Of a DNA stretch of 44,464 nt, positions 1-44,464 are shown piece after piece. The notes beneath the pieces were generated by a model. That model saw only the letters and a program-made list of their open reading frames with translations, searched no databases and was not told the origin of the DNA. The translations under genes and the position numbers were made by a program. Each line of letters opens with the position of its first letter. Positions within the stretch are counted from its first letter, which is position 1. The stretch lies in the IMG/VR virus record IMGVR_UViG_3300027339_000581, positions 1-44,464 of that record. One strand, written 5' to 3'. The DNA is from a virus.

Positions 1-255
1 TCAGGCCAGCTCCATATGGGCCGCCAGCACAGCAGCCTCTGCCCGGCTGGACACGTTGAGCTTCTTGTAGACGGCCTTGATGTGGTCGTTGACGGTGAAC
101 CACTTGATGCCCAGGAGGCCGGCCACCTCTTCGATCGTGCAGCCCTTGGACAGGTAGGTCAGCACCTCAGCCTCACGCGGCGTCAGCGGCTCGGTGCCGG
201 CAAGGGCGGCCGCGGCGGACTGGCAGCGCGGGCAGGCGCAGGCCGCAGTCAGCAC
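1..255 (-). CDS. LuxR/GerE-type HTH protein, 84 aa
   Basis: Small DNA-binding protein made almost entirely of a LuxR-type (GerE) helix-turn-helix. The domain runs from LTPREAEVL (about residue 24) through the recognition region WFTVNDHIKAVYKKL to SRAEAAVLA. A CxCPxC stretch at the N terminus could bind metal. There is no room for an autoinducer-binding or receiver domain, so any regulation must be by amount or by a partner. The GTG start overlaps the stop of the upstream membrane gene, so it is translated with the lysis-type genes. The recognised part is the HTH; its target is unknown. Its stop codon is the first three bases of the window, so downstream genes are not seen. Confidence 0.8.
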   Translation of the reverse strand: MLTAACACPRCQSAAAALAGTEPLTPREAEVLTYLSKGCTIEEVAGLLGIKWFTVNDHIKAVYKKLNVSSRAEAAVLAAHMELA

Positions 256-506
256 CGGCGATCAGGCAGGTGCGACGCCGACAGCAGCAGCCACGACAGC
301 GCGCCCAGCGCCGTCGCCGCGCTGCCCAGCGTCTGATGCCCGGCCAGCGTCAGGGCCAGCCCGAAGACCAGCCCGGCCAGCATCAGCACATGCCGCCACC
401 TGATGGCGGGGTCGGTCTGCGGCGTCATCGCGCCAGCCCGGCAGATCAGCACGACCGACGCACCCAGCACGGCCAGGACGTGCAGCAGCAATCCGGCGTC
501 CATCAT
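249..506 (-). CDS. Small membrane protein, 85 aa, holin-like
   Basis: Predicted inner-membrane protein with about three hydrophobic segments: LLLHVLAVLGASVVLIC, VLMLAGLVFGLALTLAG and ALGALSWLLLSAS. The start is the first of two adjacent ATGs at 506, overlapping the stop of the gene before it (ATGATG). An upstream extension of the frame to 560 is possible but less likely because it runs back into that gene. It is the third of three consecutive small membrane proteins after the tail spike, the usual place for holin, antiholin or spanin genes. No family is recognised; function is inferred from position and hydrophobicity only. Confidence 0.65.
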   Translation of the reverse strand: MMDAGLLLHVLAVLGASVVLICRAGAMTPQTDPAIRWRHVLMLAGLVFGLALTLAGHQTLGSAATALGALSWLLLSASHLPDRRC

Positions 507-916
507 TCGGCACCCCCTGCGGCCCGCTCGGCGCGGCGCCGGAACAACCTGGCGGCCCACGACAGCACGGCAGGCCAGTCCCGGCCGACCGCGGCGATCC
601 CGATGCTGATCGGCACCAGCAGGTAGCGCGACGGCACCGGCCAGCCGACGTGAGCAAGCACCACCTCGATGCCGTAGGCCGCGGCGCCGGTCAGCAGCAG
701 CGACAGGCTGGTCAGCAGCGCCACCATGCCCAGGGCCTGCCAGCGGTCCAGGTGGTCGGGGTGGCGCATCACGGCCACCGCCGACCCGACGACGCCGCCG
801 GCCGCGATCACCAGGTACGGCCCGGCGTAGCGCGCCACCTCGCCGCCAGCGATGGCGCCGATGACGACGACGGCCACGGCCACGGCATCGAGCTGAGGGT
901 CGGCGGGTGCGGTCAT
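503..916 (-). CDS. Putative holin, four-segment membrane protein, 137 aa
   Basis: Predicted membrane protein with about four hydrophobic stretches: AVAVAVVVIGAIAGG, PYLVIAAGGVVGSAVAV, LGMVALLTSLSLLLTGAA and LLVPISIGIAAVG. It has a short polar N terminus and a strongly basic C terminus (LFRRRAERAAGG). Size, several transmembrane segments and a charged tail fit a phage holin. The ATG at 916 overlaps the preceding stop by four bases, so it is translationally coupled. A longer frame upstream is antisense-like Arg-rich sequence and was excluded. No endolysin is in the window; one may lie left of position 1. Holin is an inference from topology and place. Confidence 0.65.
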   Translation of the reverse strand: MTAPADPQLDAVAVAVVVIGAIAGGEVARYAGPYLVIAAGGVVGSAVAVMRHPDHLDRWQALGMVALLTSLSLLLTGAAAYGIEVVLAHVGWPVPSRYLLVPISIGIAAVGRDWPAVLSWAARLFRRRAERAAGGAE

Positions 917-1281
917 GGCGTCTGCCTCCCTGCGAGCATGCCGGCCAGCGCGGCCAGCGCGGCGATCCCCAGCCAGGCGGTGAGGTCGGAGCCGGTGGCG
1001 CGCTCGCACAGCGTGCCGGCGCCGGCCGGCGGCCGGTCCATGGGCAGTGCCAGCCGGCAGCCGGCCCGCAGCGCCGATTCGGCAGCCAGCCACAGCGCGA
1101 CCAGGCCCGCCGGGCTGCGGCGCCAGGCCAGCGCCACCAGCAGCCAGGCGACGGTCGCCTCGGCGCCGTAGGCCACGTACTCGAGCGCGCCGAGCGAGCC
1201 CAGACCGGCGTCGGCCAGATGCTCGGGGCCGAAGTGGACCGCGGCGCCGACCAGCAGCAGCGCGACGGCGCCGGCCTTCAC
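913..1281 (-). CDS. Membrane protein of lysis cluster, 122 aa
   Basis: Hydrophobic protein with segments near the N terminus (AGAVALLLVGAAVHF), the middle (TVAWLLVALAW, LVALWLAAESAL) and the C terminus (LTAWLGIAALAALAGML). The start is GTG at 1281, sharing GTGA with the stop of the 27-codon frame before it. Reading further upstream gives only low-complexity Arg/His sequence from the antisense of the tail spike, so that extension was rejected. It sits first in the run of three small membrane genes. It may take part in host lysis or envelope alteration, but no family is recognised. Confidence 0.6.
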   Translation of the reverse strand: MKAGAVALLLVGAAVHFGPEHLADAGLGSLGALEYVAYGAEATVAWLLVALAWRRSPAGLVALWLAAESALRAGCRLALPMDRPPAGAGTLCERATGSDLTAWLGIAALAALAGMLAGRQTP

Positions 1282-1361
1282 TCCTCGCCCCCGCCGCCGT
1301 TGCGCTTGAGCATGGAGACCAGGCGGCGCCACGCGGCCGCGATGCGTTGGCGGATGGTCAT
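1278..1361 (-). CDS. Very small basic peptide, 27 aa
   Basis: A 27-codon frame starting ATG at 1361, 10 bases after the tail-spike stop. An AGGA ribosome-binding site with good spacing precedes it. The peptide starts MTIRQRIAAAWRRL and ends in Gly and Glu residues, giving a basic amphipathic helix. Its stop overlaps the GTG start of the following membrane gene (GTGA). It could be a genuine small protein or a leader that couples translation to that gene. The evidence is only the start signal and the coupling. Confidence 0.45.
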   Translation of the reverse strand: MTIRQRIAAAWRRLVSMLKRNGGGGEE

Positions 1362-1370
1362 GGTGTGTCC

Positions 1371-2930
1371 TCAAGCAGCGTTCCCGCTCACCTTGTAGCG
1401 TAGGTTCCCGGCGACCGGCGTGATGCCGACGCCGGTGGGGTTGCGAAGCCGGACCACGATGCTGTTGGCCAGCACCTGCCACGACAGCACGCACCCGGCC
1501 TGATCCTGGTCGTAGGTCACCAGCGCATCGTCGCCGGCGCGGATGCCGGTCACGGAGATCGTCACGGTCGCCTCGCCGCCGGCAGCGATCAGGCCGGGCG
1601 TCCACGCCTGCTTGCCGCTCCAGGCGTCGACCAGGTTCACCGTGGACGACGACGTGCGGGTGACCGGGTTGGTCACCCCGCTGTAGGTACACGGCCCGAT
1701 CTTGCCCGACGCGGCAGTGGCGATGTCCCACGGCGTCGTGCACTGGGACACCACGACATCGCCGACGGACACGACCGCGTTGATGTCGCCGGCCAGCTGC
1801 CACTTGCTGATTCGGCCGGAGCCCATCACGAACTCGCCGTCGCTGACGATGGCGGTGACGCCAGACGTGATGCCGGGGCCGTTGATGTAGCTCCCCGTCG
1901 CGTCCAGTGACCCGCCGGCGTCGATCGTGATGCAGGTCGATCCGGTGTAGGAGTCCTGGATCTCGGAGTCCAGCCGCAGGTGCACGGTGTTGCCGATGCG
2001 GATGCCGCCGGATGTGAAGATCTTCCCGGCCACCCGGACGCGCTGGCTCCCCGTCGTGCACTGCAGCGCGAGCTTGGCGCGGCTCTGCATCTCCCAGTAG
2101 TCGTTGAGGACCGCGCCGCCGCTGCCGGCGATCTCAACCACCGGGTTGGAGCCAATGGTCGTCGTGCCGTAGGTGTTGCCGGACGAGGAGAGGTCAGCGC
2201 ACGAACCGGTCGTGTAGAGGTAGCGGTCGCAGTTGCTGTAGCGGTTGCCGTCGATCTTGGCGACGTAGGTGCCGTCGATATGCACGGCGGTCGCCGCGTA
2301 TGCCAGGTTGTTGCCGCGCACGCTGCAGTAGGGCCCATCGACGTGCACCAGGGCCGCGATGGTCGGCGCAGTTTCCTCGGACCCCCACAAGAACAGCCCG
2401 TCGACGACGCAGCTCGCGCCCGTGATGTTGACCCCGTAGACCGCGGCGTCGGTGAACAGCAGCTTGACCGACGGGTCGCCGGTCAGCCTGGTGCCAGCGC
2501 CGGACAGGGTGAGGCCGGCGCCACTGCTGTACGACGAGACGGTGTACGTGTCGCCGCCGGCTCGCGCCAGGTGGATCGTGCGCCCCGGGTTGGCCGCGAT
2601 GCACGCGCGGATGGCCGGGCCGGCGTCGCTGCCGTCGGTGGGGGCCAGCCACGGGAACAGGTGCGGGTAGACGATGCTGTACCGCAGCGCGGCGCCGATG
2701 GTGGCCGCCGCGTAGTTCAGGGTTGGGTCGAAGCCGCCAATGCCGGCGCCCTCGTCCTCGGTGGCGTAGCCGGCCAGCAACTGCGCGAGCGCGAAGGCCG
2801 ACTCGCCCGGCGCGCCAGCGTTGAACTCGTCGACCAGGCCGGGCAGCGCGGCCAGGAAGGCGTCGGCGCGCGCGCTGAAGTTGGCGGGGTCATCGCGCGA
2901 CGGCGGGGTGGGCAGCGGGGTCAGTGCCAT
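1371..2930 (-). CDS. Tail spike / tail fibre with pectate-lyase-like fold, 519 aa
   Basis: Virion protein expected at the tail tip for host recognition. The N terminus has the LPTPPSRDDPANFSARADAF pattern that begins many phage tail fibres, a likely attachment domain. After about residue 90 the sequence (DGSDAGPAIRACIAANPGRTIHLARAG) enters a long region of short beta strands and many G, T, S, V residues, as in right-handed parallel beta-helix spikes. The C terminus (from about 440) looks like a small beta domain. An AGGA ribosome-binding site precedes the ATG at 2930. Many such spikes cleave surface polysaccharide, but no catalytic site can be assigned here. Confidence 0.85.
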   Translation of the reverse strand: MALTPLPTPPSRDDPANFSARADAFLAALPGLVDEFNAGAPGESAFALAQLLAGYATEDEGAGIGGFDPTLNYAAATIGAALRYSIVYPHLFPWLAPTDGSDAGPAIRACIAANPGRTIHLARAGGDTYTVSSYSSGAGLTLSGAGTRLTGDPSVKLLFTDAAVYGVNITGASCVVDGLFLWGSEETAPTIAALVHVDGPYCSVRGNNLAYAATAVHIDGTYVAKIDGNRYSNCDRYLYTTGSCADLSSSGNTYGTTTIGSNPVVEIAGSGGAVLNDYWEMQSRAKLALQCTTGSQRVRVAGKIFTSGGIRIGNTVHLRLDSEIQDSYTGSTCITIDAGGSLDATGSYINGPGITSGVTAIVSDGEFVMGSGRISKWQLAGDINAVVSVGDVVVSQCTTPWDIATAASGKIGPCTYSGVTNPVTRTSSSTVNLVDAWSGKQAWTPGLIAAGGEATVTISVTGIRAGDDALVTYDQDQAGCVLSWQVLANSIVVRLRNPTGVGITPVAGNLRYKVSGNAA

Positions 2931-2954
2931 GTGCGTGTCCTCAGTGGGCGGGCC

Positions 2955-3845
2955 TCAGATCAGGCCCTCGATCTCAAGCGAGCACGTGCTGAGCACGCGC
3001 CCAGGGATGGCGATGGACCAGTCCTTGACGAAGCCGTAGACGACCAGCGAGTCGTGGCGCTCGGAGCCGATCCAGACCACCGGCCGCGCGCGCACCCTGG
3101 CCAGGCGCTGGGCGGCCAGGTCCACGTTCTGGGTGGGCAGCACGACGGGCAGCGTCATGCGCTTGGAGTACGCGCGCTCGGCGACGGTGATCGCGCCGAA
3201 CTCATCGACTTCCTTGCGCGAGTAGTCGGTGATGCTGATGGATGCATCGGCCATCGTGTCGCCCATCTCGTAGACCATGCCGACCACGCAAGACCCGATG
3301 GACACCGTGCCGCCGGTGGCCGTTGCGGTGACCGTGATCTCGGCCTCGCCGTAGGGCGGCAGGTCGGTCAGGATGACCAGGCTGCGGCGCGCGATGGCCT
3401 CGAAGAAGTAGTCGAACCAGTTGTCGCAGTCCTCCTGCACGCCAAGCGGATTGAAGCTGGCGCTGTAGACGACGGTCGCGCCGATGGTCATCTCGACGGT
3501 CACCGACTCGGCATCCAGGTCCAGCAGCGCCAGGCCGCGCACGACGCCCGGCGCCAGCGTGATGCTGATGCTGTCGGCGTCCGTGGTGGCCGTGCCGACC
3601 GCGGCGTCCAGCATGGCCCAGCGGTTGGTCGGCCCCACGCGCGCCCAGTTGATCGGGTCGGACTCCGGGGCCGTCGCCGTGGTGCCGTTGACCAGCCGCT
3701 CGTAGACGCTGTGGGTGCTGGTGCGGATGACCCGATCGCCGACGACGTAGGCGGTGGCCGCGGACCACGCGGCGTGGTCGGTCTCGGCCACGCTGCTGTC
3801 AATCAGCATGGCGTCGGTGATGGTGGTGGGGACGATGTAGCGCAT
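2955..3845 (-). CDS. Putative tail-tip / baseplate protein, 296 aa
   Basis: The start is ATG at 3845 (MRYIVPTTITDAML), six bases after the tape measure stop. The much longer upstream frame lies antisense-like within the tape measure. Residues about 18-50 (AWSAATAYVVGDRVI...SVYERL) resemble the small aromatic carbohydrate-binding modules found in phage tail-tip proteins. The rest is beta-rich, including IVITVTATATGG-type strands. Its place between tape measure and tail spike fits a distal tail or adaptor protein. The exact family is not recognised; the tail role is inferred from order. Confidence 0.75.
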   Translation of the reverse strand: MRYIVPTTITDAMLIDSSVAETDHAAWSAATAYVVGDRVIRTSTHSVYERLVNGTTATAPESDPINWARVGPTNRWAMLDAAVGTATTDADSISITLAPGVVRGLALLDLDAESVTVEMTIGATVVYSASFNPLGVQEDCDNWFDYFFEAIARRSLVILTDLPPYGEAEITVTATATGGTVSIGSCVVGMVYEMGDTMADASISITDYSRKEVDEFGAITVAERAYSKRMTLPVVLPTQNVDLAAQRLARVRARPVVWIGSERHDSLVVYGFVKDWSIAIPGRVLSTCSLEIEGLI

Positions 3846-3850
3846 GGGCG

Positions 3851-6800
3851 TCAGTCCGTTGCGGTACGCACGGCCAGCGCATCGCCGTCGGGCATGGCCC
3901 GGCGCAGCTGCTTGGCGGTGCTGTGGCTGTGCATGGCCGTGGCAGCGGCCGCCTCTTGGACGCGCTCCAACAGGTCCACCGCCTGCGCCAGCAGCTCGTC
4001 GGTGCGCTGGCGGCCAGAGTCCAGCAGCCTGGCGGTCTCGGTGCTGCTGTAGATCCTGGCCGGGCCGGTGGCCTCGATCTCGGGTCCGGTCTCGCCGACC
4101 AGCCGCAGGCCGCCGCGGTGGAAGCCGCCGGCCGCGAAGCCCGGCACAGTGCCCAGCGTGTCCGACAGCGAGCCGGCCAGCCACGCACGCATGCGTGCGA
4201 TGTCCAGCGCGCTGCTGGCGCTGGCCTTGGCCGCCTCTTCCAGCGCCTGGCTGATGGCAGGCAGTGCGGCCAGCGCATCGGCGTCGCCGGCCCGGGCCTG
4301 GGCGGTGTTGATGCCGAAGCGCGCCAGCAGGGCGGCCTGGCTCTCCTTGCCGGTCGACGACTGGCCGCGCAGCCGCTCGATCTCGTCCTGCACGGCCGAC
4401 CCGGCCTGCTGCAGCGATGCGGTCATGTCGTCCAGCGCCGGCGTGATCTCGGCAAAGGCGCCGGCCAGCGACAGCAGGGCGGCGTAGGTCTTGCGCCCGC
4501 CCTCGGTGGTCAGATCCTGGGCGTCGACCAGATCGCGGAAGGCCTTACGGTTGGCCGGCAGGGCGACACCAAGCTCGGCCAGTGCCTGGGTGATCTGGTC
4601 CGTCGTCCGGGCGGCGCGCTCGGCCTCGGTGTAGTAGGCGGCGTAGTAGGACTGTGCAGACGCCTGGAATTGCTCGGCTCCGCCGGCAGCCGCGAAGATG
4701 GTCTCGACGGCCGCGACGGAGATCTCGGCCAGCTGGTCGAAGCTGGGGCCGAGGCCCGCGAAGGCCTTGCCGACCTGCTGGACCGCGGACGCGGTGGACA
4801 GCAGCTCGTCGGCCTCGGCCTGGCTGAGCGCGTAGGCGCTGATGCCAGAGAAGTAGTCCTTGAAGCGCTGCGGCAGGTCGCTGGCTTGCAGGCCGGCGAT
4901 GACGGCCGCGCTGCTGTTCTCGCTGAACCACCGGGACACCTCGTCGGCGCTGCCCAGCTTGGTCGCCGCCGCGGCCAGGGGGTTGGTGCCGCCGGTCTGC
5001 ACGCCGCCGGCGCGCGAGCCGTTGACCAGCACCTGGATGGTGCCGCTGGCCTTGCCCTTGCGGTCGATGTCGGTGGCGGCCTGGACCTGCAGGCCAGCAG
5101 CGGATCCGCCGAACAGCTCGGCCTGCGACACGATGGCCGCGCCCACGGTCTCGGCGAAGGTCTGCAGCTGGTCCTGCCGGCCGACCTCGGTGCCGCGGCC
5201 GAAGCCGAAGAGGCGCTGCGCGTCGGTGAGGGTGCCGTCGGCGCCGATGCTGGTGGCACCGTAGCCCAGCTTCGCGCTCTTGTCCTTGAGCAGCGACGCG
5301 ACGACTGCCGCAGCGGCGAGGTACGGTGCGACGGCGCCCAGGCCCAGGCCCAGGCCGCCGGCCACCGATCCACCGGACACCAGGGAGCCGGCGGCGCCGA
5401 GCGTAGTACCCAGGCCCGTGCCGGTGAGCGTGGACATCAGGCCGGTCGCAGCGTAGCCGCTGAAAGACCCGAGCGCCCCAGCCAGCCCGAGCGCGGACCC
5501 GACGTTGCCCAGGCCGCCGGCCGCGCCGGCAGCCTGCGCCGCGCCACTGAAGCCTGCCGCGCCCATCAGCGCGCCGGCCACGGGGTTGACGATGGCGCTG
5601 ACGATGGGCCGCAGCACCAGGGTGCGGAACAGGTCCTTGATGTAGTCGGCGCCCGACTTGCCGCCGGCCATGATGGCGTCGGTCAGGCTCTGCTCGATCT
5701 GCTGCGTGGCGCGGTCCCAGTCGCGCGCGGCGTCCTTGGCGGCCTTGTCGTTGGCCTCGCGTGCCTCCTTCTCGCCGATCAGGCCGATCAGCTTCTCGCG
5801 GGCCTTGATCTCGCGCTCGATGGCCGCCGCAGCGATGTCGTTGCCGTAGCTCAGCTCGATGGCCTGAGCCTCGCGCAGGCGACGGATTTCGACCTCCTGG
5901 ATGGCCTGGGCGAGTGAGCGGTAGCCCTCGACCACCATGCCGCGCGCCTCGGCCTCGATCTCGGACTGCTGGACCTGGCGCTCGATGGCGTCGGCGCCAC
6001 GCTCTGCGCTGCGGATCCAGTCGTCCCACGCGGTCTGCGCGCGCTTGGCCTCGTCGGCGGCGCGCTTGACGGCCGCGGCTCGGTCTTCTTCAGCCTGCGC
6101 ACTGGCGGCGGCCGTGATGATCTGCTCGCGCTGCTGGCGGCTGTAGGACTGCCATGCCGGGTCGGACTGGATCTCCAGCAGCTTGGCCTGGGTCTTGGTC
6201 AGGCCGTCGGCGCTGGCCGAAGCATCCGCGGCGACCTTGGCGATGCCGTCGAGCGCACGCATGTACGCCCGCGCGCCGTCCTCTTCGGCCTTGAAGGTAG
6301 GCAGCTTGATCTCGCGGGTCTTCTCGGTGTACTTCTCGCGCGCCCTGGCGATCAGCGCCTCGATCTCGGCGCGGCTCTTGCCGGCGGCCAGGCCGGCCTG
6401 CTCGATCTGTGCGATCTCGCGCCGCAGCTTGACCTGGTTGCCGATGTACTTCTCGGACTCCTTGTCCCACTCGGCGGCCGCCTTGCCGGCGGCCGCGCGC
6501 TGGCCGGCGGCCTCGGCGCCGCGCTGATCCATGCGCAGCCGCTCCTGCAGGAATGCCTCCTCCTGGCGCAGAGACTCCAGGGCCGCGCTCCTGCCGGCGA
6601 CCTCGCGCCCATCGGCGCCGCGGAATCGCTCGCCAGCCGGGGCGGCACGCACGCGCTCCATGGCTGCGCGCACTGCCGCGAGTTGCTGCTGGACATCCTC
6701 GCGGCCGATGGCCTTGACCGCATCCCACGCACCGGCCACCGCGTCCTTGACTGCCAGCCAGCCACGCTCCATCGAGCCCAGCGCGTTGACCAGCTGCGGA

Positions 6801-7864
6801 GTCCGCGTCTCGATCGCCGACGCGTAGGCCTCCTGGGCCAGCCGCGCAGCATCCGTGCTGCGCCCGGCGTCCTCCAGCGCCTTGATCTGCTGGATGGTCG
6901 AGGCGGTGAGGTAGTTCGTGGCCTCGTTGAGCTTGAGCGAGGCCGCCAGCGGCTCCTTGGCCAGGTTGGCGAACGCCTTGGCGGTCTCCTCGGCCGCCGG
7001 CCCGCCGGCCCGCTCGAAGGCGATGGCCGCGGCGGTGAACCGCTGCATGTTGCCGGCGCCGACCCCCGCCGCCGACGCGATCTGCGTCAGCACCTCGGCC
7101 GCCCTGCCCTGCGTGCCGGCGCCCATGGCCGCGACGCCGCGCGCCATCTCCTGCAGCTGGCCAGCGGTGACGCCGGCCGCGTTGCCCGACAGGATGATGG
7201 CCCGCGCGTAGGCGGTTGCCTCGTCGCTGCCGGCCTTGTAGGCGGCCGTCAGCACGGCGGCGCCGCCGGCGGCCAGGGTGAACGGGTTGATGAGGCCGAC
7301 GATGTAGCCGCCCAGCGCCCGCGCCGCGGCACCGGCGCCGCCGAACATGTCCTTGAGCTGGCCGCCCTGCTGCAGCAGCACGGTCAGGGGCTGCTGGCCG
7401 CTGGCGATGGACGTGACGATGTCCGTGAACTGCGCCGGCACACCGCGCAGCGCGGCCGCGGTCTGCTTCGCGCTCAGGCCGATCTGGTCGACGCCGGCAG
7501 CTGCCGCCTTCGACGCCGCCTCGGTCGCGCGCAGCTGGTCGAGGTACGGCCGCAGCGCCTCGGGGCTCGCGCCGCGCTGCTGGCCCAGCCGCTCGAAGTA
7601 GGAAGCCGTCCCGCGCTCGCCGGCCTGCATCGCAGCGGTGGTGCGCTGGATGCTGGCGATGATGGACCGCTCGGCCGCGGTGATCTTCTGCGTCGCCTTC
7701 TCGGCGCCGCCACCGATGCCGTCCACGCCGGCGGCCGCCTCCTTGCCGGACTGCGCGACCTTGCGCGCCATGTCCTGGCCGGCCTGCGCAATCTCGGCGA
7801 AGCCCTGGCGCGCGCCGGTGGCGTCGACGCCGGACTCAAGCTGTACCTTGCGGCTTTCGGTCAT
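3851..7864 (-). CDS. Tail tape measure protein, 1337 aa
   Basis: It sets tail length during assembly and sits in the tail lumen. The family signature is clear: the largest gene in the window, directly after the frameshifted chaperones, with long helical, Ala/Gln/Glu-rich stretches. Residues about 130-210 contain the TMP N-terminal region (VPAQFTDIVTSIASGQQPLTVLLQQGG) and a hydrophobic segment (GGYIVGLINPFTLAAGGAAVL). A second hydrophobic Gly/Ala region spans about 748-861 (LRPIVSAIVNPVAGALM onward), the kind that may enter the host membrane. At about 0.15 nm per residue, the length suggests a tail near 200 nm (inference). ATG 7864 lies nine bases after the chaperone stop. Confidence 0.95.
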   Translation of the reverse strand: MTESRKVQLESGVDATGARQGFAEIAQAGQDMARKVAQSGKEAAAGVDGIGGGAEKATQKITAAERSIIASIQRTTAAMQAGERGTASYFERLGQQRGASPEALRPYLDQLRATEAASKAAAAGVDQIGLSAKQTAAALRGVPAQFTDIVTSIASGQQPLTVLLQQGGQLKDMFGGAGAAARALGGYIVGLINPFTLAAGGAAVLTAAYKAGSDEATAYARAIILSGNAAGVTAGQLQEMARGVAAMGAGTQGRAAEVLTQIASAAGVGAGNMQRFTAAAIAFERAGGPAAEETAKAFANLAKEPLAASLKLNEATNYLTASTIQQIKALEDAGRSTDAARLAQEAYASAIETRTPQLVNALGSMERGWLAVKDAVAGAWDAVKAIGREDVQQQLAAVRAAMERVRAAPAGERFRGADGREVAGRSAALESLRQEEAFLQERLRMDQRGAEAAGQRAAAGKAAAEWDKESEKYIGNQVKLRREIAQIEQAGLAAGKSRAEIEALIARAREKYTEKTREIKLPTFKAEEDGARAYMRALDGIAKVAADASASADGLTKTQAKLLEIQSDPAWQSYSRQQREQIITAAASAQAEEDRAAAVKRAADEAKRAQTAWDDWIRSAERGADAIERQVQQSEIEAEARGMVVEGYRSLAQAIQEVEIRRLREAQAIELSYGNDIAAAAIEREIKAREKLIGLIGEKEAREANDKAAKDAARDWDRATQQIEQSLTDAIMAGGKSGADYIKDLFRTLVLRPIVSAIVNPVAGALMGAAGFSGAAQAAGAAGGLGNVGSALGLAGALGSFSGYAATGLMSTLTGTGLGTTLGAAGSLVSGGSVAGGLGLGLGAVAPYLAAAAVVASLLKDKSAKLGYGATSIGADGTLTDAQRLFGFGRGTEVGRQDQLQTFAETVGAAIVSQAELFGGSAAGLQVQAATDIDRKGKASGTIQVLVNGSRAGGVQTGGTNPLAAAATKLGSADEVSRWFSENSSAAVIAGLQASDLPQRFKDYFSGISAYALSQAEADELLSTASAVQQVGKAFAGLGPSFDQLAEISVAAVETIFAAAGGAEQFQASAQSYYAAYYTEAERAARTTDQITQALAELGVALPANRKAFRDLVDAQDLTTEGGRKTYAALLSLAGAFAEITPALDDMTASLQQAGSAVQDEIERLRGQSSTGKESQAALLARFGINTAQARAGDADALAALPAISQALEEAAKASASSALDIARMRAWLAGSLSDTLGTVPGFAAGGFHRGGLRLVGETGPEIEATGPARIYSSTETARLLDSGRQRTDELLAQAVDLLERVQEAAAATAMHSHSTAKQLRRAMPDGDALAVRTATD

Positions 7865-7872
7865 GGGCGGTC

Positions 7873-8624
7873 TCAGGTGCGGTTGTCGGCCATCTGCTGC
7901 AGCGCCGCGGCTTCAAGCACGCGCAGGTCGGCGAAGAGCTGGTTCCACGCGTCGTCGGTCAGCCCGAGGCGATCCATGCGCAGGAACAGGGGCGTGTAAT
8001 CGAGCGCCGTCGGGCCGTTGATGCCGACGCGCCACTGGCCATCGACCTCGCAGAACAACTCCCAAACGGGCCAGTTCTCTGGCCAGACGCCGACCTCTTG
8101 CTGGGCGATCACGAAGCCCAGGTTGAAGCCGTTCTGCGGGCCGGCGTCGGCGCGCACGTAGCGCGCACGGCCGGCCGCGGTCAGTTTCCCAGGCGGCCCT
8201 CGACCACGGCCTCGCGGTAGCCGTCGATGAGCGCCTGAGCCATGCCTGGCGCTTCGTCGCACAGCTGGCGCGCGGAGTCCAGGCTCAGCGGCTCGTCGAG
8301 GTTCCAGCCGTCGAGGATGTCCAGCAGGTAGGCGGCATTGGCGTCGCGCGACTCGCGCTGCTGGCCAGCCACGCTGAAGGCCGCCGGCTCGGGCGCGGGC
8401 TGGCCGGCTTCGACCGCGGCGCGCACGGACTGGCTGAACGCCTCGGCCTCGGCGGCGGCCTTGGCCTTGGCCGCGGCCACGCGCTCGTCGATGAACGCGC
8501 CGAACTCCACGCGGGTGCGGTAGCGGTAGCGGGCCTCGATGGCGCCGACCGTGCCGTCCGGCATGGTGGCGGTGATGGTGCGGGTGATGTGCTGCGGGCG
8601 GGCGCCCAGCTTGATCTTGGCCAT
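7873..8624 (-). CDS. Tail assembly chaperone fusion made by -1 frameshift, 250 aa (gpGT-like)
   Basis: The long form of the tail chaperone, equivalent to lambda gpGT. The first 147 residues are shared with the short form. At the slippery site 8184-8190 ribosomes shift back one base and continue in the overlapping frame from codon CTG (LTAAGRARYV...) to the stop at 7873, adding 103 residues (GFVIAQQEVGVWPENWPVWELF..., ending MADNRT). That extension has no convincing start of its own. The product is expected to bind tape measure and tail tube subunits. It is placed, as in other siphophages, just before the tape measure. Read as an uninterrupted frame from 8688, the region upstream of the shift is nonsense, which supports frameshifting. 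Confidence 0.88.
8150..8190 (-). promoter_or_regulatory. Programmed -1 ribosomal frameshift site G GGA AAC with downstream stem-loop
   Basis: On the minus strand the zero-frame codons CTG GGA AAC TGA contain the canonical X XXY YYZ heptamer GGGAAAC (8184-8190) directly before the stop. Slipping one base back re-pairs as GGG AAA and opens the frame of the GT extension. About 17 bases downstream, GCGCGC-ACGTA-GCGCGC (plus-strand 8150-8166) can form a 6-bp all-GC hairpin that could stimulate pausing. The heptamer differs from lambda's GGGAAAG only in the last base. Confidence 0.88.
8181..8624 (-). CDS. Tail assembly chaperone, short form, 147 aa (gpG-like)
   Basis: The zero-frame product, starting ATG at 8624 (MAKIKLGARPQHITRTI) and ending GRLGN-stop. 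It is a mixed beta N terminus followed by helical, Ala/Glu-rich sequence, matching the size and position of lambda-type gpG proteins between tail tube and tape measure. It would coat the tape measure during tail assembly. The last codons form the slippery heptamer that yields the fused form. The preceding upstream region has a strong terminator and then an intervening Rha gene, so the tube and chaperone genes are unusually separated. Confidence 0.88.
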   Translation of the reverse strand: MAKIKLGARPQHITRTITATMPDGTVGAIEARYRYRTRVEFGAFIDERVAAAKAKAAAEAEAFSQSVRAAVEAGQPAPEPAAFSVAGQQRESRDANAAYLLDILDGWNLDEPLSLDSARQLCDEAPGMAQALIDGYREAVVEGRLGN

Positions 8625-8644
8625 GTGCGTTTCCAGACGGGAAG

Positions 8645-8668
8645 AAAAAAGGCCACCCGAAGGTGGCC
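8645..8668 (-). terminator. Rho-independent terminator after rha
   Basis: Minus-strand stem GGCCACC-TTCG-GGTGGCC (8651-8668) followed by six T (8645-8650). It has a perfect 7-bp GC-rich stem with a UUCG loop. It lies between the Rha stop and the chaperone start, so it would cut tail-gene transcription unless read through. Confidence 0.85.
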
Positions 8669-8693
8669 AGCCTCTGCAACGAGGGCAAAACGG

Positions 8694-9215
8694 TCAGTGC
8701 AGCAGCGATGGCTGCGCCAGCGACTCCAGAGCCGCGCGCTCGGCGGCCAGTTCGGGCTTCTCGCGCCGGCGCTCGTGCATCAGCATGGATCCGACACGGC
8801 CCTTCAGCTCGGACGGCGCCTCGCGGCGAGCCAGGTCGTGCAGCCGCTCGGTGATGGAGCGCTCGCGCTCGGCCAGGCGCTGCGCGACGGCCTCGAACGC
8901 GTTGATGAACCGGATGCGCACCACGCGCGCCTTGTCGCCGCTGAAGCCCATCGCCAACTCGGACAGGCCCTTGGCGGTCATTCGGTACATGGGCAGGCTG
9001 CGGCCCGTGCTGTCGGTGTAGGCACTGAGCCCAAAATTGGACCGAGCATGTTGCTCGATCTCCGGATGCTGGCTGGCGTGCATCGCACGAATCGTCCGGA
9101 TGACGTGCTTGTGGCTCTTGCCGAACGCGATCGCCACGGCGCGCGAGTCGGTCACCAGCTCGTTGCCCTCGCGGGCAATGAAGACGGTCAGGTCGGTGTC
9201 GTTGATGTCGGTCAT
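8694..9215 (-). CDS. rha: Rha family phage regulatory protein, 173 aa
   Basis: The N-terminal Rha domain is clear: TVFIAREGNELVTDSRAVAIAFGKSHKHVIRTI (residues about 9-42), then NFGLSAYTDSTGRSLPMYRMTAKGLSELAMGFSGDKA. The C-terminal part is charged and helical (RLAERERSITERLHDLARRE). Rha proteins are phage regulators first noted for interfering with growth in IHF-deficient hosts; their direct targets are not established here. AAGGA precedes ATG 9215. It is an odd place for this gene, inside the tail operon between tail tube and chaperone, with a terminator on each side. That suggests a later insertion with independent expression. Confidence 0.9.
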   Translation of the reverse strand: MTDINDTDLTVFIAREGNELVTDSRAVAIAFGKSHKHVIRTIRAMHASQHPEIEQHARSNFGLSAYTDSTGRSLPMYRMTAKGLSELAMGFSGDKARVVRIRFINAFEAVAQRLAERERSITERLHDLARREAPSELKGRVGSMLMHERRREKPELAAERAALESLAQPSLLH

Positions 9216-9241
9216 GGACCGGTCCTTTCGTTGCAGAAACG

Positions 9242-9264
9242 AAAAGGCCCGCGCGCGGCGGGCC
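9242..9264 (-). terminator. Rho-independent terminator between tail tube and rha
   Basis: Minus-strand stem GGCCCGC-N5-GCGGGCC (9246-9264) followed by TTTT (9242-9245) and then CGTTTCTG. It ends the tail tube transcript just before the Rha ribosome-binding site. The same CGTTTCTG follows the terminator before the capsid gene. Confidence 0.8.
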
Positions 9265-9320
9265 TTCGGTTGAGCCGGTCTGCGCCGGCTTCTTCGATCC
9301 GGGCCATCAGGCCCAGGAGA

Positions 9321-9971
9321 TCACGACGAGTAGGAGATCGGGCGACCCAGCATCGTCAGGGCCGCGGTCACGGCGTTGGCCTGGTTGACGTTCAGCGTCG
9401 GGAACTCGCTGCAGGCCATGTAGCCGTAGCCGTAGGTCACGGCGCCGCCCGACAGCACCAGCTTGAAGGCGCACTTGGTCAGCGAGCGGCTGATGCCCAG
9501 CATGGCCTGGAAGGTCGCGTTGCTGGCGTCGTGGCCCAGGGTCAGCGTGACGTTCGTGCCGTTGAAGCCGGTGGGAACGTTGATGCTGTTGCGCCGCGCC
9601 AGGGGCTGGATCTGCGTGTAGCGCGGATCGCCGCCGGTGGTGCCGATGGTCAGGATCTGCGGGATCTCGGTCCAGCCGCTGATCTTCTGGGTGGTCGAGT
9701 TGGCGCCGCCGCCGGACGCGAAGAAGCCGGTGTTGGTGGTGTCCAGGCCCAGCAGGCTGAAGGTGTCGGCCGTCAGCTGGTCGGCCTTGTAGACCGAATC
9801 GGTCGCGTCCTCCCAGCCGCTGGTCAGCAGCAGCTCGTCGCCGTCGGAGTAGCCGTGCGCGACGCTGCCGCAGACGGTGGGGTTGGCGTTGGACATCGTC
9901 GCCAGCGTCTTGGCAGAGGCGAACGTGGTCGAGTAGTAGAACTTTGCCCCTTCGGGGAAGCTGTAGGCCAT
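9321..9971 (-). CDS. Major tail (tube) protein, 216 aa
   Basis: Forms the tail tube. ATG 9971 (MAYSFPEGAKFYYSTTF) has AAGGAG eight bases upstream; the frame extends further back to 10169 but that part crosses two terminator hairpins and is not credible. The sequence is beta-rich with N, T, S, G (VPTGFNGTNVTLTLGHDASNATF, GGAVTYGYGYMACSEFPTLN), like the Phage_tail_3-type tube proteins. It follows the DUF3168 gene and precedes the chaperones, the canonical position. Strong terminators lie before and after it, so it forms its own transcription unit or depends on read-through, consistent with high expression. Confidence 0.88.
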   Translation of the reverse strand: MAYSFPEGAKFYYSTTFASAKTLATMSNANPTVCGSVAHGYSDGDELLLTSGWEDATDSVYKADQLTADTFSLLGLDTTNTGFFASGGGANSTTQKISGWTEIPQILTIGTTGGDPRYTQIQPLARRNSINVPTGFNGTNVTLTLGHDASNATFQAMLGISRSLTKCAFKLVLSGGAVTYGYGYMACSEFPTLNVNQANAVTAALTMLGRPISYSS

Positions 9972-9988
9972 GGAGGGCTCCTTCAATG

Positions 9989-10009
9989 AAAAAGCCCGCT
10001 GTGCGGGCT
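9989..10009 (-). terminator. Rho-independent terminator upstream of tail tube gene (proximal)
   Basis: Minus-strand stem AGCCCGC-ACA-GCGGGCT (9993-10009) followed by a T run (9989-9993). It lies 18 bases before the tail tube start; its T run almost touches the ribosome-binding site. Confidence 0.8.
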
Positions 10010-10032
10010 GCGTTGCGCCCTCATCGGGCAAG

Positions 10033-10065
10033 AAAAAGCCGCCCGCGGATCGCTCCGGGGCGGCT
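10033..10065 (-). terminator. Rho-independent terminator upstream of tail tube gene (distal)
   Basis: Minus-strand stem AGCCGCCC with a 13-base loop and GGGCGGCT (10037-10065), followed by TTTTT (10033-10037). It sits just after the DUF3168 stop, in tandem with a second terminator 24 bases on. Confidence 0.8.
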
Positions 10066-10089
10066 GTCTTCGGTGGTCGCGTCAGTCGG

Positions 10090-10446
10090 TCAGCGCGCGC
10101 TGTGGATGCTGAAGTCCTGGCGGCAGCCGTACATGCCGATGTCCTCCTCGGCGTCGTCTGATCGCTCACCCTCCGGCCTGGCGCTGAACGGCGTCGCGGC
10201 GTCGCACAGGGCCGTCTCGATCTGGTGCATCAAGGCGACCGCGGCCGCGCGCGAGGTGTGCCAGACGCTGACCTGCACGACGTTGTGGCGCTTGTCGCTG
10301 AGCGTTCCGTTGAGCCAGCGCAGCGACCGTCCGCCGATCACTTGGAACGTCACCCACGGCGCCGCCGTGCCGGCCGGTGCAAAGTCGGTGTAGACCGTGG
10401 GGCAGCAGGTCTTGAGGGCGGCGGTCAGGTCGGCTTGGAGCGTCAC
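10090..10446 (-). CDS. DUF3168-type tail completion protein, 118 aa
   Basis: Resembles the DUF3168 / tail-completion family: an N-terminal helix (LQADLTAALKTCCPTVYTDFAPAGT), the motif PWVTFQVIGG, then SLRWLNGTLSDKRHNVVQVSVWHTSRAAAVALMHQIE, and a C-terminal beta strand (YGCRQDFSIH). These proteins cap the tail tube at the head end before joining. The start overlaps the stop of the gp10-like gene by four bases. The order gp10-like, DUF3168, tail tube is standard for HK97-like modules. Confidence 0.85.
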   Translation of the reverse strand: MTLQADLTAALKTCCPTVYTDFAPAGTAAPWVTFQVIGGRSLRWLNGTLSDKRHNVVQVSVWHTSRAAAVALMHQIETALCDAATPFSARPEGERSDDAEEDIGMYGCRQDFSIHSAR

Positions 10447-11000
10447 AGCGTCACCCGCTTGTTGATGGCGGCCAGCAGCACACGCTCGCCGGCAGCCAGC
10501 GCATCCTGGGCTTTGGCGGCGTAGGCCGAGCGCACGAAGGAGCGCGCCGGCACCTGCTTGGGCGTCGGGAGCGTCACGTAGTAGGTCTCCTTCTCGGCGC
10601 GCGAGGCCCTACGGCGCGGTCGGGGCTTGTCCTCCATGCCCGGGCGCACCATGGGGCGGACGCGGCCCTGGTCGTCCTGGTAGTAGGCGTAGCGCTGCAG
10701 GTGCCCGTTTTCGACGAGCCAGCCATGCGGCGCCTTCTTGGCGTTCCAGGACACGTGATAGGTCGCCCGGCCCGGGCTGCTGTTGCTGGCGCTGAATGCC
10801 TGGTAGATGGCGCGGTCCAGGTTGCCGGTGACGCGCCGCAGGGCCTGCACGTTGAGCTTGACCTGCTCGTAGAGCACTTGGGCCATCGCCTGCGCAGCCG
10901 GGCGTGCGGCGGCCTCGGCGTCGTCACCGAGCTGGCGCAGCATGGCGTCGAGGCCGGCAGTGTCGACCGCGAGGCTGAAGCTGTTGCGGCCGCCGCTCAT
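10443..11000 (-). CDS. HK97 gp10-like head-tail protein, 185 aa
   Basis: The HK97 gp10 / tail-completion type is recognised by the N-terminal helix on self (GLDAMLRQLGDDAEAAARPAAQAMAQVLYEQVKLNV), the middle VSWNAKKAPHGWLVENGH (the usual WLVE/YA..vE..t region) and the C-terminal PARSFVRSAYAAKAQDALAAGE. It likely joins head connector to tail. ATG 11000 overlaps the stop of the head closure gene (ATGA). A longer frame upstream to 11519 is shadow sequence and was excluded. The central Arg-rich stretch (KPRPRRRASRAE) is unusual for the family. Confidence 0.85.
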   Translation of the reverse strand: MSGGRNSFSLAVDTAGLDAMLRQLGDDAEAAARPAAQAMAQVLYEQVKLNVQALRRVTGNLDRAIYQAFSASNSSPGRATYHVSWNAKKAPHGWLVENGHLQRYAYYQDDQGRVRPMVRPGMEDKPRPRRRASRAEKETYYVTLPTPKQVPARSFVRSAYAAKAQDALAAGERVLLAAINKRVTL

Positions 11001-11314
11001 TGGGTCACCTTGCACGCCAAGGTCACGTACTCGCGCGTGAGCTCGTAGGGCAGCACCGCCTCGATCTCGTAAACGGTCGAGCCGTGGTGGACGCGCATGC
11101 CGGCCGTCAGGTCCGACCGGTAGCGGATGCGGATACTGGCCTTCACCGTCGACAGCTCGGCGCCCGCCTTGATCGCCTCGATGCCGCTCAGGTGCCGGAT
11201 GTCTGCCCACACGGTGCAAACATCGGTCCACGTGGTCGACGGCTCGCCGTTGCCGTCGGAACCGGCGCCGCGCTGCTTGATCGTCACGCGGCTGTTGAGG
11301 GTGCCGGCGCGCAT
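10997..11314 (-). CDS. Phage head closure protein (head-tail adaptor), 105 aa
   Basis: Member of the head-tail joining family: begins MRAGTLNSRVTIKQRGAGSDGNGEP, with the WTDVCTVWADIRHLSGIEAIKAGA core, RIRYRSDLTAGMRVHHGSTVYEIEAV and a C-terminal strand. Such proteins plug the portal-connector after DNA packaging. ATG 11314 shares TGATG with the stop of the connector gene. Length and motifs are normal for the family. Confidence 0.92.
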   Translation of the reverse strand: MRAGTLNSRVTIKQRGAGSDGNGEPSTTWTDVCTVWADIRHLSGIEAIKAGAELSTVKASIRIRYRSDLTAGMRVHHGSTVYEIEAVLPYELTREYVTLACKVTQ

Positions 11315-11889
11315 CAGAGGTACACCCGGTACGGGTCCAGCAGCGAGGCGTGGTAGCGGCCCGGCAGCTCTGCCACGGACACGCCGGCCGCCACGCTCTC
11401 GCGGTTGGCGTAGCCGCTGCCGATGTGCAGCAGCATCCAGTGGCGGATGGCGGCGGGCACATCGGCCGCGGTGGCGCCGAAGCCGGCGGTGAAGCGCACG
11501 CGCACGGTGTTGACAGCATCGGCGGTCGACGGCCACGAGTAGCCGGCCGCCGGCAGCAGATAGGCCGGCGTCGATTCGGCGTCGAGCACGTAGGCGGCGC
11601 TGTCGAGCGTCTGCTCCGCCCCGGTGCTGTCCAGGTACTTGACCGACGTGATGGCGGAGACGCCGGCGGCCGGGATCTCGATCTCGGCGGCCGGGAAGGC
11701 GTCGAGCACCAGCTCCCAGGTCTGCGCGATCAGCGCGCGGCCGAGCTGGTGCTCGGCAGCCTGGCGCGCCGACCCGATCAGCAGGCCGATCAGCGCATCC
11801 TCGCCGTCAGCGTCAACGCGCAGGTGGGCCTTGGCGTCGGCCAGGCTGATCGGCTCGGCGCTGGGGCCGCTGATGAGCTTCAGGGTCAT
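11314..11889 (-). CDS. Head-tail connector protein (phiE125 gp8 / HK97 gp6-like), 191 aa
   Basis: Recognisable by PISLADAKAHLRVDADGEDALIGLLIGSARQAAEHQLGRALI near the N terminus and VRVRFTAGFGATAADVPAAIRHWMLLHIGSGYANRES near the C terminus, both typical of connector proteins forming the ring below the portal. ATG 11889 overlaps the stop of the repeat protein gene by four bases. In most related phages the connector follows the capsid gene closely; here five extra virion-type genes lie in between. Confidence 0.9.
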   Translation of the reverse strand: MTLKLISGPSAEPISLADAKAHLRVDADGEDALIGLLIGSARQAAEHQLGRALIAQTWELVLDAFPAAEIEIPAAGVSAITSVKYLDSTGAEQTLDSAAYVLDAESTPAYLLPAAGYSWPSTADAVNTVRVRFTAGFGATAADVPAAIRHWMLLHIGSGYANRESVAAGVSVAELPGRYHASLLDPYRVYL

Positions 11890-12557
11890 GTCCTTGTCCT
11901 CGTGCTGGCCCGCTGGCCGCGGCCGCCGGCGCCTGATCTGGCCGACCTGGCGCCGTCGCTCAGTGCCGACGCGCGCTGCCCGGATGACAGCCGGCGACCG
12001 ATCGGCGTCGCAGACAGGGCGGTCGCCTCATCGCCATCCAGATCGGCCGTCGCCGCCTGCGTCACCGCCGCCAGCAGCTGCGCCACCTGCGCGGCGGCGA
12101 CCGCGCCAGCCTGTGCCACCAGGCCGGCGGCCGGCAGCACCTGGATCGACCCGGCGGCGATGACCGCCGCCGCGGTGGCCGACATGGACGGCGCGGCCAG
12201 CAGCTGCGACGCGCTGGCGTTGATGTTGTCGCCGACCGTCGCCGTCGCGGTCTGCGACGGAGAGGCCAGAGCCTGCGCGGCCTGCGCAGCAACCGACACC
12301 GCGGCCACCGCGGACTGGCTGACCGCCGGCAGCGTCTGGTCTGCGGCCGCACTCGCCGCGGCGGTGCCGAGCGTGGCGGTCGCCGTCTGGGCCGGCGCCA
12401 GCAGCGTCTGCGAGGCAGTGCCGGCGACGATGGCCGCGGCCGTCGCGCCGTTGGCCGGAGCCGGCAGCAGCTGCGCGGCTGAGGCGCTGGCCTCGCCGCT
12501 TGCGGCCTGCGGCTGCCCGCCGATCGGCAGGCCGGCTAGGGAGTCAAGCCCGAGCAT
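11886..12557 (-). CDS. Ala/Ser/Thr-rich repeat protein, 223 aa, likely virion accessory
   Basis: Low-complexity protein built of about seven repeats of roughly 22 residues with the pattern xxQxLxAPxxxATAxxxxxAxS (SASAAQLLPAPANGATAAA, SQTLLAPAQTATATLG, AAQALASPSQTATATVG, ASQLLAAPSMSATAAAV). A basic C-terminal tail (GRRLSSGQRASALS...) follows. No family is recognised. The periodicity and composition suggest an extended or beta-solenoid rod, and its place among virion genes suggests a capsid fibre. Codon use is normal for the window. The start is ATG 12557, nine bases after the previous stop. Confidence 0.7.
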   Translation of the reverse strand: MLGLDSLAGLPIGGQPQAASGEASASAAQLLPAPANGATAAAIVAGTASQTLLAPAQTATATLGTAAASAAADQTLPAVSQSAVAAVSVAAQAAQALASPSQTATATVGDNINASASQLLAAPSMSATAAAVIAAGSIQVLPAAGLVAQAGAVAAAQVAQLLAAVTQAATADLDGDEATALSATPIGRRLSSGQRASALSDGARSARSGAGGRGQRASTRTRT

Positions 12558-12566
12558 GCCGGGTCG

Positions 12567-13634
12567 TCACGGCAGGCACTCCGTGACCGTCAGGTAGGTC
12601 AGGCCCTGCGAGCCGCGGCAGCCAAGGCCGCCGGAGCCGGTGGAATAGGCCATCTGGTAGTAGGCGCCGGCCGCGCAGGAGTCAAGCGTCGCCGTGACGG
12701 ACCCCGAGACATTGCCCGAAGCGATGGTTGCCGCGCCGCCGCGGATGACCGAGCCGTCGCGCATGATCTGCACGGTGTAGATGCTTGTCGCGCCTGGCGA
12801 GTCCTTGGCCCGGCCGCCTGCAGTCAGCAGGTAGGAACCAGCCCGGCGCACCGTAAACCGCCCTGTCGATGCAGTCGCGCCAATGCCGCGCTGGGTGTTG
12901 ACCGTCCACGTCCCGGGCGTTGACGCGCTGGTCGGCAGCGTCGTCGTGTTCGCCGCCTCGCCGTCGCAGTCTGCCGTCAGCGACATCTCGCCAAGCTGCG
13001 GGATGCGGCCTTCCTGCTCGACCACCCACGCGGCGTCTGCCGCCACGCATCGCATCACCACGACCTCGCCGGCCTGGAAGACGCGCGACCACTCCGTGCC
13101 GCCGGCCACGCCGTTGAGCGTGTCGCCGCTGGCCGCCGTCAGGATCACCTCGTAGCTGGACGAGCCGGCCGACATCATCACGCCCACGCGGTCGCCGACT
13201 TGGGCCGAGGCCGGCAGCGTGTAGGTGCGCGTCGCTGTCAGCGCGCTGCCGTCGACCACGTACAGCGTGCCCACCGCCATCGCCGTGGCGGCATTGGGGC
13301 CTGCGGCATGGGCCAGGGCCGCCGACTCGTAGCGGCGCACCGCGGCCGCCGACACCGACAGCATCACGGTGGCCGACGCGCTCAGGCTCAGCGCACTGCC
13401 CGTGCTGCTGTCTTCCAGCGTGCCGCGCGACAGCGTGGCCGTGCCGTGCGTGTACGTGCAGCCGTTGCGCACCTCCCACGCCGAGCCGTCGAGGATGGTC
13501 ACGCCGTCGTAGACCTGGCCGTCGTTGGCCGCTCCCAGGCCGGCGTAGCCCGCCTGCGCCGAGCCGACCGCGATGTCGCCGGTGCCGGGCGCGCTGGCGA
13601 CCGCGAACCAGCGGCGGTTGAGGTGCGAGGCCAC
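12567..13634 (-). CDS. Putative virion decoration / head fibre protein, 355 aa
   Basis: The GTG start at 13634 lies one base after the upstream stop, so translation is probably coupled. The N terminus (MASHLNRRWFAVASAPGTGDIAVGSAQAGYAG) is a phage head-gene type sequence. The middle is beta-rich. The last about 130 residues (STGRFTVRRAGSYLLTAGGRAKD..., TATLDSCAAGAYYQMAYST) look like a jelly-roll domain of the C1q/TNF type often seen on phage fibres. It sits between capsid and connector genes. No enzyme motif is seen; surface binding is an inference. Confidence 0.7.
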   Translation of the reverse strand: MASHLNRRWFAVASAPGTGDIAVGSAQAGYAGLGAANDGQVYDGVTILDGSAWEVRNGCTYTHGTATLSRGTLEDSSTGSALSLSASATVMLSVSAAAVRRYESAALAHAAGPNAATAMAVGTLYVVDGSALTATRTYTLPASAQVGDRVGVMMSAGSSSYEVILTAASGDTLNGVAGGTEWSRVFQAGEVVVMRCVAADAAWVVEQEGRIPQLGEMSLTADCDGEAANTTTLPTSASTPGTWTVNTQRGIGATASTGRFTVRRAGSYLLTAGGRAKDSPGATSIYTVQIMRDGSVIRGGAATIASGNVSGSVTATLDSCAAGAYYQMAYSTGSGGLGCRGSQGLTYLTVTECLP

Positions 13635-13635
13635 G

Positions 13636-14043
13636 TCAGGCGCCCGGCCAGGTCTTGGTGAAGCCGGTCACGTTGACCGTCTGGCCGCCGGCGATGCTGG
13701 TGTTGTCGATGGTCATGTCGCCGCCGCCGCCGGTGGCCGTGACGCTGCCCTGCTCGTGGCAGGTCGTGCCGGCGCTGTCCATGATGGCGTAGTGCCCGGC
13801 CGTGCCAGAGGCCGCCGCCGCGGCGCTCAGCGGCAGGCTGTTGAGCGTCTTGGCGCCGGAGCTGGCCGCGGCGCACCAGTCGCTGGCGAGCGAGTACTCG
13901 ACCAGCAGCGTGCCCGTGCGCGACGCCGCGCAGTTGGCCGGCTGGGCGCCGCTGTAGATGCGCAGCTTGGCGCTGGTGCCGATGGCGGTCTCCCAGGCGT
14001 CACCCTGGGCGTTGCGCACGGCGGCGGAGTTCTGGACGGTCAT
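13636..14043 (-). CDS. Virion protein of unknown function, 135 aa
   Basis: The pattern at the start, MTVQNSAAVRNAQGDAWETAIGTSAKLRIYSGAQPANCAAS...GTLLVEYSLASDW, recurs in phage structural modules near the capsid-connector junction. It is predominantly beta with small residues. AAAGG lies upstream of ATG 14043. It is likely a minor capsid or decoration component. I recognise the type but not an assigned function. Confidence 0.7.
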   Translation of the reverse strand: MTVQNSAAVRNAQGDAWETAIGTSAKLRIYSGAQPANCAASRTGTLLVEYSLASDWCAAASSGAKTLNSLPLSAAAAASGTAGHYAIMDSAGTTCHEQGSVTATGGGGDMTIDNTSIAGGQTVNVTGFTKTWPGA

Positions 14044-14082
14044 TCGGGGCCTTTCTCAGGGGTACCGGCAGGGGCTTGAAAG

Positions 14083-15612
14083 TCAGAGCACCAAGCCACG
14101 CGCGGCCGCGATCTCGTGCATGGGCGCGACATCGACCGAGCCCGCGCGCATGAGCGTGCCCAGCGCGGTGATCCAGGTGGCGAAGTCCGCGTTGGTCATC
14201 TCCAGAGAGCCGGGCAACGACGCGACGGACCGGTGTACGGTCAGAATCGCCCATGCGCCTTGGTCGCGCGCCCGCTCGCAGGCGGCCACCACTGCCGCAG
14301 CCGTCGTGCTGCTGGTGATCTGGATGACCCCCTGCAGGTTGTAAGGGTCGGCCGGACCCAGCAGTTGCTGCAGCCGCTCGTAGCTGCCGCCAACGATCGA
14401 ACCGTAGCGGATTGCCTTCGTGCCGGCACGTCGATAGGCGCTGACCACGACGGCCTGGCGAGCGGCGCCAACCGTGTTGGTGAACGGGTGCACGCCCCCC
14501 CCATGCACCGCGTAGCGCTCGCCCGCCTCGATGTAGCCGCGCGCCTCCAGGTTGGCAAAGCCGGCAGCGATGTCGGCATAGATGGCGTCCTCGTTGGCGT
14601 ACTGGCCCGAGTCCTGGTAGCCGTTGCCGATGGTCGCGTTGAAGGTGTGGTGCGCGAAGGCATGACCGGCCAGCTTGGCGCGGTCCAGCTGTGCGTAGGT
14701 CATCGCGCCGGACCCGCCGACAGACCCGGCATGGATTGCCAGCGTGCCGCGAATGCCCTGCTCCTCCAGCATCGGCAGGATGTTCAGATGCTGGCTGCTG
14801 TACTGGCCATCCAGCACGACGGACACCGCGCCCCTGGCGCGCCGGTTCTTGGTGGCGAAGCCGAACCAGAAGGCCTTTCCTTCCTCGCGCCCGGCGTTGA
14901 CGGTGATGACGATGCGGACGCTGGTGATGGTCACCGCGTCCAGTTCGCTGGTGTTGGTCGGCGGCGTGCCTCCGCCGAAAGACCAGCCCTGGGTCGCGTT
15001 GCCGGCGCCGATGTTGATGGCGTTCGGCACGCCGGCCCGGAAGCCCGAAGTCGGCAGTGCATACCGCCACTGCTGGCTGCCCTTGACCAGCCACATCGTC
15101 ACGCTGCCGAAGATGGTCGACGCGCCGTCGGCGGTGGCATTGGCCTCGAAAGCGTACGTGGGCAGGAACGTGCGCAGCTTCTCCAGCGTGATCTCTTCGG
15201 TGAAGGTCCACGTGAAGGTCAGCGTGCCGGCGGCGCCGCACACGATCTTCATCATGGGCTTGCCGTCCACCACCATGGACGGGTCAAGGCCGAACGTGGC
15301 GCCGGTCGACCCGGACACGGCGCCGCTGCCGTTGGTCGAGAAGTCCCACAGCGGCGAGCCAGTGAATGCCAGCGGGTCTTTCCCATACCCTGACACCAGG
15401 GCTTCGACAGCCTCCGCCGTCTCCTTGCGCAACGCGCCGGGCGCACCGGACGGGCTCTCGAAGCGCCAGCCTTGCCGCGCCCCGATCAGCGACAGCGCCA
15501 CCGCCTCGCTGACCGCACGGACTTCGCCCGGCCACCACCGCGACCGGCGCCCGGTCGTCGGCGGCTCGTCCAGCGGGGCATCGCCGGTGAAGCGAATGAG
15601 TTTGTCGGCCAT
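14083..15612 (-). CDS. Virion protein with C-terminal polysaccharide-deacetylase-like domain, 509 aa
   Basis: Two parts are visible. Residues 1-250 hold a short head-gene-type N terminus (MADKLIRFTGDAPLDEPPTTGRR) and a beta-sandwich-like region. Residues about 260-509 resemble the NodB/CE4 deacetylase barrel: GAVSVVLDGQYSSQHLNILPMLEEQGIRGTLAIHAGSVGG, then MTYAQLDRAKLAGHAFAHHTFN and a late ILTVHR strand. The usual TFDDG becomes VLDGQ (Asp268), and the NH(T/S)xxH motif becomes HHTFNA, losing its second His, so activity is doubtful or altered. AGGAGG precedes ATG 15612. It lies among head genes, implying a capsid-bound glycan-acting or glycan-binding protein. Confidence 0.75.
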   Translation of the reverse strand: MADKLIRFTGDAPLDEPPTTGRRSRWWPGEVRAVSEAVALSLIGARQGWRFESPSGAPGALRKETAEAVEALVSGYGKDPLAFTGSPLWDFSTNGSGAVSGSTGATFGLDPSMVVDGKPMMKIVCGAAGTLTFTWTFTEEITLEKLRTFLPTYAFEANATADGASTIFGSVTMWLVKGSQQWRYALPTSGFRAGVPNAINIGAGNATQGWSFGGGTPPTNTSELDAVTITSVRIVITVNAGREEGKAFWFGFATKNRRARGAVSVVLDGQYSSQHLNILPMLEEQGIRGTLAIHAGSVGGSGAMTYAQLDRAKLAGHAFAHHTFNATIGNGYQDSGQYANEDAIYADIAAGFANLEARGYIEAGERYAVHGGGVHPFTNTVGAARQAVVVSAYRRAGTKAIRYGSIVGGSYERLQQLLGPADPYNLQGVIQITSSTTAAAVVAACERARDQGAWAILTVHRSVASLPGSLEMTNADFATWITALGTLMRAGSVDVAPMHEIAAARGLVL

Positions 15613-15637
15613 CGGGTCCTCCTGCAGGCTCAATCGC

Positions 15638-15657
15638 ATGCCGCCCATCGGCGGCAT
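15638..15657. other. Perfect 8-bp hairpin before deacetylase-like gene
   Basis: ATGCCGCC-CATC-GGCGGCAT forms an 8-bp stem with a 4-base loop between the decoration gene stop (15679) and the next start (15612). There is no T run on either strand, so it is not a normal terminator. It could be an mRNA processing or stability element. Confidence 0.4.
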
Positions 15658-15678
15658 CGCGGCTGAGTCCGCGAACGA

Positions 15679-16101
15679 TCAGGCCGGCGGATTCGCCGTC
15701 GGCACCAGCGACGGGTGGCCCAGGATGGCCACCGCAGAGACCAGCGCAGCGCTGGCGTTGTTCGCCGGCGTGATGGTCAGCCGCACGTAGCGCTTGGAGC
15801 CCAGGTAGCCGATCTTGCGCGGCTCGTTGTCGTCGTCGAACTGGAAGCCGGCCAGCAGCTCGGTGCCCAGCAGCTCGGCATCGGCCACCGCGGCCGCATC
15901 GGACAGGCCGGAGTTGTCGCCGTCCTCGACCAGCACGGTGAAGGTCACGTCGGCGTCGGCCACGCTGCCGGCGGCGATGACGAAGGTCAGCGAGTCGAAG
16001 CCGCGGCGGTCGATGATCTGCGACACCTGGGCGGTGTTGTCGGACACGCTGACCGGCGAGATCGCACGGGCCACGTGGATGTTGTTCAAGAGGTCTTTCA
16101 C
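15679..16101 (-). CDS. Putative capsid decoration protein, 140 aa
   Basis: Start taken as GTG 16101 (VKDLLNNIHVARAISPVSVSDNTAQVSQIIDRRGFDSLTF) with AAGGA about eight bases upstream; there is no in-frame ATG near. The pattern of an N-terminal helix, then Q-I-I-D-R-R-G-F-D-S-L-T-F and beta strands ending in YVRLTITPANNASAALVSAVAILGHP, is common in small proteins that directly follow HK97-type capsid genes. It probably stabilises or decorates the shell. Position and composition support this; no enzymatic feature is present. Confidence 0.75.
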   Translation of the reverse strand: MKDLLNNIHVARAISPVSVSDNTAQVSQIIDRRGFDSLTFVIAAGSVADADVTFTVLVEDGDNSGLSDAAAVADAELLGTELLAGFQFDDDNEPRKIGYLGSKRYVRLTITPANNASAALVSAVAILGHPSLVPTANPPA

Positions 16102-16160
16102 GATGGTGTTCCTTTCGGTGGTTGGCTCGGCAGCGGCCCGGGCGAACCGGGCCGGATCGA

Positions 16161-17690
16161 TCAGGTCGAGAACTTCAGGAACTTCACCGCCTCGAAGTTC
16201 ACGCAGCCGCCGCCCACGCGCTTGGTGCTGTAGAACTTGACGTAGGGCTTGGCCGTGAAGGGGTCGCGCAGCGTGCGGATGCCGATGCGGTCGACGATCG
16301 TGTAGGCCTCGCGGAAGTCGCCGAAGGCCAGCGACAGCGAGCCAGTGGCCAGCGCGGGCATGAACTGGTCGGTACGCGCGGGGTAGCCCAGCAGGCGGTC
16401 GGGCTGGCCGGCCTGCAGGCTGGGCTCCCACAGGTAGCGGTCGCTGGTCGCCTCCTTCAGCTTGCGGATCAGCGTGCGCACCTCGCGGCGCATCACCCAC
16501 TGCGCGCCCTGCAGGTACTGGTCGCGGAACGCGCCCAGCAGGTCCTGCAGCGGGTCAGCCTTCGTGGTGTGGAAGGCGCCGTTGGCGCCCGTCACCACGT
16601 GCTCGATCTGGCCCCAGGTGCGGCTGTCGTCCGCGGTGGCGGCGGTGATGTAGGTGGCCAGGCCGCGGGGCTGGCCGACGCCGCTGCCATTCCAGAAGGC
16701 CGAACCCTCGATGCGCGCGAACTTGTCGCCGATCTTGCCCGCCAGCCACGCCTCCACGTCGACGGCGGCGTCGTCCAGCAGCTTCTGGGTCACGCGCGGC
16801 TCGGCGTACATCTCGTGCGCCTCGATGCGCCACTTGCCGACTTGCGGCGTGGCGGTCTCGCTGCGGGTGCCGGTCTCGCTGACCCAGCCGCCGCCGGCCT
16901 CGCCGTTGTCGACGATGCCTTCCATCGAGTCGGTGCTGATGGACTGCACGGTCGCCAGCTGCCGCATCACCGACGCCTCGTAGATGCGCGCCACGATGCG
17001 GCCGGCGGTCGGGGTGGGCAGCAGGTAGCCGCCATCCGGATCGCTGCCGGCGCTCAACGCCTTGCGCTCGTCGGACGACAGGCGCTCCAGGTCGCCGTGG
17101 CGCGCCAGGCTCAGGAACGCGCTCTTGTACTGCGCGTACTGGTCGGCGGTGAGCGGCGCCGGGATCGTGCGGCCCTTGCTCTGGAAGTCGGCGCGCAGCG
17201 CCTCGTTGAAGCTCTTGGTCTCGGCGGCCAGCGTGTCATCGCCCTTGCCGGCCATGCCGCCCGGGCGGGCCAGCTTGACCATCAGGTCGTCGAACTGCTG
17301 CTTGATCTCAGCCAGCTTGTCCAGGTCCTGGCCGATCTTGTCGAGCTTGGCCTCCAGGTCGGACACCGCCTTGCCGTCGGCCTTGGCCTTCAGCAGCGCG
17401 TCGTTGGTCTCCTTGTGCGACTTCCACGCCTTGCCCATGTCCTCCATCAGGCGCTTGATCTCGACGATGGCCGGCGCCGAGTCGTCGTCTTCGCCTTCGG
17501 CCTTGCGCTCGTAGCCGGCAGCGATGGCGCGGCCGACGGCCGTGGGGGCAAAGCCGGCCAGCAAGATGCCGTCCGGGCTCTGCAGCGCCGCGTGCGCGAA
17601 AGCGATGGCGGCCGACGGGTCGAGCGCGACGGCCGCGGCCACCGCGATGAAGGCCAGTGCGGCCAGGTTGAAGAGCTTCGATCGGGTCAT
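16161..17690 (-). CDS. Major capsid protein, HK97 family, 509 aa
   Basis: Forms the icosahedral shell. Residues about 75-145 are a charged coiled coil (IVEIKRLMEDMGKAWKSH..., LEAKLDKIGQDLDKLAEIKQQFDDL), the delta/scaffold region removed by the protease. The HK97-fold body follows: GSDPDGGYLLPTPTAGRIVARIYEASVMRQLA, EPRVTQKLLDDAAVDVEAWLAGKIGDKFARIEGSAFWNGSG and LLGYPARTDQFMPAL. The first about 45 residues are unusually hydrophobic (LAALAFIAVAAAVALDPSAAIAFAHAAL), which is not typical. AAAGG is upstream of ATG 17690. A terminator separates it from the protease gene. Confidence 0.95.
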   Translation of the reverse strand: MTRSKLFNLAALAFIAVAAAVALDPSAAIAFAHAALQSPDGILLAGFAPTAVGRAIAAGYERKAEGEDDDSAPAIVEIKRLMEDMGKAWKSHKETNDALLKAKADGKAVSDLEAKLDKIGQDLDKLAEIKQQFDDLMVKLARPGGMAGKGDDTLAAETKSFNEALRADFQSKGRTIPAPLTADQYAQYKSAFLSLARHGDLERLSSDERKALSAGSDPDGGYLLPTPTAGRIVARIYEASVMRQLATVQSISTDSMEGIVDNGEAGGGWVSETGTRSETATPQVGKWRIEAHEMYAEPRVTQKLLDDAAVDVEAWLAGKIGDKFARIEGSAFWNGSGVGQPRGLATYITAATADDSRTWGQIEHVVTGANGAFHTTKADPLQDLLGAFRDQYLQGAQWVMRREVRTLIRKLKEATSDRYLWEPSLQAGQPDRLLGYPARTDQFMPALATGSLSLAFGDFREAYTIVDRIGIRTLRDPFTAKPYVKFYSTKRVGGGCVNFEAVKFLKFST

Positions 17691-17709
17691 GATGTGCCTT
17701 TCAGAAACG

Positions 17710-17731
17710 AAAAAGCCGCCCGAAGGCGGCT
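17710..17731 (-). terminator. Rho-independent terminator between protease and capsid genes
   Basis: Minus-strand stem AGCCGCC-TTCG-GGCGGCT (17714-17731) followed by TTTTT (17710-17714) and CGTTTCTG, then the capsid ribosome-binding site. It would limit protease-portal transcript reaching the capsid gene unless antiterminated. Confidence 0.82.
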
Positions 17732-17754
17732 TGCTGGTGGGGTGGGAGCGCGGA

Positions 17755-18474
17755 TCAGAGGTCCTGCCGCAGTTGCCGCGCGAGCGCGGCCAGTTCGCCC
17801 AGGCCACCAGCGTCACGCTGGTGCGATTGCGAGGAGAAGCCGCGGGCGACGATGCCCTTGGCCTCGGATGCCGAGAAGCCTGCATCACGCAGCGCCTTCT
17901 CGGCCAGTCGAATGCCGTGCACGCCCTTGGCCGACTGGATGCGGGCCTTGCCGTTGGCGGGGAACGTGACGGGCGAGATCTCGATGAGCTTGACCTGCTC
18001 CAGGGTGCGGCGCGGCTCCTCGGGCGTGCTGCGCATCTTCCACTTGATGGGCACGTAGCCGATGCTCAGCCCGTTGATGGCCGGCCGCGGCGTCATCTTC
18101 ATGAGCGCGTGCAGCTCGATGCCGCGCGTGGTCGGCGCCAGCTTGCCCTTGAGGTAGAGGCCGGTGTCGTCCTCCTCCATGTCGGTCCACAGACCGACCG
18201 GCGTCAGGTCGTCGGCCGACATCTGCCAGCCGCCGTGCTGCAACAGCATCGCCGGCCACTGACCGCTGGCCTTCGCCTCGCGGATCGATTCCTTGAAGGC
18301 GCCCTTCTGGATGACGTCACCGTAGCTGTCGACGTTGCCGAACACGGCGCCGTAGCCCTCGAAGGTCATCGCCTTCTCGTCCGTTGCGTCGAACTTCAGC
18401 TCGATCAGGCCGCACTCGATGCGCGCGACGTTGGCGCCGCTCTTGCGCTCGATCCGGTGGCTGTTGAAGTGCAT
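17755..18474 (-). CDS. HK97-family prohead protease, 239 aa
   Basis: Serine protease that matures the prohead by removing the capsid delta domain. Family motifs are clear: FEGYGAVFGNVDSYGDVIQKGAF (39-60), LLQHGGW with the likely catalytic His80, and INGLSIGY with the likely catalytic Ser137, then LIEISPVTFPANGKARI. ATG 18474 is two bases after the portal stop. Its length is normal. The C terminus (LRDAGFSASEAKGIVARGF) is a typical extension. It acts in the assembling prohead with the capsid and portal proteins encoded beside it. Confidence 0.95.
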   Translation of the reverse strand: MHFNSHRIERKSGANVARIECGLIELKFDATDEKAMTFEGYGAVFGNVDSYGDVIQKGAFKESIREAKASGQWPAMLLQHGGWQMSADDLTPVGLWTDMEEDDTGLYLKGKLAPTTRGIELHALMKMTPRPAINGLSIGYVPIKWKMRSTPEEPRRTLEQVKLIEISPVTFPANGKARIQSAKGVHGIRLAEKALRDAGFSASEAKGIVARGFSSQSHQRDAGGLGELAALARQLRQDL

Positions 18475-18476
18475 GG

Positions 18477-19694
18477 TCAGACTCCCGCCGGGTCAGCACC
18501 CGACTGTTTCGGCACGTTGGTCGCAATCGGCAGCCTTGCCGCATCGCCGCCCATCGGGTTCAGTTCTTCCAGGCCGCGCACCTCGTCCTGGGTCATCCAG
18601 GCCGGAGCGCCGCCGGCGCCAAGCGCCTTTGCGAAATACTCCGCGCGGTCCTTCATGGACCCGCGCAGCAGCCCGGCGCCGATGAACTTGGCGTAGATCC
18701 CTGCCGCCTCGTCCTGTGCGGTCAGAAGGTTGCAGTCGATGCTCTGCTCAAGCCGCTCCCACCAGGCGGCCATGGTGTGCACGACGTGCGCCTGAAACAG
18801 CGCCTCCACCGACGCGAATGCCTGCGTCTTGTCGTTGCTGAAGACCATCAGCGGCATCACGCCCATGGCCCTGCAGACCTCCTCGATCTGGAAGCGCCGG
18901 GTCTCAAGGTGCTGCGCGTCCACCCCGGTCATCACCGTGGGCAGCCACTTGGCGGCACGGTCGACGATCATCGGCAGGCCATCCTGACCGGCGTGGTTGT
19001 CGGCCAGGAACTTCCTGAACTGCTTGTGCTGCTCAGGGTTCAGCGAGCCCTCGACGGAATAGACCCCAGACACACGCACGCCGTTCTTGTGCAGCGCGGC
19101 CTGGCTGGCCTCGGCGGCGAGCGACAGACCGACCGCCTCGCGCGCCATGTCCAGAGCGTCCAGCCCTTCCCAGCCGGTCCAGCTCGGGCCTTTCAGGTGC
19201 CAGATCACGTCCGACCCGAAGACGCGGACCTCGCCATCCTTTCCGGTGACCTTGTAGACCACGGTGATGCCGTCATCGGCAAGCTCGGTCTGCACCCTCC
19301 CCGGCTCGAACGGGATGAGCTCTCGGAGCTTGCCGCCGACGATCACCTTGTAGACGTAGGCGCGGCCGGCCAGGACCAGGTGCAGCCCCAGCGTCTCGCG
19401 GAACTCGAAAGAGGTCTGCCAAGGGTTGGGCTTGCGGTGGAGCACGCGGTACAGGTGATGCCCGCGCGCCGGCAGCTTCCTTCCGCTGTCGTCTTCTTGG
19501 AACAGCTTCAGCGGCACCTGCGCGATACCGTTGGCGATCACGCGCGCGCAGCACATTGCCGCGGCACAGCGGATGGCCGCGCGCAGGTCGACAACCTGGC
19601 CTGACTTGGTGGCGCGCGAGCCGAAGATCTGCCGGAACAGCTCCAGCGTGGCGTTCTCGGCCTTGCGCGCCCACGGCCACGCCGGCCACTTCAT
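18477..19694 (-). CDS. Portal protein, HK97 family, 405 aa
   Basis: Dodecameric vertex through which DNA is packaged. The family pattern is present: RAAIRCAAAMCCARVIANGIAQVPLKLF near the N terminus, HHLYRVLHRKPNPWQTSFEFRETLGLHLVLAGRAYVY, DVIWHLKGPSWTGWEGLDALDMAREAVGLSLAAE, and ETRRFQIEEVCRAMGVMPLMVFSNDKTQAFASVEALFQAHVVHTM. ATG 19694 shares ATGA with the terminase stop. The length is about normal. It docks the large terminase at 19691-21385 and, later, the connector proteins. Confidence 0.95.
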   Translation of the reverse strand: MKWPAWPWARKAENATLELFRQIFGSRATKSGQVVDLRAAIRCAAAMCCARVIANGIAQVPLKLFQEDDSGRKLPARGHHLYRVLHRKPNPWQTSFEFRETLGLHLVLAGRAYVYKVIVGGKLRELIPFEPGRVQTELADDGITVVYKVTGKDGEVRVFGSDVIWHLKGPSWTGWEGLDALDMAREAVGLSLAAEASQAALHKNGVRVSGVYSVEGSLNPEQHKQFRKFLADNHAGQDGLPMIVDRAAKWLPTVMTGVDAQHLETRRFQIEEVCRAMGVMPLMVFSNDKTQAFASVEALFQAHVVHTMAAWWERLEQSIDCNLLTAQDEAAGIYAKFIGAGLLRGSMKDRAEYFAKALGAGGAPAWMTQDEVRGLEELNPMGGDAARLPIATNVPKQSGADPAGV

Positions 19695-21385
19695 TGCTCG
19701 ATCTCCCAGAAGCTGCGGCCAGCAGTCGCCACAGGCCCCAGCGCCATCAGCGAGGCCGCGTCGAACAGCGCCATCAGCGGATCGATCTTGGCCGACCCGC
19801 TCTGCTGCTTGGTAATGCTGATGGCGTTGCCCTTCGGCTCGGCCTTGGCGTTGCCGACGCACCAGGCCATCAGCCGGGTGCCGCCGTGCACCAGCTCGCC
19901 GCCGGCGACCTTGCGCTCGACGGTCTTGATGGCGCCGTTCAGTCGCCAGCCCTGGCTGATGCCCATGATGTGCTCCATGACGAACCCCCGTTCCTCGCTC
20001 AGCAGTTCGTCCACGATGTCGCCGATGCCGGCCGCGTCCACGCCGATCGCGGCCTTCTCCGGCAGCAGGCCGGCGTCGCGCACCTCGCACAGCACGTCGG
20101 CCACCGCGCGCACGTCGTCGCCCGGCGCCTCGACGATCGTCAGGTCTCCGTCGGCCTCGAAGTCCAGCAGCGCCGGCGCGACTTCCTTGCGGCGCTCCAG
20201 CACGATGCGATGAGCCCAGGCATGCGCCCAGGCCAGCCACCGGCCGGTTTCGCGGCAGCGGCCCAGCAGCACCAGGCCCAGCAGGTCGTCCAGACCGCCG
20301 CCGTCGATGCCGGCGACGACCACCTCGGAGCGGCGCAGGACCTCGGCGCGTGTACACCAGGATGCGCCGGCTCGCTCCCAGAACTCGGCGCCGGCCCAGT
20401 TGTCGGCGCGCAGCAGCATCCCGGCCTGCACGTTGGCATGCTTCGCCAGGAAGCCGCGCAGCGACTCCTTCCCCTCGGCCTCAGCCTTGCGGTACTCCCT
20501 GTCCAGGAATGCGCGATCAACCGAGTAGCCCAGGTTCGGGTTCACCAACTGCATGTTCTCCAGCAGCAGGCAGGCGCCGCTGGCAACCATGTCCCTTGGG
20601 TGCTCATAGATCACCGGCAGGAACTGCGGGTCGTGCACCCTGCCGTCACGCACGTCACGCGCGTACTTCAGTTTCTCCGCGAACACCCCGGCGGGCGGCT
20701 CGTCGCTCTGCGTTGTCAGCCAGATGACGAAGCCTTCTTTGCGGGACGCCAGACCGCCTGTCGCCTCTCGCAGCATGTCCTTGGCGTTCGCCTGCTTGCC
20801 GAACAGCCACAGCTCCTCGACAAGCGTCCCGACCGACTTCTTTCCGGCCGTGGTTGATGCATCTGCCGCAACAACCTTCAATGTCGCCTGCTTGCCTCGG
20901 TGGGTCAGCGTCTTGACGTGCGTCTGCACATGGATCAGGTCGGCCAGCTCGCTTTCGCCGTCCTCCTCCTCGTACTGCACCATGTCGCGCGCCGGCCCGA
21001 AGCTGTTGTTCGCCACCTCCACCGTCGGAGCCAAGATCGTGAACTCCGCGGCCTGGCGCCAGTTGCGGATCAGGCAGGTCAGCATGATCGAGGCCGCCAA
21101 ACCCGACTTGAAGTTCTTCTTCGGCAGCATCACGAACCACTCGGTGATCAGCCGCCGGCCGCTCTCCGGGTCGTAGGCGCCAAAGATCGAAGCCGCCAAG
21201 TCGAACACCCATTGACCACAGGCGTCCGCGATGCGCGGGCTTCCCGGGGCGTCGACGATGCGTAGCTCCCGCATCACCGAAAGTCCGCGCTCAGCCTCCT
21301 CTGGAAAGATCGGCGGCGGGATGATCGACCTGCCGGACCGGAGTCTGGCTTCCCAGTCAGTACAGGCCGTTGACCACTCAGGCAT
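19691..21385 (-). CDS. terL: Terminase large subunit, 564 aa
   Basis: DNA packaging motor: an N-terminal ATPase and a C-terminal nuclease. MPEWSTACTDWEARLRSGRSI and SPRIADACGQWVFDLAASIFGAYDPESGRRLI are the usual N terminus. The Walker A-like motif is MLPKKNFKSG (about 86-95), Walker B-like LVEELWLFG (188-196). The RNase H-like nuclease region includes VVVAGIDGGGLDD and IGVDAAGIGDIVD with the acidic residues needed. ATG 21385 overlaps the last eight bases of the inserted homing endonuclease gene, so this start is probably reached by coupling; no separate ribosome-binding site is seen. Confidence 0.95.
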   Translation of the reverse strand: MPEWSTACTDWEARLRSGRSIIPPPIFPEEAERGLSVMRELRIVDAPGSPRIADACGQWVFDLAASIFGAYDPESGRRLITEWFVMLPKKNFKSGLAASIMLTCLIRNWRQAAEFTILAPTVEVANNSFGPARDMVQYEEEDGESELADLIHVQTHVKTLTHRGKQATLKVVAADASTTAGKKSVGTLVEELWLFGKQANAKDMLREATGGLASRKEGFVIWLTTQSDEPPAGVFAEKLKYARDVRDGRVHDPQFLPVIYEHPRDMVASGACLLLENMQLVNPNLGYSVDRAFLDREYRKAEAEGKESLRGFLAKHANVQAGMLLRADNWAGAEFWERAGASWCTRAEVLRRSEVVVAGIDGGGLDDLLGLVLLGRCRETGRWLAWAHAWAHRIVLERRKEVAPALLDFEADGDLTIVEAPGDDVRAVADVLCEVRDAGLLPEKAAIGVDAAGIGDIVDELLSEERGFVMEHIMGISQGWRLNGAIKTVERKVAGGELVHGGTRLMAWCVGNAKAEPKGNAISITKQQSGSAKIDPLMALFDAASLMALGPVATAGRSFWEIEQ

Positions 21386-21887
21386 CACGCGGCACAGGGT
21401 TGAACTTGTGCACGGCTGCCTTGGCCGCAAGGTACGCCTCAGAGGCCTGCTCTGGACTGTCGTAGCCGCCAAGGTTGCGCGCCCTGCCATCGGCCCGGAT
21501 GCCCGCCCGCCACTTTCCGGCAGATTGATCCCATGAGACGCCGGTAAAGCCGCTCTTGTTGTTGCGCTGCCTGCCGCGGTTCTGTTGGTTCTCGGCCGGG
21601 CCAGCTTCGCGCAGGTTCTGAATGCGGTTCTCGGACCGGACGCCGTTGATGTGGTCGATTGCCACGGCCGGCCATCGTCCGTGCACATACAGCCAAGCCA
21701 GCCGGTGGGCCTTGTGCCGCTTGCCGTTGATCGTGATGACCTCGTAGCCGTTGAAGTCGATGGTCCCGGCCCTGCGGCCAGGAATGCCACGCTTTCCGAA
21801 GCGCAGCCGCCACGTGAAGACGCCCGTATCGGGGTCGTAGTGCAGCGCGTTCTTTAAGGCTTCATGCGTAAGATTGCCCTTGTCCAT
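21378..21887 (-). CDS. HNH homing endonuclease with AP2 DNA-binding domain, 169 aa
   Basis: Likely a free-standing homing endonuclease. Residues 1-75 form the N-terminal region; the HNH core is DHINGVRSENRIQNLR (78-93) plus ENQQN; an AP2-type domain spans about 112-160 (KSGFTGVSWDQSAGKWRAGI...LGGYDSPEQASEAYLAAKAAVHKFNP). GGAG precedes ATG 21887. It lies exactly between the terminase small and large subunit genes, overlapping the latter by eight bases. Codons look less GC-biased than neighbours in places. A paralogue lies at 33396-33911. It may cut DNA near an unoccupied terminase junction and spread by repair. Confidence 0.92.
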   Translation of the reverse strand: MDKGNLTHEALKNALHYDPDTGVFTWRLRFGKRGIPGRRAGTIDFNGYEVITINGKRHKAHRLAWLYVHGRWPAVAIDHINGVRSENRIQNLREAGPAENQQNRGRQRNNKSGFTGVSWDQSAGKWRAGIRADGRARNLGGYDSPEQASEAYLAAKAAVHKFNPVPRDA

Positions 21888-21911
21888 ATCGGCTCCAGAC
21901 AGTCGGAATGG

Positions 21912-21949
21912 AAAGAGCCCCCGACGTGTGCAACCACGCTCGGGGGCTC
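21912..21949 (-). terminator. Possible terminator between terminase small subunit and HNH-AP2 gene
   Basis: Arms GAGCCCCCGA (21915-21924) and TCGGGGGCTC (21940-21949) pair perfectly over 10 bp with a 15-base loop. On the minus strand the stem is followed by TTTCC, a weak T run; on the plus strand CGCCTTTTC follows. It could be a weak bidirectional terminator. Confidence 0.6.
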
Positions 21950-21971
21950 GCCTTTTCAGCGCGTCTTCGCG

Positions 21972-22331
21972 CTACTTGTTGTTCACCACCAGCTTCGGCG
22001 GCTCAGACGACGCAAACCGGCCGCTGCTGGCCTTCTTGGCGCGGCTGGCCTGGTCTTCCTTCTTGCCCCCGTCGCCGCGCTTGGTGTGCGTGTACTGCAC
22101 CGCCGCGATGGCCGCGCGAACCTGCAGCGGTTTCGCCTCGACCTTCCCCATGGCAACGGCCTGCAGGAACTCCAGCATGTCCAGCTTGGTGGCGTCCACC
22201 TGGTCAGATGGAGGTGCGGCTGGCGGATTTGCTGATTTGTCCGGCGCGGCCTTCGGCTTGCGCCCAGCGCCTGGCCGCCTGCCGCCAGAGTTTGGCCGAG
22301 GTCCGCCGCTCTTGCCCTTCACTCCTGCCAT
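21972..22331 (-). CDS. terS: Terminase small subunit, 119 aa
   Basis: DNA-recognition subunit of the packaging terminase. The N terminus MAGVKGKSGGPRPNSGGRRPGAGRKP is the standard beginning of many phage small terminases. A helical core (DATKLDMLEFLQAVAMGKVEAKPLQVRAAIAAVQYTHTKRG) and a basic tail (KKEDQASRAKKASSGRF...) follow. It ends in TAG at 21972. It is separated from the large subunit by the inserted HNH-AP2 gene. A G-rich tract lies just upstream, a possible packaging site. Confidence 0.9.
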   Translation of the reverse strand: MAGVKGKSGGPRPNSGGRRPGAGRKPKAAPDKSANPPAAPPSDQVDATKLDMLEFLQAVAMGKVEAKPLQVRAAIAAVQYTHTKRGDGGKKEDQASRAKKASSGRFASSEPPKLVVNNK

Positions 22332-22401
22332 TTGCTGATTCCCTGGTGAAAAGGGGACGATTCAACGAGCGTGCGGTACCGGGCGGTCAGCGCCCGCCAC
22401 T

Positions 22402-22430
22402 CCCCCAGAGATTCGACCCCCCCCTCCCCC
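22402..22430 (-). other. G-tract cluster upstream of terminase small subunit
   Basis: On the minus strand GGGGG-A-GGGGGGGG (22417-22430) is followed about ten bases on by GGGGG (22402-22406), giving enough G runs for a G-quadruplex. It is the only such tract noticed in the window and lies in the 122-base gap before the terminase small subunit. It could be part of a cos or pac site, or mere composition. Confidence 0.4.
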
Positions 22431-22453
22431 TGCGCCGATGCCCCTGGCTCGCG

Positions 22454-22810
22454 TCAGGCGGCCCCAGGAGTGCCGATCGGGTCCGCCTCATCCCATTCCA
22501 GCCCCCGCGCCTCCGCGGCCGTCTTGGCCTTGTGGCACGGCCCGCAGATGCATTGCCGGTTGCTCGGGTGGTCGGTCCCGCCTCGCGCCTTGGGCACGCG
22601 GTGGTCGACGGCGACGGCCGGCGTCACCCGGCCACGGCGTAGGCATGGCTGGCACAGGCCGGACTGCTCGCGCATCGTCTCGGCGCGCAGCCGCTGCCAC
22701 TCGGCGCCGTAGCCGCGCTCGGCTGCAGTGCCGCGCCGCTCGTCTGCCCAGCCGTGCCGGGCCTTGTGCATCGTCGGGATGCGGGTCTTGAGGGTGGTGA
22801 TGCGGCCCAT
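22454..22810 (-). CDS. HNH endonuclease of the packaging module, 118 aa
   Basis: Typical phage HNH protein found directly before terminase genes, where such proteins assist terminase cleavage at cos in HK97-like phages. The core is VAVDHRVPKARGGTDHPSNRQCICGPCHKAKTAAE, with the Zn ligands CQPC, and C..C before HKAKT. The start is set at ATG 22810 (MGRITTLKTRIPTMHKARHG) because AGGA precedes it; ATG 22861 in frame lacks a ribosome-binding site. The N terminus is basic. Its place next to terS favours the packaging role over homing. Confidence 0.9.
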   Translation of the reverse strand: MGRITTLKTRIPTMHKARHGWADERRGTAAERGYGAEWQRLRAETMREQSGLCQPCLRRGRVTPAVAVDHRVPKARGGTDHPSNRQCICGPCHKAKTAAEARGLEWDEADPIGTPGAA

Positions 22811-22895
22811 CGGTCCTACCGGGGTTGGTCTGCCCCGGCTGGGTCGCGCCGTTTGCGCCATCGCCCGGTCACGCTGGCAGCGGCGTGGAGTGCAT

Positions 22896-22925
22896 CAGCC
22901 TGCGCCCCTGTTCAAACGCAGGCTG
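22896..22925. other. Perfect 9-bp inverted repeat in the late leader
   Basis: CAGCCTGCG (22896-22904) and CGCAGGCTG (22917-22925) pair perfectly around a 12-base loop. No T run follows on the minus strand, so it is not an intrinsic terminator. It could be a leader RNA structure of the late transcript or an operator. Confidence 0.5.
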
Positions 22926-22955
22926 CCCCGCCGGGTCCGGGGGAAGTCAGAAACG

Positions 22956-22978
22956 ACGAAGCCCGCGCGGTGGCGGGC
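22956..22978 (-). terminator. Candidate terminator downstream of the antiterminator-like gene
   Basis: Minus-strand stem GCCCGC-N6-GCGGGC (22961-22978), then TTCGTCGTTTCTG. The T content is broken, so termination would be inefficient. Its location fits a late-leader terminator that an antitermination factor would have to overcome. Confidence 0.5.
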
Positions 22979-23111
22979 CTCGGTGAATGCAGCGGCGCGA
23001 CTCTGGTGCCCGTAGGCATCGGCTGTCGCCGCTGTCGGCGCCGGCTATCTGGCGGGTCCAGCCGGCCGGCGCGTCCTGATCGTCGCTAGATGCGACACGG
23101 GGCGCAGTGTA

Positions 23112-23885
23112 TCAGTCGGCGGCAGCCTCCGCACCACGCAGCTCGGCCAGTCGCCTGCGCAGCTCGTGGTGGATCTCGGCGGCCGGGCCGCTCTCCGCAT
23201 GGATCGCCGCCCTGATGCCGGCCGCCGCCGCCGCCACCTGGCGCTGCACCTCGGCCAGCAGGTCGCCCGCGAACTGGGTCTGCTGCAGCGAGTCGCCCAG
23301 GATGTCGCGCCGGTGGCCGGTGCCCTTGCACGTCGGGCACTCGCGCTCGGCGTCGCCCTGGTAGCGGCTGCCCAGGATGCCCGTGCCGTCGCAGCGGTGG
23401 CAGGTCTCGTCGAGCCACACGTCCAGCACACGGCCGGCCAGGCGCAGCGACACGGCCGACGCCAGGATGCGCCTCGGGTTGGCGCCCATCCTCACGGCCA
23501 GGGCTCCCAGCTCCTGCTTGGCGGCGTGCAGCGTGGTCAGAGACACCAGGATGACGGCGCGGGCGCTCATCACCTCGGCAGGCGTGCGGCGCTGGATCGA
23601 GTCGGCCTCGGCCAGCAGCTGGGCCGCGACGTCGTGCTCGCCGATGCGCCGCGCCTTCTCGGCCTGCTGGCGCAGCTCCTGCGCACGCTTGGCGCCGGCG
23701 GGTGCGATCTGCCCTGCCCGCTCCAGCTCGCCGCGCACCATGTCGTACTCGGCGCGCAGGCGCAGCAGCATGATGCCCACGCGCTCGCGCTGCAGGCCGG
23801 CGGCCAGGATCAGGCGGTCAGGCACGCCACGGGCGATGGCCGCGGCGTACAGCTCCTCGATCCCGGGCTTCTCGTTCTCGGTCAT
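23112..23885 (-). CDS. Putative late antitermination protein with DnaJ-type zinc motifs, 257 aa
   Basis: The first 150 residues are helical. Then come two CxxCxGxG motifs, CHRCDGTG (162-169) and CPTCKGTG (183-190), forming one DnaJ-type zinc site. The C terminus is helical and Ala/Arg-rich. Some phage Q antiterminators carry such a zinc motif. The gene is the last before the packaging and structural genes and is followed by a candidate terminator, which fits a Q-like role. The start is ATG 23885, with GAAGG rather far upstream. The antitermination role is inferred from motif and place; a general zinc DNA- or RNA-binding protein is the alternative. Confidence 0.65.
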   Translation of the reverse strand: MTENEKPGIEELYAAAIARGVPDRLILAAGLQRERVGIMLLRLRAEYDMVRGELERAGQIAPAGAKRAQELRQQAEKARRIGEHDVAAQLLAEADSIQRRTPAEVMSARAVILVSLTTLHAAKQELGALAVRMGANPRRILASAVSLRLAGRVLDVWLDETCHRCDGTGILGSRYQGDAERECPTCKGTGHRRDILGDSLQQTQFAGDLLAEVQRQVAAAAAGIRAAIHAESGPAAEIHHELRRRLAELRGAEAAAD

Positions 23886-23946
23886 GGTGCGTATGCCTTC
23901 GCGTCGGGGTGGTGATTGATCCAGCTGGCGCGCCGTCTTCGCCGCA

Positions 23947-24426
23947 TCAGTTGCCCAGGCCTTTCAGCAGAGCTTGCAGCTGGCGCAGCTTCTCGCTGTC
24001 GGCGCCGATGCGCTGGATCTCCTGAGCAACATCGAGCGCGATGTCCTCGACCGTCGCCGCCATGGCGCGCAGATCCGCCGCCAGTTGAGCCAGTCGATCA
24101 AGCGCGCTGACCGTCTCGTTCTTGTGTTGCACTGCAGGTGCTGGCATAGGCTCTCTCACGTCTTGCGGCCGCTCGGCCGCGGGTTGCTTCTTGCGGGCCT
24201 GGACCCGGATGAACTTGCCCGACTCGGGCTCGCTGATCAGCCCCTTGCCGCGCAGGTTGTTCAGGCAGCCATGAACGACTTCGACGCTGGCGCTCGAACC
24301 GGTCCGCTTCAGCTCCCCGACGATCTGGGCCTTCGTCCATGCCTCTTGAATCGGGACGGCATCCAGCACGCGCTGAGCAATCGAGGTGACGCCCTCCATC
24401 GCCTGGCGCATTCGGGTTTCGTTCAT
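23947..24426 (-). CDS. Winged-helix-like protein with C-terminal coiled coil, 159 aa
   Basis: ATG 24426 (MNETRMRQAMEGVTSIAQRVLDAVP) shares TGATG with the upstream stop. Residues about 20-75 look like a winged helix (WTKAQIVGELKRTGSSASVEVVHGCLNNLRGKGLISEPESGKFIRV). After a charged linker the C terminus is a coiled coil (LDRLAQLAADLRAMAATVEDIALDVAQEIQRIGADSEKLRQLQALLKGL). It is probably a DNA-binding phage regulator. The family is not recognised. It lies between small zinc proteins and the antiterminator-like gene. Confidence 0.7.
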   Translation of the reverse strand: MNETRMRQAMEGVTSIAQRVLDAVPIQEAWTKAQIVGELKRTGSSASVEVVHGCLNNLRGKGLISEPESGKFIRVQARKKQPAAERPQDVREPMPAPAVQHKNETVSALDRLAQLAADLRAMAATVEDIALDVAQEIQRIGADSEKLRQLQALLKGLGN

Positions 24427-24680
24427 CAGGTCTTCCCTTCGGTCGAATGGTCGTGCTGCCACCAGGCCCAGACCATGCGGCGGGCGGTGGCGTAGTCGAT
24501 GCCGGGCAGCGCCCGCTGGATGGCCTGGCGCAGCTCATCGCGGTCCCCGGTGCCTCGGTCGTGCAGCGCGTTGAAGGCGTGCAGGCTCCTGGCCAGCGCC
24601 CGCGCGACGCACTCGGTGCACGTGCTGAGGTAGCCGCACCAGATGCCGGCGCGCGCCCGGGTGCAGTGGTCGCAGGTCAT
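24426..24680 (-). CDS. Small Cys-rich zinc-binding protein, 84 aa
   Basis: ATG 24680 (MTCDHCTRARAGIWCGYLSTCTECVARALARSLHAFNALHD) shares ATGA with the stop before it. Five cysteines in the first 24 residues (C3, C6, C15, C21, C24) suggest a zinc site; the rest is helical and ends in an acidic-basic tail (WAWWQHDHSTEGKT). It is one of three consecutive tiny Cys-containing genes between the resolvase and the winged-helix gene. Function unknown. Confidence 0.65.
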   Translation of the reverse strand: MTCDHCTRARAGIWCGYLSTCTECVARALARSLHAFNALHDRGTGDRDELRQAIQRALPGIDYATARRMVWAWWQHDHSTEGKT

Positions 24681-24865
24681 GCGGCGGTGTCCACCCAGTC
24701 GACCGTCTGCCGGTCCTTGCGCGGCCTCGGGCCGGCCTTGGCCTTCTTCCGGCCGGCCGCCCAGACCTTTCGAGCGCAGCCGGAGCCCCAGGCCAGGATG
24801 CCGGCCGGCGTCTCGACCACCACGGCGGGGCTGGTCAGTGTGCGGCTGCAGCGCGCGCACTTCAC
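24677..24865 (-). CDS. Small zinc-ribbon-like protein, 62 aa
   Basis: The GTG start at 24865 (VKCARCSRTLTSPAVVVETPAGILAWGSGCARKV) overlaps the previous stop as GTGA. KCARC and a later GSGC give a half zinc-ribbon pattern; the C terminus is very basic (GRKKAKAGPRPRKDRQ), suggesting nucleic-acid binding. An upstream extension of the frame to 24922 has no coding character. Position and coupling support a real gene; the role is unknown. Confidence 0.6.
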   Translation of the reverse strand: MKCARCSRTLTSPAVVVETPAGILAWGSGCARKVWAAGRKKAKAGPRPRKDRQTVDWVDTAA

Positions 24866-25080
24866 CCAGGCACCCCGGCAGGAATCCAGCTCGGCCGCTG
24901 CACCGGACGGTGCGCTGCGCACAGGCCGCCGGGCTCGACCGGCGCGTCCAGCTCCAGGCAGCGGCGCCCGCCGTCCTCGGACCTGGCGCAGTGCTGGCAG
25001 CAGTCACGGCGGTCTGCCGGGCTGACGTAGATCACCTCGCGGGCTCGGCGCTCGCTGGCGCGGGTGGCGACGGTGGTCAT
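24862..25080 (-). CDS. Small Cys-rich protein, 72 aa
   Basis: ATG 25080 (MTTVATRASERRAREVIYVSPADRRDCCQHCARSEDGGRRCLELD) overlaps the resolvase stop as ATGA. The pattern CCxxC...C...C suggests a metal site, with a Pro-rich C terminus. It has the appearance of small NinX-type phage proteins, but no family is recognised. It is coupled to the resolvase and to the following zinc-ribbon gene. Confidence 0.6.
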   Translation of the reverse strand: MTTVATRASERRAREVIYVSPADRRDCCQHCARSEDGGRRCLELDAPVEPGGLCAAHRPVQRPSWIPAGVPG

Positions 25081-25571
25081 GCGAACTGCCCCCGCCCGTA
25101 GTGCGCGATCAGCAGCGCCTCGGCCCTGTTGTGGTGCTTGACCAGCTTCAGCTGCGAAGCCAGCCCCGGGAACAGCGAGCGGGCAACGTCTTGGCTCGCG
25201 CCCTTCTCCTTGCCGATCAGCCCGAAGTGGCGCTTCCACGTCGCCGGCTGCACCGCGCGCAGCTCCAGCCGCGAGACATCCACCACCGCCTCGACGATGC
25301 CGCGGCTGCGCATCAGGCTGCCCTGGCTGTGCATGGTGTTGCCGTGTCGACCAGAGTTGCCCATCGGGCGCGGGCGCACGTCCTCGATGACGATCATGCC
25401 CGCCTGGCCGGCCGGGATGAACTCCCGCACCAGCTGCAGCAGCCCGCGGCCGCACAGTCGGCGGCGCTCGCCGTCCGCGGTGGTCGGTAGGTCGCGCACC
25501 TGGGCGCTGCCGCGACCGTCCACGGCTGCCAAAGCTCCGGTCAGACCGATGTCGATGGCGACGACGATCAT
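25077..25571 (-). CDS. RuvC-like Holliday junction resolvase, 164 aa
   Basis: An RNase H-fold nuclease expected to cut branched DNA formed during replication or recombination before packaging. Likely catalytic acids are Asp7 in VVAIDIGLTGAL, Glu63 in MIVIEDV, and Glu151 in HNRAEALLIAHYG. The RuvC-like arrangement of a first-strand Asp, a mid Glu and a C-terminal acid in NRAEALLIA is clear, as is the VQPATWKRHFGL segment seen in phage RuvC proteins. ATG 25571 shares ATGA with the upstream stop. The length is normal. Confidence 0.88.
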   Translation of the reverse strand: MIVVAIDIGLTGALAAVDGRGSAQVRDLPTTADGERRRLCGRGLLQLVREFIPAGQAGMIVIEDVRPRPMGNSGRHGNTMHSQGSLMRSRGIVEAVVDVSRLELRAVQPATWKRHFGLIGKEKGASQDVARSLFPGLASQLKLVKHHNRAEALLIAHYGRGQFA

Positions 25572-25840
25572 GCGGCCTCCCGTGCAACGGGGTCCGAAAA
25601 CGCCAGCGGCACGCGCCACCGCGGGCACTGGCTCAGCTCGTGGGCCTCGCCGCACATCGGGCGCTTCGCCGCCGAAGGCAGCTCCCACATGCCGATCCGG
25701 CGCGCAGCGGCAATGTCGCCGTGCTCGATGGCACGCACCGCATCGTCGGCCCAGGCCATGCGGTCGGCGCTCGCGCCGGGCTCGGCCAGCACCCGGCGGG
25801 CGATGTCCAGCACCATGTGCTCTTGGTCCAGCGTCATCAC
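25568..25840 (-). CDS. Hypothetical protein, 90 aa
   Basis: Starts GTG 25840 or ATG 25837, both overlapping the DnaB stop, so translation is coupled. The N-terminal half is helical and acidic (LDQEHMVLDIARRVLAEPGASADRMAWADDAVRAIEHGD); the second half contains two cysteines (MCGEAHELSQCPRW), possibly a metal site. It sits between replicative helicase and resolvase, so a replication or recombination accessory is plausible. Not recognised. Confidence 0.6.
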   Translation of the reverse strand: MMTLDQEHMVLDIARRVLAEPGASADRMAWADDAVRAIEHGDIAAARRIGMWELPSAAKRPMCGEAHELSQCPRWRVPLAFSDPVAREAA

Positions 25841-27219
25841 TCGAACCCTCCAGCCCGCGGCCCGACGGCCCGGCCCTGTTCCGGCAGCTCGCCGGGCGCC
25901 TCGTCCCAGCGGTAGACCGGTGCGTCGAACCGCATCCCGAAGCGACCCTTGCGGCCGCCGCGGTGCTTGGGCACTTTCCAGCCGACCAGGCGGGCACCGT
26001 CGCTGGGCTCGCGGACGGTCCAGAGCATCACGGCCACGTCGATGTCCTGCTCGATCGCGCCGGAGTCGCGCAGGTCCGACAGCTGCGGCTCACGGTCGGC
26101 GCGGCTCTCGACGGCGCGATTGAGCTGGCTAAGCACGATCACCGCTATGCCCATCTGCAGCGCCAGCTGCTTCAGGCCCTTGCTGATCTCGGCCACCTGG
26201 TCGTTCGTGCTGGCGCCCTTGAGCGTCGAGGTCGACAGCTGCAGGTAGTCGACCACCAGCACCTGCAGGCCCTTGACCATGCGGGCCTTGCCGCGGATCT
26301 GGCCTATCGTCAGGCCGCCGTCGTCGTCGACGTACAGCGGCAGGCCGGCCGCGTAGTGCGCGGCCTCGCTGATTCCGCTCCAATCGGCATCGGACAGCCT
26401 GCCCGTCTGCAGGCGGTCGCTGGGGATGCCGCCAAGCTGGGCCACCACGCAGTCGGCCACCTCGTCGGTCGGCATCTCCTGCGACAGCACCAGCGTGGTG
26501 TGGCCGCCGGCGGCCAGGTTGATGGCGATGGCCCGGGCGGCCGACGACTTGCCGACGCTGGGGCGCGCGGCCAGGCAGTAGACCTTGCCGGGCCTCATGC
26601 CGCCGTTGAGGATGCCGTCGAGCGGGCCGATGCCGGTGCGCCAGCCCGGCGTGCGCCGGCCCTGCGCCATGTCCTCGTAGCGGTCGATGGCCTCGCGCGC
26701 CAGGTCGCCGATCGAGCGCGGCGCCTTGGCCATCTGGGTGCGCTGCAGCGCGGCGAACTCCGCGGCGATGCGGTCCAGCTTGTCGCCGACCTCGGCCTTG
26801 TCCTTGGCGATCTCCAGCGCCTTGTCGGCTGCCGCCATCAGCCCGCGCTGCGCGGCGCGCTCGGCGACGATCGAGGCGTAGCGCCGGGCGTTGGTGGCGC
26901 TGGGCACGCTGCACGCCAGGGCGTTCAGGTACTGCAGACTGCAGCACTCGTCCTCTTCGCCCTGCGTCCTCAGCCGCTCGAAGACCGTCACCACATCGGC
27001 GGGCTTGCCGGCCATGGCCAGCGCCGAGGCCGCGGACCAGATCCGGCGGTGTCCGGCGTGCCAGAAGGCGCCGCCGTCGGCCAGCAGGTCGGCCACGCGG
27101 TCGTGGGCGGCGTTGTCGATGAGCACGGCGCCGAGGACGGCTTGCTCGGCCTCCTGCGACCACACCGGGCCGGCGGCCGGCGGTTCGGTCAGGTAGCGGG
27201 GATCGGTCTCGGCGTTCAT
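25837..27219 (-). CDS. dnaB: Replicative DNA helicase, DnaB family, 460 aa
   Basis: Hexameric helicase for phage replication. The N-terminal domain (WSQEAEQAVLGAVLIDNAAHDRVADLL) is the DnaB N region. The RecA-like core has Walker A ARPSVGKS (218-225), QEMP (about 247), Walker B LVVDYLQL (321-328), and VLSQLNRAVESRADREPQLSDLRDSGAIEQDIDVAVML, a classic DnaB signature with the arginine-finger region. ATG 27219 shares ATGA with the initiator gene stop. It is full length. The upstream gene probably loads it at the phage origin. Confidence 0.96.
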   Translation of the reverse strand: MNAETDPRYLTEPPAAGPVWSQEAEQAVLGAVLIDNAAHDRVADLLADGGAFWHAGHRRIWSAASALAMAGKPADVVTVFERLRTQGEEDECCSLQYLNALACSVPSATNARRYASIVAERAAQRGLMAAADKALEIAKDKAEVGDKLDRIAAEFAALQRTQMAKAPRSIGDLAREAIDRYEDMAQGRRTPGWRTGIGPLDGILNGGMRPGKVYCLAARPSVGKSSAARAIAINLAAGGHTTLVLSQEMPTDEVADCVVAQLGGIPSDRLQTGRLSDADWSGISEAAHYAAGLPLYVDDDGGLTIGQIRGKARMVKGLQVLVVDYLQLSTSTLKGASTNDQVAEISKGLKQLALQMGIAVIVLSQLNRAVESRADREPQLSDLRDSGAIEQDIDVAVMLWTVREPSDGARLVGWKVPKHRGGRKGRFGMRFDAPVYRWDEAPGELPEQGRAVGPRAGGFE

Positions 27220-28082
27220 GCCGCCTCCTGGGTCTTCTCGATGACCTGCTTCAGACCGCGATCCGTCAGCAGGTAGTCGATGTCCGGCCGCCAGCTCGCG
27301 TGCTCAGCGCTGCGCTGGGTGCGGCCCATGAGGAAGTCGTTCGAGCGGACCCGGCCGAAGTACTGCCGGAACCACTCGATCCCCTGCTCTGCCGTCTCGG
27401 CGCGCCGATGGCCGTCCGACTTCGTGCTGGTCATGACCCACTGCCACATGGCCTTGATGGCCTTGGTGCGGGCATTGCGGATGATCCTGGCCTTGGGCCA
27501 GTCCGGCAGGGCCTCGTGGTAGGCCTCGACGATGGCCTCGACCGGACAGGCTGGGGCTCGCCGGTCGCCGGTCGCCGGGCTACGGCGACGAGGTGAAGGA
27601 GAAGACGAAGTCTTCGACTGAACCGATACCTTCTCTTCTACTTCCGCTTCCGCTTCCGCTTCAGACGGTTGCGCAACAGTTGCACAACCGCTGCCCACCG
27701 GCGCTCCAACGGTTGTTTCTGATGCTAAGTCTTTGATTTTCTTGAAAGCGTCCTGATCGTCTGCCATCAACTCACGGGGAGGCAACGGATGCCGCGTGCT
27801 CTTGATCTGCACCCTCTGGCGGAACCTCGGGATGAAGCCGTAGCGCTTGCCGTTGACCTCGTACAGCCGGATCAGATCCACGTCGGCCAGCATCGTCAGC
27901 AGTCGCCCCACACTGTCGCGGCTGACATCGGCCTTGCGGCCCAGCCGGAACTCCGTGGCCTCGAACAGGCCCACGTCGTCTGCGCTCAGCATGATGGTCA
28001 CGAACAGCCAGCGAGCCTCCACCGGGACCGACAGCACTGCCTCGGACTCCAGCAGACCTTCTCGGATCAGCCGGTTGGGCAT
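27216..28082 (-). CDS. Replication initiator / helicase loader, O-like, 288 aa
   Basis: Begins MPNRLIREGLLESEAVLSVPVEARWLFVTIMLSADDVGLFEATEFRLGRKADVSRDSVGRLLTML, a winged-helix N domain shared by phage initiators. A charged linker (EAEAEAEVEEKVSVQSKTSSSPSPRRR) follows. The C domain (YHEALPDWPKARIIRNARTKAIKAMWQWVM..., WFRQYFGRVRSNDFLMGRTQRSAEHASWRPDIDYLLT) resembles DnaT/O-type domains that contact DnaB. It overlaps DnaB by four bases. The AT-richer linker DNA (about 27600-27740) could, as in lambda O, contain the origin; this is inference. Confidence 0.88.
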   Translation of the reverse strand: MPNRLIREGLLESEAVLSVPVEARWLFVTIMLSADDVGLFEATEFRLGRKADVSRDSVGRLLTMLADVDLIRLYEVNGKRYGFIPRFRQRVQIKSTRHPLPPRELMADDQDAFKKIKDLASETTVGAPVGSGCATVAQPSEAEAEAEVEEKVSVQSKTSSSPSPRRRSPATGDRRAPACPVEAIVEAYHEALPDWPKARIIRNARTKAIKAMWQWVMTSTKSDGHRRAETAEQGIEWFRQYFGRVRSNDFLMGRTQRSAEHASWRPDIDYLLTDRGLKQVIEKTQEAA

Positions 28083-28528
28083 CAGTCAAAGCCTCTGGCT
28101 GATCCACCCACAACGCGAAGTGCCGGCGCTTCTTCAGCCTCTGGGGCAGGCGCTGCAGGCTTCCATGGGTTGTAGATCTCGCTGACAGGTCTGCCGCTGA
28201 GAAGCTCGCTCAAGTAGCCGTGATCGGCGACCGCAAACGACAGCTTGCCGATCCAGTGGTACATCAGCGCCACCGCGTGGCAAGCGCCGGTATCGTCGAA
28301 GAACTCGCGCTGCTCGTTCAATCGATACTCGGCAAGCCAGCCATGCATGCGCCGCTCGATGTCCTGGAAGTCCTTGGTCTCCAGGTAGCACGCGACGATG
28401 AACGGCGACGGCACGCCGGTGGGCTTCGACAGCTCCTCGGCCCGCGCATGAGGCGACCGTTCGGTGCAGCCGATCTTGAAGCACGTCATGTGCCGGTTGT
28501 GCAGCATGTACACGAAGCCGTAGCTCAT
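28082..28528 (-). CDS. T5orf172 (GIY-YIG-like) nuclease-domain protein, 148 aa
   Basis: The N terminus matches the T5orf172 domain, a GIY-YIG relative: GFVYMLHNRHMTCFKIGCTERSPHARAEELSKPTGVPSPFIVACYLETKDFQDIERRMHGWLAEYRLNEQREFF (residues 4-77). It has the FKIG, R and E positions expected. A less conserved C-terminal region ends in Pro/Ala-rich sequence. ATG 28528 shares ATGA with the upstream stop, and its own stop forms TGATG with the initiator. It may be a mobile or DNA-processing nuclease placed in the replication operon. Confidence 0.88.
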   Translation of the reverse strand: MSYGFVYMLHNRHMTCFKIGCTERSPHARAEELSKPTGVPSPFIVACYLETKDFQDIERRMHGWLAEYRLNEQREFFDDTGACHAVALMYHWIGKLSFAVADHGYLSELLSGRPVSEIYNPWKPAAPAPEAEEAPALRVVGGSARGFD

Positions 28529-29082
28529 GTCTGTGCCCCCCAGCCCTTCCCCGTCGTCACGTCACGCCCCAGCCCGACCGCAGAGAACCCGGCGCCGTAA
28601 GGCATGGCCCTGGGGTCGACCTGATACCGCGCGTCGTACCGCGGCGCGGCGCATCGCGTGACCTTGGCGCGCGAGTAGTCGGCCTCGGCTGACGGGTCAA
28701 CGCGTGCCGGCGACGACTTCACGACAATGGGCGCCTCGACTTCGGCCGACCGCTTCACGGTGCGCGCCCGGTTGCCGCTCTGGAAGCGCGTCTTGGTGCC
28801 GGCGTCCTTGGCCTTGCGCTCGCGGGTCTCCGCCATCTCGGCGGCCAGGCGGCGCATCGTCTCGATGGGGTAGGCGTCGGCCGTCTGCTGGTCGCGAAAG
28901 AAGAACCAGTCCCAGCCCATGCGGATGGCGCCGACCTGGCCGTCATCGTGCATGCGCCGGACGGCGTTCTTCGCGGCGGTAGGCCTGCCGCCGGCTGCGG
29001 CGATGACCTCGACGAGCTGGGCGGTGCGCCAGGGCTGGCCGTCGGCCAGGGCCTGCGCGATGAGGGCGCGCGTGGTGCTCAT
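28525..29082 (-). CDS. Winged-helix protein, 185 aa
   Basis: Start set at ATG 29082 (MSTTRALIAQALADGQPWRTAQLVEVIAAAGGRPTAAKNAVRRMHDDGQVGAIRMGWDWFFF), sharing ATGA with the stop before it; the frame extends to 29106 but without a signal. The first 65 residues are a winged helix ending in a beta hairpin. The rest is charged, then disordered. It is probably a DNA-binding protein of the early leftward operon. The family is not recognised. Confidence 0.75.
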   Translation of the reverse strand: MSTTRALIAQALADGQPWRTAQLVEVIAAAGGRPTAAKNAVRRMHDDGQVGAIRMGWDWFFFRDQQTADAYPIETMRRLAAEMAETRERKAKDAGTKTRFQSGNRARTVKRSAEVEAPIVVKSSPARVDPSAEADYSRAKVTRCAAPRYDARYQVDPRAMPYGAGFSAVGLGRDVTTGKGWGAQT

Positions 29083-29540
29083 GCTGGCTCCTTGTCTTCG
29101 GGCCAAGCCGGCAGATCAGCCGGCCACAGGCCCATGGCGCGCACGGTGGCGCGGGTGCGGTCGCCGGCCAGGCGCTCGAAGCGCCGGCGGTCGTCACGCG
29201 GGTACAGGGCGCCCTGGTCCAGCAGGCTGTGGCAGCCGCGCTCGCCTGGCCGGTCAGCGCACATCGGGAAGCACAGGCGGTCGTCGGTCTTCAGGCCCAT
29301 GCCCTTGCCTTCGTTGGGGTGCGCGGCCTGGCTGTGGCCAGCGATCCCGCAGCAGGCGCAGGACAGTGCGGCGACGATCCGGCGGTAGCGCTCATGCCGG
29401 GCCGGCTGGTCCTTGGCCACCGGCTGCGCATTGGCGGCGCTCTCGGCATACCGGATGCGCTGGGCCGTCTCGGCCGGGATCGGCGCGACGGGCGCGCGCG
29501 CCGGGGCGTAGGGCTTGCGGGCGAAGCCGGTGCGGCGCAT
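29079..29540 (-). CDS. Putative HNH-like zinc nuclease (DUF968/Ref-like), 153 aa
   Basis: The region CACCGIAGHSQAAHPNEGKGMGLKTDDRLCFPMCADRPGERGCHSLLDQG (about residues 63-112) has CxxC, AHxxEGKG, DDxxxxPxC and GCHxxxDQ, the pattern of a compact HNH fold as in Ref-like and DUF968-type phage proteins that act in recombination. The start is ATG 29540 (MRRTGFARKPYAPARAPVAP), sharing a base with the previous stop. The N terminus is basic. Nuclease activity is inferred from the His/Cys/Asp pattern. Confidence 0.7.
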   Translation of the reverse strand: MRRTGFARKPYAPARAPVAPIPAETAQRIRYAESAANAQPVAKDQPARHERYRRIVAALSCACCGIAGHSQAAHPNEGKGMGLKTDDRLCFPMCADRPGERGCHSLLDQGALYPRDDRRRFERLAGDRTRATVRAMGLWPADLPAWPEDKEPA

Positions 29541-29896
29541 CACGCGGCCCTCCGCTGCGCCTGGATCTCCTCGACCACCGTCAGCTGCGCGCGCATCGCG
29601 TGCCACTGGCTGATGAAGGTGTTCCCGAGTTCGCCCTCCACGGCGCTCAGCGCGTCGCCAGGCAGGTCGCGCCGATGCCGGGCGTCGTCGGCATTGAAGT
29701 AGTCGCCGACGTGCTGGTAGACCAGGCCGCAGCGCTCGGACAGCGCGCGGAAGGTCAGGTTCTTGGCCCGGCGCAGCTGCCAGGCTATCCGGCAAGCCTC
29801 GCGGTACGAGCGCGCCTGGCGAACCAGCTCAGGCGGCACGACAGACGGGCCCTCCAGCCGCGCCAGCAACTGCAGCGGGCGCTGTGTGTCTTCCAT
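29540..29896 (-). CDS. HTH-containing phage regulator, target of C4-like RNA, 118 aa
   Basis: MEDTQRPLQLLARLEGPSVVPPELVRQARSYREACRIAWQLRR... with a Cro/C1-like HTH around LTFRALSERCGLVYQHVGDYFN. ATG 29896 follows GGGGGCAACC; another in-frame ATG at 29908 is possible. The same frame remains open upstream across the C4-like element (reading AHAFTLAPARPVTQPVTRW), as in leader ORFs of C4-type operons. The start region is perfectly complementary over 12 bases to a loop-proximal strand of the upstream structured RNA, so translation is probably repressed in the lysogen or once that RNA is made. It heads the small-gene run leading to replication. Confidence 0.75.
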   Translation of the reverse strand: MEDTQRPLQLLARLEGPSVVPPELVRQARSYREACRIAWQLRRAKNLTFRALSERCGLVYQHVGDYFNADDARHRRDLPGDALSAVEGELGNTFISQWHAMRAQLTVVEEIQAQRRAA

Positions 29897-29927
29897 GGTT
29901 GCCCCCATGAAGAAAGACCATCGGGTA

Positions 29928-29945
29928 ACCGGTTGAGTAACCGGT
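29928..29945. promoter_or_regulatory. Inverted repeat ACCGGTT-GAGT-AACCGGT
   Basis: A perfect 7-bp inverted repeat with a 4-base spacer (29928-29945), also read as the direct repeat GTAACCGGT twice. It lies between the C4-like RNA and the start of its presumed target. As DNA it could be an operator; as RNA a hairpin between antisense element and target. Confidence 0.55.
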
Positions 29946-29989
29946 CGCGCAGGGGCCAAAGTGAAGGCATGCGCCGCCTTCAACGACGA

Positions 29990-30078
29990 CCCTTTCTGCT
30001 GCACCCGAACACCGCCACGGCGAACCGTGGGGGCAACCAAGCGGTTGCCGGGACGATGAGCGGATGCAGCAGAAAGGG
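29990..30078 (-). ncRNA. C4-like antisense RNA (P1/P7 and P4 immunity type)
   Basis: An 89-base element closes with a perfect 14-bp stem: CCCTTTCTGCTGCA (29990-30003) with TGCAGCAGAAAGGG (30065-30078). Inside are two perfect hairpins, CCACGG-CGAA-CCGTGG (30015-30030) and GGCAACC-AAGC-GGTTGCC (30032-30049), giving a three-way junction. On the minus strand TGGTTGCCCCCA is exactly complementary to TGGGGGCAACCA at the start of the downstream gene (29896). C4 RNA of phages P1 and P7 works this way: cut from a leader, it pairs with a downstream ribosome-binding site. Structure, strand, order and complementarity are seen in sequence; identity with the Rfam C4 family is inferred from memory. Confidence 0.78.
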
Positions 30079-30157
30079 CCCGACCGACGACGCGCGCCGG
30101 CCGGGCGAACCAGCGCCCAGTGGGCAGCGCTGGGGAGACAACGTGGATGGCCACAGC

Positions 30158-30379
30158 TCAAGCCGCGCTCGGCGCGCAGCCCTCGTCATTGGCCGCGACG
30201 GTGCGCGCCAGCCGGCCCGCGCACTCGGCGACGATGGCCTGGCCGTGGGCGATGCCCAGGCGCAGCGCGATGAGCTGGCACAGCGACAGCTGCAGATGGC
30301 CTTGCCGGCGGTCGTTGTCGGCCCGGTACGCCTGTTGCAGCACGGCCTGGGCGTGGGCGAGGTGGGAGGTGGTGCGCAT
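30158..30379 (-). CDS. Hypothetical early leftward protein, 73 aa
   Basis: MRTTSHLAHAQAVLQQAYRADNDRRQGHLQLSLCQLIALRLGIAHGQAIVAECAGRLARTVAANDEG. GGAGG with good spacing precedes ATG 30379. The protein is helical and resembles small phage proteins carrying a TSHL...QLxxAL-type motif, but I cannot name a family. It lies between the Cro-like gene and the C4-like RNA on the same strand, and divergent to the gene at 30465. Confidence 0.7.
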   Translation of the reverse strand: MRTTSHLAHAQAVLQQAYRADNDRRQGHLQLSLCQLIALRLGIAHGQAIVAECAGRLARTVAANDEGCAPSAA

Positions 30380-30396
30380 TCAGGCCTCCGCAATGA

Positions 30397-30410
30397 AGGG
30401 CGGCCGCCCT
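30397..30410. promoter_or_regulatory. 14-bp perfect palindrome AGGGCGGCCGCCCT between divergent genes
   Basis: A perfect 14-bp palindrome in the 85-base gap between a leftward gene (start 30379) and a rightward gene (start 30465). It could be an operator serving both. No clear promoter is seen around it. Confidence 0.4.
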
Positions 30411-30464
30411 GCCTGCGGGTGTACGCTGGTGATCCCCATCAACCAACGCCACAGGAGGGCGACC

Positions 30465-30734
30465 ATGGAAACGGAAGAACTGGCCCGCGATGTCGAGGGG
30501 CAGCAGGCGCAGATCGCCGCGCTGTTGATCGCGGTTGCAGCGCTCATTCGGACGCACCCCGATCACACCGGCTTCCAGCTGACGATGACCGCCGCGCTGG
30601 AGAAAGCGCTCGCGCCCACTGGCTCATTCGGCCAAGTGCTGACGCCAGAGCAGTGCGCCATGACGCGCGACACGGTGGAGTGGCTGGGGGCATTGCGTTC
30701 AGCTCATCCACCAGCGCCGGCAGCGCCTGTTTGA
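30465..30734 (+). CDS. Hypothetical small protein, 89 aa, rightward
   Basis: METEELARDVEGQQAQIAALLIAVAALIRTHPDHTGFQLTMTAALEKALAPTGSFGQVLTPEQCAMTRDTVEWL. The start ATG 30465 is preceded by AGGAGGG with good spacing. It has one moderately hydrophobic helix and looks like a folded helical protein. It is the only rightward gene inside the leftward early operon, so it is antisense to it and may be expressed in the lysogen. Not recognised. Confidence 0.65.
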   Translation: METEELARDVEGQQAQIAALLIAVAALIRTHPDHTGFQLTMTAALEKALAPTGSFGQVLTPEQCAMTRDTVEWLGALRSAHPPAPAAPV

Positions 30735-30831
30735 GGAACAGCTTTGCACGATGGCGGCGCGCCGAGATCGCCTGTCTTTCACGCGCGCGCCGCCGGCGCT
30801 TGTACGCCGGCACGAAGGAGTCACGCCGCAT
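30544..30831 (-). CDS. Possible basic protein overlapping on the opposite strand, 95 aa
   Basis: ATG 30831 lies within the last codons of the XRE gene, eleven bases before its stop ends. The first 45 residues (MRRDSFVPAYKRRRRARERQAISARRHRAKLFLKQALPALVDELNA) are plausible coding sequence in a stretch with no other gene. The rest lies antisense to the rightward gene at 30465 and has low-complexity Ser/Arg composition, so the true protein may be shorter or spurious. Function unknown. Confidence 0.4.
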   Translation of the reverse strand: MRRDSFVPAYKRRRRARERQAISARRHRAKLFLKQALPALVDELNAMPPATPPCRASWRTALASALGRMSQWARALSPARRSSSAGSRCDRGASE

Positions 30832-31048
30832 GGCGCACCTCCTTCTGCTCGACGGCCGGGGCGCCGGGCTGGCCGATCAGCTCCTTGTGCAGCGCGGCCA
30901 GCTTCAGCGCGTCATCCGCGCTGTCGGGCGCCTCGCCGCGTTCCCAGCGCGAGATGCGCGGCTGAGGGATGTTGGTGCGCCGAGAGATCTCGGACTGGGA
31001 CAGCCCTTGGGCGCGGAGCCCTCGGATCAGCTCGGTGGTGGTGCTCAT
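30821..31048 (-). CDS. Cro-like XRE-family repressor, 75 aa
   Basis: A small single-domain XRE regulator: MSTTTELIRGLRAQGLSQSEISRRTNIPQPRISRWERGEAPDSADDALKLAALHKELIGQ. The HTH occupies about residues 15-38. It is divergent to the larger repressor and is first on the leftward early transcript, the place of Cro. The TATAAG -10 element at 31057-31062 puts the transcript start only a few bases before ATG 31048, so the mRNA may be leaderless. It presumably competes for the shared palindromic operators and favours lytic growth. Confidence 0.85.
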   Translation of the reverse strand: MSTTTELIRGLRAQGLSQSEISRRTNIPQPRISRWERGEAPDSADDALKLAALHKELIGQPGAPAVEQKEVRHAA

Positions 31049-31056
31049 GCGGCCAT

Positions 31057-31120
31057 CTTATACGGCGTCGCATAGTTATGCAATCCACCGTTGCATTACT
31101 CGCCGGCGCATAGTTCGCAC
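31057..31120. promoter_or_regulatory. Divergent immunity promoters and operators
   Basis: The 73-base gap between Cro-like and repressor genes holds TATACG-GCGT-CGCATA (31059-31074), an inverted repeat ATGCAA-N7-TTGCAT (31078-31096) and a degenerate third site TACTCG-CCGG-CGCATA (31097-31112). CGCATAGTT occurs twice (31069-31077, 31107-31115). The leftward -10 TATAAG (31062-31057, minus strand) overlaps the first site, with TTGCAT upstream as a -35 at short spacing. The rightward repressor promoter is weak; CATAGT (31109-31114) could be its -10. Confidence 0.7.
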
Positions 31121-31121
31121 C

Positions 31122-31784
31122 GTGAAACCGCACGAGTTGATTCACGCCCTTGTCGAGCGCGACGGCGGCGCCCTGCCCGTCGCCAAGAAGATGGGGCGAC
31201 CAAGCTTCCAGCCGACGCTGTACCGGTACATCAACGGCGAGACCGGAAGCCCGACCAGGCGCACCGCCGAGCTGATTGCAAAGCACTTCCGGCTGAGCGT
31301 GGACACGCTGTACAGCGAGAAGCTGGCCACGGAGGCGGCCGACAGGCTGCTGCATGGGCTGGATGCGCGAACAGGCTGGACGCCGGAACAGCACTCACCC
31401 GCGGGTGTCGGCACTGGGGCACTGGCTCATGACATGAGCGAGCTTGTGCCCGAGGATGAACCTCCAAAAATCGAATGGGAGTTCATCTTGACCGGTGCAG
31501 TTCTGCCGGCTCGCTTCGAAGCGGCCATGCCTGACGACGCGCTTGCACCCCGGACGACCCGGGGGACGCGCTTCACCTTCTCCACCACCGCGGCGCCGAC
31601 AGACGGCGATGTGGTCATCGTCGAGACGCCCGCCGGGCGCCGCTACATGCGGTTGTTCTTCGCGTTGGGCGGGGGCGAGTGGGAGGCCAGGACGCGCGAC
31701 CCGGCGCAGCCGCCGCTGCACTCGGGGCGGGACGGGATCAAGTTGCTGGCGGCGGCGACGCACCGGGCTGGCGGGCAAGGGTAG
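31122..31784 (+). CDS. Phage repressor (CI-like) with degenerate S24 domain, 220 aa
   Basis: The GTG start at 31122 has no ribosome-binding site and lies only a few bases after the possible -10, so the message may be leaderless, as for lambda cI from its maintenance promoter. The N-terminal HTH is about residues 17-65 (ALPVAKKMGRPSFQPTLYRYINGETGSPTRRTAELIAKHF). The C-terminal half follows the LexA/S24 fold: FEAAMPDDALAPRTTRGTRFTF, PTDGDVVIVETPAGRRYMRLFF. The catalytic Ser position in the usual DSM is Ala140, and the Lys is replaced, so RecA-driven self-cleavage is not expected. It should bind the palindromes at 31059 and 33322-33363. Confidence 0.85.
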   Translation: MKPHELIHALVERDGGALPVAKKMGRPSFQPTLYRYINGETGSPTRRTAELIAKHFRLSVDTLYSEKLATEAADRLLHGLDARTGWTPEQHSPAGVGTGALAHDMSELVPEDEPPKIEWEFILTGAVLPARFEAAMPDDALAPRTTRGTRFTFSTTAAPTDGDVVIVETPAGRRYMRLFFALGGGEWEARTRDPAQPPLHSGRDGIKLLAAATHRAGGQG

Positions 31785-31816
31785 TAGTAGCGCCGGCGGC
31801 GCGATGGGGGTGCAGT

Positions 31817-32143
31817 ATGGCCATGACACCGTGCCGCGAGTGCGGCAAAGAGATCAGCTCCATTGCCGAGGCGTGCCCAAACTGCGGCGCCAAGGTGCTG
31901 CGATCCGGCATGCCGCGCTGGCTTTGGATCCCCATTGCGCTTGTCGGCGGTTTCCTGCTGCTGCTGGTGATCGGTGCCAACGCGCCGCCGCCAGACGAAA
32001 AGGCGCGAGCGCGGATGGCCATTGCAACGTGCTGGGATGAACAGGCGAAGAAGTCGAACGCCCCAGACACGGCGCGGTTCATCGCCAGCACCTGCGAAAT
32101 GATGGAGCGCAAGTTCAGGGACCAGTACCACGCAAACCCATAG
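31817..32143 (+). CDS. Zinc-ribbon membrane protein, 108 aa
   Basis: MAMTPCRECGKEISSIAEACPNCGAKV is a double-CxxC zinc ribbon (residues 6-24), followed by one transmembrane segment (WLWIPIALVGGFLLLLVIGAN) and a soluble C-terminal domain with two cysteines (ATCWDEQAKKSNAPDTARFIASTCEMMERKF). ATG 31817 has a GGGGG stretch upstream. It follows the repressor in the same direction, so it may be made in the lysogen; superinfection exclusion or another lysogenic function is plausible but unproven. Confidence 0.75.
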   Translation: MAMTPCRECGKEISSIAEACPNCGAKVLRSGMPRWLWIPIALVGGFLLLLVIGANAPPPDEKARARMAIATCWDEQAKKSNAPDTARFIASTCEMMERKFRDQYHANP

Positions 32144-32190
32144 CGCGCCCGTCACCTCGCGGCAGGACTAGAGCAACCCAAGGGGATCGA

Positions 32191-32697
32191 ATGGGCCTGC
32201 TGGACGGCTTGGAGCGCCTGATAACCGAACACGGCTCGGCAGCCATCCTCAGGGAGCGCATCCAGCTTCTGAACGATCGCCACGCCGCGGTGGAGCGAGA
32301 GCGCGACCAGCTACGCGCGGAGGTTTCGGCGCTGAAGTCGCAACTTCAGGCGGCACAGGCGCAGATAGATCAGGTACGGCGGCTCAAGGAACAGCCGGAC
32401 CAGCAGGACGACGCTCAGGCGCCGAAGACGTTGGACGATGGTCATTTGACGGAGGCGCAGTTGCGCGTTCTGGTTGCGATTGCCGAGCGGCCGCACATCG
32501 AGACCGATGACCTAGCAAAGGTCGTCGGGGTATCCGTGGCGCGCGCGACGCTCGACGCGGAGAGGTTGCTGGCGGCCAATTTGGTGGCCGCAGAGCGGTT
32601 CGATGGCGCGGCCTCGTTCGACATCCACCCGACCACAGGCTGGTCGCCAACGACAGCAGGACTGCAGGCGCTCGACGACCGGGGCCTGCTGAGGTAG
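32191..32697 (+). CDS. Coiled-coil plus winged-helix protein, 168 aa
   Basis: ATG 32191 follows GGGG with good spacing. Residues 1-75 form a coiled coil (LRERIQLLNDRHAAVERERDQLRAEVSALKSQLQAAQAQIDQVRRLKEQ). Residues about 88-168 look like a winged helix (LTEAQLRVLVAIAERPHIETDDLAKVVGVSVARATLDAERLLAANLVAAERF...GLQALDDRGLL). Codons are more A/T at third positions than in structural genes. It belongs to the cargo-like group after the repressor. Role unknown. Confidence 0.75.
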   Translation: MGLLDGLERLITEHGSAAILRERIQLLNDRHAAVERERDQLRAEVSALKSQLQAAQAQIDQVRRLKEQPDQQDDAQAPKTLDDGHLTEAQLRVLVAIAERPHIETDDLAKVVGVSVARATLDAERLLAANLVAAERFDGAASFDIHPTTGWSPTTAGLQALDDRGLLR

Positions 32698-32734
32698 CAC
32701 GCCCGGCGCTTCCGGGCATCGACAGGGGGAGAAC

Positions 32735-32986
32735 ATGAAGTTCTGGGTTGACATCGCGTCGCCGTCCGAGATGTTCATGCACGTCTCTTGGCCGGCGGAT
32801 GTGCCTGTGCCGGCCATCGGTGACACTGCGATCGTCCGTGCCGGGCCGGTCACTTGGACCTTCTGTGTCGTCGGAAGGACTATCTCGATTGGGGTTGACC
32901 CGCGGGATATGACGCCGGCGGGGCATGCAGTTCTGCGAGTTGACGCGCCAGCTCCGGATGGGTGGGACCCGTCGAACCTGCCTTGA
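32735..32986 (+). CDS. Hypothetical protein, 83 aa
   Basis: MKFWVDIASPSEMFMHVSWPADVPVPAIGDTAIVRAGPVTWTFCVVGRTISIGVDPRDM; a small beta-barrel-like protein. GGGGG precedes ATG 32735. The last 107 bases overlap an oppositely oriented gene (32880-33224) whose coding character is also good, so one of the two 3' ends is dual-coding. It is the last rightward gene before the terminator at 33255. Not recognised. Confidence 0.6.
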   Translation: MKFWVDIASPSEMFMHVSWPADVPVPAIGDTAIVRAGPVTWTFCVVGRTISIGVDPRDMTPAGHAVLRVDAPAPDGWDPSNLP

Positions 32987-33224
32987 TCGACCAGGCCGGG
33001 TAGTACCCGCCGATGCCGTCGGCGACGAGCACAACCACCTCGCGCGACAGGGCGTTGGGCACATGGACGCTGAGGCCGTCAACATCCTTTCTGGTCTTGA
33101 TGCTGGCAACGACCGAAATGTCCAGCGCCTCGGCTCCGCATTCTTGGCAGATGCGCCGTTCGCACGGCTCATCGATGCGTTTGAGAGTCGCCACACGCCT
33201 GTGCCCGCACTGCTTCTGATCCAT
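32880..33224 (-). CDS. Zinc-binding protein, leftward, 114 aa
   Basis: MDQKQCGHRRVATLKRIDEPCERRICQECGAEALDISVVASIKTRKDVDGLSVHVPNALSREVVVLVADGIGG. Cysteines at CGH, CERRICQEC form a probable zinc site near the N terminus; a beta-rich domain follows. AAGGAG with ideal spacing precedes ATG 33224, strong support for this start. It is transcribed toward the repressor-linked genes and overlaps the one at 32735 tail to tail. Its promoter may be the minus-strand -10-like CATAAT at 33320-33325, inside an operator. Confidence 0.7.
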   Translation of the reverse strand: MDQKQCGHRRVATLKRIDEPCERRICQECGAEALDISVVASIKTRKDVDGLSVHVPNALSREVVVLVADGIGGYYPAWSIKAGSTGPTHPELARQLAELHAPPASYPAGQPQSR

Positions 33225-33254
33225 CGCTGACTCCTTCCGGCCCTTCGGCCACTG

Positions 33255-33281
33255 AAGCCCGCCCAGTGCGGGCTTTTCTTT
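33255..33281 (+). terminator. Rho-independent terminator ending the repressor transcript
   Basis: Stem AAGCCCGC-CCAGT-GCGGGCTT (33255-33275) followed by a T-rich stretch TTTTCTTTT (33274-33282). It is on the plus strand, 41 bases before the early-right operator region, and would keep repressor-linked transcripts out of the early operon. Confidence 0.85.
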
Positions 33282-33321
33282 TGCCCGCGAACCAGGGGCG
33301 TGACGGGAGTGTCGCAGAAAT

Positions 33322-33372
33322 TATGCGGTGGCGTATTGACACCACTCTATACGCTCTCGCATACTCCACCCA
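33322..33372 (+). promoter_or_regulatory. Early rightward promoter with two operators
   Basis: Consensus -35 TTGACA (33336-33341) and -10 CATACT (33360-33365), spacer 18. Palindromes TATGCG-GTGG-CGTATT (33322-33337) and TATACG-CTCT-CGCATA (33348-33363) overlap the -35 and the -10/spacer. They share the TATRCG half-site with the operator beside the repressor gene. This is a classic repressed early promoter, driving the operon from 33396 rightward. Confidence 0.85.
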
Positions 33373-33395
33373 TCGACCACCCACACAGGGAGCAG

Positions 33396-33911
33396 ATGGT
33401 GAAGGTCTCCGTAGATGAACTCCGCAGGCGACTGATCTACGACAGCGCGACAGGCGGCCTGACCTGGCGCATCAGGGTCGGGACGGTGGTTGCCGGGTCT
33501 GAGGCCGGGCACATCGACCGGTATGGCTATCGGCGTCTGAGGATCAACCGAGTTGTGCTGCTGGCGCACCGCGTCGTCTGGGCGCTGCACTTCGGCAAGT
33601 GGCCAAAGGACGAGATTGACCACATCGACGGCAACCGAGCGAACAACCACATCAGCAATCTGCGCCAGGCGACGACGGCCGAGAACGCCCAGAACCGCAA
33701 GGTCCACCGCAACAACACCAGCGGCTTTCCTGGCGTCAGCAGAAGCGGCGGCATGTGGATCGCGCGCATTCGAACCCCGGGCGAGCGCCATTGCCTAGGA
33801 GTCTTTGAGACACCGGAGGCTGCCTACCAGTCGTACCTGGATGCAAAGGCTCGCCTTCACGTCTTCAACCCGACCCAGCGGCGGGTCGCCAACCAACGCG
33901 AGGCAGCATGA
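33396..33911 (+). CDS. HNH homing endonuclease with AP2 domain, first gene of early operon, 171 aa
   Basis: Paralogue of the gene at 21378. The HNH core is DEIDHIDGNRANNHISNLRQ (72-91) with ENAQN; the AP2-like domain is about 109-153 (SGFPGVSRSGGMWIARI...LGVFETPEAAYQSYLDAKARL). GGGAG precedes ATG 33396. It lies directly behind the repressor-controlled promoter, so it would be produced only on induction or infection. Its last six codons (NQREAA) and the following bases repeat at the end of the methyltransferase gene. The stop overlaps the next start. Confidence 0.92.
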   Translation: MVKVSVDELRRRLIYDSATGGLTWRIRVGTVVAGSEAGHIDRYGYRRLRINRVVLLAHRVVWALHFGKWPKDEIDHIDGNRANNHISNLRQATTAENAQNRKVHRNNTSGFPGVSRSGGMWIARIRTPGERHCLGVFETPEAAYQSYLDAKARLHVFNPTQRRVANQREAA

Positions 33912-34336
33912 GCGCCCTCCTCGAATCCCTCCTGACGCCGGGCCAGCGTGCCCAGGCGCGCGAGGCTGACCAGCCGTCGCGCTGCGCAGCCGCCCCTGCC
34001 AACGTGGCCAGCCGCCCGGCCTTCGAGGTCGCCGCCGGCCCGAGCATCGAGGCCCAACTGCGCCTGGACCTGGCCCGCGCCAACCAGCGCGCCGCCGACC
34101 TGCGGATGGAACTGCAGCTCGCCGTCGACGATGTGTGCAACGAGTACGTCTACCGCGGCCACCTGGAGCGCGTGCGCAGGCTCTACGACATCGAGGACCG
34201 CATCACCGCGCCGAGCATGCTGGACACCGTGCGGCTGGCGGCGGCGGCGCTGCTGGGCAAGGCTGACCCGGCGGCGGCGCTGGAGCAGTGCCGGGATGCG
34301 TACCGCACGGCGACGGGGCTGGAGCTGGTGGTATGA
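33908..34336 (+). CDS. Hypothetical early protein, 142 aa
   Basis: MSALLESLLTPGQRAQAREADQPSRCAAAPANVASRP, then helical sequence rich in Arg/Leu (IEAQLRLDLARANQRAADLRMELQLAVDDVCNEYVYRGHLERVRRLYDIED). The start shares ATGA with the homing endonuclease stop and uses the GAGG of the shared 3' tail as ribosome-binding site. It is likely all-helical. Not recognised. Confidence 0.7.
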   Translation: MSALLESLLTPGQRAQAREADQPSRCAAAPANVASRPAFEVAAGPSIEAQLRLDLARANQRAADLRMELQLAVDDVCNEYVYRGHLERVRRLYDIEDRITAPSMLDTVRLAAAALLGKADPAAALEQCRDAYRTATGLELVV

Positions 34337-34680
34337 GCGCGCACACGCAGGGCCTGCTGGTCCGAGACCACCGCGGACACCCCCACGCAGACGTTCGCGC
34401 GGCCAGCGGTCGCGCCGTCGCAGTGACGTGGGGCGTCTGCGCCAGTGCGCCGAAGACGGCGGCCGGCTGCGAAGCGCGCACCGACGAGGACCGCGCGAAC
34501 GCTGACCGCATCGTCGCCGCCTGGAACGCCTGCGACGGCATCAGCACCGAGGCGCTGGAGGGCGGGGCTGTGCGCGAGCTGCTGAAGGCGCTGCGCATCG
34601 CCGAGGATTCTGTCGGCGACCTCAAGGCGCTGGAGATCGTCCGCGCCGCCATTGCCCACGCCACCGGAGCCACGCCGTGA
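34333..34680 (+). CDS. Hypothetical early protein, 115 aa
   Basis: ATG 34333 (MSAHTQGLLVRDHRGHPHADVRAASGRAVAVTWG) overlaps the previous stop. The segment DEDRANADRIVAAWNACDGISTEALEGG is a motif found in many small phage early proteins. The C terminus (RELLKALRIAEDSVGDLKALEIVRAAIAHATG) is helical. The frame extends upstream to 34288 without a start signal. The motif recurs in mosaic phage proteins, but no role is known. Confidence 0.7.
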   Translation: MSAHTQGLLVRDHRGHPHADVRAASGRAVAVTWGVCASAPKTAAGCEARTDEDRANADRIVAAWNACDGISTEALEGGAVRELLKALRIAEDSVGDLKALEIVRAAIAHATGATP

Positions 34681-34805
34681 AGCGCGCCGCCCGCTGGGCC
34701 CTGCGCCAACTGCGCTTCGCGGCTGGCCTGGCCGTCCTGTCCGCTGCGCTGATCCTGGTGCTGGCGTTCGGGGATGCCGACGACCTGTTTGGAGACAGCC
34801 TGTGA
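34677..34805 (+). CDS. Small single-pass membrane protein, 42 aa
   Basis: GTG start at 34677 shares GTGA with the preceding stop: VKRAARWALRQLRFAAGLAVLSAALILVLAFG, then an acidic tail (DADDLFGDSL). A basic N terminus and one hydrophobic helix give an inside-out single-pass topology. It overlaps the next small gene by GTGA. Chained overlaps on both sides support it as a real small gene. Confidence 0.6.
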   Translation: MKRAARWALRQLRFAAGLAVLSAALILVLAFGDADDLFGDSL

Positions 34806-34930
34806 CCGCCTACCGCGAGCACGGCCACGGCCGCATCCGCACGTCCCGCGCTGCAGAGCGCGCCATCAACTGGCTGGCGGCCCTGGTCGTCGGCCTCACG
34901 CTCGGCGCCTTGGCCGGCGCTGGGTTCTAG
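34802..34930 (+). CDS. Small membrane protein, 42 aa
   Basis: GTG 34802 (VTAYREHGHGRIRTSRAAERAINWL) overlaps the previous stop by GTGA; the second half is a hydrophobic helix (LAALVVGLTLGALAGAGF). It ends in TAG. Together with the preceding 42-aa protein it forms a pair of tiny membrane proteins. Function unknown. Confidence 0.6.
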   Translation: MTAYREHGHGRIRTSRAAERAINWLAALVVGLTLGALAGAGF

Positions 34931-34938
34931 GGGTGAAC

Positions 34939-35568
34939 ATGATTGACCTGATGCGCTTCTGCGCCAACGAGAACGACCCGCGAGAGCACCTGCGTGCGCC
35001 GTGGCGGCACGGGCAATGGGTGTACTCGACAAACGGGCATGTGCTCATCCGCGTTCCGGCCGCCCAATACCCGGGTCATGTCGTCTCAACCGACAAGCAT
35101 CCCGATGTTGCGGCGAAGTTTGCCAAGCACCTGGATGGCCAGACCGGCGAGTTCTCGGCGATGCCGCCGATTGACGAGCCGGAGGCGTGCTTCTTCTGCT
35201 ACGGCAAGGGCCATGTCTGCGCTGTCAAGTGCGAGCACTGCGATGGCAAAGGCGAGTTCATCTTCAAGGGCCGCGAGTACGACTGCGACGTGTGCGGCGA
35301 AGCCTGCAACGCTGCGCCGCCTGGATGGCTCGCGGTCGAGCACGAGACACCTGACCTCAAGGTCTGCGTGCACTGCGACGGGCGCGGCTTCAAGCGATAC
35401 CAGCGCCTGGCGATTGGCGGGGTCGACTTCGACCATGGCTATCTCTGGTGGATGGCCCGCCTACCGAAGGCGCGGTACCGGGTCACGGACAGCGCGGTGC
35501 CCGGCGTGTTCATCGGCGACGGATTCCATGCCCTGGTGATGCCGCTGTTGAAGCAGAGCGGCGCATGA
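34939..35568 (+). CDS. DnaJ-type zinc-finger protein, 209 aa
   Basis: ATG 34939 follows GGGG; GTG 34933 in frame is an alternative. Residues about 75-155 carry three CxxCxGxG-like pairs: CFFCYGKG, CEHCDGKG, YDCDVCGEAC and CVHCDGRG, the DnaJ central-domain pattern. N-terminal and C-terminal parts are mixed alpha/beta (HGQWVYSTNGHVLIRVPAAQYP; VDFDHGYLWWMARLPKARYRVTDSAVPGVFIGDGFHALVMPL), a type seen in phage proteins that look like degenerate sliding-clamp or sensor domains. The zinc sites are seen; the role is unknown. Confidence 0.78.
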   Translation: MIDLMRFCANENDPREHLRAPWRHGQWVYSTNGHVLIRVPAAQYPGHVVSTDKHPDVAAKFAKHLDGQTGEFSAMPPIDEPEACFFCYGKGHVCAVKCEHCDGKGEFIFKGREYDCDVCGEACNAAPPGWLAVEHETPDLKVCVHCDGRGFKRYQRLAIGGVDFDHGYLWWMARLPKARYRVTDSAVPGVFIGDGFHALVMPLLKQSGA

Positions 35569-35780
35569 CCGACTACCCCGACACCGCGCCTGTGCAGCCG
35601 CAGGCCGCCGAGGCCGCGACCGAGGTCGGCGCGGACGAGCAGGAGCGCCGCCGCGGCGTGCTCTGGGGCGTGCTGGTGGTGCTGATGGGCTGGCCCGCCG
35701 TGGGCGCCCTGGTCGGCATCGCCTTCCTGATCGCCAGGTACTGGCCCGCGGACTGGCAGATGGCCTGGCCGCTGGGCTGA
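35565..35780 (+). CDS. Small membrane protein, 71 aa
   Basis: ATG 35565 shares ATGA with the previous stop. An acidic N terminus (MTDYPDTAPVQPQAAEAATEVGADEQERRRG) precedes one transmembrane helix (VLWGVLVVLMGWPAVGALVGIAFLIARYW). It ends 70 bases before the annealing-protein gene. Not recognised. Confidence 0.65.
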   Translation: MTDYPDTAPVQPQAAEAATEVGADEQERRRGVLWGVLVVLMGWPAVGALVGIAFLIARYWPADWQMAWPLG

Positions 35781-35850
35781 CTTTCCGGCGGCGCCCTGCC
35801 CTGCCCGGGGAAGTTCCGGGGCGTCGCCACCATTCAACGACGAGGAATCC

Positions 35851-36870
35851 ATGAACGACATGATCGAGTCCCCCTTCGGCGGGCGGTCTGCGGTTGCCAC
35901 GCACGACAGCGCCGGCTCGCGTCAGAACCAGAGCCGCGAGCTGGCCGAGACGCAGACCAAGTACCTGATGGCGGAGCGGTTCCCGCGGAACGAGGTTGCG
36001 GCCATGGACCGCATCCTGAACGCCTTCAGCCGCCCGACATTGGCCGAGAAGGCTGCCTACCAATTCGCCCGCGGCGGCAGCGACATCGCCGGCCCGAGCA
36101 TCCGCGCGGCCGAGGCCATCGCCCAGCAGTGGGGGAACATGGACAGCGGCTGGCGAGAGCTGCAGCGCGGCACCGACGCCACCGGCGTCCCGTTCTCCGA
36201 GGTCGAGGCATTCTGCGTTGACCTGCAGAGCCGCAACAGCAAGCGCCTGCAGTTCATCGTGCGCCACTGGCGCGACACGAAGAAGGGCGGCTACAAGCTC
36301 ACCGACGAGCGCGACATCTACGAGCTGTGCGCGAACCAGGCGCAGCGCCGCCTGCGCGCCTGCATCCTCGCGTCCGTCCCCGGGGATGTCACCGAGGCCG
36401 CGATGCAGCAGGCCGAGGTCACGCTGAAGTCGAAGGCCGACACCAGCCCCGAGGCCATGCTGAAGATGGTCGAGGCGTTCTCGCACTTCGGCGTGACGCG
36501 CGAGCACATCGAGAAGCGCATCCAGCGGCGCCTGGACGCCATCACGCCCGCCCAGGTCGTCAGCCTGAAGCGCATCTACGCCAGCCTGCGCGACGACATG
36601 AGCGCACCCGCGGACTGGTTCGAGATCGGTGATGCCGATGGTGCGCCGCCGCCGCCTCCGCCGCCGCCCAAGGTTATGCCTGCACTGACTGCCGAGCAGT
36701 TCAACGCCAAAGCCACGGAGTGGCGCGGCCTGGTGCGCTCCGGCAAGAAGACGGCCGACCAGCTGCTGGCCATGCTGGCCACCAAGAACACGCTGACCGA
36801 CGACCAGAAGGCCGCGATCCGCGCGTTCGAGAACTTCGACGGCACCGACGACACGGGGGCACAGCAATGA
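35851..36870 (+). CDS. Putative single-strand annealing protein of the recombination cassette, 339 aa
   Basis: Starts MNDMIESPFGGRSAVATHDSAG, a recognisable N terminus of a phage family encoded beside YqaJ exonucleases. The core has AYQFARGGSDIAGPSIRAAEAIAQQWGNMDSGWRELQRG, FIVRHWRDTKKGGYKLTDERDIYELCANQAQRRLRACILASVPGDV and a Pro-rich linker near residue 270 before the C-terminal helical segment. Adjacent annealing protein plus exonuclease is the standard lambda-Red/RecET layout. The function as RecT/Red-beta analogue is inferred; no canonical RecT motif is claimed. GAGGAA precedes ATG 35851; the stop overlaps the exonuclease start. Confidence 0.75.
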   Translation: MNDMIESPFGGRSAVATHDSAGSRQNQSRELAETQTKYLMAERFPRNEVAAMDRILNAFSRPTLAEKAAYQFARGGSDIAGPSIRAAEAIAQQWGNMDSGWRELQRGTDATGVPFSEVEAFCVDLQSRNSKRLQFIVRHWRDTKKGGYKLTDERDIYELCANQAQRRLRACILASVPGDVTEAAMQQAEVTLKSKADTSPEAMLKMVEAFSHFGVTREHIEKRIQRRLDAITPAQVVSLKRIYASLRDDMSAPADWFEIGDADGAPPPPPPPPKVMPALTAEQFNAKATEWRGLVRSGKKTADQLLAMLATKNTLTDDQKAAIRAFENFDGTDDTGAQQ

Positions 36871-38651
36871 AGACGGTTGACCTGATCCAGGGCACGCCCG
36901 AGTGGCATGCCCACCGCGCCAATCACTTCAACGCCAGCGACGCGCCGGCCATGATGGGCTGCAGCCCCTACAAGACGCGCGCCCAGCTGCTGCGCGAGCT
37001 GCACACCGGCCTGGCCGCCGAGGTCGACGCCGGCACGCAGCGCATCTTCGACGCCGGCCATCGCTTCGAGGCCCTGGCGCGCCCCATCGCCGAGTCGATC
37101 ATTGGCGACGACCTGTACCCGTGCGTCGGCGTCGAGGGCCGGTACTCGGCCAGCTTCGACGGCCTGACGCTGGGCGGCGAGACGGCGTTCGAGCACAAGA
37201 CGCTGAGCGCCGACCTGGCCCGCACGATGCGCGACGACATCAAGGGCCACGAGCTGCCACTGCACTACCGCGTCCAGATGGAGCACCAGTGCATGGTCAG
37301 TGGCGCCGAGCGCGTACTCTTCATGGCGACGAAGTGGGCCGACGATGAGACGCTGATCGACTCAAGCCACTGCTGGTATGAGCCAGACGCCGAGCTGCGC
37401 GCCGCAATCATCGCGGGCTGGGAGCAGTTCGCCGCCGACCTGGCCGCCTACGTGCCGCCCGCTGTGGCCGAGCCCGCGCCAGCTGGCCGCGCGCCGGAGA
37501 CGCTGCCGGCCCTGCGCATCGAAGTCACCGGCATGGTGACCGCCAGCAACCTGGCCGAGTTCAAGGCCACGGCGCTGGGCGCGATCCGCAGCGTCAACCG
37601 CGAGCTGCGCACCGACCAGGACTTCGCCGACGCCGAGAAGGCGGTGAAGTGGTGCGCCGATGTCGAGGCCCGCCTGAAGGCCGCGAAGGAGCACGCGCTG
37701 AGCCAGACGGCCGACATCGACGCGCTCTTCAAGACGCTGGACGACATCAGCGCCGAGGCGCGCTCGGTGCGCTTGGACGTGGACAAGCTGGTGAAGCGCC
37801 GCAAGGACGAGGTGCGCGAGCAAGCCGTGACCGCCGCGCGCGCCGCGCTGGACAAGCACATCGCCACCCTGCAGGCCGAGCTGGCGCCGATGCGCCTGCA
37901 GCCGGTCGCGGCCGACTTCGCCGGGGCCATCAAAGGCCTGCGCTCCATCGCCTCGATGCAGGACGCACTGGACACGACGCTGGCCAACGCCAAGATCGCG
38001 GCCGATGCGCAGGCCCGGGTGATCCGCGGCAACGTGGCGACGTTCAAGGATCGCGCCGCCGGCCTGGAGTCGCTGTTCGCCGACCTGGGCATGCTGGTGC
38101 ACAAGGCGGCCGACGACTTCGCGGCCGTGCTGGATGCGCGGATCGCCAAGCACCGGGCCGACGAGGCGCGGCGCGAGCAGGAGCGCCAGGCGGCCGAGGC
38201 TGCGCGGATCGCGGCGGCCGAAGCGGCTGCGGCCGAGGCTGCGCGCCAGCAGGAGCGCGACCGGCTGGCCGACGAGCAGCGCCAGCAGACCGAGGCGGAA
38301 GCCGCGGCGCCAGCTCCCGTGTCGTTCAAGCGGTCGCCCCCTGTTCTGCAGCCCGGCGAGAGCTACAGCGAGAACGCCGATGGCACATACACACTGCACG
38401 CCGCGCCGCAGATTGCCCGCGTCGCGCCGGCAGCCAACGAACCGCCGACGCTGAAGCTGGGCACGATCTGCGAGCGCCTGGGCTTTGCCGTCCGCGCCGA
38501 CTTCCTGGCCGACGTGCTGCACATCCCGCCACGCGCCACCGACAAGGCCGCGAAGCTCTACCGCGAAAGCGACTGGCCGCTGATTTGCCAGCAGCTTCAG
38601 GCGCACATCGGCGCGATGGCTGAGCTGTACGCGCCGAGCAAGGCAGCCTGA
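36867..38651 (+). CDS. YqaJ-type exonuclease with long coiled-coil extension, 594 aa
   Basis: Residues 1-200 are the lambda-exonuclease/YqaJ nuclease: QGTPEWHAHRANHFNASDAPAMMG, AGHRFEALARPIAE, with metal ligands in SFDGL (Asp98), FEHKT (Glu109, Lys111) and the YRVQMEHQ helix. From about 240 it adds a long helical region (LAEFKATALGAIRSVNRELRTDQDFADAEKAVKWC...), then EARREQERQAAEAARIAAAEAAAAEAARQQ, and a C-terminal domain (LKLGTICERLGFAVRADFLADVLHIPP). Most YqaJ proteins are half this length, so it is a fusion to a phage helical domain. It should resect DNA ends for the annealing protein upstream. Confidence 0.92.
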   Translation: MKTVDLIQGTPEWHAHRANHFNASDAPAMMGCSPYKTRAQLLRELHTGLAAEVDAGTQRIFDAGHRFEALARPIAESIIGDDLYPCVGVEGRYSASFDGLTLGGETAFEHKTLSADLARTMRDDIKGHELPLHYRVQMEHQCMVSGAERVLFMATKWADDETLIDSSHCWYEPDAELRAAIIAGWEQFAADLAAYVPPAVAEPAPAGRAPETLPALRIEVTGMVTASNLAEFKATALGAIRSVNRELRTDQDFADAEKAVKWCADVEARLKAAKEHALSQTADIDALFKTLDDISAEARSVRLDVDKLVKRRKDEVREQAVTAARAALDKHIATLQAELAPMRLQPVAADFAGAIKGLRSIASMQDALDTTLANAKIAADAQARVIRGNVATFKDRAAGLESLFADLGMLVHKAADDFAAVLDARIAKHRADEARREQERQAAEAARIAAAEAAAAEAARQQERDRLADEQRQQTEAEAAAPAPVSFKRSPPVLQPGESYSENADGTYTLHAAPQIARVAPAANEPPTLKLGTICERLGFAVRADFLADVLHIPPRATDKAAKLYRESDWPLICQQLQAHIGAMAELYAPSKAA

Positions 38652-38678
38652 CGCCCCGACCGAAACGCAAGGACAACC

Positions 38679-39497
38679 ATGGGACGAAGCACCAAAGACG
38701 TGTGGGCCGCAGACGCCGCCGGCACCCTCCTCCTGTTCGAGCCGGAGAAGCTGACGCTGGTCACCGATCCGGCCAACCCGCTGTACGACCCGCGCGTGCA
38801 CCTGCCTGCCGACGAGGCGCTGGTGCGCAGCATCATGCGCAAGGGTGTGCTGCAGCCGATCAGCTGCATCCGCGACAACGAAACCGGCGCCGTGCTGGTC
38901 GCTGCCGGCCGCCGCCGCACGATCGCCGCGATCGAGGCGAACCGCCGCCTGGTCGACGAGGGCAAGCCGCCGAAGCGCATCCCCGTCGTGCCGCGGCCTG
39001 ACACCATCGCCGCCGCGATGGAGGTCTCCGCGTCGGAGAACGCCATCCGCATGGACGAGACGCCGCTGCAGCGCGCACACAAGATGCGCGCCATGCTGTC
39101 GGCCGGGCACGACATGTCCGGCATCGCAGAGGCCTTCGGCTGCGGCGAGGCCACGGTGCAGTCCACGCTGGCCCTGCTGGACCTGCATCCCAAGGCGCAG
39201 GAGGCCATTGCGGCCGGCAGCATCACGGCCACGCACGCCGCCAAGCTGCTGAAGCTGGCGCCTCAGCGGCAGGCCGAGGCCGTCGAGAAGATCGCCGCCG
39301 CCGCCGCGGGCGCCGCGGGTCACGCCAAGGCGCGCAAGCAGCGCGAGGCCGTCGCAGCCGCCACCGGTGGCCAGGCCAAGGCTTTCGGCCGCGGCAAGCG
39401 CGAGATCCGCGCGGCCATGGAGGCCGCACCGGCCGGCAGCACGACGCGCGAGGTGCTGGCCTGGGTGCTGGGCGAGTCCTCGCGTTTGCCGGCCTGA
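38679..39497 (+). CDS. ParB-like nuclease/DNA-binding protein, 272 aa
   Basis: N-terminal ParB domain: ADEALVRSIMRKGVLQPISCIRDNETGAVLVAAGRRRTIAAIEANRRL (about residues 45-95), with GRRR in the ParB box II position, then SENAIRMDETPLQRAHKMRAMLSAGHDMSGIAEAFGCGEATVQSTLALLDL, which includes the ParB HTH. The C-terminal half is helical and basic. Phage ParB-like proteins of this kind occur in recombination modules. It is transcribed 28 bases after the exonuclease. No ParA is present, so partition is unlikely. Confidence 0.92.
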   Translation: MGRSTKDVWAADAAGTLLLFEPEKLTLVTDPANPLYDPRVHLPADEALVRSIMRKGVLQPISCIRDNETGAVLVAAGRRRTIAAIEANRRLVDEGKPPKRIPVVPRPDTIAAAMEVSASENAIRMDETPLQRAHKMRAMLSAGHDMSGIAEAFGCGEATVQSTLALLDLHPKAQEAIAAGSITATHAAKLLKLAPQRQAEAVEKIAAAAAGAAGHAKARKQREAVAAATGGQAKAFGRGKREIRAAMEAAPAGSTTREVLAWVLGESSRLPA

Positions 39498-39501
39498 CGC
39501 C

Positions 39502-39927
39502 ATGGCCGTCATCCGCGTCTTCGTCCTGGCCCATGCCGACGCGCGCCGCCGCGCCGCCGAGTTCCTGCGGACCTGCATGGACGGCCTGGTCGTCACCTTC
39601 AAGGAGGCGAACAGGACCACCGGCCAGAACGCCGTGCAGTGGCCCATCCTCGAAGCGTTCGCCGAGCAGCTGAAGTGGCCCGTCAACGGCTCGCTGGTGC
39701 GCATGACCGCCGAGGAATGGAAAGACGTGCTGTCGGCCGCCTTCCGCGGCGAGTCCGTGCGGCTTGCCCAGGGCCTAGACGGCGGTGTGGTGATGCTGGG
39801 CATGCGCACGTCGGAGATGAGCAAGAAGCAGTTTTCCGAGTGGCTGGAGTTCCTGCAGGCCGTCGCCGCCGAGCGCGGCGTCGTGCTGCGCAGGGAGCCT
39901 GCCGAGACCAATGAGGTGTCCGCATGA
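39502..39927 (+). CDS. ninB: NinB-like recombination mediator, 141 aa
   Basis: NinB family: VFKEANRTTGQNAVQWPILEAFAEQLKWPVNGSLVRMTAEEWKDVLSAAFRGESVRLAQGLDGGVVMLGMRTSEMSKKQFSEWLEFLQAVAAERGVVL is the complete domain. NinB (Orf) proteins load recombinases on SSB-covered DNA in lambdoid phages. ATG 39502 is five bases after the ParB-like stop; its own stop shares ATGA with the next small gene. It is part of the recombination cassette. Confidence 0.93.
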   Translation: MAVIRVFVLAHADARRRAAEFLRTCMDGLVVTFKEANRTTGQNAVQWPILEAFAEQLKWPVNGSLVRMTAEEWKDVLSAAFRGESVRLAQGLDGGVVMLGMRTSEMSKKQFSEWLEFLQAVAAERGVVLRREPAETNEVSA

Positions 39928-40091
39928 TCGTCCCCCGCGATTCCGTCCGCGCCGCCGTGGCGCGCGCCCTGCTGCTGTCCCCGGGCGACACCGAGGCCGC
40001 GATCCTGGCGGCGGCCCAGGCCCTGGGGCTGCCGGTGGAGGCGGTTCGGGAGGTGGTCGAGGCTGCGGAGGGCGTGCAGTGCGCTTCTTGA
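39924..40091 (+). CDS. Small hypothetical protein, 55 aa
   Basis: ATG 39924 (MIVPRDSVRAAVARALLLSPGDTEAAILAAAQALGLPVEAVREVVE) overlaps the NinB stop by four bases and ends thirteen bases into the methyltransferase gene. It is compact and all-helical, possibly a tiny HTH. Chained overlaps on both sides make it credible although it is below usual size limits. Confidence 0.6.
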   Translation: MIVPRDSVRAAVARALLLSPGDTEAAILAAAQALGLPVEAVREVVEAAEGVQCAS

Positions 40092-41980
40092 GCGTCTGCA
40101 GCGGCATTGAGGCTGCATCTGTCGCCTGGGGGCCGCTCGGCTGGCGGGCCTGGGCGTTCGCCGAGATCGAGGCATTTCCAAGCGCCGTCCTTGCCCACCA
40201 CTACCCCAACACGCCCAACCTTGGCGACATGACCGCTTTCAAGGACTGGCCCGATGCAACTGTCGATCTTCTCTGTGGAGGAACCCCCTGTCAGTCATTC
40301 AGTGCAGCAGGACTCCGCGCAGGACTGGATGACCCGCGTGGCCAGCTCATGCTCACCTTTGGTGCCATTGCTGCAAGGTATCGGCCCCGCTGGCTGGTTT
40401 GGGAGAACGTCCCCGGCGTCCTGTCAAGCAACGGAGGACGGGACTTTGGTTCCTTCCTCGGGCTCTTGGGCCACCTCGGGTATGGGTTCGCCTACCGCGT
40501 TCTGGACGCTCAGTTTGTGCGAGTGGACGGCTACGGGCGCGCCGTCCCACAGCGACGGCAGCGTGTGTTCGTTGTCGGATGTCTTGGAGACTGGCGCAGT
40601 GCCGCAGCGGTACTTCTTGAGCGCGAAAGCCTGCGCGGGGATCCTGCGCCGCGCCGAAGCGCGGGGGCGCGCGTTGCCGCCTGCCTTACTCGCGGCGCTG
40701 AAAGCAGTGGCCGAGGCGGGTATGCCGGGCGACGGCAAGAGGACGACGTGAACATCGTTGCCGCCTACGGCGGGAACAACACCAGCGGCCCGCGTGACGT
40801 AGCCTCGGCGCTCTCGGCGCTCTCGGCGCACGGTGGCGCCTGTGGCCGGATGGACTTCGAGACGGAGACGTTCGTCGCCCACACCCTGCGCGGCGAAGGC
40901 TTTGACGCCGGCGAGGACGGCACAGGGCGCGGGACGCCGCTGGTGCCGGTCGGGGTGGATGGCTACAACGGCCTCTTGACGGGTGACGTGGCCTGCACGA
41001 TGGGCACGCGAGGCAGCAGCGAGACGGCCAGCGGTCCGACGCTGTTGGTGCCTTTTGACACCACCCAGATCACCAGCGCCAACAACTACAGCAGCCCGAA
41101 GGCCGGCGACCCCTGCCACCCACTGGCCGCAGGGGCGCATGCGCCGGCCGTGGCCTTCGGATGGCAGAACGCGGCAGCGCAAGGCATGCCGGTGGACACG
41201 ATCAGCCCGACGCTGGACAAGAGCAAGCATCCGGCAGCCCTTTGTGATACCTTGCAGCCCTTAGGAATCACACAAGGAATCAGCCATGCCCGCCCCCAAG
41301 AAACCCACGCCGCTGCGCTTCTGCGAACACTGCGGAACGAAGTTGGAGAGGAAGCGTTTGCCCAATGGGGACTTGGAATACTTGGTTCACTTCAATCGCC
41401 GGAAGTACTGCGATCAGGTCTGCATGGGGCGCGCATTCGACCAGCGGCATTCAGCAGAAGTTGGGTGGTCCACTGCGCACTATCACGCTCGCAAGATGGT
41501 TCCGATTGGCTGCTGCAGTCGCTGCGCGAAGCCGGATGCCAGCGATGTGCATCACAAGGATGGCAACCACCTGAACAACTCGCCCGACAACTTGGAGCGT
41601 ATCTGTCGGAGCTGTCACAACCTGGCGCACAACCGCAAAGGTTCATGCGTGATTTGTGGCTTGCCGCAGAAGGGGCTGGGCTACTGCGCGAAGCACTATC
41701 AGCGGTTCAAGAAGTGGGGCGACCCATTGGCCGTCAAGCAGAACCAGCACAGCGAGGTGCAGCGGTCAGACGACTGACCCCCTGGGAATGTGAGTTTTTG
41801 CAGGGATTTCCGCGCGGCTACACCGCAATCCCCTGGCGCGGCAAGCCGGCCAGCGAGTGCCCTGACGGCCCGCGCTACAAGGCGCTCGGAAACTCCTGGG
41901 CGGTGAACTGCGCCCGCTGGATCGGGCGACGGATCAGCCTGGTGGAAAGCATCCACCGCAACCAACGAGAGGCAGCATGA
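40079..41980 (+). CDS. C5-cytosine DNA methyltransferase with two nested out-of-frame genes, 633 aa
   Basis: Start set at GTG 40079 with GGAGG upstream. Canonical Dcm motifs are present: I SVCSGIEAASVAWG (5-18), IV GGTPCQSFS with catalytic Cys71, VI WENVPG (108-113), VIII PQRRQRVFVVG (157-167) and C-terminal motifs IX/X in LTPWECEFLQGFPRGYT and ALGNSWAV. Between motifs VIII and IX is a long variable region, within which two other genes are read in another frame (40254-40751, 41286-41777). The frame stays open throughout. It could protect phage DNA from host restriction. Third-position G+C drops in the overlapped parts. Confidence 0.92.
   Translation: MRFLSVCSGIEAASVAWGPLGWRAWAFAEIEAFPSAVLAHHYPNTPNLGDMTAFKDWPDATVDLLCGGTPCQSFSAAGLRAGLDDPRGQLMLTFGAIAARYRPRWLVWENVPGVLSSNGGRDFGSFLGLLGHLGYGFAYRVLDAQFVRVDGYGRAVPQRRQRVFVVGCLGDWRSAAAVLLERESLRGDPAPRRSAGARVAACLTRGAESSGRGGYAGRRQEDDVNIVAAYGGNNTSGPRDVASALSALSAHGGACGRMDFETETFVAHTLRGEGFDAGEDGTGRGTPLVPVGVDGYNGLLTGDVACTMGTRGSSETASGPTLLVPFDTTQITSANNYSSPKAGDPCHPLAAGAHAPAVAFGWQNAAAQGMPVDTISPTLDKSKHPAALCDTLQPLGITQGISHARPQETHAAALLRTLRNEVGEEAFAQWGLGILGSLQSPEVLRSGLHGARIRPAAFSRSWVVHCALSRSQDGSDWLLQSLREAGCQRCASQGWQPPEQLARQLGAYLSELSQPGAQPQRFMRDLWLAAEGAGLLREALSAVQEVGRPIGRQAEPAQRGAAVRRLTPWECEFLQGFPRGYTAIPWRGKPASECPDGPRYKALGNSWAVNCARWIGRRISLVESIHRNQREAA
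40254..40751 (+). CDS. Overlapping protein encoded out of frame inside the methyltransferase, 165 aa
   Basis: An ATG-started frame fully inside the methyltransferase catalytic region: MQLSIFSVEEPPVSHSV, DWMTRVASSCSPLVPLLQGIGPAGWFGRTSPASCQATEDG, SGMGSP and a C-terminal block DVLETGAVPQRYFLSAKACAGILRRAEARGRALPPALLAAL. To my recollection, this last block recurs in proteins from other phages, which would make it a conserved overprinted gene. The stop shares GTGA with a GTG in the methyltransferase frame preceded by AGAGGA. Function unknown. The alternative is a fortuitous open frame in GC-rich DNA; conserved homologues would decide. Confidence 0.62.
   Translation: MQLSIFSVEEPPVSHSVQQDSAQDWMTRVASSCSPLVPLLQGIGPAGWFGRTSPASCQATEDGTLVPSSGSWATSGMGSPTAFWTLSLCEWTATGAPSHSDGSVCSLSDVLETGAVPQRYFLSAKACAGILRRAEARGRALPPALLAALKAVAEAGMPGDGKRTT
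41286..41777 (+). CDS. HNH endonuclease nested out of frame in the methyltransferase, 163 aa
   Basis: ATG 41286 follows AAGGA with seven-base spacing. The protein has zinc knuckles CEHC...CDQVC (13-46), CSRC...CRSC (77-110) around the HNH core DVHHKDGNHLNNSPDNLERICRSCHN (87-112), and a third pair CVICG...C..H (121-137) before YQRFKKWGDP. This is a complete homing-type HNH protein. Its third codon positions are mostly G/C, whereas the methyltransferase frame here uses many A/T-ending codons, so HNH appears the primary frame. It lies between the variable region and motif IX of the methyltransferase, as an insertion that kept both frames open. Confidence 0.85.
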   Translation: MPAPKKPTPLRFCEHCGTKLERKRLPNGDLEYLVHFNRRKYCDQVCMGRAFDQRHSAEVGWSTAHYHARKMVPIGCCSRCAKPDASDVHHKDGNHLNNSPDNLERICRSCHNLAHNRKGSCVICGLPQKGLGYCAKHYQRFKKWGDPLAVKQNQHSEVQRSDD

Positions 41981-42450
41981 CCCCACCCGAAGCCCTAGCC
42001 GCATTCGACGCCGCCGCCGATGAAGTAGGCGTGCGAAACGTCTTGCTGCTGGATCGGCTGCGCGGGGCGTTTGTGCGGCGGATAACCGCCAATACGGAAG
42101 GACACGCAATGACCAAAGAAGTGATGCGGCAGGCGCTGGAGGCGCTGGAGGCGCTGCCCGGAAAGATCATGAACGTCAGCGCGGATGGCGCAACTCTGGA
42201 CTGGGCAAGCACGCGAGAGGCGTACCTGTACGGCCATCGAGATGCGCGCCACGCCGCCGCAGAAATTGCCAGCAGCTTCATCGCCGCCCTGCGCACCGCA
42301 CTGGATGCGCCGCAGCAGCCGGTGGCGTGGATGACAACCGACGAGGAAGGGTCTCCGGCCATGCTTTTCTTTGACTACGACGAGGCGCTGACGTACTGCG
42401 ACTGCGGAGTCGACAAACCGGTGGCACTCATCCCAGCCCCGAAGGACTGA
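41977..42450 (+). CDS. Hypothetical protein, 157 aa, with a second internal start
   Basis: ATG 41977 overlaps the methyltransferase stop (ATGA) and uses GAGAGG as ribosome-binding site: MTPPEALAAFDAAADEVGVRNVLLLDRLRGAFVRR. A second start in frame, ATG 42109, has an even better GGAAGGA signal and begins MTKEVMRQALEALEALPG, a common beginning of stand-alone phage early proteins. The gene therefore looks like two small genes fused in frame, and two products are possible. The C terminus (VAWMTTDEEGSPAMLFF) is the usual tail of such mosaic proteins. Confidence 0.7.
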   Translation: MTPPEALAAFDAAADEVGVRNVLLLDRLRGAFVRRITANTEGHAMTKEVMRQALEALEALPGKIMNVSADGATLDWASTREAYLYGHRDARHAAAEIASSFIAALRTALDAPQQPVAWMTTDEEGSPAMLFFDYDEALTYCDCGVDKPVALIPAPKD

Positions 42451-42452
42451 CC

Positions 42453-42599
42453 ATGAAAGCATTTCTCACGCTGCTCTACCCGGCTGGGTTTGGGCTTGGC
42501 GTTTTCATCAGCGGCGCGGATTCTGGCCGCGTATTCGCGGCATTTTTCGGCGGCCTTGTTTGCCTGATCCTGTACCGGATCGTCACGGAGATTGACTGA
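42453..42599 (+). CDS. Small membrane protein, 48 aa
   Basis: ATG 42453, two bases after the previous stop: MKAFLTLLYPAGFGLGVFISGADSGRVFAAFFGGLVCLILYRIVTEID. Two hydrophobic helices joined by a short polar turn. It ends two bases before the next ATG. It is below usual ORF-calling size, but tight packing and composition support it. Function unknown. Confidence 0.6.
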   Translation: MKAFLTLLYPAGFGLGVFISGADSGRVFAAFFGGLVCLILYRIVTEID

Positions 42600-42601
42600 C
42601 C

Positions 42602-43945
42602 ATGACCCACGACGACACCCCCATCGAGACCAGCGAGGCCCCGGCCGGCTGGGAAGGAGCAGAAGAGTGGATGCCTCTGGCCTGGGAACTGTGCGCCGAA
42701 GAGCACGGCGAAGAAGCGTGCAGCGAACTGCTGTGGGAAGGCGGCCCAATCCCTGCGCCGTGGGGCGAGCGCTGGCTGAAGTACGAAGACGAAGCCAAGC
42801 GGCTGATTGCCCTTGTGCGCAAGTGCACTGCGCTCGCCGCATCGCGGCCGACCAGCATCGAGACCAGCGAGGCCGCAGCACTGTCCGACGACGACATGCG
42901 CGAGCTGCGCAAGGCTGCCGACATGTGCGGCCTGTCGCAGGAGTTTGCGGTCCTGGAGCTGCGCGCATCGCAGCCGGCCACCGCGCCGGTAGTGCCTGCC
43001 ACCCTGTACGTCGAGGTGCGCGAGTGCCCAGACTGCGGCCACATAGATGTCAACGACGACAGCGACCAGTCCGCCTGCAATACCTGCGAGTGGAGCGGGC
43101 CGAGCCCCAAGGAGGATCACTGTCCTGGCTGCGGCAGGGACGGCACGATGACCAGTGCGTGTCCTGAGTGCGGGCACCGGACAACCCTGCTGGCCGAGCG
43201 CCACTTGCAAGTCGCCGCAGCACCTGCCGCGCCGGTAGTGCCGCAGCCAGCCGCGCAGCAGGGCGAGGCTGACCGCGACGCCGAGGCTGAGCTGATCTGT
43301 GCCGAGGACGTGCTGGACGGCTACGCGGCGGGGCTGGACCTGAAGCAAACGCACTTCGATTGCGTGGGCGACTACATCAAGGCTGTGGTCGAGCGTCTTC
43401 GCCACTCGGTCGACTTCTACCAGCGCCGGTGCGATCTGCTGCAGCAGTGGCAAAGCCGGATGCGCGACCCCGAGCGCACCATCGTGTGCGACATCCTGGC
43501 CAATGCCCAGATGCTGCCAGACCCGACTGGCGCGCGCTACGGAGCGCAGCAGGGCGAGGCGGTGGCGCCGATCATCGTGCGGGCCCTGGAACTGGCCATG
43601 GCGATCTGCGACCGCGTACCTACGCGCTGGCACGAAGTCGGCGACGCCCACCCGATCGAGCGCGACATCGGGCGCATGGTTAACGTGCAGCCGGACGGCT
43701 CGCACGGATACCGACTGATCGCCGATGCGCTATCGGCCGCGAAGGCCGCCCCACCCGCGCGCCAGGCTGTGGCGCTGACGGATGAGGATGTTGAGCGTCT
43801 GTTCACTGACCCGCGCGGCCAAACCTACGTCATGGCCGAGCAGTACGACGAATTCTGCGCATTCAAGGCCCGCACCCGCACCATCGAGCGCGCCGTCTGG
43901 CAGGCCAACGGCATCACGCCGGCCGGCGGGGAGGCTGCGCGATGA
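42602..43945 (+). CDS. Mosaic zinc-ribbon early protein, 447 aa
   Basis: MTHDDTPIETSEAPAGWEGAEEWMPLAWELCAEEHGEEACSELLWEGG; the middle has two zinc ribbons, RECPDCGHIDVNDDSDQSACNTCEW and DHCPGCGRDGTMTSACPECGHR (about 138-198). The C-terminal third ends VALTDEDVERLFTDPRG...TIERAVWQANG, a tail shared by many phage early proteins of mosaic build. The phrase IETSEA occurs twice, suggesting internal duplication. It likely grew by joining small early-gene modules. Role unknown. Confidence 0.75.
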   Translation: MTHDDTPIETSEAPAGWEGAEEWMPLAWELCAEEHGEEACSELLWEGGPIPAPWGERWLKYEDEAKRLIALVRKCTALAASRPTSIETSEAAALSDDDMRELRKAADMCGLSQEFAVLELRASQPATAPVVPATLYVEVRECPDCGHIDVNDDSDQSACNTCEWSGPSPKEDHCPGCGRDGTMTSACPECGHRTTLLAERHLQVAAAPAAPVVPQPAAQQGEADRDAEAELICAEDVLDGYAAGLDLKQTHFDCVGDYIKAVVERLRHSVDFYQRRCDLLQQWQSRMRDPERTIVCDILANAQMLPDPTGARYGAQQGEAVAPIIVRALELAMAICDRVPTRWHEVGDAHPIERDIGRMVNVQPDGSHGYRLIADALSAAKAAPPARQAVALTDEDVERLFTDPRGQTYVMAEQYDEFCAFKARTRTIERAVWQANGITPAGGEAAR

Positions 43946-44220
43946 CCACGGCACTGCAAGCCCTGATCCGCGACGCCAGCACCCAGCTCGGCAGCGAGGC
44001 GTGCCGCGCTGGCCGCCACCAGTGGCAGTCGGATGGCGGGCGCGGCTGCCCGCACGGCGCCGGTGACAACGGCTATTGCGGCCAGGCCGTCTACGTGTGC
44101 ACCTCCTGCGGCGCCTATGACTACGGCAAGCGCGGCGGCCCAGGGCACGCCGACTGCCTGGCCACCCGCGGCTGCGAGCACCGCGCCAAGCTGGCCGGCG
44201 GGGAGCCCACCCATGGCTGA
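43942..44220 (+). CDS. Cys-rich small protein, 92 aa
   Basis: ATG 43942 shares ATGA with the previous stop. MTTALQALIRDASTQLGSEACRAGRHQWQSDGGRGCPHGAGDNGYCGQAVYVCTSCGAYDYGKRGGPGHADC holds many Cys/His pairs (CRAGRH, CPHG, CGQ, CTSC, HADC), a likely multi-zinc fold. It overlaps the next gene by eight bases. Not recognised. Confidence 0.7.
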   Translation: MTTALQALIRDASTQLGSEACRAGRHQWQSDGGRGCPHGAGDNGYCGQAVYVCTSCGAYDYGKRGGPGHADCLATRGCEHRAKLAGGEPTHG

Positions 44221-44464
44221 CACCCTGAGCCACCAGGCCGTGGCCACCTGCGCCGCCCACTACCCGCGCTGCGGCCGCTGCACGATCGCCGGGGCCTGCC
44301 ACCAGCGCGTGGCCGGCGGCGCCGAGGCGCTGCAGGGCTGGCGCCAGGGCGTGAACGCCGCGGCCGAGCTGTGCCCCTGCTTCCCGAGCACGTGCCGCGG
44401 CGGCCAGGTGGTCGACGGCCGGCTGGCCAACGGGCAGCGGTGCAGGGAGGCTGGCTGTGGCTGA
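44213..44464 (+). CDS. Cys-rich small protein, 83 aa
   Basis: ATG 44213 (MADTLSHQAVATCAAHYPRCGRCTIAGACHQRVAGGAEALQGWRQGVNAAAELCPCFPSTCRGG) overlaps the preceding stop by eight bases. Cysteines at CAAHYPRCGRC...C and CPCFPSTC suggest a metal site. Its stop is the last three bases of the window, so the operon probably continues. Not recognised. Confidence 0.65.
   Translation: MADTLSHQAVATCAAHYPRCGRCTIAGACHQRVAGGAEALQGWRQGVNAAAELCPCFPSTCRGGQVVDGRLANGQRCREAGCG

Follow-up and report, generated by a model that had tools for sequence, protein, structure and literature searches.

A viral HNH endonuclease gene nested out of frame within a C5-cytosine methyltransferase gene, a probable homing element at motif IX

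We analyzed a virus record of 44,464 nucleotides (IMG/VR record IMGVR_UViG_3300027339_000581; hereafter, the window) and found an HNH endonuclease ORF at 41286-41777 that lies wholly within the ORF of a C5-cytosine DNA methyltransferase (MTase) and is read in frame +1 relative to it. The HNH ORF belongs to an insert that is absent from closely related MTase genes, and the MTase frame runs through this insert free of stop codons. Sequence comparisons suggest that the insert is probably a self-contained homing element of C5 MTases, with motif IX of the MTase as its target and with carriers made immune by an altered motif. The features of the window discussed below are as follows.

40079..41980, + strand: C5-cytosine DNA methyltransferase, 633 aa with the insert (PF00145, E=6e-38; phrog_116, E=9e-79)
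41237..41761, + strand: insertion element, 525 nt = 175 codons, in frame with the MTase; empty alleles in L125 and L128
41237..41285, + strand: leader of the element with the ribosome-binding site, absent from empty alleles
41274..41278, + strand: Shine-Dalgarno sequence AAGGA, 7 nt before the HNH ATG
41286..41777, + strand: HNH endonuclease gene, 163 aa, ATG start, frame +1 (AlphaFold2 pLDDT 88)
41514..41636, + strand: HNH catalytic zinc domain, residues 77-117, matched by PF01844
41762..41777, + strand: 3′ end of the HNH ORF contributed by the host (codons A-V-R-R-L-T of MTase motif IX)
41765..41812, + strand: altered MTase motif IX, VRRLTPWECEFLQGFP in place of RRLTPxECERLQGFP; putative nuclease target
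41888..41905, + strand: MTase motif X (GNSWAV), with G604 invariant and N605 near-invariant in the alignment

The MTase gene is situated at the right end of the record. Its ORF spans 39911-41980 from an ATG at 39911, and the GTG at 40079 is the likely start, as it fits the start of the family. Motifs I, PCQ (IV), ENV (VI), QRRxR (VIII), IX, and X were all found in this single open frame. An earlier reading made from the sequence alone (the sequence-only reading) had described a complete HNH gene, with three zinc knuckles, a full HNH core, and its own AAGGA ribosome-binding site, placed out of frame in an unbroken MTase gene; the stop-free MTase ORF and the conserved residues of the nuclease confirmed this description. 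Two of the three zinc sites are invariant (C13/C16-C42/C46 and C77/C80-C107/C110) and the other is near-invariant (C121/C124-C134/H137). The HNH core consists of H89 H90 ... N102 ... H111, and the residues C77, C80, H89, H90, N102, C107, C110, and H111 of the domain were invariant in the family alignment. The best PHROG match of the protein was phrog_1271, an HNH endonuclease family (E=1e-12), and its matches to PF13392 and PF01844 fell slightly under the Pfam gathering cut-offs. A Foldseek comparison of the HNH model with the PDB returned no significant solved homologue, and in a sequence search of solved structures, an IscB variant and DotN/IcmJ were the only matches, both weak.

We also observed a second nested ORF in the catalytic half of the MTase gene, in another frame (40254-40751, + strand; MQLSIFSVEEPP...SLSDVLETGAVPQRYFLSAKACAGILRRAEARGRALPP). 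Among about 235 related MTase loci, 185 kept this stretch of about 160 codons open, against an expectation of 1.5-2.2 stops from shuffled MTase codons. It had no Pfam match and a weak match to phrog_16143. It is possibly another overlapping gene, and conservation of the MTase itself may account for part of its openness.

The boundaries of the insert were defined by comparison with the empty alleles L125 and L128. Both match the window up to 41236, and L128 resumes at 41762, reading DKSKHPA-TATA-AVRRLMPVECERLQG where the window reads DKSKHPA-(175 residues)-AVRRLTPWECEFLQG. According to this alignment, the insert covers 41237-41761, that is, 525 nt and a multiple of three, which corrects the range of 41271-41777 given in the sequence-only reading; the lower G+C content noted there was borne out, at 0.580 in the insert (41240-41763) vs 0.674 in the preceding part of the MTase. 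These empty-site relatives, the nearest MTases in IMG/VR, share 92% and 88% identity with the window over the catalytic part. The insert is located at the end of the variable region of the MTase, immediately before motif IX, and contains the HNH ORF, a leader of 49 nt, and little else. A Shine-Dalgarno-like sequence was present upstream of the HNH gene in most nested loci. Host sequence supplies the final 16 nt of the HNH ORF, including its stop: the stop codon TGA is made of the end of CTG and the first base of ACC (CTGACC) in the Leu-Thr codons of motif IX. The HNH stop falls at this offset of 7 nt into RRLT/RKLT in about two thirds of the listed nested loci, and the HNH C-termini of the remaining loci are longer or shorter.

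Scans of IMG/VR, named phages, and GTDB genomes identified 39 non-redundant nested HNH homologues, most of them on metagenomic contigs. Nearly all close HNH homologues found were nested in C5 MTases, and every host gene put to Pfam matched PF00145. The N-terminal identity of these host MTases fell to about 36%, and their variable regions differed. The nested loci ranged from 33% GC in Staphylococcus phage CUB-EPI_14 to 70% in the window, and were found in phages and in contigs of Dokdonella, Peptococcaceae, Virgibacillus, Treponema, Akkermansia, and Eubacterium. Relatives were detected at the protein level; at the DNA level, the insert had no match among named phages. In the record of the Staphylococcus phage (ON325435.2, 37788-38270), only the methyltransferase is annotated. 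More distant HNH relatives, with 33-37% identity, were observed in other C5 MTases (L033, L034, L035, and L085 from Komagataeibacter phage phiKX1); in at least three of these, the HNH lies immediately before motif X (YGNAIVPQV), and the frame relation is as in the window. In L027, a second, different HNH sequence was present farther upstream within the MTase gene region (about 2263-2720). One sub-group of MTases (L095, L103, L024, and L027) showed frame changes near G runs, attributable to phase variation or sequencing error.

The MTase frame was without a stop across the HNH gene in 38 of the 39 nested loci, and the third frame was open in none. The exception was phiKX1, in which a stop occurred only near the end of the HNH, where the MTase itself ends. 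As a null model, we kept the HNH protein and shuffled its own synonymous codons. In the window, a mean of 4.8 MTase-frame stops was expected under this model (P(none)=0.002), and P was ≤0.007 in each of 31 relatives tried, in line with the earlier suggestion that the open second frame is unlikely by chance. Between 4 and 12 stops were expected across the genes tested, and 31 of 32 had none; at the 33% GC Staphylococcus phage locus, 11 were expected and 0 observed.

We then asked which of the two frames carries protein-level constraint. Under a null model that keeps the MTase frame open, the excess BLOSUM score per site in four identity bins was 0.28, 0.30, 0.44, and 1.04 for the MTase frame vs 0.29, 0.22, 0.35, and 0.76 for the third-frame control, while for the HNH frame the excess over its own null was 1.9-3.0. 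We accordingly rejected selection at the protein level on the MTase frame of the insert, as its apparent excess mostly reflects stop avoidance and is close to that of the control. The dN/dS ratios were about 0.07 for the HNH and 1.7 for the MTase frame in the pair L021/L023, and about 0.12 and 1.3 in L011/L019; a third pair, L006/L009, was too close to be informative. In the two informative pairs, the per-frame substitution count advised by the sequence-only reading showed constraint on the HNH and none on the MTase frame. Because of the BLOSUM and dN/dS results, we interpret selection as acting on the nuclease, with the MTase frame within the insert merely kept open. The AlphaFold model of the MTase agrees with this interpretation, with a confident core before and after the insert (pLDDT about 80-95) and values below 50 in the insert. 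The same three results speak against the idea that the insert is a useful addition to the target-recognition region.

The distribution of the HNH gene suggests that it is mobile between MTase alleles. It was found in none of the 80 MTases nearest to that of the window, and among 155 further MTase loci retrieved with two other, divergent carriers, it was found only on the query's own contig. In an MTase tree of 21 carriers and 76 empty alleles, the window branched among the empties and HNH presence changed 12 times, at least 8 of which were forced by supported branches, with long branches leaving some individual placements unsure. The empty sites, the patchy spread, the stop avoidance at 33-70% GC, and the lack of an Rfam intron match all favor the earlier view of a homing-type gene that enters the MTase without breaking its frame.

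When we examined motif IX, directly downstream of the insert, an intact ECERLQG was found in 0 of 33 HNH carriers vs 208 of 221 empty alleles, as scored on the protein rather than on a measured recognition site. The longer form RRLTPxECERLQG was present in 76 of 82 and 132 of 139 empties in two sets. Carriers had EFLQGFPRG (the window and most of its clade), EIL, ELL, EAL, ETL, EAER, ETER, or LMG, and other carriers had an insertion immediately before ECERLQG. In phylogenetically independent pairs, the HNH and an altered motif IX occurred together in about 8.4 of 9, with 0 in the opposite direction (p=0.004). The association with carriage is thus observed directly, and under its simplest reading, the nuclease would target the motif IX stretch and carriers would be immune through the altered motif. 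As the main alternative, the changes could compensate structurally for the insert. We also considered whether the flank is co-converted with the HNH. An initial signal (p=1.6e-10) proved to be biased by the choice of empty alleles, and at matched N-terminal identity, carrier pairs were no more alike downstream than carrier/empty pairs. Since the downstream flank shows no sign of travelling with the element, immunity by co-conversion is unsupported, and the motif IX changes seem to arise separately from insertion of the element. In the carrier L105 (about 637-700), we observed an in-frame insertion, RRLTPR-SFR-ECERLQG, at the presumed target and at the same position as the stop-containing insertions described next.

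The sequence-only reading had taken the MTase frame to be unbroken, and in relatives this held for the insert itself and failed just downstream of the HNH in some carriers, where a single stop lies within motif IX (L021-L023, L026, L027, L029, and L097). Interruption of the MTase frame at the same place in relatives, which that reading had named as contrary evidence, was thereby found in part. Here, motif IX reads CCN CTY TAG/TGA/TAA CTT GAG, with one stop between near-identical leucine codons. The stop-bearing sites seen in sequence are as follows.

L021, 3629-3680, and L023, same positions: stop-bearing motif IX
L027, 3494-3540: stop-bearing motif IX
L029, 704-750: stop-bearing motif IX
L097, near 4177 (reverse strand): stop-bearing motif IX
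L026, 2686-2705: stop-bearing motif IX
L095, 10961-10985: stop-bearing motif IX, HNH absent, other frame breaks
L103, 9004-9030: stop-bearing motif IX, HNH absent, other frame breaks

All three stop codons are used among these loci, and a wider pattern search for such sites found none beyond them. A hop from CTY to CTT would restore RRLTPLECERLQG exactly in carriers such as L021-L023, L027, L029, and L097; the gap varies to TAAC in L026 (4 nt, frame also restored) and TGAGGA in L103. In the codons downstream of the stop, dS was saturated and dN was about 0.2-0.3, suggestive of purifying selection. We regard these sites as candidate in-frame stop hops or as scars of nuclease attack. If motif IX, which is universally conserved in C5 MTases, is what the nuclease cuts, an invaded gene must disable the target yet keep the enzyme, and an in-frame stop hop might be one solution, a proposal that we make tentatively and consider rather doubtful. 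According to a 2016 review, no natural in-frame stop hopping was known (PMC5009743). The bypass of T4 gene 60 (PMC5009743) is similar in that a short insert is tied to protection from a homing nuclease, which parallels the stop-containing motif IX inserts of some carriers; it differs in its gap of 50 nt with GGA codons, compared with 3-6 nt and CTY/CTT here, and the window has no such gap.

We propose the following course of events. The element of 525 nt (175 codons) would enter a phage C5 MTase gene in frame, just upstream of motif IX, bringing its own ribosome-binding site and start codon, and the HNH would be read in frame +1 and take its stop from the Leu-Thr codons of the host. With the host frame kept stop-free, ribosomes could also read the insert as a passive 175-residue spacer, so that both products would be made. 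The HNH protein probably cuts uninvaded MTase DNA at the motif IX sequence encoding ECERLQG, repair from the invaded copy would spread the element, and invaded alleles would escape cutting through substitutions in motif IX or short insertions directly before ECERLQG.

Three other explanations were weighed against this proposal. In a nested restriction-modification pair, the HNH could be the restriction enzyme that cuts the sequence methylated by the MTase, with nesting keeping both together. The confinement of nearly all close HNH homologues to C5 MTases would fit such a pair, as would the presence of PacI, an HNH restriction enzyme, among the weak Foldseek matches of the HNH model. However, the HNH appears and disappears repeatedly on the MTase tree and is missing from most close MTases, the diversity of the host N-termini and variable regions makes a shared methylation specificity unlikely, and such a pair would not account for the carriers having lost an intact motif IX; we consider this explanation improbable. 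A self-splicing intron or intein with an HNH gene is far less probable still. HNH genes are common in group I introns and insertion directly before a conserved motif is typical of such elements, but Rfam gave no match in the window or eight relatives, no domain of the Hint/intein type was detected by Pfam in the translated MTase, 38 of the 39 loci keep the MTase frame open across the insert, and the insert has little room besides the HNH ORF and its leader.

It is likewise unlikely that the insert is a domesticated or decaying passenger, with the HNH translated for another phage function, the MTase inactive, and the open frame a leftover. The unconstrained MTase-frame residues of the insert, its disorder in the AlphaFold model, and the motif IX stop of some carriers are all compatible with such a passenger. 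Against it, the host frame stays clear of stops even in AT-rich genomes, in which a frame out of use would soon acquire them, and the MTase core is conserved and confidently modeled on both sides of the insert. The homing element remains our preferred explanation.

Our results suggest that out-of-frame nested homing genes are a widespread lifestyle in phages and prophages of several phyla rather than a mycobacteriophage oddity, and that a simple rule may govern life as a gene within a gene: the host frame is kept without stops and the stop codon is borrowed from the host. They also point to a specific candidate target of the nuclease, open to testing with cloned alleles. Such nested genes are missed by standard annotation, as in the Staphylococcus phage record.

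Free-standing phage HNH homing endonucleases spread selfishly by cutting neighboring host sequence, and the resident allele is protected by sequence differences. They are encoded in intergenic regions or introns rather than within an uninterrupted coding frame. Intronless homing in T4-like phages is treated in PMC2988022. The present element would resemble these systems in its selfish spread and sequence-based protection, and differs in the position of its HNH within an intact coding frame. The concept of an out-of-frame nested HNH was published in February 2025 for the ShiLan domain in a mycobacteriophage methylase, according to the text of Arsenault 2025 (PMC11855218); the domain is also described in Gosselin 2023 (PMC9957025). 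Our element is of this kind, having a nested HNH, an open host frame, empty sites, and no intron or intein signature. Both systems comprise an out-of-frame zinc-finger HNH in a phage DNA methylase with a patchy distribution. It is not a ShiLan domain proper, which would entail close homology, the same host methylase, and the same frame: the ShiLan host is an amino-methyltransferase (DPPYG motif) and ours a C5 enzyme, the ShiLan HNH is read in frame +2 from a GTG without a ribosome-binding site and ours in frame +1 with a recognizable one, and the two HNH proteins are remotely similar (about 26% identity, E=2e-4, hhalign probability 67%). Target avoidance is not reported for ShiLan in the text of PMC11855218, whereas motif IX is altered in our carriers. 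A second case in that text, the hidden HNH of Pacc40 gp60, is likewise an HNH-like ORF (frame +2) in an unbroken gene, a methylase/helicase, and differs in its unrelated HNH family (phrog_374; no profile match), host enzyme, and frame. Given the remote similarity to ShiLan, its different host and frame, and the unrelated Pacc40 HNH, we interpret the present family as an independent and much more widespread variant of ShiLan-type nesting. Within the open-licence PMC literature, it extends the text of PMC11855218 by its breadth, a formal test of stop avoidance, the recurrent borrowed stop, and the association with motif IX.
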